Of a stretch of 33,011 nt of DNA, positions 1 through 33,011 are shown piece after piece. The stretch lies in the IMG/VR virus record IMGVR_UViG_3300032516_000100, positions 1 through 33,011 of that record, one strand, 5' to 3'. This stretch comes from a virus. Below the pieces are notes generated by a model. It had not been told where the DNA came from and ran no database searches. It was given only the letters and a program-made list of their open reading frames with translations. Position 1 is the first letter of the stretch, and every line of letters starts with the position of its first letter. The position numbers and the translations under genes were made by a program.

Positions 1-1
1 G

Positions 2-562
2 GAAAGGATCTCGTACAACTGCGAACTGATCTTGACACCCAACGACCCCGGCTTCGCGGCCTTCATGGCGAAGGTGCAGGAGATGGCGGTCGCCAAGTGG
101 AAGGAGCACGCCGCGCAGGTGCTGCATATCATCAACGCCGATCGCAAGCTGCGCTGCTACGGCAACGGCAACGAGAAGGTGAACAAGAATACCTTCCTGC
201 CCTACGACGGCTACGCCAACATGGTCTACATCACGGCGGGCCGGGACACCCCGCCGCAGATCATCCAGGCGGACGGCAAGCCGGTGGAGCCGACCAACAC
301 CCTGCAGTACCAGGCGCTCACGCGCGGGATGTACGGCGGCTGCTACGTCAACGCCGCCGTGAAGCCGTGGTGCCAAGAAAATCGCTACGGGAGGGGCATC
401 AGGTGTGATCTGATAGCCGTGCAATTCGCCCGCGACGGTGAGCCCTTCGGTGAGGGCGCCGTGGACGCCTCGCCCATGTTCGGCGCGGTGGCTCCGGGGC
501 CGGCGACGAGTGCGCCTGTGGCCGCACCGCTCATGCCGCCCTTCCTCATGCCGGGTCGGTAG
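2..562 (+). CDS. ssDNA-binding protein, DUF2815 family (5' end missing)
   Basis: The reading frame is open from the first bases of the window, so the true start lies upstream; the TTG at 32 is only an internal codon. The visible protein has the pattern of DUF2815 phage proteins: a stretch reading NADRKLRCYGNGNE, then an asparagine/lysine turn and PYDGYANMVYITA, then a C-terminal part with RCDLIAVQFARDGEPFG. DUF2815 proteins are predicted OB-fold single-stranded-DNA-binding proteins of phage replication modules, comparable in role to T7 gp2.5. The last ~35 residues are Ala/Pro-rich and end PPFLMPGR rather than in the acidic tail usual for SSBs. The next gene starts two bases after the stop, and the polymerase follows, which fits a replication operon. 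Confidence 0.75.
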   Translation, partial: ERISYNCELILTPNDPGFAAFMAKVQEMAVAKWKEHAAQVLHIINADRKLRCYGNGNEKVNKNTFLPYDGYANMVYITAGRDTPPQIIQADGKPVEPTNTLQYQALTRGMYGGCYVNAAVKPWCQENRYGRGIRCDLIAVQFARDGEPFGEGAVDASPMFGAVAPGPATSAPVAAPLMPPFLMPGR

Positions 563-564
563 TC

Positions 565-843
565 ATGGCAAAGATGAAGCCAATCAAGACGGTTCCCGCT
601 GCCGGTGCAATGATCAGTGACTGTAACTTCACCGGGATCAACTGGGACGCCAAGGCGGTCAGTGCTGTCCAGACACTTGCGGACGGGCTGCTCGCGAATG
701 CCAAGGCCAACCGGGAGAACGCCGAGGCGATGGGGAAGTTGGTCAGCGTGTTTAGGGCACAGCAGATTGATATCGAGTGCCTGATCAAGTTGGAGAGTGC
801 AGCCGATCCTGCTGCATTTAACAACATCCACGCGAAGACGTAG
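565..843 (+). CDS. Hypothetical protein, 92 aa
   Basis: The ATG at 565 lies two bases after the stop of the ssDNA-binding gene, so the two are probably translated together. I do not recognise a family. The protein is soluble, with a short N-terminal region that may be a beta strand (residues 1-25). A largely helical middle follows (about residues 28-75) containing VQTLADGLLANAKANRENAEAM, and the end reads FNNIHAKT. There is no signal peptide or membrane segment. Its place between the SSB and the polymerase suggests a small replication accessory factor, but that rests on position only. Composition matches the neighbouring genes. Confidence 0.6.
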   Translation: MAKMKPIKTVPAAGAMISDCNFTGINWDAKAVSAVQTLADGLLANAKANRENAEAMGKLVSVFRAQQIDIECLIKLESAADPAAFNNIHAKT

Positions 844-868
844 TCGTGTAATCGGGGGAAAGCGGATA

Positions 869-937
869 GTGGCTCTAATGCGACGTTCGTCTGGCAGTCG
901 CATCCACCGCAGCGAGTACCCCACCCTCACCGAGTAA
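869..937 (+). CDS. Possible 22-residue peptide
   Basis: In the 100-base gap before the polymerase there is a frame starting GTG at 869 (ATG also at 878) and ending TAA at 935-937. It encodes a basic, Ser/Arg-rich peptide ending SEYPTLTE. A purine-rich GGGGGAAAG lies about 7-14 bases upstream and could be a ribosome-binding site. No family is recognised, and a frame this short can occur by chance. The polymerase ATG follows six bases after this stop, so it could act as a leader peptide. Confidence 0.2.
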   Translation: MALMRRSSGSRIHRSEYPTLTE

Positions 938-943
938 ATGTAA

Positions 944-2353
944 ATGGATATCGTGTACGACATCGAGACATATAGCAACTGCTTCCTGCTGACCGCAGAG
1001 CAGGCTGACGGTCCCCTGCGCTGGTGCTTCGAGATCAGCGACCGTATCAACGAGTCGCAGGCGATCACTTATTGGTGTCAGCACATGGGGAACTTCGGCC
1101 ACCGCATGGTCGGCTTCAATAACATCGGCTTCGATTACCCCGTGCTCCACCACCTGCTGCGCTCGGGACGCTCCGACGCCGCGACGCTCTACGCCAAGGC
1201 GCAGTCCATCATCAACACGCAGGACGGCGAGCAGCGATGGGCGCACCAGGTCTACCCGTCCGATCGCGTGGTGCCGCAGCTGGACCTGTTCCGGGTGATG
1301 CACTTCGACAACCGGGCGCGGTCCACTTCACTCAAGGCGCTCGAGTTCAATATGCGAGCCGACACGATCAAAGACCTGCCGTTCCCGGTCGGCACGGTGC
1401 TGACGCCCGAGCAGATCGTCACGCTGCGCGAGTACAACCTGCACGATGTGCGAGCGACCAAGCAGTTCTACCACCAGATTCTCCCCATGATCCGGTTCCG
1501 CGAGGAACTGACGGCTCGCTATGGCCGCGACTTCCTGAACCACAATGACACCAAGATCGGCAAGGACTACTTCATCATGGAGCTTGAGCGGGCCGGGGTG
1601 TCCTGCTACAACGTCGGCCCCGAGGGCCGCACGCCGCGGCAGACCCCGCGTCCGCAGCTGGTGCTGAAGGACGCCATCCTGCCGTGGATCAAGTTCGAGC
1701 AGCCCGAGTTCCAGCGGGTGCTGGAGTGGCTCAAGGCGCAGACGATCACCGAAACCAAGGGGGTGTTCAAGGATCTCACCGCCACGATCAACGGGTTCAC
1801 GTTCGTCTTCGGCACTGGGGGTATCCATGGGTCGGTGGAGAACGAGTGCGTCGAGAGCGACGCTGACAACGTGATCGTGGACCTCGATGTGACCTCGTAC
1901 TACCCGACGCTGGCGATTGCGAACGGGTTCTACCCCGAGCACTTAGGCACCACCTTCGTCGACATCTACCGTGACCTATTCGCCCAGCGGGCTAAGTACC
2001 CCAAGGAAAGCCCCGAGGGGCAGATGTTGAAGCTCGCGCTCAACGGGGTCTTTGGCGACAGCAACAATCGGTTCAGTGTGTTCTACGATCCGCTGTATAT
2101 GGCCCGTGTAACTTTGAACGGCCAGTTGCTGCTGTGCCTGCTGGCTGAGCAGCTGCTGAAGATCGGAGGTCTGCGACTGCTGCAAGTCAACACCGACGGG
2201 ATAACGGTGCACATGCCGCGGGAGAACATGGGTGGGTTGCATCAGGTGCTCGATTGGTGGGGGAGAGCTACCCGGCTGCACATCGAAGAAAACCATTACT
2301 CCCGGATGTTCATCGGGGATGTCAATTCCTACATCGCGGAGTACGAAGAATGA
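944..2353 (+). CDS. Family-B-like DNA polymerase, N-terminal part (exonuclease + palm)
   Basis: This 469-residue protein carries the 3'-5' exonuclease motifs of family-B polymerases: Exo I DIE (D6, E8), Exo II GFNNIGFDYP (D64) and Exo III YNLHD (Y164, D168). The polymerase motifs follow: motif A DVTSYYP (D315), motif B KLALNGVFG (K363, N367, G371) and motif C VNTDGI (N416-T-D418-G). In motif C the first aspartate of the canonical DTD is asparagine. The protein stops at DVNSYIAEYEE, the strand just after the palm. The conserved C-terminal region is missing here but is encoded in a separate frame at 2847-3269. Together the two parts come to about 609 residues, a normal length for such phage polymerases. 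The stop overlaps the ATG of the endonuclease gene (ATGA). Confidence 0.88.
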   Translation: MDIVYDIETYSNCFLLTAEQADGPLRWCFEISDRINESQAITYWCQHMGNFGHRMVGFNNIGFDYPVLHHLLRSGRSDAATLYAKAQSIINTQDGEQRWAHQVYPSDRVVPQLDLFRVMHFDNRARSTSLKALEFNMRADTIKDLPFPVGTVLTPEQIVTLREYNLHDVRATKQFYHQILPMIRFREELTARYGRDFLNHNDTKIGKDYFIMELERAGVSCYNVGPEGRTPRQTPRPQLVLKDAILPWIKFEQPEFQRVLEWLKAQTITETKGVFKDLTATINGFTFVFGTGGIHGSVENECVESDADNVIVDLDVTSYYPTLAIANGFYPEHLGTTFVDIYRDLFAQRAKYPKESPEGQMLKLALNGVFGDSNNRFSVFYDPLYMARVTLNGQLLLCLLAEQLLKIGGLRLLQVNTDGITVHMPRENMGGLHQVLDWWGRATRLHIEENHYSRMFIGDVNSYIAEYEE

Positions 2354-2859
2354 CACCCCATGATGTATTCGAGTACGACCCGGTCACCGGCGACTTCTTC
2401 GTGGTGAAGGAGCGCAGAGGTGCCCCGCGCACACCAAGACTCATCCGTCGTCTAGTAACTTACGTTGATGGTAGAGGTTACCTCAAGGTCCGATTCGATG
2501 GGAAAATGTACGCAGTGCATCGATTGATATTCGTGTTGATGACCGGCTCCTTTCCGAAGGGCGAAGTTGACCACATAAGCGGCGACAAGTGCGACAACCG
2601 TTGGGTGAATCTTCGTGATGTCCCTGTGATCGCCAATCGGCACAACAAAGGGGTTCGTGTTGACAGCGTGTCTGGTGTGACGGGTGTGTGGTGGAGTAAG
2701 GGAAGGCAAAGATGGCAGGCGTACATTCGCCACGAGAACATCCAGCACCACCTCGGATACTTCAAGGAGATGTCGGACGCAGTTGTGGCAAGGCACGCAG
2801 CTGAGCGCGAATACGGGTTTCACCCCAACCACGGGAAGCGTCCATCATGGCGCGGGTGA
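2350..2859 (+). CDS. HNH homing endonuclease with AP2-type DNA-binding domain, inserted in the polymerase gene
   Basis: The ATG at 2350 overlaps the polymerase stop (ATGA); the same frame extends upstream, but only inside polymerase coding sequence. The 169-residue product has an HNH_3-type core: VHRLI (H57), VDHISGDKCDN (D74, H75, N83) and WVNLRDV (N87). An AP2-like DNA-binding segment follows (SGVTGVWWSKGRQRWQAYI, about 108-126, then HLGYF at 134-138). This domain pairing is typical of free-standing phage homing endonucleases. The coding sequence is visibly richer in A+T than the polymerase around it, which fits later arrival. Its last 13 bases overlap the start of the polymerase C-terminal piece. 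No group I intron core or intein splicing motifs fit in the available space. Confidence 0.88.
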   Translation: MTPHDVFEYDPVTGDFFVVKERRGAPRTPRLIRRLVTYVDGRGYLKVRFDGKMYAVHRLIFVLMTGSFPKGEVDHISGDKCDNRWVNLRDVPVIANRHNKGVRVDSVSGVTGVWWSKGRQRWQAYIRHENIQHHLGYFKEMSDAVVARHAAEREYGFHPNHGKRPSWRG

Positions 2860-3269
2860 AGCGCAAGGGCGCCTACGAATACGATGTCGAGTGGCACCAG
2901 GACGCCTCTGCCCTCGTGGTGGCGAAGGTGGCCGAGCAGGTGCTGCTCCACGGTGCCCCGATCCGCGCCACGCTGGAGCAGTGGCCCGATAAGATGGATT
3001 TCATGTTGCGGGCCAAGGTGCCACGAGGGTCGTACCTGCAGTGGGGTGAGGCCCAAGTGCAAAACACGACGAGGTTCTATATAGCCAAGGGCGGCAAGCC
3101 GCTTATGAAGTGGATGCCCCCGCTGGCCGGGAAGGCTGAGTGGCGGCAGATCGGCATCGCAAGCGGATGGAACGTGCAGGTGTGCAACGATGTGAAGGAC
3201 GCCGTGATGCCCATCGATTACGATTATTACGTGAACGAGGTTGAGAAACTGACACTGGGGCTGGTGTGA
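2847..3269 (+). CDS. Family-B-like DNA polymerase, C-terminal part (thumb)
   Basis: This 140-residue product is not a free-standing family I know. It reads as the tail of a phage family-B polymerase. It begins ARVKRKGAYEY, which normally follows the NYIA-type strand of the palm. It continues with EWHQDASALVVAKVAEQ, a PDKMDFMLRAKVPRGS segment, QNTTRFYIAKGG and WRQIGIASGWNVQVCND. The preceding polymerase ORF ends exactly where this sequence should continue (SYIAEYEE), so the two pieces form one ancestral gene interrupted by the HNH ORF. It starts at ATG 2847 inside the endonuclease gene and in another frame. Sequence integrity suggests it is still under selection, and the polymerase would have to assemble from two chains. 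Confidence 0.85.
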   Translation: MARVKRKGAYEYDVEWHQDASALVVAKVAEQVLLHGAPIRATLEQWPDKMDFMLRAKVPRGSYLQWGEAQVQNTTRFYIAKGGKPLMKWMPPLAGKAEWRQIGIASGWNVQVCNDVKDAVMPIDYDYYVNEVEKLTLGLV

Positions 3270-3460
3270 TTGCTGGTTGCTACACGCTCGATCTATATTG
3301 CGACTTGATAAACGAAAAGCACGAGTACCGTGAGTTTCCACATCAATATACAGCGGAGTTCGGATCTTCTTGTCGGGCTAAGGCAAGAAGGCAAGGGTGG
3401 CGATTGAATAAGCGCACTGGATACGCTGTATGTCCGAAGTGCAGTAAGAGGATCAAATGA
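3266..3460 (+). CDS. Small cysteine-containing (zinc-ribbon-like) protein, 64 aa
   Basis: It starts with GTG overlapping the stop of the polymerase C-terminal gene (GTGA) and ends in an ATGA overlap with the radical-SAM gene, so it is coupled on both sides. The protein has cysteines at GCY and LYC near the N-terminus, SSCRAKARRQGW in the middle and VCPKCSKRIK at the end. This arrangement could bind one zinc ion. The basic middle and the C-terminal CPKC knuckle suggest nucleic-acid binding. No specific function can be assigned. Confidence 0.65.
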   Translation: MIAGCYTLDLYCDLINEKHEYREFPHQYTAEFGSSCRAKARRQGWRLNKRTGYAVCPKCSKRIK

Positions 3461-4404
3461 ACGTGCGGCTCACCCAGATCGACGGGGCGTTGCCAAATCT
3501 GGCGCTGATGAAACTCGCGCATTGGCACCGTCAGCGCGGTGACTTTGTTCAAGTGACGCGCCACCTCCATCGGCAAGAAGACGAGCCCACCTACGACAAG
3601 GTGTACGGCAGCAGTATCTTCGACTTCTCACAGTCACGGCGCGAGAACTTCCTGAAGTCGTGGCCTGATGCTGTCATCGGGGGCACCGGCGTCATCGTAT
3701 CACCGACAGTCGAGAGCATCACAGGTGATGACCATCGCGGCGTGGATTACGCAGGATTCCCCGATTTCGATGCGTCCATAGGTTTCACGCAACGCGGTTG
3801 CCGATTGAAATGCAAATTCTGCGTCGTGCCGAAAAAGGAAGGCAAGAACCGCAGCGTCTCGACCATCGGGGAAATCTGGCGCGGCGCACCGCACCCGAAG
3901 AAACTGCATCTGCTCGACAATGATTTCTTCGGGCAGCAGGAATGGCGCGAACGAGTCGCTGAGATCCGTGACGGCGGCTTTCGCGTCTGTCTGTCGCAGG
4001 GTATCAACGTGCGGCTCATTGACGACGAGAGCGCGGCGGCGTTGGCGACTATTCAGTACCGCAATACGAAATTCAACGAACGCAAGTTATACACCGCATG
4101 GGACAACATCGGTGATGAAAAGGTGTTTTTTCGCGGGGTAGACACGCTACAACGTGCGGGTATCCCACCGAGTCATTTGATGGCGTATATGCTTATTGGG
4201 TTCGATCCGCTAGAGACGTGGGAGCGCATTTGGCATCGATTCAATCGAATGGTCGAGATGGGTATCGAGCCTTATCCGATGGTCTACGATAGGCGCAACA
4301 AGAAGTTGTGTCACTTTCAACGGTGGGTGAACACGGGACTGTATCGCATTGTGCCGTGGTTCATGTACGACCCTTGGGTCAAGTTCCAAAAGGAAGCAAC
4401 GTGA
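3457..4404 (+). CDS. Radical SAM protein
   Basis: This 315-residue protein has the radical-SAM cluster motif CRLKCKFC (C115-x3-C119-x2-C122), which ligates a [4Fe-4S] cluster that cleaves S-adenosylmethionine. It is preceded by a region containing AVIGGTGV and followed by LHLLDNDFFG and a barrel-like pattern (LSQGINVRLID, LYTAWDNIGDE, LMAYMLIGFDP). The N-terminal ~100 residues resemble the cobalamin-binding-like or nucleotide-binding lead domain of B12-type radical-SAM proteins, though no DxHxxG motif is evident. Phage radical-SAM proteins of this kind are mostly uncharacterised. Its place between polymerase and nuclease genes suggests a substrate in nucleic acid or nucleotides. It overlaps both neighbours by 4 bases (ATGA, GTGA). 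Confidence 0.82.
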   Translation: MNVRLTQIDGALPNLALMKLAHWHRQRGDFVQVTRHLHRQEDEPTYDKVYGSSIFDFSQSRRENFLKSWPDAVIGGTGVIVSPTVESITGDDHRGVDYAGFPDFDASIGFTQRGCRLKCKFCVVPKKEGKNRSVSTIGEIWRGAPHPKKLHLLDNDFFGQQEWRERVAEIRDGGFRVCLSQGINVRLIDDESAAALATIQYRNTKFNERKLYTAWDNIGDEKVFFRGVDTLQRAGIPPSHLMAYMLIGFDPLETWERIWHRFNRMVEMGIEPYPMVYDRRNKKLCHFQRWVNTGLYRIVPWFMYDPWVKFQKEAT

Positions 4405-4688
4405 ACCCGAACCCACTTGAGAAGGACATCGAGAGCGCCGTCTGCACCTACGCCAAGGAGCAGGGGATGCTCGTCTACAAGTTCACCAGCCCCTCACGGC
4501 GCAGTGTGCCCGACCGGATGTTCATCACGCTGCGCGGCCAGGTGTTCTTCATCGAGTTCAAGCGTAAGGGCGAGCCGCTGACGCCGGGTCAGGCCCGCGA
4601 GCATCAGCGGCTCAAGGAGCAGAACGTCAGTGTGTACGTGATCGACAGCATCGTGGACGGCAAGATGCTGGTGGAGTTGATGTCGTGA
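4401..4688 (+). CDS. VRR-NUC domain nuclease, 95 aa
   Basis: It starts at GTG 4401, overlapping the radical-SAM stop (GTGA); the frame stays open upstream but only inside that gene. The product is a stand-alone VRR-NUC domain of the PD-(D/E)XK superfamily: E11 in the first helix, VPDRM (D38), IEFKRKG (E52-x-K54) and TPGQ (Q64). The length of about 95 residues matches other phage single-domain VRR-NUC proteins. These are often encoded next to SNF2-type helicases in phage replication modules, as here (5623-7056). They are proposed to act as structure-specific nucleases in replication or recombination. It ends in another GTGA overlap. Confidence 0.9.
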   Translation: MNPNPLEKDIESAVCTYAKEQGMLVYKFTSPSRRSVPDRMFITLRGQVFFIEFKRKGEPLTPGQAREHQRLKEQNVSVYVIDSIVDGKMLVELMS

Positions 4689-5626
4689 GGGTTGAGTCAG
4701 ACAAGAGGGTGCTAGTGATTGACAGCCACAAGTCGTCATCAGACGTGCCTGCTAACAATCTACATTGGCAAAATGCTCGACTGATCGCAGACAACTTAAA
4801 TGCCGATCTGATTTGGTCGTACCCCACAGTAAATGACGAAATCAAATCAGGATATGACGCAATTGTGTTCGTTCATGCCAGCCACTATGCCTACACCGAT
4901 TACGCATGGGTTGATGCATCACCAAGCGCACGATTGTTCTACGTGACCAATGAATACAATCTAGGTGAACCGCGTACTCTCTGGATGGCCGCTAAAAATG
5001 GGCGCAGATACACGGTCATCGCTAACCACCCCGCAGAAATAAGCAAGGTGGTGAAAAAGTACGTCGACGATTGGGTCATCGTGAATCTGAATACTTTAGT
5101 TTTTGGTCAATATCGACACACTCTGAAAGGAGCAGGTTGCGTCTATTACGGGTCATACCGTGATAACCGCGCTTCCTACTTCAAGAAATACTTGAGTCAT
5201 GTGCCACTATCGACGCACGTTAAGAACATTCCCAAGTTTACGTCCCTCGGTGTGTTTCCAATGGTTACGCCACGGTTAGATATCCAACGAGGTGATTTGG
5301 CAAAATACAGCCACTCGCTGTACATCGAGGACACTGTTACTCACGACAACTACAATTTTCTCGCTAATCGTTTTTACGAAGCACTGAACAGCGACGTAGT
5401 GTGTCTATTCGATAGGAGTTGTGAGCGTACAGTCAGGCTCTCAAGTTACCCGATTGTTGACGACCTGTTTGTCGATTCCGGTAAGGATGTTTTAGATCGG
5501 GTCGCATCTAAGGTGCAATGGGGCGCTGATGTCTTAGGTACAGCCGCCCAAGAGCGCGATGATGTAATTCGGTCACTTAGGAAAATTGTTCTTGGTGATT
5601 ACCCCGATTGGTTGCTTCCACAATGA
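4685..5626 (+). CDS. Glycosyltransferase-like protein (tentative), AT-rich gene
   Basis: This 313-residue protein starts at GTG 4685 in a GTGA overlap and ends in an ATGA overlap with the helicase. The N-terminal half looks like a Rossmann fold: RVLVIDSHKS, then YDAIVFVHASHY, LFYVTNEYNL, RYTVIANHP and WVIVNLNTLVF. The second half has CVYYGSYRDNRASYFKKYL and a C-terminal block HDNYNFLANRFYEALNSDVVCLFD, reminiscent of the acceptor/donor region of GT-B glycosyltransferases. I cannot name catalytic residues, so the assignment is tentative. Codon and base use differ clearly from the neighbours (many A/T third positions), a sign of recent transfer. In a replication operon next to a radical-SAM gene, modification of phage DNA bases is one possible role. 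Confidence 0.45.
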   Translation: MRVESDKRVLVIDSHKSSSDVPANNLHWQNARLIADNLNADLIWSYPTVNDEIKSGYDAIVFVHASHYAYTDYAWVDASPSARLFYVTNEYNLGEPRTLWMAAKNGRRYTVIANHPAEISKVVKKYVDDWVIVNLNTLVFGQYRHTLKGAGCVYYGSYRDNRASYFKKYLSHVPLSTHVKNIPKFTSLGVFPMVTPRLDIQRGDLAKYSHSLYIEDTVTHDNYNFLANRFYEALNSDVVCLFDRSCERTVRLSSYPIVDDLFVDSGKDVLDRVASKVQWGADVLGTAAQERDDVIRSLRKIVLGDYPDWLLPQ

Positions 5627-7056
5627 AACGCGCTGACCCCACATGCTTCGCTCGCCCGGTCACCGCGCTGCACGGCTACCAGGTGCGTGCCATCGAGCAT
5701 CAGTGCGTCCACCCCGAATCGGTGCTTTGGTTAGATATGGGGTTGGGGAAGACGGTCATCGCTCTCACGAGCATCGCGCATCTCATCAACGCGGGATGGC
5801 TCAAGGCGGTGATCGTGGTCGCTCCGTTGCGCGTGTGCCGCCTCGTGTGGCGCCAGGAGGCGCTCGGTTGGGAGCACACGCGCCACCTGACCTTCAGCAC
5901 GGTCATGGGCACCAAGGATCAACGCGTGCGAGCCTTGCTGCGCCCAGCGAACATTTATTTATTGAACCATGAAAACCTGCAATGGCTTTCTGAAACTCTT
6001 GACACGTACTTCGCGGCCAAAGGGAAGCCTCTCCCCTTCGACGGCGTGGTATGGGATGAACTTTCGAAGATGAAGAACAGCACCACGCACCGGGTCAAGG
6101 CCGTCCGCAAGATCCTCCCCCACTTCAAGTGGCTCACGGGGCTCACCGGCACGCCCGTGAGCAACGGCTACGGGGATCTGCATGGTCAGTACCTCGTGGT
6201 CGACCGCGGCGTACGACTGGGCACCAGCAAGACGGCGTTCCGCACCCGGTTCTACCGCAAGGTGGGCCCGTACACCGAGGTGCCGTTTGCCGACGCCGAG
6301 GACACGATCAAGAAGTTGATCAGCGACATCACGCTGGAGATGAGCGCGGCCGACTATAACCCGCTCCCCGACATCATCGTCAACAACGTCGAGCTCGAAC
6401 TGCCCGAAGACCTGCGGGCCAAGTACGACCGCATGGAGCGGGAACTGTTCATCAAGCTCGACAGCGGCGCCGAGGTCGAGATGTTCAATCAAGCGGCGCT
6501 GACCAACAAGGCGCTGCAGTTCGCCAACGGTGCCATGTACCCCGTCGCCGGGATGCCGCTGTGGGAGCCCGTGCATGACCTGAAGCTCGATGCGCTCAAA
6601 GAGATCATCGACGAGGCGCAGGGCCAGCCGATCTGGTGCGCCTATGCCTATCGGAGCGATGCCCAGCGCATCATGGCGCGGTTCAAGCAGCTGGATCCAA
6701 TCAACCTGACCGAGTGCCAGAGTGAGGCGTCCCTGAACAACGCCATGCGCCGCTGGACCGCGGGCGATTGTCGGCTGATGATCGCGCATCCGGCGAGCGC
6801 AGGGCATGGCATCGACGGCCTGCAGAAGACGGGGCACATCGTGGTCTGGTTCGGGCTTAACTGGAGCCTGGACCTGTACGAGCAGTTCACGGCCCGCGTG
6901 CGCCGGCAGGGCCAAGGGGTGCCTGTCATCTGCCATCGCATCCTGATGCTCGACACGCTCGATCAGGCACAGGCGCTGGCACTCGACATCAAGGCGCAGA
7001 CGCAGAGTGGTCTGCGGGACGCTGTGAAGCAGTACCGACTGAGCAAGGGGGTGTGA
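5623..7056 (+). CDS. SNF2/DEAD-type DNA helicase
   Basis: ATG 5623 overlaps the stop of the previous gene (ATGA) and is preferred to the TTG at 5608. The 477-residue protein is a superfamily-2 helicase. A Q-motif-like LHGYQVRAIE is followed by Walker A LDMGLGKT (38-44), motif Ia VVAPLRVCRLVW, motif II WDELSK (D145, E146), motif III TGLTGTPVSNGYGDL, a second RecA domain with HPASAGHGIDGLQ, and motif VI QFTARVRRQGQ (421-431). Motif II DELS rather than DEAH is common in phage SNF2-like proteins. It presumably translocates on or remodels DNA during replication, probably with the VRR-NUC protein. Its stop overlaps the next small ATG by one base. Confidence 0.92.
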   Translation: MKRADPTCFARPVTALHGYQVRAIEHQCVHPESVLWLDMGLGKTVIALTSIAHLINAGWLKAVIVVAPLRVCRLVWRQEALGWEHTRHLTFSTVMGTKDQRVRALLRPANIYLLNHENLQWLSETLDTYFAAKGKPLPFDGVVWDELSKMKNSTTHRVKAVRKILPHFKWLTGLTGTPVSNGYGDLHGQYLVVDRGVRLGTSKTAFRTRFYRKVGPYTEVPFADAEDTIKKLISDITLEMSAADYNPLPDIIVNNVELELPEDLRAKYDRMERELFIKLDSGAEVEMFNQAALTNKALQFANGAMYPVAGMPLWEPVHDLKLDALKEIIDEAQGQPIWCAYAYRSDAQRIMARFKQLDPINLTECQSEASLNNAMRRWTAGDCRLMIAHPASAGHGIDGLQKTGHIVVWFGLNWSLDLYEQFTARVRRQGQGVPVICHRILMLDTLDQAQALALDIKAQTQSGLRDAVKQYRLSKGV

Positions 7057-7139
7057 TGATCTGGTTCACGAATCGCTGGGCGTGGTTCGTCATTTGCGTG
7101 ACGACATGGATCGTGTTCACTTTCTTGGGGGCGGCATGA
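7056..7139 (+). CDS. 27-residue single-span membrane peptide
   Basis: The ATG at 7056-7058 shares a base with the helicase stop (TGATG). The frame runs to TGA at 7137-7139, which in turn overlaps the next ATG at 7136. The peptide is rich in W, F, I, V and T, with WAWFVICVTTWIVFTFLGAA making one likely transmembrane helix after a short N-terminus holding one arginine. Perfect coupling on both sides argues that it is translated. Its function is unknown; a small membrane anchor or holin-like peptide is conceivable, but nothing shows it. Confidence 0.5.
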   Translation: MIWFTNRWAWFVICVTTWIVFTFLGAA

Positions 7140-7291
7140 CCCCCGCCGACCTCGACGCCATCGAATCGTCCCTGCGCGAAGTCTACCTCGCGCCGGGCAT
7201 CGCGGACGAATTCGCCAAACTGCGGCGGGAGCGGGATGCGCTGTTGAAGGAACTGGACAAAGAAAAAGCCCCGCCGCGAAACGGGGCTTGA
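7136..7291 (+). CDS. Small coiled-coil protein, 51 aa
   Basis: It starts at ATG 7136, overlapping the stop of the 27-residue membrane ORF (ATGA); an upstream ATG at 7082 in the same frame would run through that ORF and is less likely. The 51 residues begin MTPADLDAIES and end in a charged helix, EFAKLRRERDALLKELDKEK, probably a coiled coil. No family is recognised. The last codons form the convergent terminator hairpin, so the gene is the last one of the rightward operon. Confidence 0.55.
   Translation: MTPADLDAIESSLREVYLAPGIADEFAKLRRERDALLKELDKEKAPPRNGA
7266..7289 (-). terminator. Intrinsic terminator between convergent operons
   Basis: AAGCCCCG (7266-7273) pairs perfectly with CGGGGCTT (7282-7289) around an 8-base loop. 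On the - strand the stem is followed by TTTTTCTTT, a good U-tract, so it should stop leftward (late) transcription. On the + strand only a short TT follows, so rightward termination would be weaker. The hairpin overlaps the end of the 51-residue gene. Confidence 0.75.
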
Positions 7292-7326
7292 GTGCGCCAG
7301 GCCCTCGCGGGTCCAGCAACTTCCAG

Positions 7327-7794
7327 TTACAGCACAGGGATGATGATGTTCAGCGTCGGCAACACCGGGATGATCACCGGCGGCGCGGGCAGCGGCCCCG
7401 AAGTCACCACAAGGGCATGAACTCCCCCGGCAGCGAAGGACAGACCCGCCCCCGCCGCACCGACCGCACCCGTTCCACCGACCGGAAGCGTCATGTTGCC
7501 GGTGCTTGTCGTAGTCGTATTGGCGACCGGAATGCCCGACGCCGCGCTCGTGCCCGCGAGCAGCGGATTCACGGACAGGGCGGGGAGCAGGACGCTTGCG
7601 GCGGAGGTGGTGGTATTGGTGGCCGTGCCGGTGGCGATCTCCGGCGCCAACGTCGGCACCGAGACCACGAGTTTCACCACTGAGGCCGAAGCCGCAACCG
7701 CTCCCGCGATTGCTCCTGCCCCGACCGCGACGCCTTGCGCTCCGACAGCGGCAGACATCACCGCGAACATCAGTCCTACGAATAGCTTCTTCAT
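7327..7794 (-). CDS. Exported Ala/Gly/Val/Thr-rich protein, 155 aa
   Basis: The N-terminus MKKLFVGLMFAVMSAAVGAQG is a textbook Sec signal peptide with a likely cut after VGA. The mature part is low-complexity: Ala/Gly/Val/Thr-rich with a TNTTTS and a NTTTTSTG stretch, ending in Pro/Ile/Leu-rich LPTLNIIIPVL. No catalytic motifs are seen and the family is unknown. It is the last gene of the leftward late operon and overlaps the upstream gene by 4 bases (ATGA). Export from the infected cell suggests a role in the envelope, such as lysis assistance, exclusion or virion adhesion. Confidence 0.65.
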   Translation of the reverse strand: MKKLFVGLMFAVMSAAVGAQGVAVGAGAIAGAVAASASVVKLVVSVPTLAPEIATGTATNTTTSAASVLLPALSVNPLLAGTSAASGIPVANTTTTSTGNMTLPVGGTGAVGAAGAGLSFAAGGVHALVVTSGPLPAPPVIIPVLPTLNIIIPVL

Positions 7795-8426
7795 TTTGAC
7801 CCCTTCTCAGTTGCGACAGCTTGACTGGCAGTTGCTTCGGGCCGCCAGACCCCACCCGTGAACACGTACCTTCTGTTGTCCGTACTGAAGCCGATGGTGC
7901 CTTCCGTGGGCGTGGTCACGGGCGGCGGCGGCGCATTGGGCCGCACCGCAGCGGGAGGCATGACGGCAGGCTGCGAACTGATATAGTCTTGCGGCTTATC
8001 GCTCACATACGCCGTGCGGGCGCAGAGTTGCGGTGAAGTACGACGCACATCCGGATCATCACAAACAAGGGCCAGAGCAGCGTCAGACTGACCAATGAGG
8101 GCAAGAAGTCGGACCATCTCCCTCTGGTTGCATTCCTTGTCAACATGACTACCCCCTAGCGAGAAACCGAAACCAGCGAACCCCGCAGAGGCACTCAGGA
8201 CTGAGGAACACGGTGTGCTTGGGGCGAATGAGGGGGCAAATATGCTGGGAACATTCCGCACCGTCTGGGTGCTCGACGCCTTCTCCGTGTTGTACGTGAT
8301 CGACTGCTGCGGGGACGCTTGCACTCCCACCTGCGCGTTGGAGCCTGAGCCGGACGTGCTCGTTGCTCCCTGAGCGATCGCGAGTGGCGAGGCAAGCAGT
8401 AAAGCCAGTAGTGAAAGGCATCGCAT
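7791..8426 (-). CDS. Exported phage protein of unknown function, 211 aa
   Basis: It begins MRCLSLLALLLASPLAIAQG, a clear Sec signal peptide. The mature part has RNVPSIFAPSFAPSTPCSSV, then a Gly/Phe-rich segment (AGFGFSLGG), KECNQREMVRLLALIGQSDAAL and LVCDDPDVRR. From memory this resembles a conserved secreted protein of podovirus late operons, with an APS..P...C segment, a glycine-rich hydrophobic stretch, and a helical tail ending in a Cys-Asp motif. Four cysteines could make disulfides in the periplasm. The C-terminal third is Pro-rich. It lies 11 bases downstream of the largest ejection-protein gene, so it may be a virion or envelope-interaction component. Function unknown. Confidence 0.65.
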   Translation of the reverse strand: MRCLSLLALLLASPLAIAQGATSTSGSGSNAQVGVQASPQQSITYNTEKASSTQTVRNVPSIFAPSFAPSTPCSSVLSASAGFAGFGFSLGGSHVDKECNQREMVRLLALIGQSDAALALVCDDPDVRRTSPQLCARTAYVSDKPQDYISSQPAVMPPAAVRPNAPPPPVTTPTEGTIGFSTDNRRYVFTGGVWRPEATASQAVATEKGSK

Positions 8427-8437
8427 CAGGTACTCCT

Positions 8438-10816
8438 TTAGTCGAGCATTCTGTTCTGACTCTCAGTGACCATCGAATTGCGAAACGCCCGAGTCTTCGG
8501 TCCCTGTCCCAGTTTAGCAGCAGGAACACGACGCAGGTTGTCCTCCAGACTCTCGGCGAGGTCCAGCATTTGTTCTCGCCGCATTGCCGCTCGCGCTTTC
8601 AGCTGCTGATCAGTCGACCGGGCAGCAATCTCGTCGAACCCTTTCGCCTGATCCCGCGCCTTCTGCACCGCCTTCGCCACCCACTCCCGATCCATCATCT
8701 TGCCGAGAACCTGCTTGTCGGTGAGTTTCCCCATCTCGGGGGAGACAGTGGCGAGGTCGACCTTGGTCCGGTCCCAAGCGATCTTCTCAACTGCGTCAAG
8801 GGTGAAGGGTTGGTTGCTCTGCATCTTCTGCACCGCACTCGCCAACGGTGTACCCGTGTCGCTGACCACTTGGATCGCGCCAGCGGGTTGCCGGGTAGCC
8901 TCGGGGCGCAGCCGACCGGCTTCATCAAACTCAAGGATCTGACCGGAGCCCGCCGGCCTGCGGGTAGCGGCCTCCTGTGCGGCCTGCTGCGCCGCCTGCT
9001 GCTCTGCCCACATCCGGTCCCTGCCCGCAGCAGATGCTGCTCTTGCCTGCGCTCCCTCCAGCGTTCGCGAGTCCGATGGCGACGCGAGCCGGTTCGGCGG
9101 CACCGGCGGCACTTCGGGCGTGATCTCCGGTCCCGGTCGCGCCCCCGGTGTCCAGTTCGGGACGCCGCTACCCATCGCATTACGCCAATCGTAGGGCACC
9201 GGCACCCCCGGCGTCGAGGGCGGCAGTTCACCGTAGGCTTGTTGCGTGTTCAACTGGTTCAGCATCCCGCGACGATCGGGTGGCATCAGCTTGTTCTGAA
9301 ACTCGGGACTGGTTATGTTCCGAGCCATCCGGTTACGGACTAGGATGTCTCCCGCCCTGCTGGCACTGTGGATGAGTGCGCCGGTGACACCCCCGATGCG
9401 GGCGATCGTCAGCGGGATGCCGGTGGATATGAACTTCGGATCACCGAAGGCGCCGGGGAACTGTCCGATAACGTGCCCGAGTCGTGCGGCCTCACCTGAG
9501 TAATTGGGGTTCTCAGCCGCAAGTTTGGCAAGTTTCGCCGGGTCTACCTTCAGCGTCTTCGGGTCAACTACCGACTCGTCGGCGTAAATCTTTGCCAGCT
9601 TCGCTCGTGCCTCACGCAGTCCCGGCAGCATCTTCGGGTCAGCGTTGGCGTCAATCAGCGTTTCAAGAACGTCAGCGAGTTGCAGGTTCAGTTTGGCGGC
9701 GCGAATCTGTTCAGGGGTCGATGACGGGCTATTGAACACCTTCTTGGCATCGTTGCGGTAATCCGAGATCCCGTTCACCACCCGAGTGCCGGCAGTCTCA
9801 TTGACTCCCTTCATGCCTTGTTCGAGGTCGGCCTGTGCCGCGTCGATGACGGCTGCGTTGCTCTTGGAGTCACCGAACTGCGGGTCACGACGCAAGGTTT
9901 CGAGTTGCGCCTTCGCCTCGGTGATGTTGGGGAAATCCTGCATCGCTCGCACCGGCTCATAAGGCTTTGCAGCCTCGACCCGCAGCCGGTCGAATGTCTC
10001 TGTGTTCAGCACATCGCCCGGGAGAAGCGTCGGGTGGTCCGACCTAACCGCATCCGTTGGCAGTTCGGCATTCTTGGCCCTGACGGCGCGTACCCCGGTG
10101 GTGCCGGCAACAGCGGCTGTGGCCTTCGGTGCTGCAGGATTGCCAACGTCACTCGGGTGCAGCACGACACCCAAGTCCTTGGCTTCCTTGAGCATGTCGA
10201 GTTTGTGAGCATCCTTCAGGTCACCCATCGCAGCGACCGTGGGTTCTGCCGCACGAGATGCTGCCAGATCGGGCGCTACCGGCCGCACAGGCTGCTTGGC
10301 GAGGTCTGCCTCAGACCTGACGATGTTCCCCGCCTGCCGCGCCGCAGGACCAACCAGAGGCGCCATAGCGTTCAGGGCGGGCGTGGCGGGGATCAGAGCG
10401 TTGAATGCCTCGCCGACGGCATTGGTGATTGCCTGACCTGTTTGGGAATGGGGCTGGTAGGCCATGCCCGCCACGTTACCAGCGGCTTCGGCACCGATCC
10501 GCACGCCTTCAGGGGTGCCGTATTTCCCACTCAGGAGCGTCTTGCCGGCACCGACGATGGGTGCAAGCAGTCCCGTGATTGCACCCGTACCGATCGCCGC
10601 AGACGCCTCAGGGATGCCTGCCAACCGATCCAGAATGCCCGGGCGCGGAGCGGGCGCGGTGGCCGGCGCCGGCGTGTCGGGAATCTGGTCGACGAGTGAC
10701 TTGGGCGCAGTGCCGCGCATCCGACGAATCTCGTCAGCGAATACCTTGGCGTCAGCGGCATTCCCCGCGGCGTCGGCCTTGACTAGCGCAGCACTCAGTT
10801 GTTCAAGAGTCGCCAT
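8438..10816 (-). CDS. Probable internal virion / DNA-ejection protein, 792 aa
   Basis: The frame is open to 10939, but the start at 10816 (MATLEQLSAALVKAD) fits better: it follows the upstream stop by one base and opens the helical motif ALVKADAAGNAADAKVFADEIRRM common at the start of phage virion proteins. A hydrophobic stretch (ASAAIGTGAITGLLAPIVGAG, ~71-91) might insert in a membrane. Helical, Ala/Lys/Glu-rich regions follow, then a Pro-rich linker (TPEVPPVPPNRL) and a strong coiled coil (MWAEQQAAQQAAQEAATRR). There is no lysozyme or transglycosylase motif. Position after the tailspike and beside two other large Ala-rich proteins matches the ejection-protein cluster of P22-like phages (gp7, gp20, gp16 in P22), but sequence identity is not claimed. 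Confidence 0.65.
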   Translation of the reverse strand: MATLEQLSAALVKADAAGNAADAKVFADEIRRMRGTAPKSLVDQIPDTPAPATAPAPRPGILDRLAGIPEASAAIGTGAITGLLAPIVGAGKTLLSGKYGTPEGVRIGAEAAGNVAGMAYQPHSQTGQAITNAVGEAFNALIPATPALNAMAPLVGPAARQAGNIVRSEADLAKQPVRPVAPDLAASRAAEPTVAAMGDLKDAHKLDMLKEAKDLGVVLHPSDVGNPAAPKATAAVAGTTGVRAVRAKNAELPTDAVRSDHPTLLPGDVLNTETFDRLRVEAAKPYEPVRAMQDFPNITEAKAQLETLRRDPQFGDSKSNAAVIDAAQADLEQGMKGVNETAGTRVVNGISDYRNDAKKVFNSPSSTPEQIRAAKLNLQLADVLETLIDANADPKMLPGLREARAKLAKIYADESVVDPKTLKVDPAKLAKLAAENPNYSGEAARLGHVIGQFPGAFGDPKFISTGIPLTIARIGGVTGALIHSASRAGDILVRNRMARNITSPEFQNKLMPPDRRGMLNQLNTQQAYGELPPSTPGVPVPYDWRNAMGSGVPNWTPGARPGPEITPEVPPVPPNRLASPSDSRTLEGAQARAASAAGRDRMWAEQQAAQQAAQEAATRRPAGSGQILEFDEAGRLRPEATRQPAGAIQVVSDTGTPLASAVQKMQSNQPFTLDAVEKIAWDRTKVDLATVSPEMGKLTDKQVLGKMMDREWVAKAVQKARDQAKGFDEIAARSTDQQLKARAAMRREQMLDLAESLEDNLRRVPAAKLGQGPKTRAFRNSMVTESQNRMLD

Positions 10817-10817
10817 G

Positions 10818-12446
10818 TCATTTGTACTTGTCGAGCAGTGCGTCGATGTTAGGGGTGGCAGCACCCTTGGTTCCGAGAATATCCTTGTCGAAGTCCTTCG
10901 CGCCACCACCGGCCTTGTACTGCTGCCGGTAACCGTCAAGTTGCCCCTTGATAAGTTGCTGGTAGCGGTCGAGCACCCCCTTCAACTGCGCGGGACTGTT
11001 CACATTGGCGAGCGCCTGATCGACAGCGTTACGATCACCCAGAGCACCTGCCGCACCGATGACCGCCTTCGTGATTTCCCCAGCGACAATACGCTTGACT
11101 GCTTGGAAGTCGGTAGGTGCTGCTTCGCCTGTCCACTGCGCGATCGTGTTGCCGATCTTGTTGAGTGCCTGGATGTCGTTGTTGGCGAGAGCGTCACCAG
11201 CCTGCCGCAGCGTGCTGATGTGATCCTGCACCACGTTGAATGAACGCACTGCGTCACCAGCGCGGCCGGATGCGAACGCCTTCTCGATGCCCACCTTGGT
11301 GCCGTAGGTAGTGGCGTCGTAGGTCGGATCGGTCTGCTGCACCAGTTGCATCAGTTGGTCGCCGCGAGCCGTGTTCCTGAGTGGCGGCGGAGCACGATGA
11401 TCGACGATTGCCGCCACCTGACCCGCGAGCATCGCAGGCATGGCGCCAAGGAAGTCGTTGCCACGCAGTCCCTGTTGCGCGGCTTGTTTGAGCGTCAGTC
11501 GCCCGCCGAGTGTCGGTGCAGACGCAGCAGGCGTAGCATTCTTGACGGCATCGGCCTGAATGACCGCAAGTTCCTGCGGAGTGAACTTGGCCTCGGGCGC
11601 GATGCTGGCGGTCTTGCCCGACGCCGTATTGGGCAGCAGTGGGTAAGCATCCTGAGCACCCGTGATGCCAAGCGGGTCAACCTGAATTGCCCGCAGAGGC
11701 AGACCGGCCGCGGCAGTATTCGCCGTTGCCTTGCTATCGGGACTTTGGTTGATCGTACCCTCCGACCCCTGCACCACCGTCGCCGGCCCACCGAGCCCGG
11801 GGGTAGCGATCAACCGCCTACGGTCACCAAATTCTTGCGGGGTCAGTGTCGGCTTGTTCGCTTCGAGGAACTTCGCGATGCCGTCCTTGGCGACGTACTT
11901 CATCTTCTCGAACTTCGTGCCTTCAGGGTCGTTCTGCAGCGCGTCGTAGATCGCCTGCTTGGTCATCTCCGGCGTGATCCCCGCTGCCGCGAGCCGCGGC
12001 CCGAGCACCGGATTGCGGTGCGTTGAGAGTTCCAACTGCAACCAGCCCTCGGGCGACTGGAACTCGGGCCGATCGGCCAGCGTCTTGTAGTTCGCCATCT
12101 CCTTGGCGTAAAGGTCGGCCTCTTCCTTCGCCGCCTTCGCCGCGTCCTCACGGGACTTCATCCGCGCCGCGTCGATGGCGGGTACATGACTCGCAGCTGG
12201 TCCCCGCGCCGCGTTCGTCATGTACTTGGCGTAGTCGAAGTTACCCTTGTCGTCGACGGCGCCACGCGCTGCCGCCCCGAGCGCGTTCTCCATGTCGTCC
12301 TTGCGCCGCGCCTGCGAGATCGTGAACTGCGCGAGCATATTCTGGTTCTGCGCGTTATCGATCGCCGCCATCTTCGCGTAACTGTCGAGCGGATTCCCGA
12401 TCTCCGGTTGCCGGAAGCTCAGGGCGATGTTGGGGTCGATGGGCAT
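10818..12446 (-). CDS. Probable internal virion / DNA-ejection protein, 542 aa
   Basis: The protein starts MPIDPNIALSFRQPEIGNPLD and is mostly helical. After a charged N-terminal third (KAAKEEADLYAKEMANYKTLAD) and a linker-like middle, the C-terminal ~200 residues form a recognisable phage helical domain: VQQTDPTYDATTYGTK, DHISTLRQAGDALANND, LNKIGNTIAQWTGEAAPTDF and VAGEITKAVIGAAGALGDR. This domain recurs in podoviral structural proteins of unknown or ejection function. No enzymatic motif is evident. The gene sits between the two other ejection-protein candidates, with gaps of 8 bases or fewer. Confidence 0.68.
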   Translation of the reverse strand: MPIDPNIALSFRQPEIGNPLDSYAKMAAIDNAQNQNMLAQFTISQARRKDDMENALGAAARGAVDDKGNFDYAKYMTNAARGPAASHVPAIDAARMKSREDAAKAAKEEADLYAKEMANYKTLADRPEFQSPEGWLQLELSTHRNPVLGPRLAAAGITPEMTKQAIYDALQNDPEGTKFEKMKYVAKDGIAKFLEANKPTLTPQEFGDRRRLIATPGLGGPATVVQGSEGTINQSPDSKATANTAAAGLPLRAIQVDPLGITGAQDAYPLLPNTASGKTASIAPEAKFTPQELAVIQADAVKNATPAASAPTLGGRLTLKQAAQQGLRGNDFLGAMPAMLAGQVAAIVDHRAPPPLRNTARGDQLMQLVQQTDPTYDATTYGTKVGIEKAFASGRAGDAVRSFNVVQDHISTLRQAGDALANNDIQALNKIGNTIAQWTGEAAPTDFQAVKRIVAGEITKAVIGAAGALGDRNAVDQALANVNSPAQLKGVLDRYQQLIKGQLDGYRQQYKAGGGAKDFDKDILGTKGAATPNIDALLDKYK

Positions 12447-12454
12447 GGTCGTTC

Positions 12455-13915
12455 CTATTGGAAACCGGGGCCTTCGTTGTTCCCGCCGAATGGGTCACTG
12501 TACGGTGATAGCGCGTTGCCGCCCCCGTAGCCACCGTAGGGATTGCCACCACCGTAGCCGCCACCGTAGGGGTTGCCGCGGGACTTGTAGTAGTTCAGGA
12601 GGTCTTGATTGTTCTGGTAGTTCAGGTACTGGCCCACGCCGCCGGCGAGCGCGTTCGCCCCGCCCATGTAGCCCGAGGCCCGAGCGTTGCCCGCCGCCAT
12701 GCCGGCGTTGCCCGCAGTCGTCGCGTAGTTCTGGCCCTGTGATCCCATGACGTTGGCTGAGGTCTGCGCCGCGCCCGTCAGCGACTGCAACGGGTTGAGC
12801 AGGTTGCTGCGGTTGATCTGGTAACGGTCGAAGGCCGACTGGTACTCCTGCGACCCCATCTTCTGCCCGTACCGCTGGCCCGCCTTGAGCGCGTTGCCCG
12901 AGATCAGCCCGCCGCGAGCCGCCGCGCCCGAGTCCATCGCCTTGTTGCCCTGCTCCAGACGGAAGGCGTAGCCGGGGTCGGCGGTCATCGCGTTGTAGTC
13001 GAAGGGCTTGTTCGCGCTGCCGTAGCCGGGCGAGTTGGGGTCGCCGCCGATCCCGAGCAGATGCGCGAGCTGGTTGTTCGCCGCGACGCCGGTGTCGTAG
13101 AACGGCTTCTGGTCGGCGCGGCCCTGGAGCCACTGCTCCCGGGCGAGGTCGCTTGCCGCGTTCGCCGCGTTCGCCTGCGTTTTCGCCGCCGCATTCGATG
13201 CGAGCGCACCGATCGCCGCGCTGCCGAGCGAGCCGAGCGCCGAGAGAGCACCGCCGCCGAGACTGCCCAGACCGCCTGCACCACCGAGCGTACTCAAAAT
13301 TCCCCCTCCTCCCCCTACCGCGCCGCCGGTTGCCGCACCCGTCGCCATCGCATCCAACCCTGCGCCGCCACCGACCGCGCCGGCGGTGCCTGCGGCACCC
13401 GCAGCGCCCGCTGCCGGGGCGAACCCGGCGATCGAGCCACTACCCCCGCTGCCGAAGCCCGCAGCGGCTCCTGCGCCCGTTTCCGCGCCCGCGGCACCTG
13501 CAGCGCCCGCCCAGACCGGTGCGGTGCCGGCGGCGAACACCGCCGCCGGCAGGAAAGGCGCGATCTGCCAGAACTTCTTGTCGATCGTGTCTGGTTTGCC
13601 ATAGTAGTTGTACGCCCCGTAGTTCGGATCGTTGTACGTTTGCGACGTAGGCTTCCAGCCGTAAGTCTCATCGAGGTTGTTGCTGCCGTAGGTCTTGCTG
13701 GCACTCTGCCATTGCCCGCCATCGCCCTGCGGGAGGTTCAACTTCGGGATGTTCAGCGGCGCACCGTCGGGCGTGATGTAGCCACTCTGCACCGCTGCCG
13801 TCCACTCTTCCGGCGGGACGCGCTGCCGGAGCCAGTCCATCTGGTACTTGTAGAGGCCGGGGTCGCCGTTGGGGTCCATCCCCTGCAACGCGAGCAGCCA
13901 GGTGTTGTCAGCCAT
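12455..13915 (-). CDS. Probable DNA-transfer / ejection protein, Gly-Ala-rich, 486 aa
   Basis: It begins MADNTWLLALQGMDPNGDPG. A very Ala/Gly-rich central part (about 120-250, e.g. GAAGAAGAETGAGAAAGFG) may cross or coat membranes. It is followed by NAAAKTQANAANAASDLAREQW and a conserved phage segment, NKPFDYNAMTADPGYAFRL...GNKAMDSGAAARGGLISGNAL, that I know from podoviral DNA-transfer proteins. The C-terminus is a Gly/Tyr repeat (NPYGGGYGGGNPYGGYGGGN). The start overlaps the stop of the 100-residue gene (TAATG). By position and composition it fits the smallest of three ejection proteins, in the place where P22 gp7 would be expected. Confidence 0.7.
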   Translation of the reverse strand: MADNTWLLALQGMDPNGDPGLYKYQMDWLRQRVPPEEWTAAVQSGYITPDGAPLNIPKLNLPQGDGGQWQSASKTYGSNNLDETYGWKPTSQTYNDPNYGAYNYYGKPDTIDKKFWQIAPFLPAAVFAAGTAPVWAGAAGAAGAETGAGAAAGFGSGGSGSIAGFAPAAGAAGAAGTAGAVGGGAGLDAMATGAATGGAVGGGGGILSTLGGAGGLGSLGGGALSALGSLGSAAIGALASNAAAKTQANAANAASDLAREQWLQGRADQKPFYDTGVAANNQLAHLLGIGGDPNSPGYGSANKPFDYNAMTADPGYAFRLEQGNKAMDSGAAARGGLISGNALKAGQRYGQKMGSQEYQSAFDRYQINRSNLLNPLQSLTGAAQTSANVMGSQGQNYATTAGNAGMAAGNARASGYMGGANALAGGVGQYLNYQNNQDLLNYYKSRGNPYGGGYGGGNPYGGYGGGNALSPYSDPFGGNNEGPGFQ

Positions 13916-14217
13916 TACGAAACCTCCCGCCCGCTCACGCGGAAATTGACGCCCAGGGCCGAGGTCACAGTCACAAGCGCCTCGCCTAGAGTTAGTACCG
14001 AACCCTGGATTTCGGGGAAGGTATACGTCTCGCCCGGTTGCATGACCTTCGCCACCAAAGACAGCCCAATGGAGATGGTCACTGTCACCTGACCCACCGC
14101 GGTATTGTAGGCGGTGATCTTGTCGAAGATCGCAGCTTGCACGAGGCAGGTATAGACCGCCGTCGCGGCTACCGGCAACGCACGGGTCGGTACAAGGGAC
14201 TTCGCGGTGACGGTCAT
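13915..14217 (-). CDS. Small beta-rich structural protein, 100 aa
   Basis: The 100-residue product (MTVTAKSLVPTRALPVAATA...) alternates hydrophobic and polar residues (VGQVTVTISIGLSLVAKVM, ETYTFPEIQGSVLTLGEAL), which suggests a compact beta sandwich. I do not recognise a family, though small proteins of this style occur beside tailspike genes in podoviruses. It lies two bases downstream of the tailspike gene and overlaps the ejection-protein start. A minor tail or decoration role is plausible. Confidence 0.6.
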   Translation of the reverse strand: MTVTAKSLVPTRALPVAATAVYTCLVQAAIFDKITAYNTAVGQVTVTISIGLSLVAKVMQPGETYTFPEIQGSVLTLGEALVTVTSALGVNFRVSGREVS

Positions 14218-14219
14218 GG

Positions 14220-16241
14220 TCAGAACTCGTTCAGGAAGCCGAGTTTGAAATCGAGGACGTAGACCTGCTTAACATTAGCTACAGTGTCTGTGTTTACTGT
14301 CTGAAACACGCAGTCCATGTTCGCCGTTGGAATATTGGTCGTAATCTGCCCCATGAACTCATAGAACCGGCTACCTGGGGCGCGTCCATAAAACGCAACC
14401 GCATCATTAATGAGTTCAATGCGGAATTGACGAGTGGCATTTGCTGAGAAACTGACGATGTTTTTTGCGATGACAGTCTGCACCCCAGCCTTGGCTGAAA
14501 TGCAACGGTAGAAGTTCGCAAACGCAGTCTGGTTGACTTCGACCCAACATCCATTCTGCGGCGGGTTGGCGATCGAGTCCATGAACCCGAAACGATGGAT
14601 GCAATCGAAGACACTAACCGTTGATACTGTAAAAATTAGGTGTGGATTTTGTCCGCCCCCTAGCCCATTGAAGCCAAGTGTCTTGCAGTTGTAGATCGCT
14701 GCAATGTTGCCGTTTGCTGTAGTCGTTTGGTAGTTCACCGCGCCACCGACCTGTAGCCCATCGCTCACAGTACCGGCACTAGTACCCCATGACCCGTGAG
14801 TTGTCCGCAGAATCGGTGCAGTCCACTCCATGAACGACATCATGTCGTGATGGATCGTGTCGCGATAGGAGAGCGTCTTAAGCGAGCCGAAGAGCCGCCC
14901 TGAGTGCGATGTGCCGTTTACCCGACCAATACCTCTGCCAGTTATTGGTTGCGTTGTCAGCGGCACGTCCCCATCATTGTTGTTTACAAGGTATTGCGCG
15001 TCGTTAATGCCTGAAGGGTCGTCGACTCTGATGCCACCACCAAACGCCGGATTGAGGAACAGGTGCGCCGACATCGTATTCTGGCTTGTGATGCCGTCCC
15101 ATATCCCAGAGAACCAAAGACCATTTCCTACACCCTCCGGGACCGGGAACAGCGGGGGTTTTTGTTCGCCACTACGGAAGGCAAGCACCCGACCCCATTG
15201 GTGATTGTCGCCGCCGGCAATCTGGATCGCGGCACCGTCAGTGTGTGCAATGAAGATTGCATCCCAACTACAAGCAGGGAAGCCTTCGGCTCTAATTAAA
15301 TCTGGGTCTGGATTGACCTGGGCGTTGAGGAAAATTCCCGTGCCGTTACGGTTGGTGTTGTTCGAGAAGTCAGCGTACTGGTCAATGTAAATATTGCGGA
15401 ATAGCCCGAGACCCGAGGGGAACGGTTGATCTGCAGGATTGGTTAACTCCATCGCCGCGTAGGTCGAATACTTCAAGTACAGGTCGCGGAACTCGAACAG
15501 GCGACAGTTGCGGATGAGGAGGATGCGCGTCGCAATCCGGCGACCGTCGAGCGACAGCGCCAGGATGCCACCACCGTCGAATGGCAACGCGCTCCCCGGC
15601 ATCCCGAACCAGATCATCGCGATGTCACTGGTCCCGCCGTACCACTTGATGTCGGTCGGGGCTTGCGACTCATTGCCGCCCTGCCCCGCGCCGCGGATGA
15701 CGATCGGCTTAGGCACAAGCAGCGTCTGCTCGATGCGGTAGCCGCCGGCAGGAACAATCAGCGTGGTGAGCGGGGTCGTGCTCTTGGTCGTCGCAAAACT
15801 GCCCGCGTAGTTAATCGCCGCCTGGAACTCGTTGGACACGTCGAGCGTGAACGCCCGCGCCTTCACGTCCGCGATCTGGGCCGGACTGAGGAAGTCCCAC
15901 AGGGTGATGAACTGCGGCACGATCGGCGGCGGAACGTAGGGCGCGGGCGTGTAGAAACCGTTGTAGTCCTTCGTCCATATCTCGACGTCCGTCGCGTCCT
16001 TGAGCGTGAACTTGTACGACTTGTCGAGGTCGATCCAGATTTGCTCGGGAACGCGGCCCTCGGCATCGAGGATGATCGGGTTCGCGTTGAACGTGTTCCC
16101 CAGATGCGAAGTCCACGTGTTCGCCGGAGTCGTCGTGCCCGCGTCGTAGGAGTACAGCTTCCCCCCGGTCAGCGGGTCGCCGTTCTTGTCGAAGAACTGG
16201 GCACCCGAACCGAAGTTGGTGAGCAGGACGTAAGTGGTCAT
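14220..16241 (-). CDS. Tailspike / tail fibre with podoviral head-binding domain, 673 aa
   Basis: Residues 1-~105 form the head- or tail-binding module common to podoviral spikes: GAQFFDKNGDPLTGGKLYSY, DAGTTTPANTWTSHLG, NPIILDAEGRVPEQIWID and YKFTLKDATD. A hinge of Pro residues (TPAPYVPPPIVPQF) leads into a long beta-strand-rich body with many short repeats (IRGAGQGG, GGGILALSLDGR, FEFRDLYLKY), consistent with a right-handed beta helix that binds or cuts host surface polysaccharide. The catalytic residues cannot be seen by eye. The start overlaps the upstream stop (ATGA). It is the likely main host-recognition protein at the tail tip. Confidence 0.82.
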   Translation of the reverse strand: MTTYVLLTNFGSGAQFFDKNGDPLTGGKLYSYDAGTTTPANTWTSHLGNTFNANPIILDAEGRVPEQIWIDLDKSYKFTLKDATDVEIWTKDYNGFYTPAPYVPPPIVPQFITLWDFLSPAQIADVKARAFTLDVSNEFQAAINYAGSFATTKSTTPLTTLIVPAGGYRIEQTLLVPKPIVIRGAGQGGNESQAPTDIKWYGGTSDIAMIWFGMPGSALPFDGGGILALSLDGRRIATRILLIRNCRLFEFRDLYLKYSTYAAMELTNPADQPFPSGLGLFRNIYIDQYADFSNNTNRNGTGIFLNAQVNPDPDLIRAEGFPACSWDAIFIAHTDGAAIQIAGGDNHQWGRVLAFRSGEQKPPLFPVPEGVGNGLWFSGIWDGITSQNTMSAHLFLNPAFGGGIRVDDPSGINDAQYLVNNNDGDVPLTTQPITGRGIGRVNGTSHSGRLFGSLKTLSYRDTIHHDMMSFMEWTAPILRTTHGSWGTSAGTVSDGLQVGGAVNYQTTTANGNIAAIYNCKTLGFNGLGGGQNPHLIFTVSTVSVFDCIHRFGFMDSIANPPQNGCWVEVNQTAFANFYRCISAKAGVQTVIAKNIVSFSANATRQFRIELINDAVAFYGRAPGSRFYEFMGQITTNIPTANMDCVFQTVNTDTVANVKQVYVLDFKLGFLNEF

Positions 16242-16960
16242 GTCTGGTACCCCGTGATGATGACTTGTGCCGCGGTAACTGATGGTTTCGGTGCTGCCGC
16301 TGCCGTGAACTTGAGCGTGGCACCGTTGTTATTCGATGTGATAGCCTGCATGGTAATAACATCGTTGGGTTGGAGAACTCCGGCGAAGGACACCGATACC
16401 ACGTTGCTATCGCCTGCCGCCGCAGCCTCGTAAACAACACCCGACCCCGCCACCGCAACCCCGTTAAGCGCAATCCAGAACGTGGTGACGTTGTTGTTGG
16501 AGTTTTGCAGAATCTGCGGTTCGAACAGAAAGAGGAACGTACCACGCACCGTTGTAACAAACGTGTTACCAACCCGCGTCATCGGACCAAAGCTGCCCGC
16601 AGAGTCTTGATTGAATTTGACATCCGCAGCCACATTGGTCAGTTGCTGATCAATGTTCGCGACCGAGATAAGTAGTGTGTTCAGCCCACCAAGCGACGGC
16701 GGAGGCAGGTTGTACGGCGCAGGGCCGACGTAGTTGGGGAGGACGAATGGCGGCACTACCGGCGCGACTTCAAGCACACCGACCGAACTATTGAGCGCCG
16801 CAATCTCGGCCTCGATGATCGTGATGGCATCAGCCCCCAGGTTCGCCCGAGAAAACATGTTGAGCAGCCACATGAACCACGGACGCGAAATCAGCCCATT
16901 TGCGTCTACCATCGGCACCCGTGGCGGGGTGATGTTATTGATGTTGATGGGGTCGGTCAT
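16238..16960 (-). CDS. Tail-associated fibre-like protein, 240 aa
   Basis: The N-terminus MTDPININNITPPRVPMVD is followed by SRPWFMWLLNMF, a pattern I know from phage tail proteins. A short coiled coil comes next (ADAITIIEAEIAALNSSVGVLE), then a Pro-rich linker, then a C-terminal ~110-residue beta-rich region (VRGTFLFLFEPQILQ, FWIALNGVAVAGSGVVYE, DVITMQAITSNNNGATLKF). The coiled coil plus terminal jelly-roll-like domain suggests a trimeric fibre or adaptor. It overlaps the gp10-like and tailspike genes by 4 bases each. Exact role unknown. Confidence 0.6.
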   Translation of the reverse strand: MTDPININNITPPRVPMVDANGLISRPWFMWLLNMFSRANLGADAITIIEAEIAALNSSVGVLEVAPVVPPFVLPNYVGPAPYNLPPPSLGGLNTLLISVANIDQQLTNVAADVKFNQDSAGSFGPMTRVGNTFVTTVRGTFLFLFEPQILQNSNNNVTTFWIALNGVAVAGSGVVYEAAAAGDSNVVSVSFAGVLQPNDVITMQAITSNNNGATLKFTAAAAPKPSVTAAQVIITGYQT

Positions 16961-18528
16961 GATGCGGTCGGACTGCCATGCAACTCAGCCCCCATGATGG
17001 CGATCTTGACCGGATCGGTACCGCTAACCTCGTACACGCGGTCCCGCAGCTTCACTGTCATCCCAAGCCGCCGCCAATATGTGCGGAAGCCGTACTCACC
17101 AATGCGCCCCATCGAGCGCCAGTGCTCGTTGCTCCAAGTGTGACCCCCATCATCCGACCAACGTAGCATCACTTCCGGGTTTGCGGGGCCGGGGGACGAC
17201 CGGCGTTCTTGCCGAAGCAGCAAGGGACGACCATCCTCGGTCGTGATGAAGTCCAGAGCCTGGGTTGCAAGCAGGTCAGTACTGACCTCGATCAACGGCC
17301 CCGCTTCGGTGCCTGTTTCACAGTCGAGTTGGAGCGAGTGATGGGCGGTACGCTTCAGGTCATTCTTTCCCGGTTCGAGCGCCCGCCACGAACGCAACCA
17401 CTTCTGCACCGCGTCATCATCGGAGTACACAGTCGGGTCGAGGGCGAAGATACGGGCGTCTGTGCAGCTGCCGACTAGGATCTGGTTGTTGTACGCCGCT
17501 TGGCAGTTGCTGCGATGCCGCCCGAACTTGTCATCGACCCACGAAGCCCGCTCATGCCACGAGTTGGTCGCCACGTCGTAGCACCACGTCGCCCCAAGGC
17601 CATCGTTCGCGCTGGGGAACGTGAGTACATAGAACGAGTGCCCATCCTGCTGGTAACTGAAGCCGATCGCGTCCGAGAGATCACCGTAGGACTGAATCGC
17701 CCACTCCACAGCATGAGTACTGATACGTTGCCCTATGTACCCAGTTGCGGCGTAGACGACACCTTGTCCCCGCTGGTCAGAACCAAGCCAGAAGAGGCGG
17801 TTGTCAAGCTTGGCGGGGGAGAACGCCGCGGCAAGGCCAAACTCGTTGAACGCACCCTGAACCCGCGTCAACGGGAAGTCAGCTGTTCCGCCCTCGTTGT
17901 ACCAGACCTCGACCGTGTTGGTGCCGAAGACCCAGACCTCGCGGTGATCGACGATCAGCGCGACCACGTTGTCCGGGTTGCCCTCGGCACTGGCGAAGTC
18001 GAGCGGGTCGATCGAACTGCCGTCGTACAGGCTCGTCACCCAGATGGTCTGACTGTTCGGCTCGTTGAAGACAAAGTAGCCGTCGATGAACCCCACGGTA
18101 AGCGCACCGGGGAAATCAGGGTCAACGATCTGTTTGAACGTAGCGGTCTTGTTGTTCCAGATGTAGGACGGACCGTTCGAGGCGATGAACAATTGCGTCC
18201 CGTTATCCGCCATACTGACGAGATTGGTGCCGGGGATGTAGCCGAGGGACGTGGGGGCGTAGGTCACCGGGTCAAGCTTGTACAACCCGTCGCTGACTAC
18301 AACGTAAAGCACGCCACCATACACCCACATCCCGCGCACGGGACCGTTATCACTTACCGGTCCCGACTCGCTCACGTTGGTAACGTACCGCAGACCGGGA
18401 CAGCGTTGCAGCCACGCGTGCTCCTTCCCGCCCTCGGGGATGATCTCGGGGAAGAGATTGACCATCCGCGCCGCCGCCGCGTTGACACTGCGGGCGACGT
18501 AGGTCTGGCCGAGGATCGGGGTTTTCAC
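16957..18528 (-). CDS. Packaged-DNA stabilization / tail hub protein, P22 gp10-like
   Basis: The 523-residue protein begins MKTPILGQTYVARSVNAAAARMVNLFPE, the typical opening of P22 gp10-family proteins. It is built of repeating beta blades (GMWVYGGVLYVVVSDGLYKLD, LVSMADNGTQLFIASNG, VGFIDGYFVFNEPNSQTIW, REVWVFGTNTVEVWYN, GATWCYDVATNSWHER), a beta-propeller-like layout. P22 gp10 (~472 residues) joins the portal-gp4 ring to the tail tip and stops DNA leaking after packaging. It lies three bases downstream of the gp4-like gene, the same pairing as in P22-like phages. Confidence 0.82.
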   Translation of the reverse strand: MKTPILGQTYVARSVNAAAARMVNLFPEIIPEGGKEHAWLQRCPGLRYVTNVSESGPVSDNGPVRGMWVYGGVLYVVVSDGLYKLDPVTYAPTSLGYIPGTNLVSMADNGTQLFIASNGPSYIWNNKTATFKQIVDPDFPGALTVGFIDGYFVFNEPNSQTIWVTSLYDGSSIDPLDFASAEGNPDNVVALIVDHREVWVFGTNTVEVWYNEGGTADFPLTRVQGAFNEFGLAAAFSPAKLDNRLFWLGSDQRGQGVVYAATGYIGQRISTHAVEWAIQSYGDLSDAIGFSYQQDGHSFYVLTFPSANDGLGATWCYDVATNSWHERASWVDDKFGRHRSNCQAAYNNQILVGSCTDARIFALDPTVYSDDDAVQKWLRSWRALEPGKNDLKRTAHHSLQLDCETGTEAGPLIEVSTDLLATQALDFITTEDGRPLLLRQERRSSPGPANPEVMLRWSDDGGHTWSNEHWRSMGRIGEYGFRTYWRRLGMTVKLRDRVYEVSGTDPVKIAIMGAELHGSPTAS

Positions 18529-18531
18529 GGG

Positions 18532-19242
18532 CTAGTAGTTGCCAGCGTAGATGTTGAACCGTTGCCGCGTCGCGACCAGCGAGTACGGCAGCGACATGAT
18601 GCCGTCGTCCTGGTTCATGCGCTTGAGGTTGCGCTTGCTCGCCACCGCGATCCGCGCCGTCTGCGGCGACGGCTCGACCCCGAACTCGTTGCAGAACTCG
18701 ACTGCGAGGTTGAAGCGAAAGGCCCGAACGTATCCCGGTGGGAGGATAATGTCGGTCGCGAGGTTCACCAGACCCCGAATTTCCTCAATGCTGACAAAGT
18801 GCCACTCTAGTACCCGCGTTGGCACCGGGTAGATATGGAACTCCATGTCTGGCATCGAGGGGTTGATCCAGATCACTTGCGGATACGTCGAAGTAACCGT
18901 CTTCACCGCAATACCGTTGTACTGCTGTTGGTTGATGATCTTGATACCAAAGCTGACATTGGTCGCCGGATCCCTGAAGTACGTTGAGTCATCCAACGAG
19001 ACAGGGCGGTTGCCGACAAAGTCACCAGTCGGTCCGAGCGTTTGAGACACCAAGCCCGGAAGCCAGTTGAAGGTCTGGTCCTGGGTATTGAACACAGACA
19101 ACCGCTCGGTGTTCCACGAGTCGATCATCTGGTTCATTGCGCGCAACGCATCCTGTGCCGTCGGGGCACTGGGCGTCTCGCCTTCGGCAAGCTGACCAAT
19201 CAGCCGCAGCGAGCCATCAATGAGTTCCGCAGCAGTCGTCAT
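18532..19242 (-). CDS. Head-to-tail connector, P22 gp4-like tail accessory factor
   Basis: The 236-residue protein starts MTTAAELIDGSLRLIGQLAEGE, followed by a helix AQDALRAMNQMIDSWNTERL. This arrangement is typical of phage head-tail adaptors (P22 gp4 family, PF11650-like). The middle has WLPGLVSQTLG and QVIWINPSMPDMEFHIYPVP; the end is helical (RAFRFNLAVEFCNEFG, RIAVASKRNLKRMN). In P22, gp4 is ~166 residues and forms a dodecameric ring under the portal, so this version is somewhat longer. The gene directly precedes the gp10-like gene, as in P22-like genomes. A GC-rich hairpin lies just upstream. Confidence 0.78.
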   Translation of the reverse strand: MTTAAELIDGSLRLIGQLAEGETPSAPTAQDALRAMNQMIDSWNTERLSVFNTQDQTFNWLPGLVSQTLGPTGDFVGNRPVSLDDSTYFRDPATNVSFGIKIINQQQYNGIAVKTVTSTYPQVIWINPSMPDMEFHIYPVPTRVLEWHFVSIEEIRGLVNLATDIILPPGYVRAFRFNLAVEFCNEFGVEPSPQTARIAVASKRNLKRMNQDDGIMSLPYSLVATRQRFNIYAGNY

Positions 19243-19260
19243 GCTTACCTCGAATTAGGC

Positions 19261-19284
19261 GGGGTACCCCCGAAGGGGTCCCCC
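19261..19284 (-). other. Stable intergenic hairpin with cUUCGg tetraloop
   Basis: In the leftward transcript, ACCCC and GGGGT pair around a UUCG tetraloop (19266-19279). The stem continues with GGGG/CCCC (19280-19283 with 19261-19264) past a single-base bulge. UUCG closed by C-G is an unusually stable loop. No U-tract follows, so it is not a standard terminator. It may be an RNA stability or processing element between the 78-residue gene and the gp4-like gene. Confidence 0.5.
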
Positions 19285-19297
19285 GGTTGCCACACGA

Positions 19298-19534
19298 TCA
19301 ACCGATGCGCCACGCCGCGCCGTCGCAGTAGACCGGTACGACATTGGCACCGCCCGCAGCCACAACCGCGCCGATCCCGGCGGTCATTGCGGCGTTGGAA
19401 TCGGTGACCGTTGCCCGCGTACCGAGGAACGCAGCGGACGCAGCGGGAAGCCGCGCCACCGGAACCCCGGTCAGCAGAAGACTTTCGAACTCGGGGTCCA
19501 GAAATGCGACCCCTGTTGCCTTGGTGTTGGGCAT
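19298..19534 (-). CDS. Small phage protein, 78 aa
   Basis: The product begins MPNTKATGVAFLDPEFESLL and ends in ANVVPVYCDGAAWRIG. That C-terminal pattern (GG.N.VPVY.DG..W.IG) is common in small phage structural proteins of the coat region. The middle (LGTRATVTDSNAAMTAGIGAVVAAGG) looks like a beta-hairpin array. It lies between the 133-residue protein and the connector. Its role is unknown; a minor capsid or fibre-tip element is possible. Confidence 0.55.
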   Translation of the reverse strand: MPNTKATGVAFLDPEFESLLLTGVPVARLPAASAAFLGTRATVTDSNAAMTAGIGAVVAAGGANVVPVYCDGAAWRIG

Positions 19535-19544
19535 GATGCCTCCC

Positions 19545-19946
19545 TTATGCCATCCGGTACGCGGTCCACGTGCCCACGCCCGTCTTGCGGAACGTGAATA
19601 TGGCCGAACCCGGCGCTGCGGTCGCTGCCGCGCCGACGACGGTGACGCCCGTTCCTCCGGTCAGCGAGGCCGCGAACGCAGCCGCCTGGATGATGGAGAG
19701 ATTGAACGTCGAGCCGACCTTGGCGTTGGACAGGTAGTCATCGATCTGCGCCCCCGTCGGCGTGGTCAGCGCGAGCGCCGAGCCGAAGTTGGTGAGGACC
19801 ACGTTGCCTGTGAGTTCCGCCATCGTCAGCGTTACCGCTCCGGTCTTGGCTGCGCCCGGCGTGGGCATGGCCGACATGTCGACTTCGTTGACGTTCCCGT
19901 CGTTGTACTGATACCCACCACCCACACTTCCTACGGTTCCCAACAT
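19545..19946 (-). CDS. Probable capsid-associated protein, 133 aa
   Basis: The protein starts MLGTVGSVGGGYQYNDGNVNEVD and is Gly/Thr/Ala-rich with alternating strands (TGAVTLTMAELTGNVVLTNFG, SALALTTPTGAQIDDYLSNA, GVTVVGAAATAAPGSAIFTF), ending GVGTWTAYRMA. The two C-terminal signatures (.FR.TG.GTW.AYR) and the location right after the coat gene suggest a head decoration or accessory protein. I do not recognise a named family. Confidence 0.6.
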   Translation of the reverse strand: MLGTVGSVGGGYQYNDGNVNEVDMSAMPTPGAAKTGAVTLTMAELTGNVVLTNFGSALALTTPTGAQIDDYLSNAKVGSTFNLSIIQAAAFAASLTGGTGVTVVGAAATAAPGSAIFTFRKTGVGTWTAYRMA

Positions 19947-19980
19947 GATGTTTCTCCTTACTTCACTACTGTGAAAGGGG

Positions 19981-20003
19981 CCTCCGGCGGGTTAGGCCGG
20001 AGG
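19981..20003 (-). terminator. Hairpin after the coat gene (attenuator or partial terminator)
   Basis: CCTCCGGC (19981-19988) pairs perfectly with GCCGGAGG (19996-20003) around a 7-base loop, just after the coat-protein stop. In the leftward transcript it is followed by CCCCUUUC, a weak U-rich stretch. Such elements often let coat mRNA accumulate above downstream genes, so partial termination or 3'-end protection is likely. Confidence 0.5.
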
Positions 20004-20017
20004 GTTGTGCCGGGGAA

Positions 20018-21226
20018 TCAACCCCACATGCGAACGCCCGCCGGGGGACGGATGGCTGCGAAGCCGTAGAGGACGTCGACGCGGCAGGGCATGCGGTCGT
20101 TGTTGATGTCGTACTGGCGCACGATCCGCATCGAAACGCCGTTGTGCACCTGACGGCTTGCCATGTCCACGCCTTGCGGCATGATCAGGTCGGCGGTGCC
20201 GAGGGTGACGGCGTTCTTCTCGTAGATCAGGTTCTGCGGCGATTGCGTGGACGCGGCACCAATGAAGATGATCGGCGCCCCCGAAACCGGGAATGCGTCC
20301 ACCGTCGCCAGTGCCTGGTTTGCCGTGAAGATCGCCGGCGAGATGGCGACGTTGGTGTACGCACCGCCCGCCGCCGTGTTCGTCGCCGTGCAGACGAACT
20401 GCTGCAGGGAGCCGGTCGATTGGCGCGTCTGCGGGTTGACCGCGAACACACTGCCGATCGTGAACACGTCGCCCCTGTTGATGACCTGCGTGCCGGTGCC
20501 TGTGATCGCCAACGTGGACTGGCCCTGCACCGCGACGGTCGTCGTCACCGTGGCACCGGTTGCGGCACGGGTGCCGGTCAGGTGCTGTTGGATCGATTGC
20601 GTCATGCCGAGTTCCTCGTACCCTAGGATGCCTTCGCCCATCAACCCGCTCTTGAACTGGCGGGAGACGATGCTGACCGGGTTGAAGAGGCCCTTCATGC
20701 CTTCGACAAGACCGGCGTTGGCTGCCGGGTTGACGGCGGCGTAACGCGGCGACATCGCCACGGCGGACTCGTTCAGCTTCTGCTGCCCGGCGAGCAGGAC
20801 CGCCGAAGTGGACGGGATGGTGCCGGGGGTACCGACCGATTGGAAGATGTCCTGGTACACCGAGCACAGGTCGGCGTCGACCGTCGCGGCCAACTGGCTG
20901 ATCCGCGGCTTGAGAACGCGTTCGGCGAAGTCGTCCATCGACAGCGTGAGTTCCGCCGACGTGAAGTTGATACCGACGTGCTTCTGGCGGGTGATGGCGA
21001 GCGTGGTGAACTGCTCGTTGTCGTCCTGCGCTTGCAGCGCCGCGCCGTCCGTCACGAGTGCACGGTCGGGCAGGCGGATGCGGAGCGTTTGGCCGATCTT
21101 CGCGCCCGAAACGGCGAACGAGGGATCGTACTGGCGATTGCAGGTCCGGCTGACGACGGACGTGTTCTCGAAAATCTCGAGCGACTTCCTCGTGATCATG
21201 TCGATGGTGAGAATGCTGTTGCCCAT
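20018..21226 (-). CDS. Major capsid (coat) protein, P22 gp5-like
   Basis: The 402-residue protein has the look of the P22 coat family: an N-terminal helix DMITRKSLEIFENTSVVSRT, then CNRQYDPSF, KIGQTLRIRLPDR and TRQKHVGINFTSAELTLSMDD. The rest follows a HK97-like fold pattern, ending DINNDRMPCRVDVLYGFAAIRPP. P22 gp5 is 430 residues, so the size fits. It lies 15 bases downstream of the scaffold gene, in the order expected for P22-like heads. An AAGGA ribosome-binding site precedes the start by about 10 bases. A hairpin lies directly after the gene. Confidence 0.85.
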   Translation of the reverse strand: MGNSILTIDMITRKSLEIFENTSVVSRTCNRQYDPSFAVSGAKIGQTLRIRLPDRALVTDGAALQAQDDNEQFTTLAITRQKHVGINFTSAELTLSMDDFAERVLKPRISQLAATVDADLCSVYQDIFQSVGTPGTIPSTSAVLLAGQQKLNESAVAMSPRYAAVNPAANAGLVEGMKGLFNPVSIVSRQFKSGLMGEGILGYEELGMTQSIQQHLTGTRAATGATVTTTVAVQGQSTLAITGTGTQVINRGDVFTIGSVFAVNPQTRQSTGSLQQFVCTATNTAAGGAYTNVAISPAIFTANQALATVDAFPVSGAPIIFIGAASTQSPQNLIYEKNAVTLGTADLIMPQGVDMASRQVHNGVSMRIVRQYDINNDRMPCRVDVLYGFAAIRPPAGVRMWG

Positions 21227-21241
21227 GATGGGTAGTTCCTT

Positions 21242-21985
21242 TTAGCGGTTGGATGAGGCCCACTTCTTCCGCTGCCGTTCGCGTTCCTTTTCGATCCACG
21301 TTGAGGTATCCATTGCCGCGATGGACCGCGGGTCAGTCGTGTCGAAAACGGGCGCGGACGACCCCCTTGCCCCTACGGGCTTGATCGGTTCCGGTGCCGA
21401 GGATGTCCTCTTCGCCGGCGGATTCGTCGTGAGCTTGGTTTCGAGCTTACCCAGTTCCTTTGCTTGCCTCAGGGGCGACAGTTGGGCGATGCGCTTCGCT
21501 TCGGCAGGGTTCGTCCCGAGGTAGTACGCGATCTCGGGACCGACCTCGCTTTCGCGAATCGTGTGGGCCATCGCGGTCGTGATCTTCAGCGCCGGGTTGT
21601 AGGCGACTTGGTCGAAGTCGTCGTACTTCTCCCGCGCTGATTCCTCGCGCTCGTGGTAGGTTTCGAGCACCTGCGCTTCGGCCTTCGCCGCTTCGCGCCG
21701 GTTGGCGATCTCTTCCGCGAGCGCAACCACGTCCTGCGCTTGCCCATCCGGTGCGGGTTCCTGCGGCGCGGCTCGCGCTGCCTGTTCCCGCTCCCACTTG
21801 CGTTGCTCCCGTGCAAGTCGCTTCCCGACAGCTGCGTCCAGTTCCTCTTGCGAGAAGACCTTCGGCGGCTCGGGTTGCACTTCCGGCGTCGATGCTCCAT
21901 CCACCGGGGTCGCCGTGACCTCCGGTGCGGGCGCGGCCACATCCCCCGCTACGGGTACTTCAGGTACTACTTGTTCGTCAGCCAT
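21242..21985 (-). CDS. Capsid scaffolding protein
   Basis: The start at 21985 (MADEQVVPEVPV) is preferred over the further upstream in-frame starts at 22000 and 22075; the latter lies inside the spike gene. The 247-residue product is highly charged and probably mostly helical: a Pro/Ala/Glu-rich N-terminus, then VFSQEELDAAVGKRLAREQRKWEREQ, then VALAEEIANRREAAKAEAQVLETYHER. The end is basic (RERQRKKWASSNR), as in P22 scaffold, where the C-terminal basic helix binds coat. Low complexity, charge and position directly before the coat gene support the call. Confidence 0.78.
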   Translation of the reverse strand: MADEQVVPEVPVAGDVAAPAPEVTATPVDGASTPEVQPEPPKVFSQEELDAAVGKRLAREQRKWEREQAARAAPQEPAPDGQAQDVVALAEEIANRREAAKAEAQVLETYHEREESAREKYDDFDQVAYNPALKITTAMAHTIRESEVGPEIAYYLGTNPAEAKRIAQLSPLRQAKELGKLETKLTTNPPAKRTSSAPEPIKPVGARGSSAPVFDTTDPRSIAAMDTSTWIEKERERQRKKWASSNR

Positions 21986-22028
21986 TTGTATCTGCCCCAT
22001 CAAGGCCCTGGTGAACGCACCAGTACGT

Positions 22029-23606
22029 TTAGGTATTGACGCTGCGGGCCATCTCATTCCAGCCCGTGCCGTCACAAATAAGGGTCATCGTGTCGTTGGC
22101 TGTGGTGATGTAGTTTGCGCCCATCTTCAGCGTAGCCGACGCTGAGACAGTCAAAGCTCCAGCAAAGCGCAGAACAATGATGCGCCCTGCCTGGTTAGTT
22201 CGACTGATCGAAGAAAAACTCGTTGTGCCAAGAACATCAAACAGCACGCCCTCATCATTGACCGGTAGAGGGTTGGCTGAGTTGGCTGAACGCGGCGCAA
22301 AATCACTCATGTTCGCGTTGATAACAATCAACGCAGAGGTGGCGGCGTTATCGATCTGGCTATTGATAGCCCAATTCTTGAATGTGTTTCCGACCACAGT
22401 AACGTTCTTCGCCGAGGTGCCGATCTTCACCCCGGTCGCAACCGATCCCGTTCCGCGCAATACGTTGCCGGTGACCGTAATCTGCTCGCCACCCTCGATG
22501 GCGATCGGGATACCAAACCCGGACCCCGTGTAATCGAACACGTTGCCGGAAATACTCCCCCGACCCTGTATTCCCGTGCCCAGATTGACCGATATTCCAG
22601 AGGCGGTCGAATTCTTGGTACTAGTGACGACGCAATTGGAGATCACGAAGTCACTTAGGTCATTTGCGCCCGTGCCTTCGACGTACACCCCATATGATGA
22701 AAACCCGTCAATCGAGCACGCATTGATCAGCAGCCCCTTCGATGTCGTCACCGCAGCATTCAGGGTCGCGTTGATGCAGTACGCGCCATTGACGAATCGG
22801 CAATTGACGATGCGTAGCCCGCCGAGGGTCTCGGCCTTGATGTGCGTCGCCGGGGCTGAAGCGGTAGAGAAGAAGCAGCCCGCAATGCTGGTTCCACCGA
22901 TGGTCGCGTCGAGCGTGTTGCCCGTGCGAACGCTGATCGAAACCGCGTTGAGAATGACGCAGTTGCTGATGTTGCAACGGGCTGCACGAGGGTAGGCATC
23001 AATACCAATAAAGGCACCTTGAATACAAACCGTATCCACAAATCCATACAAACTGGTAGCCGCGGCACTTGTGCCATTGAACAGAATAGCCGCGCCCGCT
23101 GTGGCAGTAGCCACAGGTCGCAAGACCATGTTGCAGACACCACCGCCTAGATCGGTAACAAACGAAAAGCAGGTCGCATTTGTGGGGTAGATGATGGACG
23201 TACCATCATCATTAGTCGTCGCGCCACTGCCTGAACCTGCACCAAGTAGTGTGATAGCATTGGCCGCGATATTAATCGTGGTAGTGATTCTGTAATTCCC
23301 TGCGGGGAAATACACCGTGCCACCATTGAGCACACTACCAACATAACTAACCGCAGCTTGAATAGCCGCCGCATCGTCCGCAACACCATCACCTACTGCA
23401 CCAAAATCCTTGACGCTTACGGTATCGGCCATCTTCCCGTAGGCTGTACGCAACGTCGATCCAGCAAATGGATACTTAAATGGTGCGTCCGCCGTCGTGC
23501 CTTGGGCGGTCACACCGTTCTGCACCATCGGCAGTACTTCTGCCCCGGTCAGGGGGAGAATCACCGGAGGGAGCGCGGTGATGGGAATGGGTACGGGATC
23601 AGCCAT
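22029..23606 (-). CDS. Tailspike with pectate-lyase-type beta helix, 525 aa
   Basis: After an N-terminal anchor-like region (ALPPVILPLTGAEVLPMVQNG, 11-31) comes the pectate-lyase superfamily signature DTVSVKDFGAVGDGVADDAA (61-80), AIQAAVSYVG and GGTVYFPAGNYRI. A long parallel beta-helix pattern follows (ISNCVILNAVSI, VVTSTKNSTASG, VTGNVLRGTGSVATG, VVGNTFKNWAINSQ). The C-terminal end GRIIVLRFAGALTV...NDTMTLICDGTGWNEMAR is a frequent capping module of phage spikes. It probably binds or cuts a surface polysaccharide. Its place between the portal side and the scaffold is unusual for a spike and marks a receptor-binding cassette. Confidence 0.82.
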   Translation of the reverse strand: MADPVPIPITALPPVILPLTGAEVLPMVQNGVTAQGTTADAPFKYPFAGSTLRTAYGKMADTVSVKDFGAVGDGVADDAAAIQAAVSYVGSVLNGGTVYFPAGNYRITTTINIAANAITLLGAGSGSGATTNDDGTSIIYPTNATCFSFVTDLGGGVCNMVLRPVATATAGAAILFNGTSAAATSLYGFVDTVCIQGAFIGIDAYPRAARCNISNCVILNAVSISVRTGNTLDATIGGTSIAGCFFSTASAPATHIKAETLGGLRIVNCRFVNGAYCINATLNAAVTTSKGLLINACSIDGFSSYGVYVEGTGANDLSDFVISNCVVTSTKNSTASGISVNLGTGIQGRGSISGNVFDYTGSGFGIPIAIEGGEQITVTGNVLRGTGSVATGVKIGTSAKNVTVVGNTFKNWAINSQIDNAATSALIVINANMSDFAPRSANSANPLPVNDEGVLFDVLGTTSFSSISRTNQAGRIIVLRFAGALTVSASATLKMGANYITTANDTMTLICDGTGWNEMARSVNT

Positions 23607-23607
23607 G

Positions 23608-23913
23608 TCAGGCTCCAGGCAAAGGCCAACCGGCGTAAGTGTGCGGATACACGCCCGGCGCGAAGGTGTTGATGTATGGAATGATGGTGCCTTGATCGGT
23701 CATCCAGGCCCAATACAGAATCTCGTTCATCGGTGGGGTGTCCGCACCCGGCTCGAGAATGGCGTCGTAATACTGCGCCCCTGGGGGCGGTGTCTCGCCC
23801 GGCAGGTAATTCGACACCGTTGGCCCGGTAACAACCACGATGCCCGCAATCCCAGGCACCGCGGAGTAGGCGCGGTTGTTGGTGACTTGCACGATGAGGC
23901 GTTTGCCGATCAT
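23608..23913 (-). CDS. Small structural protein, 101 aa
   Basis: The start at 23913 (MIGKRLIVQVTNNRAYSAVPG) overlaps the stop of the large fibre gene by four bases (ATGA); a longer frame to 23961 would lie inside that gene. The product is Pro/Gly/Tyr-rich (YLPGETPPPGAQYYDAIL, YWAWMTDQGTIIPYINTFAPG) and has no recognisable family. Tight coupling to the fibre suggests a cofactor or tip protein of the same receptor-binding unit. Confidence 0.55.
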   Translation of the reverse strand: MIGKRLIVQVTNNRAYSAVPGIAGIVVVTGPTVSNYLPGETPPPGAQYYDAILEPGADTPPMNEILYWAWMTDQGTIIPYINTFAPGVYPHTYAGWPLPGA

Positions 23914-26132
23914 GGCGTTGTCACCGTGATGAGTTGGGCGTCGGACAGCGCGACGTTCCACAGCTTGATGTCACGCAGGCACAGTTGCTCCCGCGCCGGG
24001 GTGTTGCCGATGATCATGGCCGTGGCCGTAAGCAGCGAACCTGCGAACGCACCCGTGGTCACTGCACCACCGTTGGCGCAAGCCTTGGTGCTGCCGCCCC
24101 AACTGGTGCTCATCTTGCCCGGCACGCCGTAGGTCAGAGCACCGCCGACGGGTGTGTTGGTGCCATCGGACACGCTGGCTGCGTTGCCCGTAGTGAGTTG
24201 CGCCGGGTAGCCGCCAGTAGTTGCAGTGATGATCGGCTGCACGACGGCATTGACCGTCGGCCCCATGCTGACCGTGGCGACCGAGCCGCCCTGCGCGTTG
24301 ACGATGTTGCTGACGGGGAAGGTAAGGCTGTCCGCGATCCGCGTCACCACCGCGCTGGTCGTCGGGATGTAGGACGAGGCGAAGGGGGCGGCTTCGAGTT
24401 GAGCGCCCCACACAAAAAATGGGGTACTGGTGACGCTTCCCGAACCGATCAATTGACCAATGCAAAGATCGGTCGGAACTCCGACATATGAAACTCGCGT
24501 CCACGTGGTGCTGTTGATTACCGTATCCGGTCCCCGAGTATCGGTCACACTCCCCTGAGAACCCGAACGCACCGAAGTCGTGCCGCTCTGGGCTTTGGCG
24601 TAGAAGGTTATCGAAACAATCCCGCTTTGCGAAGTGACGTTATTGAATATGACGCCGAAGGGATTACTGCAAGTAATGAGTTTTACTTCTCCGGTTGTCC
24701 CCATGGGACTCACTTCCGCCGGAGCATTCGCCAAAACGGCGTTACTCGTAGGCCACGACGTACCTACTGCAAAAGCTTGCAGATTCGTCCTCTGCCCCTC
24801 GCTCAAGTAGCCGAGCAACGTGGACGCCGGGATGGGCGTGACGCCATCGGCGGCGGTGTTGAAGTACTGCACGCCGTCGACGCCCGCGCCGTTGAACAGC
24901 GGGCCAGCGTTGACGTTGGTGGGGGCGTAGGAGGTGGCGACGGATGCCCCTAAATCCAACTGGGCACCCCAGACTAATAGGTCGAAAATCTGGTCGGTAG
25001 AGTTTCTGGTGATACCATAACTGTTGGTTCCCGACGCAGCAGCTTTTGCATCTTCAAAACGTTGCCACGCCCCCGTAGCAGTGAAGTTGCCCGATACCAC
25101 GTCGCGAACACGCAAGCGAAACGAATCCCCCACTCCCGGAGTCACAGCCTTCACGTAGAGGGAAAAAACTTGTTCTCCTTGACTTACCAAAGTAGCAATA
25201 CTTTGCGACATATCGCTAACGCCAACCGTTGACGTCAAGCGAGTTGCTGTGTTGGTCCCATCAGGAGCAATTCCCGCGTTGGGGGTCTGCGTAATAGACC
25301 CAAAAGCGATACTCCAAGGCCCTCCAGTTATCACCTGCGATTGCAGGCAGTAGTTCGTCCCACCCCGCCGCGCCCCTTGGAACCGCGACTCGCCACTCAC
25401 GCAGTTACGTACGATCCCTTGGTCGTCAACCACCGTCGCCGTGCTCGCACGAGTGAACGTCGCCGGGCCGGTGCCCGTGGTCAGGGCGAGGGAGTTGGTC
25501 AGCGGGGCGAAGAATGTCTCGGCGGGGAAGGCCGCAGCGTTGACCACGACAACACGTGTGGCGGGGGTGGAGGTGCGATCACCCGCGATGTTCTGGGCGA
25601 TGACTTCGTAGGTGTAGGTGCCGTTGGCAAGGCTGTTGTCAGCGTAGTCAAGGATGCCAACACCGGGGGAGGCAATCACCACGCCGTCGCGCTTCACCTG
25701 ATAGTTCGTTGCAGCGCTCGATGTGGACCACGACAGGGCGACATTCGACCCCGTGACCACAGGCACCGCAAAGCTGAACGATCCCGGTTGAGCAAGGACC
25801 GTCACACTCCGCGTAACAGGGGTCGGCGTCTGTATCCCGGTCACGTTGGTCGCGACCACGGCGTAGGTGGTAGCTCCGGCAGGCGGGGCAGAATCGGTCC
25901 AAGTCAGCCCCGTCGGGTTGCCGATGTTCACACCACCACGAGTCACCGCGTAGAAGCTGGCGTTGGCCGAGGCTGTCCAGTTCAGCACGACATCGACCAC
26001 GACCTGCGTGGCCGAGGTGAACGTGAACGCGCCCGGCGCAGGTGGCGGAGCCGGGGGTACGCCTTGCCGCCCGAAACCGGCACTGAGGCCGATCGGGATG
26101 CCAACACGCAGCGGTTGACCAAAGAACGACAC
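23910..26132 (-). CDS. Tail fibre with two fibronectin-III-like domains, 740 aa
   Basis: After MSFFGQPLRVGIPIGLSAGFG and a Pro linker come two fibronectin type III-like domains (about 34-113 and 114-200). Each has the FN3 pattern, e.g. VVLNWTASANASFYAVTRGG...TTYAVVATNVTG and VALSWSTSSAATNYQVKRDG...YTYEVIAQNIAG. The remaining ~540 residues hold repeated beta-sandwich modules of the carbohydrate-binding type: FDLLVWGAQLDLGASVATSY and FFVWGAQLEAAPFASSYIPT, each after a PWSI/TWTRV strand set. A lectin-like C-terminal end follows (REQLCLRDIKLWNVALSDAQL). It is likely an adhesin displayed on the virion. It starts one base after the stop of the 100-residue gene. Confidence 0.75.
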   Translation of the reverse strand: MSFFGQPLRVGIPIGLSAGFGRQGVPPAPPPAPGAFTFTSATQVVVDVVLNWTASANASFYAVTRGGVNIGNPTGLTWTDSAPPAGATTYAVVATNVTGIQTPTPVTRSVTVLAQPGSFSFAVPVVTGSNVALSWSTSSAATNYQVKRDGVVIASPGVGILDYADNSLANGTYTYEVIAQNIAGDRTSTPATRVVVVNAAAFPAETFFAPLTNSLALTTGTGPATFTRASTATVVDDQGIVRNCVSGESRFQGARRGGTNYCLQSQVITGGPWSIAFGSITQTPNAGIAPDGTNTATRLTSTVGVSDMSQSIATLVSQGEQVFSLYVKAVTPGVGDSFRLRVRDVVSGNFTATGAWQRFEDAKAAASGTNSYGITRNSTDQIFDLLVWGAQLDLGASVATSYAPTNVNAGPLFNGAGVDGVQYFNTAADGVTPIPASTLLGYLSEGQRTNLQAFAVGTSWPTSNAVLANAPAEVSPMGTTGEVKLITCSNPFGVIFNNVTSQSGIVSITFYAKAQSGTTSVRSGSQGSVTDTRGPDTVINSTTWTRVSYVGVPTDLCIGQLIGSGSVTSTPFFVWGAQLEAAPFASSYIPTTSAVVTRIADSLTFPVSNIVNAQGGSVATVSMGPTVNAVVQPIITATTGGYPAQLTTGNAASVSDGTNTPVGGALTYGVPGKMSTSWGGSTKACANGGAVTTGAFAGSLLTATAMIIGNTPAREQLCLRDIKLWNVALSDAQLITVTTP

Positions 26133-26133
26133 G

Positions 26134-26436
26134 TTATTCCTTGTTCATCGGCTTTGCGTAGACAATGCCGCCCGCACTGACTTGCAACGCGGAAACGCGC
26201 CACGGTGCGCCCGTGCCCTTCGGCACCGTGATCGGCACCGGCGTGTTTGCCGGGAGCGCGAGCGAGCCGGTCGTGGCGACCGCGCCCTCACCCACGGCGA
26301 TGTAGGCATCGGAGGAACTCCAGACCACGACGCCTTGGGGGCCTGCGGGCCACGCCGTGGTATTTCCGGCGGCTGCGGTGTACGCGGCCAGTTGGGTGGG
26401 GAACTGGGTGTCGCTCAGGGGAGTCAGGAGTTCCAT
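26134..26436 (-). CDS. Small structural protein, 100 aa
   Basis: The 100-residue product (MELLTPLSDTQFPTQLAAYTAAAG...) is beta-rich and non-enzymatic, with WPAGPQGVVVWSSSDAYIAVGEG and LPANTPVPITVPKG. It reads like a small spike or fibre adaptor. It lies between the DUF5856-like gene and the FN3 fibre with minimal spacing, so it probably belongs to the receptor-binding cassette. No family is recognised. Confidence 0.55.
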   Translation of the reverse strand: MELLTPLSDTQFPTQLAAYTAAAGNTTAWPAGPQGVVVWSSSDAYIAVGEGAVATTGSLALPANTPVPITVPKGTGAPWRVSALQVSAGGIVYAKPMNKE

Positions 26437-26443
26437 GCGAACC

Positions 26444-26806
26444 TCACGAGAGGAATTTGAGCTTGTAGAGCGTGGTCAAGTACAGCTCCACGATGTTGTC
26501 GATCAGTTGCTGGATCGAAGATTCCGACTTGTCGCAGACCTCGTACCGGGCCTCCTCCAGATCGGCCAGTTGCGCCTCGAGGAAGTCGACCACGTTGCCC
26601 TGCCGCTTGATGCCCTGGAGCGCGATCGGGCCGATCAGGCCATGCCGACCTTGGTACGCCTCGGCAAACGCGTCCGCGAGGCCGATGATGCTCTCGTAGA
26701 ACGACTCCAGCGCCTTGTGCCGAGCGTAGGAGCGCGTGTTCAGGTGCGCGGAGTGTGTCACGTCGCGGGCGAGGAAGAGCCGGCCAACGAACTCCGCGGC
26801 CTTCAT
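26444..26806 (-). CDS. DUF5856-like protein, 120 aa
   Basis: The sequence MKAAEFVGRLFLARDVTHSAHLN, then TRSYARHKALESFYESIIGL, ADAFAEAYQGRHGLIGPI and NIVELYLTTLYKLKFLS matches the pattern of DUF5856-type phage proteins as I remember them. These are small four-helix proteins with conserved His and Glu residues (H18 and H21, H30, E34 and E48 here) that look like ferritin/Dps-type metal sites. The function is not established. It overlaps the portal stop by four bases (ATGA), so it is coupled to the portal. It separates the packaging genes from the fibre cassette. Confidence 0.7.
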   Translation of the reverse strand: MKAAEFVGRLFLARDVTHSAHLNTRSYARHKALESFYESIIGLADAFAEAYQGRHGLIGPIALQGIKRQGNVVDFLEAQLADLEEARYEVCDKSESSIQQLIDNIVELYLTTLYKLKFLS

Positions 26807-29010
26807 TGCGGCATTCCTGGTTGCGGTTGCAGTGGTTGCTGACCCAAGCCTGGGTCACCACCCATGTCCATCTCGCCGGTTGGACCCTGCGGGGCTGCAC
26901 CCATCGGGGCGCTCTCGGGAAGCACTTCTCCACCACCCCTGTCTGGTATCTGCCCCACAAGGTCGCCGGTCGAAATGGCCGCGTGGATCGTACCCAGCAC
27001 GATCTCGCTGATCTGCTCCGGCGTCATCGCCGCCGCAGTCGCCGTAATCCGCTTGGTTTCGGCATCGAATGCCTTGATGCCGGCCTCGTACTTGTCGATG
27101 TTGACCTTCTGCTGCTCGATCGAGTGCTGCATCGCCTGCAACGCACCGTGAACCTGGTCGAGCTCCTGCGCCATCGCCTGCATTTGCTGCTGCGCCGCGG
27201 CCATTGCCGGGTCATCAACGTCGGCGAGCACTTTCGGGTCCATTCCCCGCTTCAGACGCTCGGCCATCTCCTCGGCGCCCGGCCAATCCATGTTTTTGAC
27301 GAACAAATCGCCGGCAACGGCCCACAGCTGCGGGTTGCCCTGCAGCACCTGGCTCATTGCTTCCTGCGTTTCCTGCCGTTTGGTGACGTAGGAGGGTCCG
27401 GTGATCACGCGAACGTCGTATTTGCCGACACCCGGGTTGTAGATCTTCATCGCCGCGCTGGTTTCGGTCGCCTCGACCTTGTTCACCGCGACGTTCTGCG
27501 CCGGATTGAGCTTCGCCGTGTCCGGTTCGCCGTCCTCGCCCATGATCCGCGCCACACGCTCAGTATCGTAGATTTTCGGGATCAAATCGACCACGATTCG
27601 CGTGATCTGACGCACAAAACGCCCGTAGTTGTCGACGTAGTGGTAGGTGCCGACCGCCGCCTGGTGCTCGCGGGCCAGAATCGCCTTGCCGGTGCGCTCG
27701 TTTGAGGTCTGCCCGAGACTGGCGTTATACTGCCCCGTGGTCGACTTGATGTCATCCGCAGCGCCGAGCTTTGCCTGCAGCAACCCCGAGGAGGCCATCG
27801 GCGGCTGCGCCCGCTGCGGCAACGGCAATACCCCACCCTGACCATCGGTCACCTCGGAATTGACCTCCAAGTACGGCCAGTTCTGGGTGTTCGCCGTCTT
27901 CCACTTGTCCTCGTAGCCCTCGAACTGGCCCGAGTAACCGATGAACGGGGCCTTGGGCGCAAGGGCGAGCATCTCGGCCTCCTGCGACACCCAGTAGTTG
28001 TACATCCGCTGCGCGTCTTTCGCGTTCCTGACGAGCCCGCTGATGTAGAGCCGGCCGTCGATCTCGAACTCATTGCCGACTAGGCGCACCACCGGGATGC
28101 ACTTGCCGGCCCAGTCGCGCTCCTCGAGCACATCGAAGCCGTTGGTCTTCATCCACTTGATCGTGCAGACCTGCAACTCGCGCTTCTTGAGCACCGGCAT
28201 CGCAAGGTCGGCCATCGCCTTCGCCTGCGGCGAGCCTTCGTAGGCGGTGATGTTGCCAGCGTACAGGTTCAGCGTCTTGCGCTCGTACTCGCGGTAGAAG
28301 TACTCAGCGATCCGTATCGTGTCCTGCCCAAGCCACGGCCCGAACGACTCGTCGCCGGTGCCCTGCGACATGATCGTCGACACCGGCGTCGCATCCGGCC
28401 AGTCACGCTCGTACTCGGTCTTGAGCACGTCCTCGGCGATGAAGCAGAACTCCGCATCCGAGCCGCAGGGGTCCTGGATCAGCGGGTCCATGTAGACCGA
28501 GAACGAGTTCCTGATGCGCCCGATCTTGATGTCCTGGTCGAACGAGGTGTCGTCGCAGTACTCGGTGAACACCCGGGCGTAGCCCTCACCGTAGGTCACT
28601 TGGTTGTCGCAGGCGGTGTCGTAGGCCACATCGGCGTTGCTGATGTACTCGACGTAGCGCACGATGCCGTCGAGCACCTGCGCGACCTCGACATCGGCAG
28701 CGTCATCGACCGGGATCACCTTGCCCGCAGGCCGGTTCTGCCGCTGCTCGTTGGTGACTTGGTGGATGTGCTCGGGCAACTTGTTGATGGTCAGGCAGGG
28801 CCGGGCGTTGATGGTCTGCCCTTGCACAGCGCCGCGAGTGGCCAGAACATCTTGTGGCCACTGATACTGGTTGTCCGGTGACGCGGCGGCGAACTTCAGA
28901 TCGTCCAACTCGTCGTCGCGACTGTCCGAGAGCGCGGCCATCGTCGTCTGCAGACGCTGGCGCATCAACTCCATGCGCTTGTCGCCGCCGGGGACTTTAA
29001 CGTCGCTCAT
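26803..29010 (-). CDS. Portal protein, P22 gp1-like
   Basis: The 735-residue protein is close to the 725 of P22 gp1 and has the family pattern: DDLKFAAASPDNQYQWP, RPCLTINKLPEHIHQVTNEQ, RQNRPAGKVIPVDD, ACDNQVTYGEGYARVFTEY and RIRNSFSVYMDP. The C-terminal part has a long barrel-type helix with Gln-rich coiled coil (MAAAQQQMQAMAQELDQVHGALQAMQ) and ends in a Pro/Gln/Gly-rich tail (GDPGLGQQPLQPQPGMPQ). The portal is the dodecameric ring through which DNA is packaged and ejected. It follows the large terminase gene by 12 bases. Confidence 0.88.
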   Translation of the reverse strand: MSDVKVPGGDKRMELMRQRLQTTMAALSDSRDDELDDLKFAAASPDNQYQWPQDVLATRGAVQGQTINARPCLTINKLPEHIHQVTNEQRQNRPAGKVIPVDDAADVEVAQVLDGIVRYVEYISNADVAYDTACDNQVTYGEGYARVFTEYCDDTSFDQDIKIGRIRNSFSVYMDPLIQDPCGSDAEFCFIAEDVLKTEYERDWPDATPVSTIMSQGTGDESFGPWLGQDTIRIAEYFYREYERKTLNLYAGNITAYEGSPQAKAMADLAMPVLKKRELQVCTIKWMKTNGFDVLEERDWAGKCIPVVRLVGNEFEIDGRLYISGLVRNAKDAQRMYNYWVSQEAEMLALAPKAPFIGYSGQFEGYEDKWKTANTQNWPYLEVNSEVTDGQGGVLPLPQRAQPPMASSGLLQAKLGAADDIKSTTGQYNASLGQTSNERTGKAILAREHQAAVGTYHYVDNYGRFVRQITRIVVDLIPKIYDTERVARIMGEDGEPDTAKLNPAQNVAVNKVEATETSAAMKIYNPGVGKYDVRVITGPSYVTKRQETQEAMSQVLQGNPQLWAVAGDLFVKNMDWPGAEEMAERLKRGMDPKVLADVDDPAMAAAQQQMQAMAQELDQVHGALQAMQHSIEQQKVNIDKYEAGIKAFDAETKRITATAAAMTPEQISEIVLGTIHAAISTGDLVGQIPDRGGGEVLPESAPMGAAPQGPTGEMDMGGDPGLGQQPLQPQPGMPQ

Positions 29011-29022
29011 CTGTTCATTTTC

Positions 29023-30558
29023 CTAATGCGACAACCAGCCGGCGGAAGCGGCGCTCCTCTCGGAAGCGTAGACCCTGCGTGGCGTGTTGTCAACGCGCTC
29101 GGTACGGTGGGCCACCGGGAACGCAAAAGTCACCGCGATGGCGTCGGCGGCGTCGGGCGAGGCGATGCCACGGGCCTTCATCTCCTTCTTCCCCTCCAAC
29201 TGGATCGCCCCCGAGCTCGTCGCCTTCTTCTGCGGGCCGATCAGGTCGTCCTTCAGCCGCCGTTCGGCCGGGATGCTCGCGGTCTTGAGCCACGCCTTCA
29301 TCTCGCCCCACATCTCGGCCCGCTTGTTGACGTACATCCGCGGGTTCTTCGGCTTCCAGCCGAAGTTGACCCCTCTGACCTTGTACTTCTGCTCGGTCAG
29401 CCGGTCGAGTATGCCGTAGCCCAGCCCACCCTCGTCGATCACGGTCAGCGTCGGGCGCCACTGCTCGATCGCCTCGATCACGCGGCCCACCGTCTCCATC
29501 GTGTCGTCGCCCTGGTGCCGGGTCAGGCTGATCAAGTCGCGCCCTTGGCGCACCACGATCACGGTCGAGTCGAGTCCACCCCGCGCAGGGTCCACGCCGA
29601 TGACGATGGGTGCGGTGGTGTCGCGCCAGCGCGGCCGCGCCGCTGCCTCGTCGACTAGGTGCGGCGTGATGAACTGGTCGTCACCCTCTTTCGGGAACTC
29701 ACCGTACACCTCAACCCGCGCCTCGAACGAGTCCTCACCGTACTCCGCGATGATCTTCTCGTAGAACGCGGTGTCGGTGCCGTCGACCGTGCGACTGTCA
29801 ATCTGCTCAGTGCTCCAGAAGTCCCGCTTGGCGTGGAAGCACTCGAAGAAGTAGCCGCTGTTACGCCGCGGGTTACTGAACGCGAACCAGAAGCGATCGG
29901 GGATCTTCTCGGTAAAAAACCCGCCGGCCACACTCCAGATCGAGTCCGGGATGCCGCTCGCCTCGTCGAAGATGACCATCATGCCGTCGTGATTGTGGTT
30001 CCCGGCGTAACCGTCCGGGTTCTCCTCGCTCCACAGTTTCCCCTCCGCGGCCCAGTAGCGCGTGCCCTTCTTCAGGTCGCGCTCGACCAACTCGGTCAGC
30101 CACGCCGCGGGCGTCAGCTTGGTGGCGCTGATGTCCCACCAATGAGCGTTGATGATCATCGTGCTCCACTTCGCAAGCTCGCCCCACGTCACCGAGCGTA
30201 GCTGGTTCTCGGTGTTGGCGCTGACGATGACAGAACTGCCGATCCTCGTACTGAGCATCCACAGGATCAGCCACGCCACTAGCGCACTCTTCCCCGGCCC
30301 GCGCCCACTCGCCACCGCCTTCTGCAGCACGGTCATCAGGTCGGGATTCTTGTTCCGAGCGATGTGCGCGGTGACCTCGCGCAGCACCCGGCGCTGCCAC
30401 ACCCGCGGTCCCTTGAAGTGCTCGAGTGGGGTGCCTACCTCGCCCCACGGGAAGGCGAAGAGGACGAAGCTCTCCGGGTCGTCCTTCAACTGCGGCGACC
30501 ACAGCTGCGCCATCAGCGTCTGCTCGTCGGCCGGCGCGGCGGTGGGCTTCTGCGCCAT
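29023..30558 (-). CDS. Terminase large subunit
   Basis: The start at 30558 (MAQKPTAAPADEQ) overlaps the stop of a 22-residue ORF (TGATG); the frame stays open to 30639 through that ORF, which is less likely. The 511-residue protein has an ATPase domain with a Walker A-like VASGRGPGKS (82-91, G-x4-GKS), Walker B MMVIFDEASG (D198, E199) and a coupling region FAFSNPRRNSGYF. The RNase-H-like nuclease follows with IGVDPARGG (D323), TVIDEGGLGYG (D375) and SPDAADAIAV (D469, D472). It cuts and pumps DNA through the portal. The full set of catalytic acidic residues is present. Confidence 0.9.
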   Translation of the reverse strand: MAQKPTAAPADEQTLMAQLWSPQLKDDPESFVLFAFPWGEVGTPLEHFKGPRVWQRRVLREVTAHIARNKNPDLMTVLQKAVASGRGPGKSALVAWLILWMLSTRIGSSVIVSANTENQLRSVTWGELAKWSTMIINAHWWDISATKLTPAAWLTELVERDLKKGTRYWAAEGKLWSEENPDGYAGNHNHDGMMVIFDEASGIPDSIWSVAGGFFTEKIPDRFWFAFSNPRRNSGYFFECFHAKRDFWSTEQIDSRTVDGTDTAFYEKIIAEYGEDSFEARVEVYGEFPKEGDDQFITPHLVDEAAARPRWRDTTAPIVIGVDPARGGLDSTVIVVRQGRDLISLTRHQGDDTMETVGRVIEAIEQWRPTLTVIDEGGLGYGILDRLTEQKYKVRGVNFGWKPKNPRMYVNKRAEMWGEMKAWLKTASIPAERRLKDDLIGPQKKATSSGAIQLEGKKEMKARGIASPDAADAIAVTFAFPVAHRTERVDNTPRRVYASERSAASAGWLSH

Positions 30559-30626
30559 CAGTCGTCCATCAGCAGATAGACCAACAGCGCCGCGCACACG
30601 AGCCCGCCGATGAGTGCGCCGATCAT
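30558..30626 (-). CDS. 22-residue membrane peptide between the terminase genes
   Basis: The ATG (30626-30624) shares one base with the small-terminase stop, and its own stop (30560-30558) shares one base with the large-terminase ATG. Both junctions read TGATG. The peptide is a single hydrophobic helix, IGALIGGLVCAALLVYLL, ending MDD. A frame that precisely bridges both neighbours is unlikely to be accidental, and it may keep ribosomes moving between the two terminase genes. Any membrane role is unknown. Confidence 0.55.
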   Translation of the reverse strand: MIGALIGGLVCAALLVYLLMDD

Positions 30627-31138
30627 CACTCGCTCTCAATCATCTTGGCCTGCTCATGCTCGATCAACCGGCTATTCGCCGCCGCCAGCGCCGCGACGAT
30701 GGATATGTTCTGGTTGATCTCGATCTGCTGGGTGGCCCGATAACGTCGATCGTGCGCCGCCACATACCACTTCACGGTGCCCACTCGCGCCTTATAGCGT
30801 TCGACATCCTCGGGGATGGTGGCCTCATCCATCGCCTCGAAGTCCATCACATCATCAACCAGCGAGTCGCAGCCAATGCGCTTGGCCTCGTAGTACTGCT
30901 TATCGCGCTCCGCGTCGCGGTGAATCCACGCCTTGAAGCGGTCCTCGTCGAGTTTGACCGGGTAGTGCTTCACGAATGACTTGAGGAACCGGCCACGACC
31001 TAGAGCATCAAGCAGCGCGGGGAATGCGATCTCGAATCGTGTACGTTCGAGTTCACGCTCGGAGCGCGTGCTGCGCCGTTGTGACTCGCGCTGTTCGGGC
31101 TGTTCGGGCATCAACCATTCGGGGAGCGTTGCGTCCAT
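30626..31138 (-). CDS. Terminase small subunit (probable)
   Basis: The 170-residue protein has an N-terminal Arg/Glu-rich region, then a helical DNA-binding-like part (EIAFPALLDALGRGRFLKSFV, DRFKAWIHRDAERDKQYYEAKRIG). A C-terminal block follows, VERYKARVGTVKWYVAAHDRRY...QQIEINQNISIVAALAAANSRLI, typical of phage small-terminase proteins (HHD..Y, V.W...H.RY). Small terminases recognise the packaging site and load the large subunit. It is the first gene of the leftward operon and precedes the large-terminase gene. No Shine-Dalgarno sequence is obvious upstream. Confidence 0.72.
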   Translation of the reverse strand: MDATLPEWLMPEQPEQRESQRRSTRSERELERTRFEIAFPALLDALGRGRFLKSFVKHYPVKLDEDRFKAWIHRDAERDKQYYEAKRIGCDSLVDDVMDFEAMDEATIPEDVERYKARVGTVKWYVAAHDRRYRATQQIEINQNISIVAALAAANSRLIEHEQAKMIESE

Positions 31139-31145
31139 AGCGGGT

Positions 31146-31175
31146 AGCGTAGGGGTGATTGGTCATAGTTGTCAA
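31146..31175 (-). promoter_or_regulatory. Candidate sigma70 promoter of the late operon
   Basis: On the - strand a perfect -35 box TTGACA (31175-31170) is followed after 18 bases by TACGCT (31151-31146), a 3/6 match to the -10 consensus. Transcription would start about at the ATG of the small-terminase gene (31138), giving a leaderless or almost leaderless mRNA. Without a better -10 the call stays moderate. Confidence 0.4.
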
Positions 31176-31196
31176 TGGTGTCCGTTGGATCATTGA

Positions 31197-31213
31197 GAAA
31201 TTTGAAAAATTTC
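31197..31213. repeat. Perfect A/T-rich dyad
   Basis: GAAATTT (31197-31203) and AAATTTC (31207-31213) form a perfect 7-base inverted repeat with a 3-base centre. It lies about 20 bases upstream of the late -35 box, a position suited to an activator or repressor. No factor can be named. Confidence 0.55.
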
Positions 31214-31227
31214 CCAGAAAAAATTGT

Positions 31228-31328
31228 TCACGGGTTCACCGTGACACTCACCGGCCCTCGCGGGCCCTGACCCCCGGCCTCGGTGCGGCCGCGGCGCCGT
31301 GAGGCGCGGGCGCCCAGGCGCGGCGCCT
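31228..31328. repeat. Cluster of short GC-rich dyads
   Basis: Perfect inverted repeats lie in series: TCACGG/CCGTGA (31228-31233 with 31239-31244), GGCCC/GGGCC (31253-31257 with 31262-31266), GGCGC/GCGCC (31303-31307 with 31310-31314) and AGGCGC/GCGCCT (31316-31321 with 31323-31328). The palindrome GCGGCCGC lies at 31286-31293. They could fold as a chain of hairpins, or be binding sites. Part of the excess of dyads follows from the very high G+C here. Confidence 0.5.
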
Positions 31329-31413
31329 AGCACACACAGCGCACGGCGTCAAGGTGGCGCGGCGCCGGGTCAGTGGCACATGAGGAGCAACTGCGCACAC
31401 ATGACACACATGA

Positions 31414-31513
31414 CCAATGGATCATGCATTCCTGCGCCAATGGATCAGCTGCACCAGATGCACTCAATAACGCAAGGCATGACCCATTGGCGCAGGAATA
31501 CATGATCCATTGG
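31414..31513. repeat. 34-base near-perfect inverted repeat with CCAATGG boxes
   Basis: The arms 31414-31447 and 31480-31513 match in 32 of 34 positions and flank a 32-base spacer. Each arm contains two copies of CCAATGGATCA or its close variant, 23 bases apart and in the same orientation within the arm. The result is four boxes arranged symmetrically about 31463.5. The right arm holds one change in its inner box (TGACCCATTGG for TGATCCATTGG). The structure could form a cruciform, or bind a dimeric or tetrameric protein. Confidence 0.85.
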
Positions 31514-31526
31514 GGTAAGGCGACTG

Positions 31527-31558
31527 CCTGCACCAAAGTTACAAAACCCCGGTGCAGG
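31527..31558. repeat. 8-base inverted repeat (CCTGCACC/GGTGCAGG)
   Basis: CCTGCACC at 31527-31534 and GGTGCAGG at 31551-31558 are exact complements around 16 bases. The core CTGCACC recurs at 31449 and 31647 in the same region, twice followed by AGA, so it is a second recurring motif beside CCAATGG. Confidence 0.6.
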
Positions 31559-31768
31559 TAAATTAGATTAATGAAATCAATAGGTTGTGGATTTTTCACC
31601 CAATGGATGCGCTTTTTTTATCCTTTTAGATCAACGAGTTACGGGCCTGCACCAGAATCACTATGCGGGGAGACGATTTTTAGAATCTCTTTTTTAAGTA
31701 ATTCGCCCGATTTCCCAAAACCTGTTATGTATATTAAGAGTAACTTTGGCGCAGACGACACACTGATC

Positions 31769-31820
31769 CAACTGACTCCCAATCACCTAATCTCCCAACT
31801 GACTCCCAGTCACCTAATAT
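31769..31820. repeat. Tandem repeat, two 25-base copies, period 27
   Basis: CAACTGACTCCC plus AATCACCTAATCT (31769-31793) is repeated as CAACTGACTCCC plus AGTCACCTAATAT (31796-31820), with two differences in 25. The inverse of ATCACCTAA appears again as TTAGGTGAT at 31872-31880, downstream of the promoter. The copies sit just upstream of the -35 box, as activator or repressor sites often do. Confidence 0.75.
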
Positions 31821-31832
31821 TCCATTGGACAC

Positions 31833-31861
31833 TTGACAAGCCTCACCCATTGGACTATTGT
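31833..31861 (+). promoter_or_regulatory. Strong sigma70-type promoter for the rightward operon
   Basis: TTGACA (31833-31838, perfect) and TATTGT (31856-31861, 4/6) are separated by exactly 17 bases. The start would fall near 31868, about 40 bases ahead of the GP88-family start. A CCATTGG box lies inside the spacer (31847-31853), another just before the -35 (31822-31828) and a third over the ribosome-binding site (31893-31899). A protein binding these boxes would block the promoter. Confidence 0.72.
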
Positions 31862-31910
31862 TCAATTGTAGTTAGGTGATCGTAACGTAAACCCAATGGA
31901 GCACACTCGA

Positions 31911-32576
31911 ATGAAGCCCACTATCCCGATTCTCACACTGCGCCAAGCCGCCGAGATCCATGGCGGCATGTCGCAGACGTCCAAGATGCCTTGCAAGAGC
32001 TCTAGCTTGCCGACGATCGCGTGTAACGTCGGCGAGAAAATGAGCAAGGTGCCAGGCAGCATTTGCGGCACTTGCTACGCCAACAAAGGCAATTACCTGA
32101 AGTACGCAGCAAACATCGAACCGGCGCAGCACGCTCGGTTGGTCGCACTCGATGATCCGCTGTGGCTGGACGCTATGGTCCGCACGATCGGGAGTGATCA
32201 GTACTTCCGCCACCACGATTCAGGTGATCTGCAGAGCTTGGCGCATCTCGAGTTGATCGTCGAGCTTGCCCGCCGCACGCCTGGGTGTCGCCATTGGTTG
32301 CCTACTCGTGAGTACGCCGTGGTTATGGCATTCGTTGCCAAGCACGGGCGCGATGCGATACCGGCCAACCTCGTGATTCGTTTGTCCGCCATGTTCCCGG
32401 ACAAGCCTGTGCGTATTCCGACGTCACTGATGGGCGTCCGCGGTATCGCAACATCGAATGTACATGCTGCAGCTGCGCCGGTAGGCCAGGCGTGCGCGGC
32501 GCCGGCGCAAGGTGGCGCGTGTCAGGACTGTCGCGCCTGTTGGTCCGACGTTACCGTGTCCTACAAACTGCACTAG
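31911..32576 (+). CDS. GP88-family phage protein, 221 aa
   Basis: The ATG at 31911 is chosen because GGAG (31898-31901) lies nine bases before it; the in-frame ATG at 31896 has no ribosome-binding site. The protein matches the phage GP88 family pattern: SKMPCKSSSLPTIACNVGEK, VPGSICGTCYANKGNY, HHDSGDLQSLAHLELIVELA, RRTPGCRHWLPTREYAVV, NLVIRLSAMFPDKPV and a Cys-rich end (GGACQDCRACWS). Conserved cysteines plus His/Asp suggest a metal site (zinc or Fe-S). The biochemical role of the family is not established. As the first gene after the repeat-rich promoter it is probably expressed early. Confidence 0.8.
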   Translation: MKPTIPILTLRQAAEIHGGMSQTSKMPCKSSSLPTIACNVGEKMSKVPGSICGTCYANKGNYLKYAANIEPAQHARLVALDDPLWLDAMVRTIGSDQYFRHHDSGDLQSLAHLELIVELARRTPGCRHWLPTREYAVVMAFVAKHGRDAIPANLVIRLSAMFPDKPVRIPTSLMGVRGIATSNVHAAAAPVGQACAAPAQGGACQDCRACWSDVTVSYKLH

Positions 32577-32581
32577 GGGGG

Positions 32582-32797
32582 ATGATGACTAAATTTGAAC
32601 GCATGGAAGCACGCAAGCTTACCGAATTCGCCCGCGTCAATGCCGGCGCTGCCAAGGATTCGATAGAGGTCGGCTATCTGGCCCGTGCTTGGGCATCACT
32701 GATTCGTTCGACGCACACCGTTCAATCGCGCTGGGAATTGACCACGGCCGCCAGCGCGTGGCCATGCGTCGTGCAGCATAAGGATTTCATCGTCTAG
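32582..32797 (+). CDS. Hypothetical protein, 71 aa
   Basis: Two adjacent ATGs (32582, 32585) follow a strong AGGGGGG; the second has the better spacing and gives 70 residues. The frame extends upstream to 32492, but only inside the GP88 gene. The product, MTKFERMEARKLTEFARVNAG and so on, is basic and helical, with IEVGYLARAWASLIRSTHT and a C-terminal VVQHKDFIV. No family is recognised. It starts five bases after the GP88 stop, so it is part of the same operon. Confidence 0.6.
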   Translation: MMTKFERMEARKLTEFARVNAGAAKDSIEVGYLARAWASLIRSTHTVQSRWELTTAASAWPCVVQHKDFIV

Positions 32798-32828
32798 CAT
32801 CCGCAGGGTAAGAGGCTCGCGCAGTCTC

Positions 32829-32857
32829 TTGCCGTGCGCCGCGTGGCGTGCGACAAT
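32829..32857 (+). promoter_or_regulatory. Possible weak promoter before the last gene
   Basis: TTGCCG (32829-32834, 4/6) and GACAAT (32852-32857, 4/6) are 17 bases apart in the 90-base gap upstream of the last gene. The gap shows no gene and otherwise looks plain. Confidence 0.3.
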
Positions 32858-32887
32858 CGTAATACATACTGGTAACTGGAGTGAGCC

Positions 32888-33011
32888 ATGATGATTGAAA
32901 TCAAATCGCGCTGGTCTAACAACGTTTTGTTTTCGCATGATGTTGTGGATAATACGCTCAAGCTGACGATGAAGACGGCGATTAGTTTTTGCGCGGACAT
33001 CAGAGGCGCGA
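32888..33011 (+). CDS. Start of a pentapeptide-repeat-like protein (3' end missing)
   Basis: ATG codons at 32888 and 32891 follow GGAG (32878-32881). The visible part, MIEIKSRWSNNVLFSHDVVD, then TLKLTMKTAISFCADIRGA, matches the N-terminal cap of phage pentapeptide-repeat proteins (IEIK.R....V.F....D...L..A...GADLRGA), with the ADIRGA end being the first A(D/N)LXX-type repeat. The gene runs out of the window, so repeat number and length are unknown. Such proteins form a right-handed quadrilateral beta helix; their phage role is usually unknown. Confidence 0.55.
   Translation, partial: MMIEIKSRWSNNVLFSHDVVDNTLKLTMKTAISFCADIRGA

Follow-up and report, generated by a model that had tools for sequence, protein, structure and literature searches.

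In a 33,011-base virus record from IMG/VR, referred to below as the window, the gene for a family-B DNA polymerase (polB) is divided into two open reading frames (ORFs) by a third one specifying an HNH endonuclease, and the same turn of this polymerase was found to be broken in about 33 distinct alleles, the window included. Very probably, a preformed split allele of polB, functional as a polymerase of two chains, has been spread time and again by homing endonucleases without introns; cleavage of the uninterrupted allele, homing, and activity of the two chains are the parts of this explanation that we infer. It also appears rather likely that one beta-turn of a phage replicative polymerase is a hotspot of gene fission, at which a pre-adapted stop/restart cassette is carried by unrelated homing endonucleases, and that the two-chain state is transmissible by homing and persists after the endonuclease has been exchanged or lost.

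Organization of the split polymerase gene

The first polymerase ORF of the window, the N-piece, contains motifs A (DVTSYYP), B (KLALNGVFGDSN), and C (NTDG) and ends after the strand equivalent to KKKY (NSYIAEYEE). The ATG of the second one, the C-piece, follows 494 bases past the stop codon of the N-piece, and the three ORFs are found in three different frames (Table 1). At the junction, the order is therefore DVNSYIAEYEE, insert, MARVKRKGAYEYD. Both pieces match consecutive positions of the phrog_1252 profile, in agreement with a search of the whole record, and from the positions covered, about three are missing at the break. Together, the pieces comprise 609 aa (469+140), which fits the single-ORF polymerases of close relatives with about 608 to 617 aa. 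The ATGA overlap between N-piece and endonuclease gene is also present in L003, L022, L140, JD001, FZ14, and BUCT_49532 and constitutes the start of many endonucleases at this site. Likewise, overlaps of 4 to 20 bases between endonuclease gene and C-piece occur in other occupied alleles with a C-piece starting with ATG. A preliminary description, made from the sequence alone, had reported a polymerase in two ORFs around one endonuclease ORF; coordinates, lengths, and frames were all reproduced, its observation is confirmed, and its interpretation is supported. Just downstream of the split gene, a radical SAM gene is located, followed by genes for a small nuclease and a SNF2-type helicase.

Table 1. 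Features of the split polymerase locus in the window
Feature	Position	Strand	Description
Polymerase N-piece	944-2353	+	469 aa; exonuclease, palm, and fingers; stop codon TGA at 2351-2353; phrog_1252 profile positions 54-508, E 1.9e-152; 53-67% identity to intact relatives; fold of intact relative
GGAG, ribosome-binding-like	2338-2341	+	8 bases 5' of endonuclease ATG, within N-piece codons; direct reading of the sequence
ATGA stop-start overlap, N-piece/endonuclease	2350-2353	+	Direct reading of the sequence
HNH endonuclease ORF	2350-2859	+	169 aa; fills the whole gap between the polymerase pieces and overlaps both
GGGAAG, weak ribosome-binding-like	2833-2838	+	5' of C-piece ATG, within endonuclease ORF; duplex energy -4.3 kcal/mol
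Endonuclease end/C-piece start overlap	2847-2859	+	13 bases; direct reading of the sequence
Polymerase C-piece (thumb)	2847-3269	+	140 aa; own ATG; begins MARVKRKGAYEYD; phrog_1252 profile positions 512-647, E 8.2e-24; 76% identity to C-terminus of intact polymerases
Radical SAM gene	3457-4404		phrog_9298, E 5.5e-47

Group I introns with HNH endonucleases are frequent in phage polymerase genes (PMC3428280, PMC2993671), and a self-splicing intron, or an intein, harboring the endonuclease would yield one full polymerase after splicing. Such an element is very unlikely here. The endonuclease ORF takes up the gap and leaves no room for a ribozyme core, and translation signals, both start codon and ribosome-binding site, are present at C-pieces. 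Rfam scans detected no intron, giving only a chance microRNA match in the window region at E-values up to 5 and only a tRNA in 11 further loci. A standard intein is not compatible with three different frames, with the absence of a Hint domain in Pfam scans, and with pieces devoid of extra splicing segments. The preliminary description had likewise seen neither intron nor intein. A single chain could also be produced by ribosomal frameshifting or bypassing across the endonuclease gene, and the two frame changes in the window do share their direction. However, frame relations vary among the alleles, untranslated gaps of up to 55 bases precede the endonuclease start in several of them, and no slippery heptamer was seen at the window junction. 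To our knowledge, a ribosomal hop of 490 bases is without precedent, and this mode of expression is considered extremely unlikely.

Position of the break in the polymerase fold

Among solved structures, the nearest matches by fold belong to archaeal family-B polymerases (9N, Pfu, and KOD; the best with E 3.8e-16). The family-B assignment is based on this match and on motifs A, B, and C, which are read in the N-piece and conserved in an alignment of 52 sequences (A1). With this alignment, L068, an intact relative of 611 aa, was modelled by AlphaFold2 (mean pLDDT 93.2); the junction corresponds to the loop 471-474 between strands 465-470 and 475-478, a hairpin turn. The break falls between YIAxYE and DG[S/K]VKRKG in a beta-hairpin turn connecting palm to thumb. 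A profile alignment to a KOD variant places it between KKKYAVIDEEG and KITTRG, past motif C and the KKKY strand, in accordance with the palm-thumb position proposed before. The junction is not just the stretch of the gene with the highest DNA conservation, as its 10-codon windows rank 58th to 198th of 591 in this respect, above average and not at the top; the choice of the site is therefore not accounted for by conserved DNA alone.

Intact relatives

Scans with the N- and C-piece revealed 134 IMG/VR loci, 129 of which span both sides of the junction. In this unbiased sample, one frame runs through the junction in 126 loci, and three (L003, L022, L093) are split. The junction of intact alleles reads RDVNNYIAxYEDG[S/K]VKRKGAYEY, and Met was found in the turn in none of 133 intact alleles. 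The isolate closest to the window, Phage DSL-LC05 (Gammaproteobacteria), contains a single ORF of 617 aa. One-ORF homologues of the size sought by the preliminary description are available, and since the same polymerase is one ORF in nearly all relatives, the 140-aa protein is the C-terminus of the polymerase and not an independent family, so that this ground for refuting the preliminary description does not hold. Intact sister phages of split isolates are KpV52, ZCEC13, SBP, BUCT_47333, and MSW-3. Many of the loci L047-L062 contain about 60-95 extra residues in frame near residue 278 of the window polymerase, a variable insertion between exonuclease and palm.

Recurrence of the break at the same turn

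Degenerate DNA patterns specifying a start codon just before [VIL]KRKGAYE were applied to 2.9 million viral contigs. All 21 stretches matching the pattern contain a split allele, in a search which, lying outside the unbiased IMG/VR sample, favours such alleles. Restarts directly as M-[VIL]KRKG were not found in the scan, and a scan for GTG restarts yielded one additional contig, L187, which is also split by an HNH-like ORF. Cultured phages with the split were detected by tblastn in 50,697 phage records. Ten infect Klebsiella, mostly belonging to Jedunavirus (JD001, FZ14, KpV79, BUCT_49532, KpTRp1, pKp383, KLPPOU148, JustaPhage, BUCT791, and RCIP0047); the other isolates are Edwardsiella phage PVN06, Acinetobacter phage phiAB441, and Vibrio phage LMAVpS1. 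A C-piece scan of 84,980 bacterial and archaeal genomes gave a single short, doubtful match, and no prophage or host information was obtained.

With about 32 further alleles interrupted at this position, the split in the window is neither due to chance nor a lone sequencing error. An assembly or sequencing artefact could be suspected because the window comes from a metagenomic assembly for which no coverage is given, and contig L155, a split allele without insert, differs from an intact allele by little beyond the frame change, which could be an error. Yet the same architecture is present in many independent contigs and in finished isolate genomes, and an insert-less Vibrio allele is identical in five deposited Vibrio phage genomes. 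For the phenomenon as a whole, an artefact is refuted, and we attach practically no probability to it.

Three sequences were left out of the split count, L057 because its frame break falls on an undetermined base (N), and Flavobacterium phage Fpv1 (L176) and the crAss-like cr53_1 (L177) because they are broken elsewhere, near motifs A and B. In window residues, the latter breaks lie at about 316-319 and 384-391, with an annotated endonuclease within each of them, and we read them as further split sites in the same polymerase family. In phiAB441 (L175:471-3313), the polymerase appears to be in three pieces, with a GIY-YIG ORF at the palm-thumb split and another break, either genuine or erroneous, close to window residue 278.

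Endonucleases at the site

The window insert matches HNH_3 (E 3e-13; 49.6 bits, cutoff 24.8) and phrog_99 (E 8.6e-55). Its earlier designation as HNH/AP2 is clear for the first part; AP2 is weak (14.6 bits, cutoff 33.3), and passes the cutoff in one other insert at the same polB site. Four kinds of endonucleases are present at this site: HNH_3 with or without AP2, GIY-YIG combined with NUMOD3, another GIY-YIG group, and a zinc-finger DUF4379/T5orf172 type. The best phage matches of the window HNH are inserts of split Klebsiella polymerases. The preliminary description had seen the endonuclease as the agent of the split, which is supported for the window; elsewhere, two split alleles, L155 and the Vibrio allele, have no insert. 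L155 is kept as uncertain, and the argument concerning insert-less alleles is carried by the Vibrio allele. A decayed insert was considered for JD001, where only the last 64 residues are annotated, and rejected, as an intact zinc-finger/T5orf172 ORF of 276 aa is present.

Independent events and probable traces of homing

In a tree of 97 polymerases, for which N- and C-piece of each split allele were concatenated (a quick calculation in IQ-TREE with SH-aLRT as the sole support measure), 14 changes between intact and split are required, at least 12 of them forced by supported branches, and 19 over all insert states. The N-pieces of JD001, BUCT_49532, and RCIP0047 are 96-97% identical and their inserts are of the T5orf172 type and of two HNH lines with 33% identity to each other. 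Because such similar N-pieces carry unlike inserts, the inserts were swapped at an already split site. The HNH endonucleases of the polB site cluster in an HNH tree (4 changes versus 10.7 in shuffles), whereas the host polymerases do not. One HNH clade (100/98) comprises the inserts of L143, PVN06, and Klebsiella-type phages, the polymerases of which belong to different lineages, and the window HNH adjoins this clade with weak support (82/71).

Closely related pairs of alleles revealed conversion tracts around the insert. L093, with a GIY-YIG insert, and the intact L083 are near-identical outside the junction region. In windows of 50 bases, identity is about 98% until 50 bases before the junction, 55% before it, 74, 58, and 82% after it, and then 98%. 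PVN06 and MSW-3 show 92-96% identity, then 42-76% in the roughly 600 bases leading to the insert, and 88-94% right after. For pairs with swapped inserts, identity is 88-100% immediately ahead of the insert and drops to 62-86% in places within the 200 bases that follow it. In the intact pairs L083/L092, L033/L172, and L163/L171, no comparable drop was detected at the junction. Such drops would be expected if a cut had been repaired with an occupied copy as template and the flanks had been co-converted, a process established for SegF and SegG of T4 (cited in PMC2993671). In relatives, horizontal transfer into this one site together with co-conversion of its flanks is shown by the polymerase tree, the HNH clades, and the conversion tracts; a tract of the window itself is not visible because its best empty relative is only 68% identical.

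Evidence for function of both pieces

In close relatives, and not in the window itself, dN/dS was between 0.03 and 0.23 in nearly all comparisons, whether of N-pieces or C-pieces and whether of split or intact pairs; the exception, 0.35, came from one N-piece pair with very low dS. Judged by these ratios, purifying selection acts on N-piece and C-piece of split lineages. Pairing with the anti-Shine-Dalgarno sequence is stronger at C-piece starts than at internal ATGs (mean -6.5 versus -2.3 kcal/mol, p=2.6e-14), the window with -4.3 kcal/mol being among the weaker split alleles. In eight complete split isolates, exactly the two halves constitute the only recognisable polymerase, with no polymerase of family A or C, which is strong support for a functional enzyme and not proof, as a host polymerase could substitute. 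A family A polymerase was not found in the window either.

The alternative, that the polymerase was inactivated by the insertion, that its pieces are decaying, and that the phage relies on another polymerase, is unlikely. One phage, JA-1, does combine an orphan C-piece with a family A polymerase, but intact pieces under purifying selection, ribosome-binding sites at C-piece starts, and the lack of another polymerase in the genomes mentioned argue against loss. In JA-1 (Vibrio phage, NC_021540; N4-like, Schitoviridae), the orphan C-piece (L178:2486-3109) is without an N-piece anywhere in the genome. It has 76% DNA identity to the C-piece of Vibrio phage LMAVpS1, a tail gene adjoins both, and it likely hitchhiked with this tail gene. 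The family A polymerase of JA-1 (26198-28154) was found in two places about 1 kb apart and may also be interrupted.

Proposed mechanism

A two-chain polymerase spread by homing would arise as follows. A free-standing, intronless HNH homing endonuclease gene would occupy its target in phage polB, creating two genes. The break lies in the hairpin turn between the KKKY-type and the KxKG-type strand, where a cut would do little harm. The three ORFs would be translated in series via stop-start overlaps and internal ribosome-binding sites, and the two chains would be held together by the palm-thumb beta-hairpin and by contacts at the domain interface, forming one working polymerase. Upon co-infection, an uninterrupted polB would be cut and repaired from the occupied copy. 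Because the endonuclease gene would move together with flanking polymerase sequence, the split allele, consisting of stop codon, endonuclease gene, ribosome-binding site, and restart codon, would spread as a single unit. Unrelated HNH, GIY-YIG, and T5orf172 endonucleases have entered the same site repeatedly, and the split can outlive the endonuclease.

Comparison with known split genes

Genes in pieces generated by free-standing homing endonucleases are known from nrdA of Aeromonas phage Aeh1 (mobE) and from the topoisomerase gene 60 of T4 (mobA) (PMC2988022). As in the window, an endonuclease ORF divides an essential phage gene, and the Aeh1 chains are fully active (PMC2988022); gene and site are different, however, and they represent single or few cases, in contrast to at least 12 changes, four kinds of endonucleases, and insert-less alleles here. 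Gene 43 of the Aeromonas phages 44RR and 25 (Petrov 2010, as cited in PMC2988022) also specifies a family-B phage polymerase in two cistrons, with chains reported to co-purify and to be active, but it is a T4-type enzyme of about 900 aa split in the fingers and not at the palm-thumb hairpin. When mapped onto RB69, the border between the two 44RR halves falls within the fingers, at residues 511-519, whereas the polB break lies after motif C. An untranslated spacer without an endonuclease gene separates the 44RR halves, and phage 25 has in addition a seg-type endonuclease and a group I intron (PMC2988022). With a split in the fingers and a spacer instead of an endonuclease gene, 44RR represents neither the same site nor the same arrangement.

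The split PolB of Methanothermobacter thermautotrophicus (Kelman 1999, as cited in PMC7776575) is likewise a family-B polymerase made from two polypeptides, but it is an archaeal cellular enzyme for which no endonuclease is known. In the Pseudomonas jumbo phage MIJ3 (PMC6892783), PolB is in two ORFs with an HNH endonuclease ORF between them; there, a split intein with splicing motifs is present, in contrast to the window pieces. The OM43 phages MEP401/402 (PMC10580990) contain a polymerase in two ORFs around a small ORF, but it is a family A enzyme, the inserted ORF is without known homology, and they were rejected as the same case. HEG islands (PMC10448857) resemble the polB site in HNH and T5orf172 genes near phage polymerase genes, in turnover of endonucleases at one place, and in recombination boundaries, but concern gene neighbours and predicted spliced genes, not a polymerase repeatedly divided at a single turn. 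The only split gene cited in this 2023 survey encodes a ribonucleotide reductase.

A description of the polB hotspot was not found in the open-access literature searched. While the genes-in-pieces kind is already known from Aeh1 nrdA and 44RR/25 gene 43, site, polymerase family, and recurrence appear to be new. The preliminary description had proposed a new case; rather than standing alone, the window belongs to a hotspot entered recurrently by several endonuclease families unrelated to each other, and genomes of cultured phages with this split were deposited in GenBank years ago, apparently without a paper describing it. With the same replication enzyme broken at one loop about a dozen times or more, the site represents a replicated natural experiment and not an isolated curiosity. 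Empty, occupied, re-occupied, and insert-less alleles in cultured phages make fixation of gene fission, spread of a split protein by homing, and permissiveness of the site testable, and for the engineering of small family-B polymerases, the turn provides a naturally occurring place to divide the chain.

Consequences for annotation

In many Klebsiella phages, the annotation can be corrected, as it treats the halves as individual polymerases or as hypothetical proteins and often gives the endonuclease no name or a wrong one. The family phrog_15833 (192 positions, 'DNA polymerase' in PHROGs) aligns with the C-piece of the window from its very first position and therefore probably represents C-pieces of split phages catalogued as a separate family. 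The insert of Klebsiella phage JD001 (L158:1778-2608) encodes a T5orf172 endonuclease, and the corresponding insert type in JustaPhage is labelled 'type 2 secretion system protein'.

Follow-up and report, generated by a model that had tools for sequence, protein, structure and literature searches.

A palindromic box array between terS and the early genes of P22-like podoviruses: a probable operator region for an early-to-late switch

Layout of the divergent intergenic region

The DNA analysed here, referred to as the window, is a 33,011-bp IMG/VR fragment of a P22-like podovirus. The genes for terS, terL, the portal, coat and stabilisation proteins run leftward and the replication genes rightward. 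Gene content and order match those of the P22-like podoviruses DSL-LC05 (OR003940) and MW202483, relative to which several kb of early genes are missing from the window. A search of genome collections found terL in a single record, a gammaproteobacterial MAG contig of 3.2 kb that is uninformative on host or prophage state. Among the replication genes there is a radical SAM-like gene at 3457-4404 (+), and the DNA polymerase gene is seemingly split into two pieces, at 944-2353 and 2847-3269 (+), the second of which matched polymerase profiles. An HNH_3 endonuclease ORF (2254-2859) lies between the pieces, and the interruption looks like the insertion of a mobile endonuclease or an intron; an Rfam search of the interrupted polymerase region gave no intron match.

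The array of short boxes examined in this work lies between terS and the first rightward gene, which belongs to the GP88 family. The flanking genes and the predicted features of the central part are:

30626-31138, minus strand: terS, terminase small subunit, first gene of the leftward late cluster
31414-31447, plus strand: left arm of a 34-bp inverted repeat, with boxes at 31414-31420 and 31437-31443
31448-31479, no strand: 32-nt spacer between the arms, 29/32 identical to the nearest relative, L005
31480-31513, minus strand: right arm of the inverted repeat, with boxes at 31484-31490 and 31507-31513
31600-31606, plus strand: operator box CCAATGG
31647-31754, no strand: AT-rich core between the inverted elements CTGCACCA...TGGCGCAG, also kept in L005
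31911-32576, plus strand: first rightward early gene, GP88 family (PF17338)

The 34-nt arms, 32 nt apart, match at 32 of 34 paired positions, and exact CCAATGG occurs at 31414, 31437, 31484 (-) and 31507 (-). This recount bore out the earlier note, which had described four boxes inside a 34-base inverted repeat, two per arm and 23 bases apart, in a divergent intergenic region. Its judgement that the repeat is far from chance also held, as the 772-bp intergenic region, shuffled 60 times with dinucleotides preserved, gave an inverted match of 21/34 at best. A reading of the hairpin against Rfam gave only a sub-threshold match to the plant family MIR1222 (32 bits against a cut-off of 90), a score that any long hairpin might reach, and was rejected.

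Further exact CCAWTGG boxes were found at 31600, 31822 (-), 31847 (-) and 31893. Together with a degenerate box at 31182 (CCGTTGG), the array comprises eight exact boxes (31414 to 31899) and one degenerate box; it spans the divergent region from the late, leftward terS to the rightward early genes, and the four boxes of the repeat form its middle. A single 900-bp stretch holds nine exact boxes, including one at 32291 inside the first early gene, versus three across the other 32 kb (Poisson P 2e-15). When the eight exact boxes were used to train a position matrix, they themselves scored at least 14.5 and nothing else in the 33-kb window exceeded 10.2. The motif CCA-W-TGG is a near-palindrome about one centre base, with an extended site of approximately TGATCCAWTGGATCA, and the orientation of a box is therefore set only by the centre base and the flanks.

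Another repeated motif, CTGCRCCA, occurs at 31432, 31449, 31488 (-), 31528, 31647 and 31747 (-); these six intergenic copies compare with 0.3 expected, and some overlap the inner operator boxes. The AT-rich core, about 100 bp long, lies between array and early promoter and is conserved there, with equivalents in four further relatives (L009, L013, L017 and L003). In ACCC-type relatives the equivalent core has different arms, GTGCGTCAATTGTGAC..GTCACAATTGACGCAC. Formation of an RNA stem by these arms was considered and rejected, as the alignment indicated that complementarity is not kept in two of these relatives (L056 and L026).

Boxes at the early and late promoters

Promoters were identified as consensus matches on the assumption of a sigma70-type host polymerase. 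The predicted promoters of the window and the boxes next to them are:

31146-31175, minus strand: late terS promoter with weak -10, TTGACA-18-TACGCT
31182-31188, no strand: degenerate operator box (TCCAACGGA on the minus strand), centred at about -46 of the terS promoter; L005 has CCACTGG there
31822-31828, minus strand: operator box just upstream of the early -35
31833-31861, plus strand: early sigma70-type promoter TTGACA-17-TATTGT, with spacing and box position the same in L005
31847-31853, minus strand: operator box in the early-promoter spacer, 14 nt from the -35 start, in the same register in L005
31893-31899, plus strand: operator box over the ribosome-binding site of the first early gene (GGAG, 31898-31901), identical in L005

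The early promoter of L005 reads TTGACA-17-TATATT, and its box stands at the same offset as in the window. The same arrangement was found with another operator type. A promoter scoring at least 10 was present in 36 of 50 non-redundant ACCC-type loci, and the best one was overlapped by a box in all 36. With circularly shifted boxes the overlap was 38% (P 6e-16, a value that overstates the number of independent events because the 50 loci are related). The lineage box definitions were derived from the same regions that were later used for this test; the test compares positions, and its null preserves the boxes' own arrangement. The box stood 11-13 nt from the -35 start in 30 of the 36 loci, usually abutting the -10, and 3 nt from it in the other 6; some of the 30 have another box at the -10. 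At least two separate operator types, that of the window and L005 and that of the ACCC lineages, share one placement, and as judged from the predicted promoters this is the geometry of a repressor site. In most ATTG loci the best early promoter carried no box.

On the late side, a box adjoins a weak terS promoter, and terS promoters score low. A terS-side box is almost always present in lineages with an Xre gene and lies upstream of the promoter, not inside it; the box of the window scores 9.2, which is background level. When terS starts were anchored on conserved sequence, the gap between the box and the -35 was mostly 3-5, 12-16 or 23-24 nt, which puts the box centres near -45, -55 and, rarely, -65. 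At a period of 10.5 bp the positions had a concentration of 0.78, i.e. they lie one helical turn apart; the P value for this phasing, approximate since the relatives are not independent, is 0.007 to 0.0006 for 8-12 effective lineages. Such placement is activator geometry and suggests activation of terS.

On the leftward strand, a conserved GC-rich stretch immediately upstream of the terS promoter is followed by ACAATTTTTT(ATTTTTT) (window 31205-31290), and the same stretch is present in L005, L017, L009 and others. It is a candidate terminator-like element, UP-element-like element or packaging site.

Conservation of the array and its linkage to an Xre-family gene

L005, whose terL is 81% identical to that of the window, could be aligned throughout the intergenic region. 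It has kept nine CCANTGG boxes and the early promoter, as well as the box at the ribosome-binding site. The spacer separating the arms is also retained, and a scan for this spacer matched only the L005 contig. Thus, the boxes are present at the syntenic position in a relative, where the earlier note would have taken the loss of both repeat and boxes as counter-evidence. An inverted-repeat search of L005 detected none of the minimum search size, so the 34-bp arms are not kept: they are disrupted by indels, and both inner boxes have a central G, a G/G combination that could not pair if a hairpin formed. As L005 keeps the boxes but not the arms, selection appears to maintain the boxes, and these, rather than a cruciform, appear to be the conserved unit.

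About 50 relatives have an array at the same place, built from lineage-specific palindromes, CCAWTGG, ACCCANTGGGT or TCACANTGTGA. Besides CCAWTGG, the syntenic palindromes were ACCCNNNGGGT (best written as ACCCANTGGGT), CACANTGTG (as TCACANTGTGA), ATTGNCAAT and, in MW202483, GTTTANGTAAAC; all lineage palindromes have the same symmetry about a 1-bp centre. In the genomes examined the matching box was concentrated at the syntenic place, with Poisson P values of about 1e-8 to 1e-19 in clear cases. The concentration was weaker in genome G005, whose boxes are more widely scattered; G008 and G010 had no recognisable array. DSL-LC05 has a ACCCAGTGGGT array with one box in the early promoter. Syntenic arrays were also seen in L061, L077 and other ATTGNCAAT-type loci (ATTGCCAAT) and in L004 at about 28220-28600 (GTTTACGTAAAC); no HTH_3 gene was found at these loci. 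In L061 and L077, long runs of short GGTC / GGTCGGC tandem repeats separate the array from terS.

The 'repressor protein C' of DSL-LC05 (WJZ48189), of the Xre family, has homologues in the ACCC, CACA and CCAWTGG lineages. Among 54 terL loci with enough early sequence, such a homologue was present in 20 of the 21 with these arrays versus 2 of the 33 others (Fisher 1.4e-11). The two exceptions among the latter, L006 and L007, have a variant TCACA array, and their reclassification gave a value of 3e-14. In a search that started from the protein, the array was found beside the gene in most loci; where it was absent, the contig mostly ended just upstream, the exceptions being the divergent loci L227 and L228. 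The gene lies 1.5-3.2 kb past the early promoter, inside the early operon. No homologue was found in the 33-kb window, which ends 1.2 kb after the promoter and before the expected place; the window's own regulator gene presumably lies beyond this end, its identity being taken from one close relative, L005.

The protein of L005, 71 aa long, scored 24.5 bits with the HTH_3 profile (cut-off 23) and that of L029 28.1 bits, while the DSL-LC05 protein and the T[KR]SALY type fall below the Pfam HTH_3 threshold, yet align to the same family. The AlphaFold model of the L005 protein (pLDDT 91.8) has five helices in a lambda-repressor-like fold. Its nearest solved folds were HigA2, Aca2, MqsA and P2 C, with TM values of up to about 0.7; no Foldseek E value was below 0.001. 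The recognition helix varied with the operator: P[VIL][FY]T..K occurred with ACCCANTGGGT, T[KR]SALY with TCACANTGTGA and ARPTADK, in L005, with CCAWTGG. With only four helix types, this apparent tracking between helix 3 and operator is an association and no recognition code. By this pattern the DSL-LC05 protein would be expected to act on ACCCAGTGGGT, not TCACAATGTGA. The linkage of gene and array and the tracking of helix and operator indicate that a small single-domain Cro/CI-type (Xre, HTH_3) protein is most likely the binder of the boxes. Arrays nevertheless occupy the syntenic position in two lineages without the HTH gene, the ATTG lineage (ATTGNCAAT) and MW202483 (GTTTANGTAAAC), so the array does not require the Xre protein. 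HTH_3 and homology searches of these two found neither an HTH_3 protein nor a WJZ48189 homologue, and reading their ORF lists by eye gave no convincing regulator candidate.

A proposed early-to-late switch and its alternatives

Computation established that the array exists, where its boxes lie relative to the predicted promoters, that it is conserved and that it is linked to the Xre protein. On this sequence evidence, the array is probably the early-to-late switch of a lytic P22-like podovirus, at which the Xre protein would repress the early and activate the late genes. Early in infection the strong rightward promoter would be used by the host RNA polymerase. The Xre protein made from the early operon would bind as a dimer to TGATCCAWTGGATCA-like palindromes and, as it accumulates, fill the box in the early promoter and that at the first ribosome-binding site. 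This would turn off the early genes, including the regulator's own gene, in negative autoregulation. Such early repression is strongly implied by the placement of the boxes. Bound to the box some 45 bp ahead of the weak terS promoter, the same Xre protein would be placed so as to bring polymerase to the genes for packaging and structural proteins; we infer late activation from this geometry. More speculatively, the boxes in the centre, the inverted pair of pairs among them, may increase local occupancy or make cooperative or looped binding possible between the two promoters.

A Cro-like repressor alone might also account for the array. It would shut off the early genes and itself, late genes would rise by other means, e.g. 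copy number, and the terS-side box would insulate terS or repress it early. The early-promoter placement is the strongest result, the terS-side box of the window is weak, and small Xre proteins such as Cro and Aca2 act as repressors, all of which fit. However, a terS-side box that is nearly universal in Xre lineages and helix-phased upstream of a weak promoter has activator geometry, and we consider repression alone unlikely.

Of the functions proposed in the earlier note, an operator for a dimeric regulator gained support from promoter placement, from conservation of the boxes and from their association with an Xre-family protein, the recognition helix of which varies with the box type. Its replication origin fared less well. 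The boxes would then be iterons bound by a phage initiator, with the inverted repeat and the AT-rich core as origin; direct and inverted repeats do adjoin an AT-rich core flanked by inverted elements, and arrays persist in some lineages without the Xre gene. But the boxes stand in a fixed early-promoter register and are phased upstream of terS, their spacing is irregular, array presence tracks a transcription-factor gene, and in five relatives whose sequences are of roughly full length the cumulative GC skew had no extreme at the intergenic region. Origin iterons are thus quite improbable; the AT-rich core itself remains a candidate origin.

A lysogeny immunity region, in which array and Xre protein hold the prophage state as CI does, would agree with the protein family and the multi-operator divergent layout. 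It is very improbable, however, as the regulator sits within the early operon with no divergent repressor gene, neither tyrosine integrase (PF00589) nor serine resolvase (PF00239) was detected in 16 relatives (controls were positive), the genome-collection search found terL in the single MAG contig only, and DSL-LC05 is predicted to be lytic (PMC10611076). The cruciform of the earlier note, or an RNA hairpin, acting by extrusion or folding of the 34-bp repeat, is barely credible: the repeat of the window folds far better than shuffles (z -8.3), but its perfect arms are private to the window, and L005, with broken arms and G/G box centres, folds much more weakly (z -3.7).

The proposed switch resembles that of phi29, where one early protein, p4, represses the early promoters A2b/A2c and activates the late promoter A3 (PMC3100819). 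Both have inverted-repeat sites around early and late promoters, host RNA polymerase and a weak late promoter; here, too, one site lies in or over the early promoter and another, degenerate in the window, upstream of the weak late promoter. In phi29, p4 acts together with the nucleoid protein p6 and A-tracts, whereas here there are 8-12 palindromic boxes and a putative Cro/CI-type protein with a presumed activating role. The resemblance would be one of logic alone; no family membership is claimed, the regulator being assigned to HTH_3.

In phage lambda, the operators of CI and Cro are odd-length palindromes among divergent promoters, and one of them lies upstream of a potentially activated promoter. 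The present array shares with lambda and P22 the HTH_3-family protein, the odd-length palindromes, the divergent promoters and an operator placed for activation. Unlike in those phages, no lysogeny genes or divergent repressor were found, the genes predicted to be controlled are terS and the early operon, and instead of three adjacent operators about 9-12 sites are spread over some 750 bp. Mycobacteriophage stoperators, the sites of cluster A repressors, are likewise many copies of one phage repressor's site in one genome, but they lack symmetry and are scattered through the phage genome (PMC9283540), whereas the sites here are palindromic and confined to one region. DSL-LC05 belongs to the same phage group and shares gene order, Xre family and a box in the early promoter, differing in operator sequence; its genome paper makes no mention of operators, promoters or a repressor (PMC10611076). 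A literature search found no paper on this switch.

Tentatively, this group of uncultured lytic podoviruses may use a tiny Xre protein with a many-operator array in which operator and recognition helix were repeatedly rewritten together while the promoter geometry stayed fixed. The protein-less sisters that keep another palindrome array could then reflect wholesale replacement of the switch protein. The finding provides a testable regulatory circuit for a large uncultured phage group for which otherwise only gene lists were found. Tens of regulator-operator pairs in a constant promoter frame, in which recognition helix and half-site vary jointly, would form a natural data set on how the DNA specificity of Cro/CI-type proteins changes, and the lineage-specific boxes could help to assign fragments to lineages.
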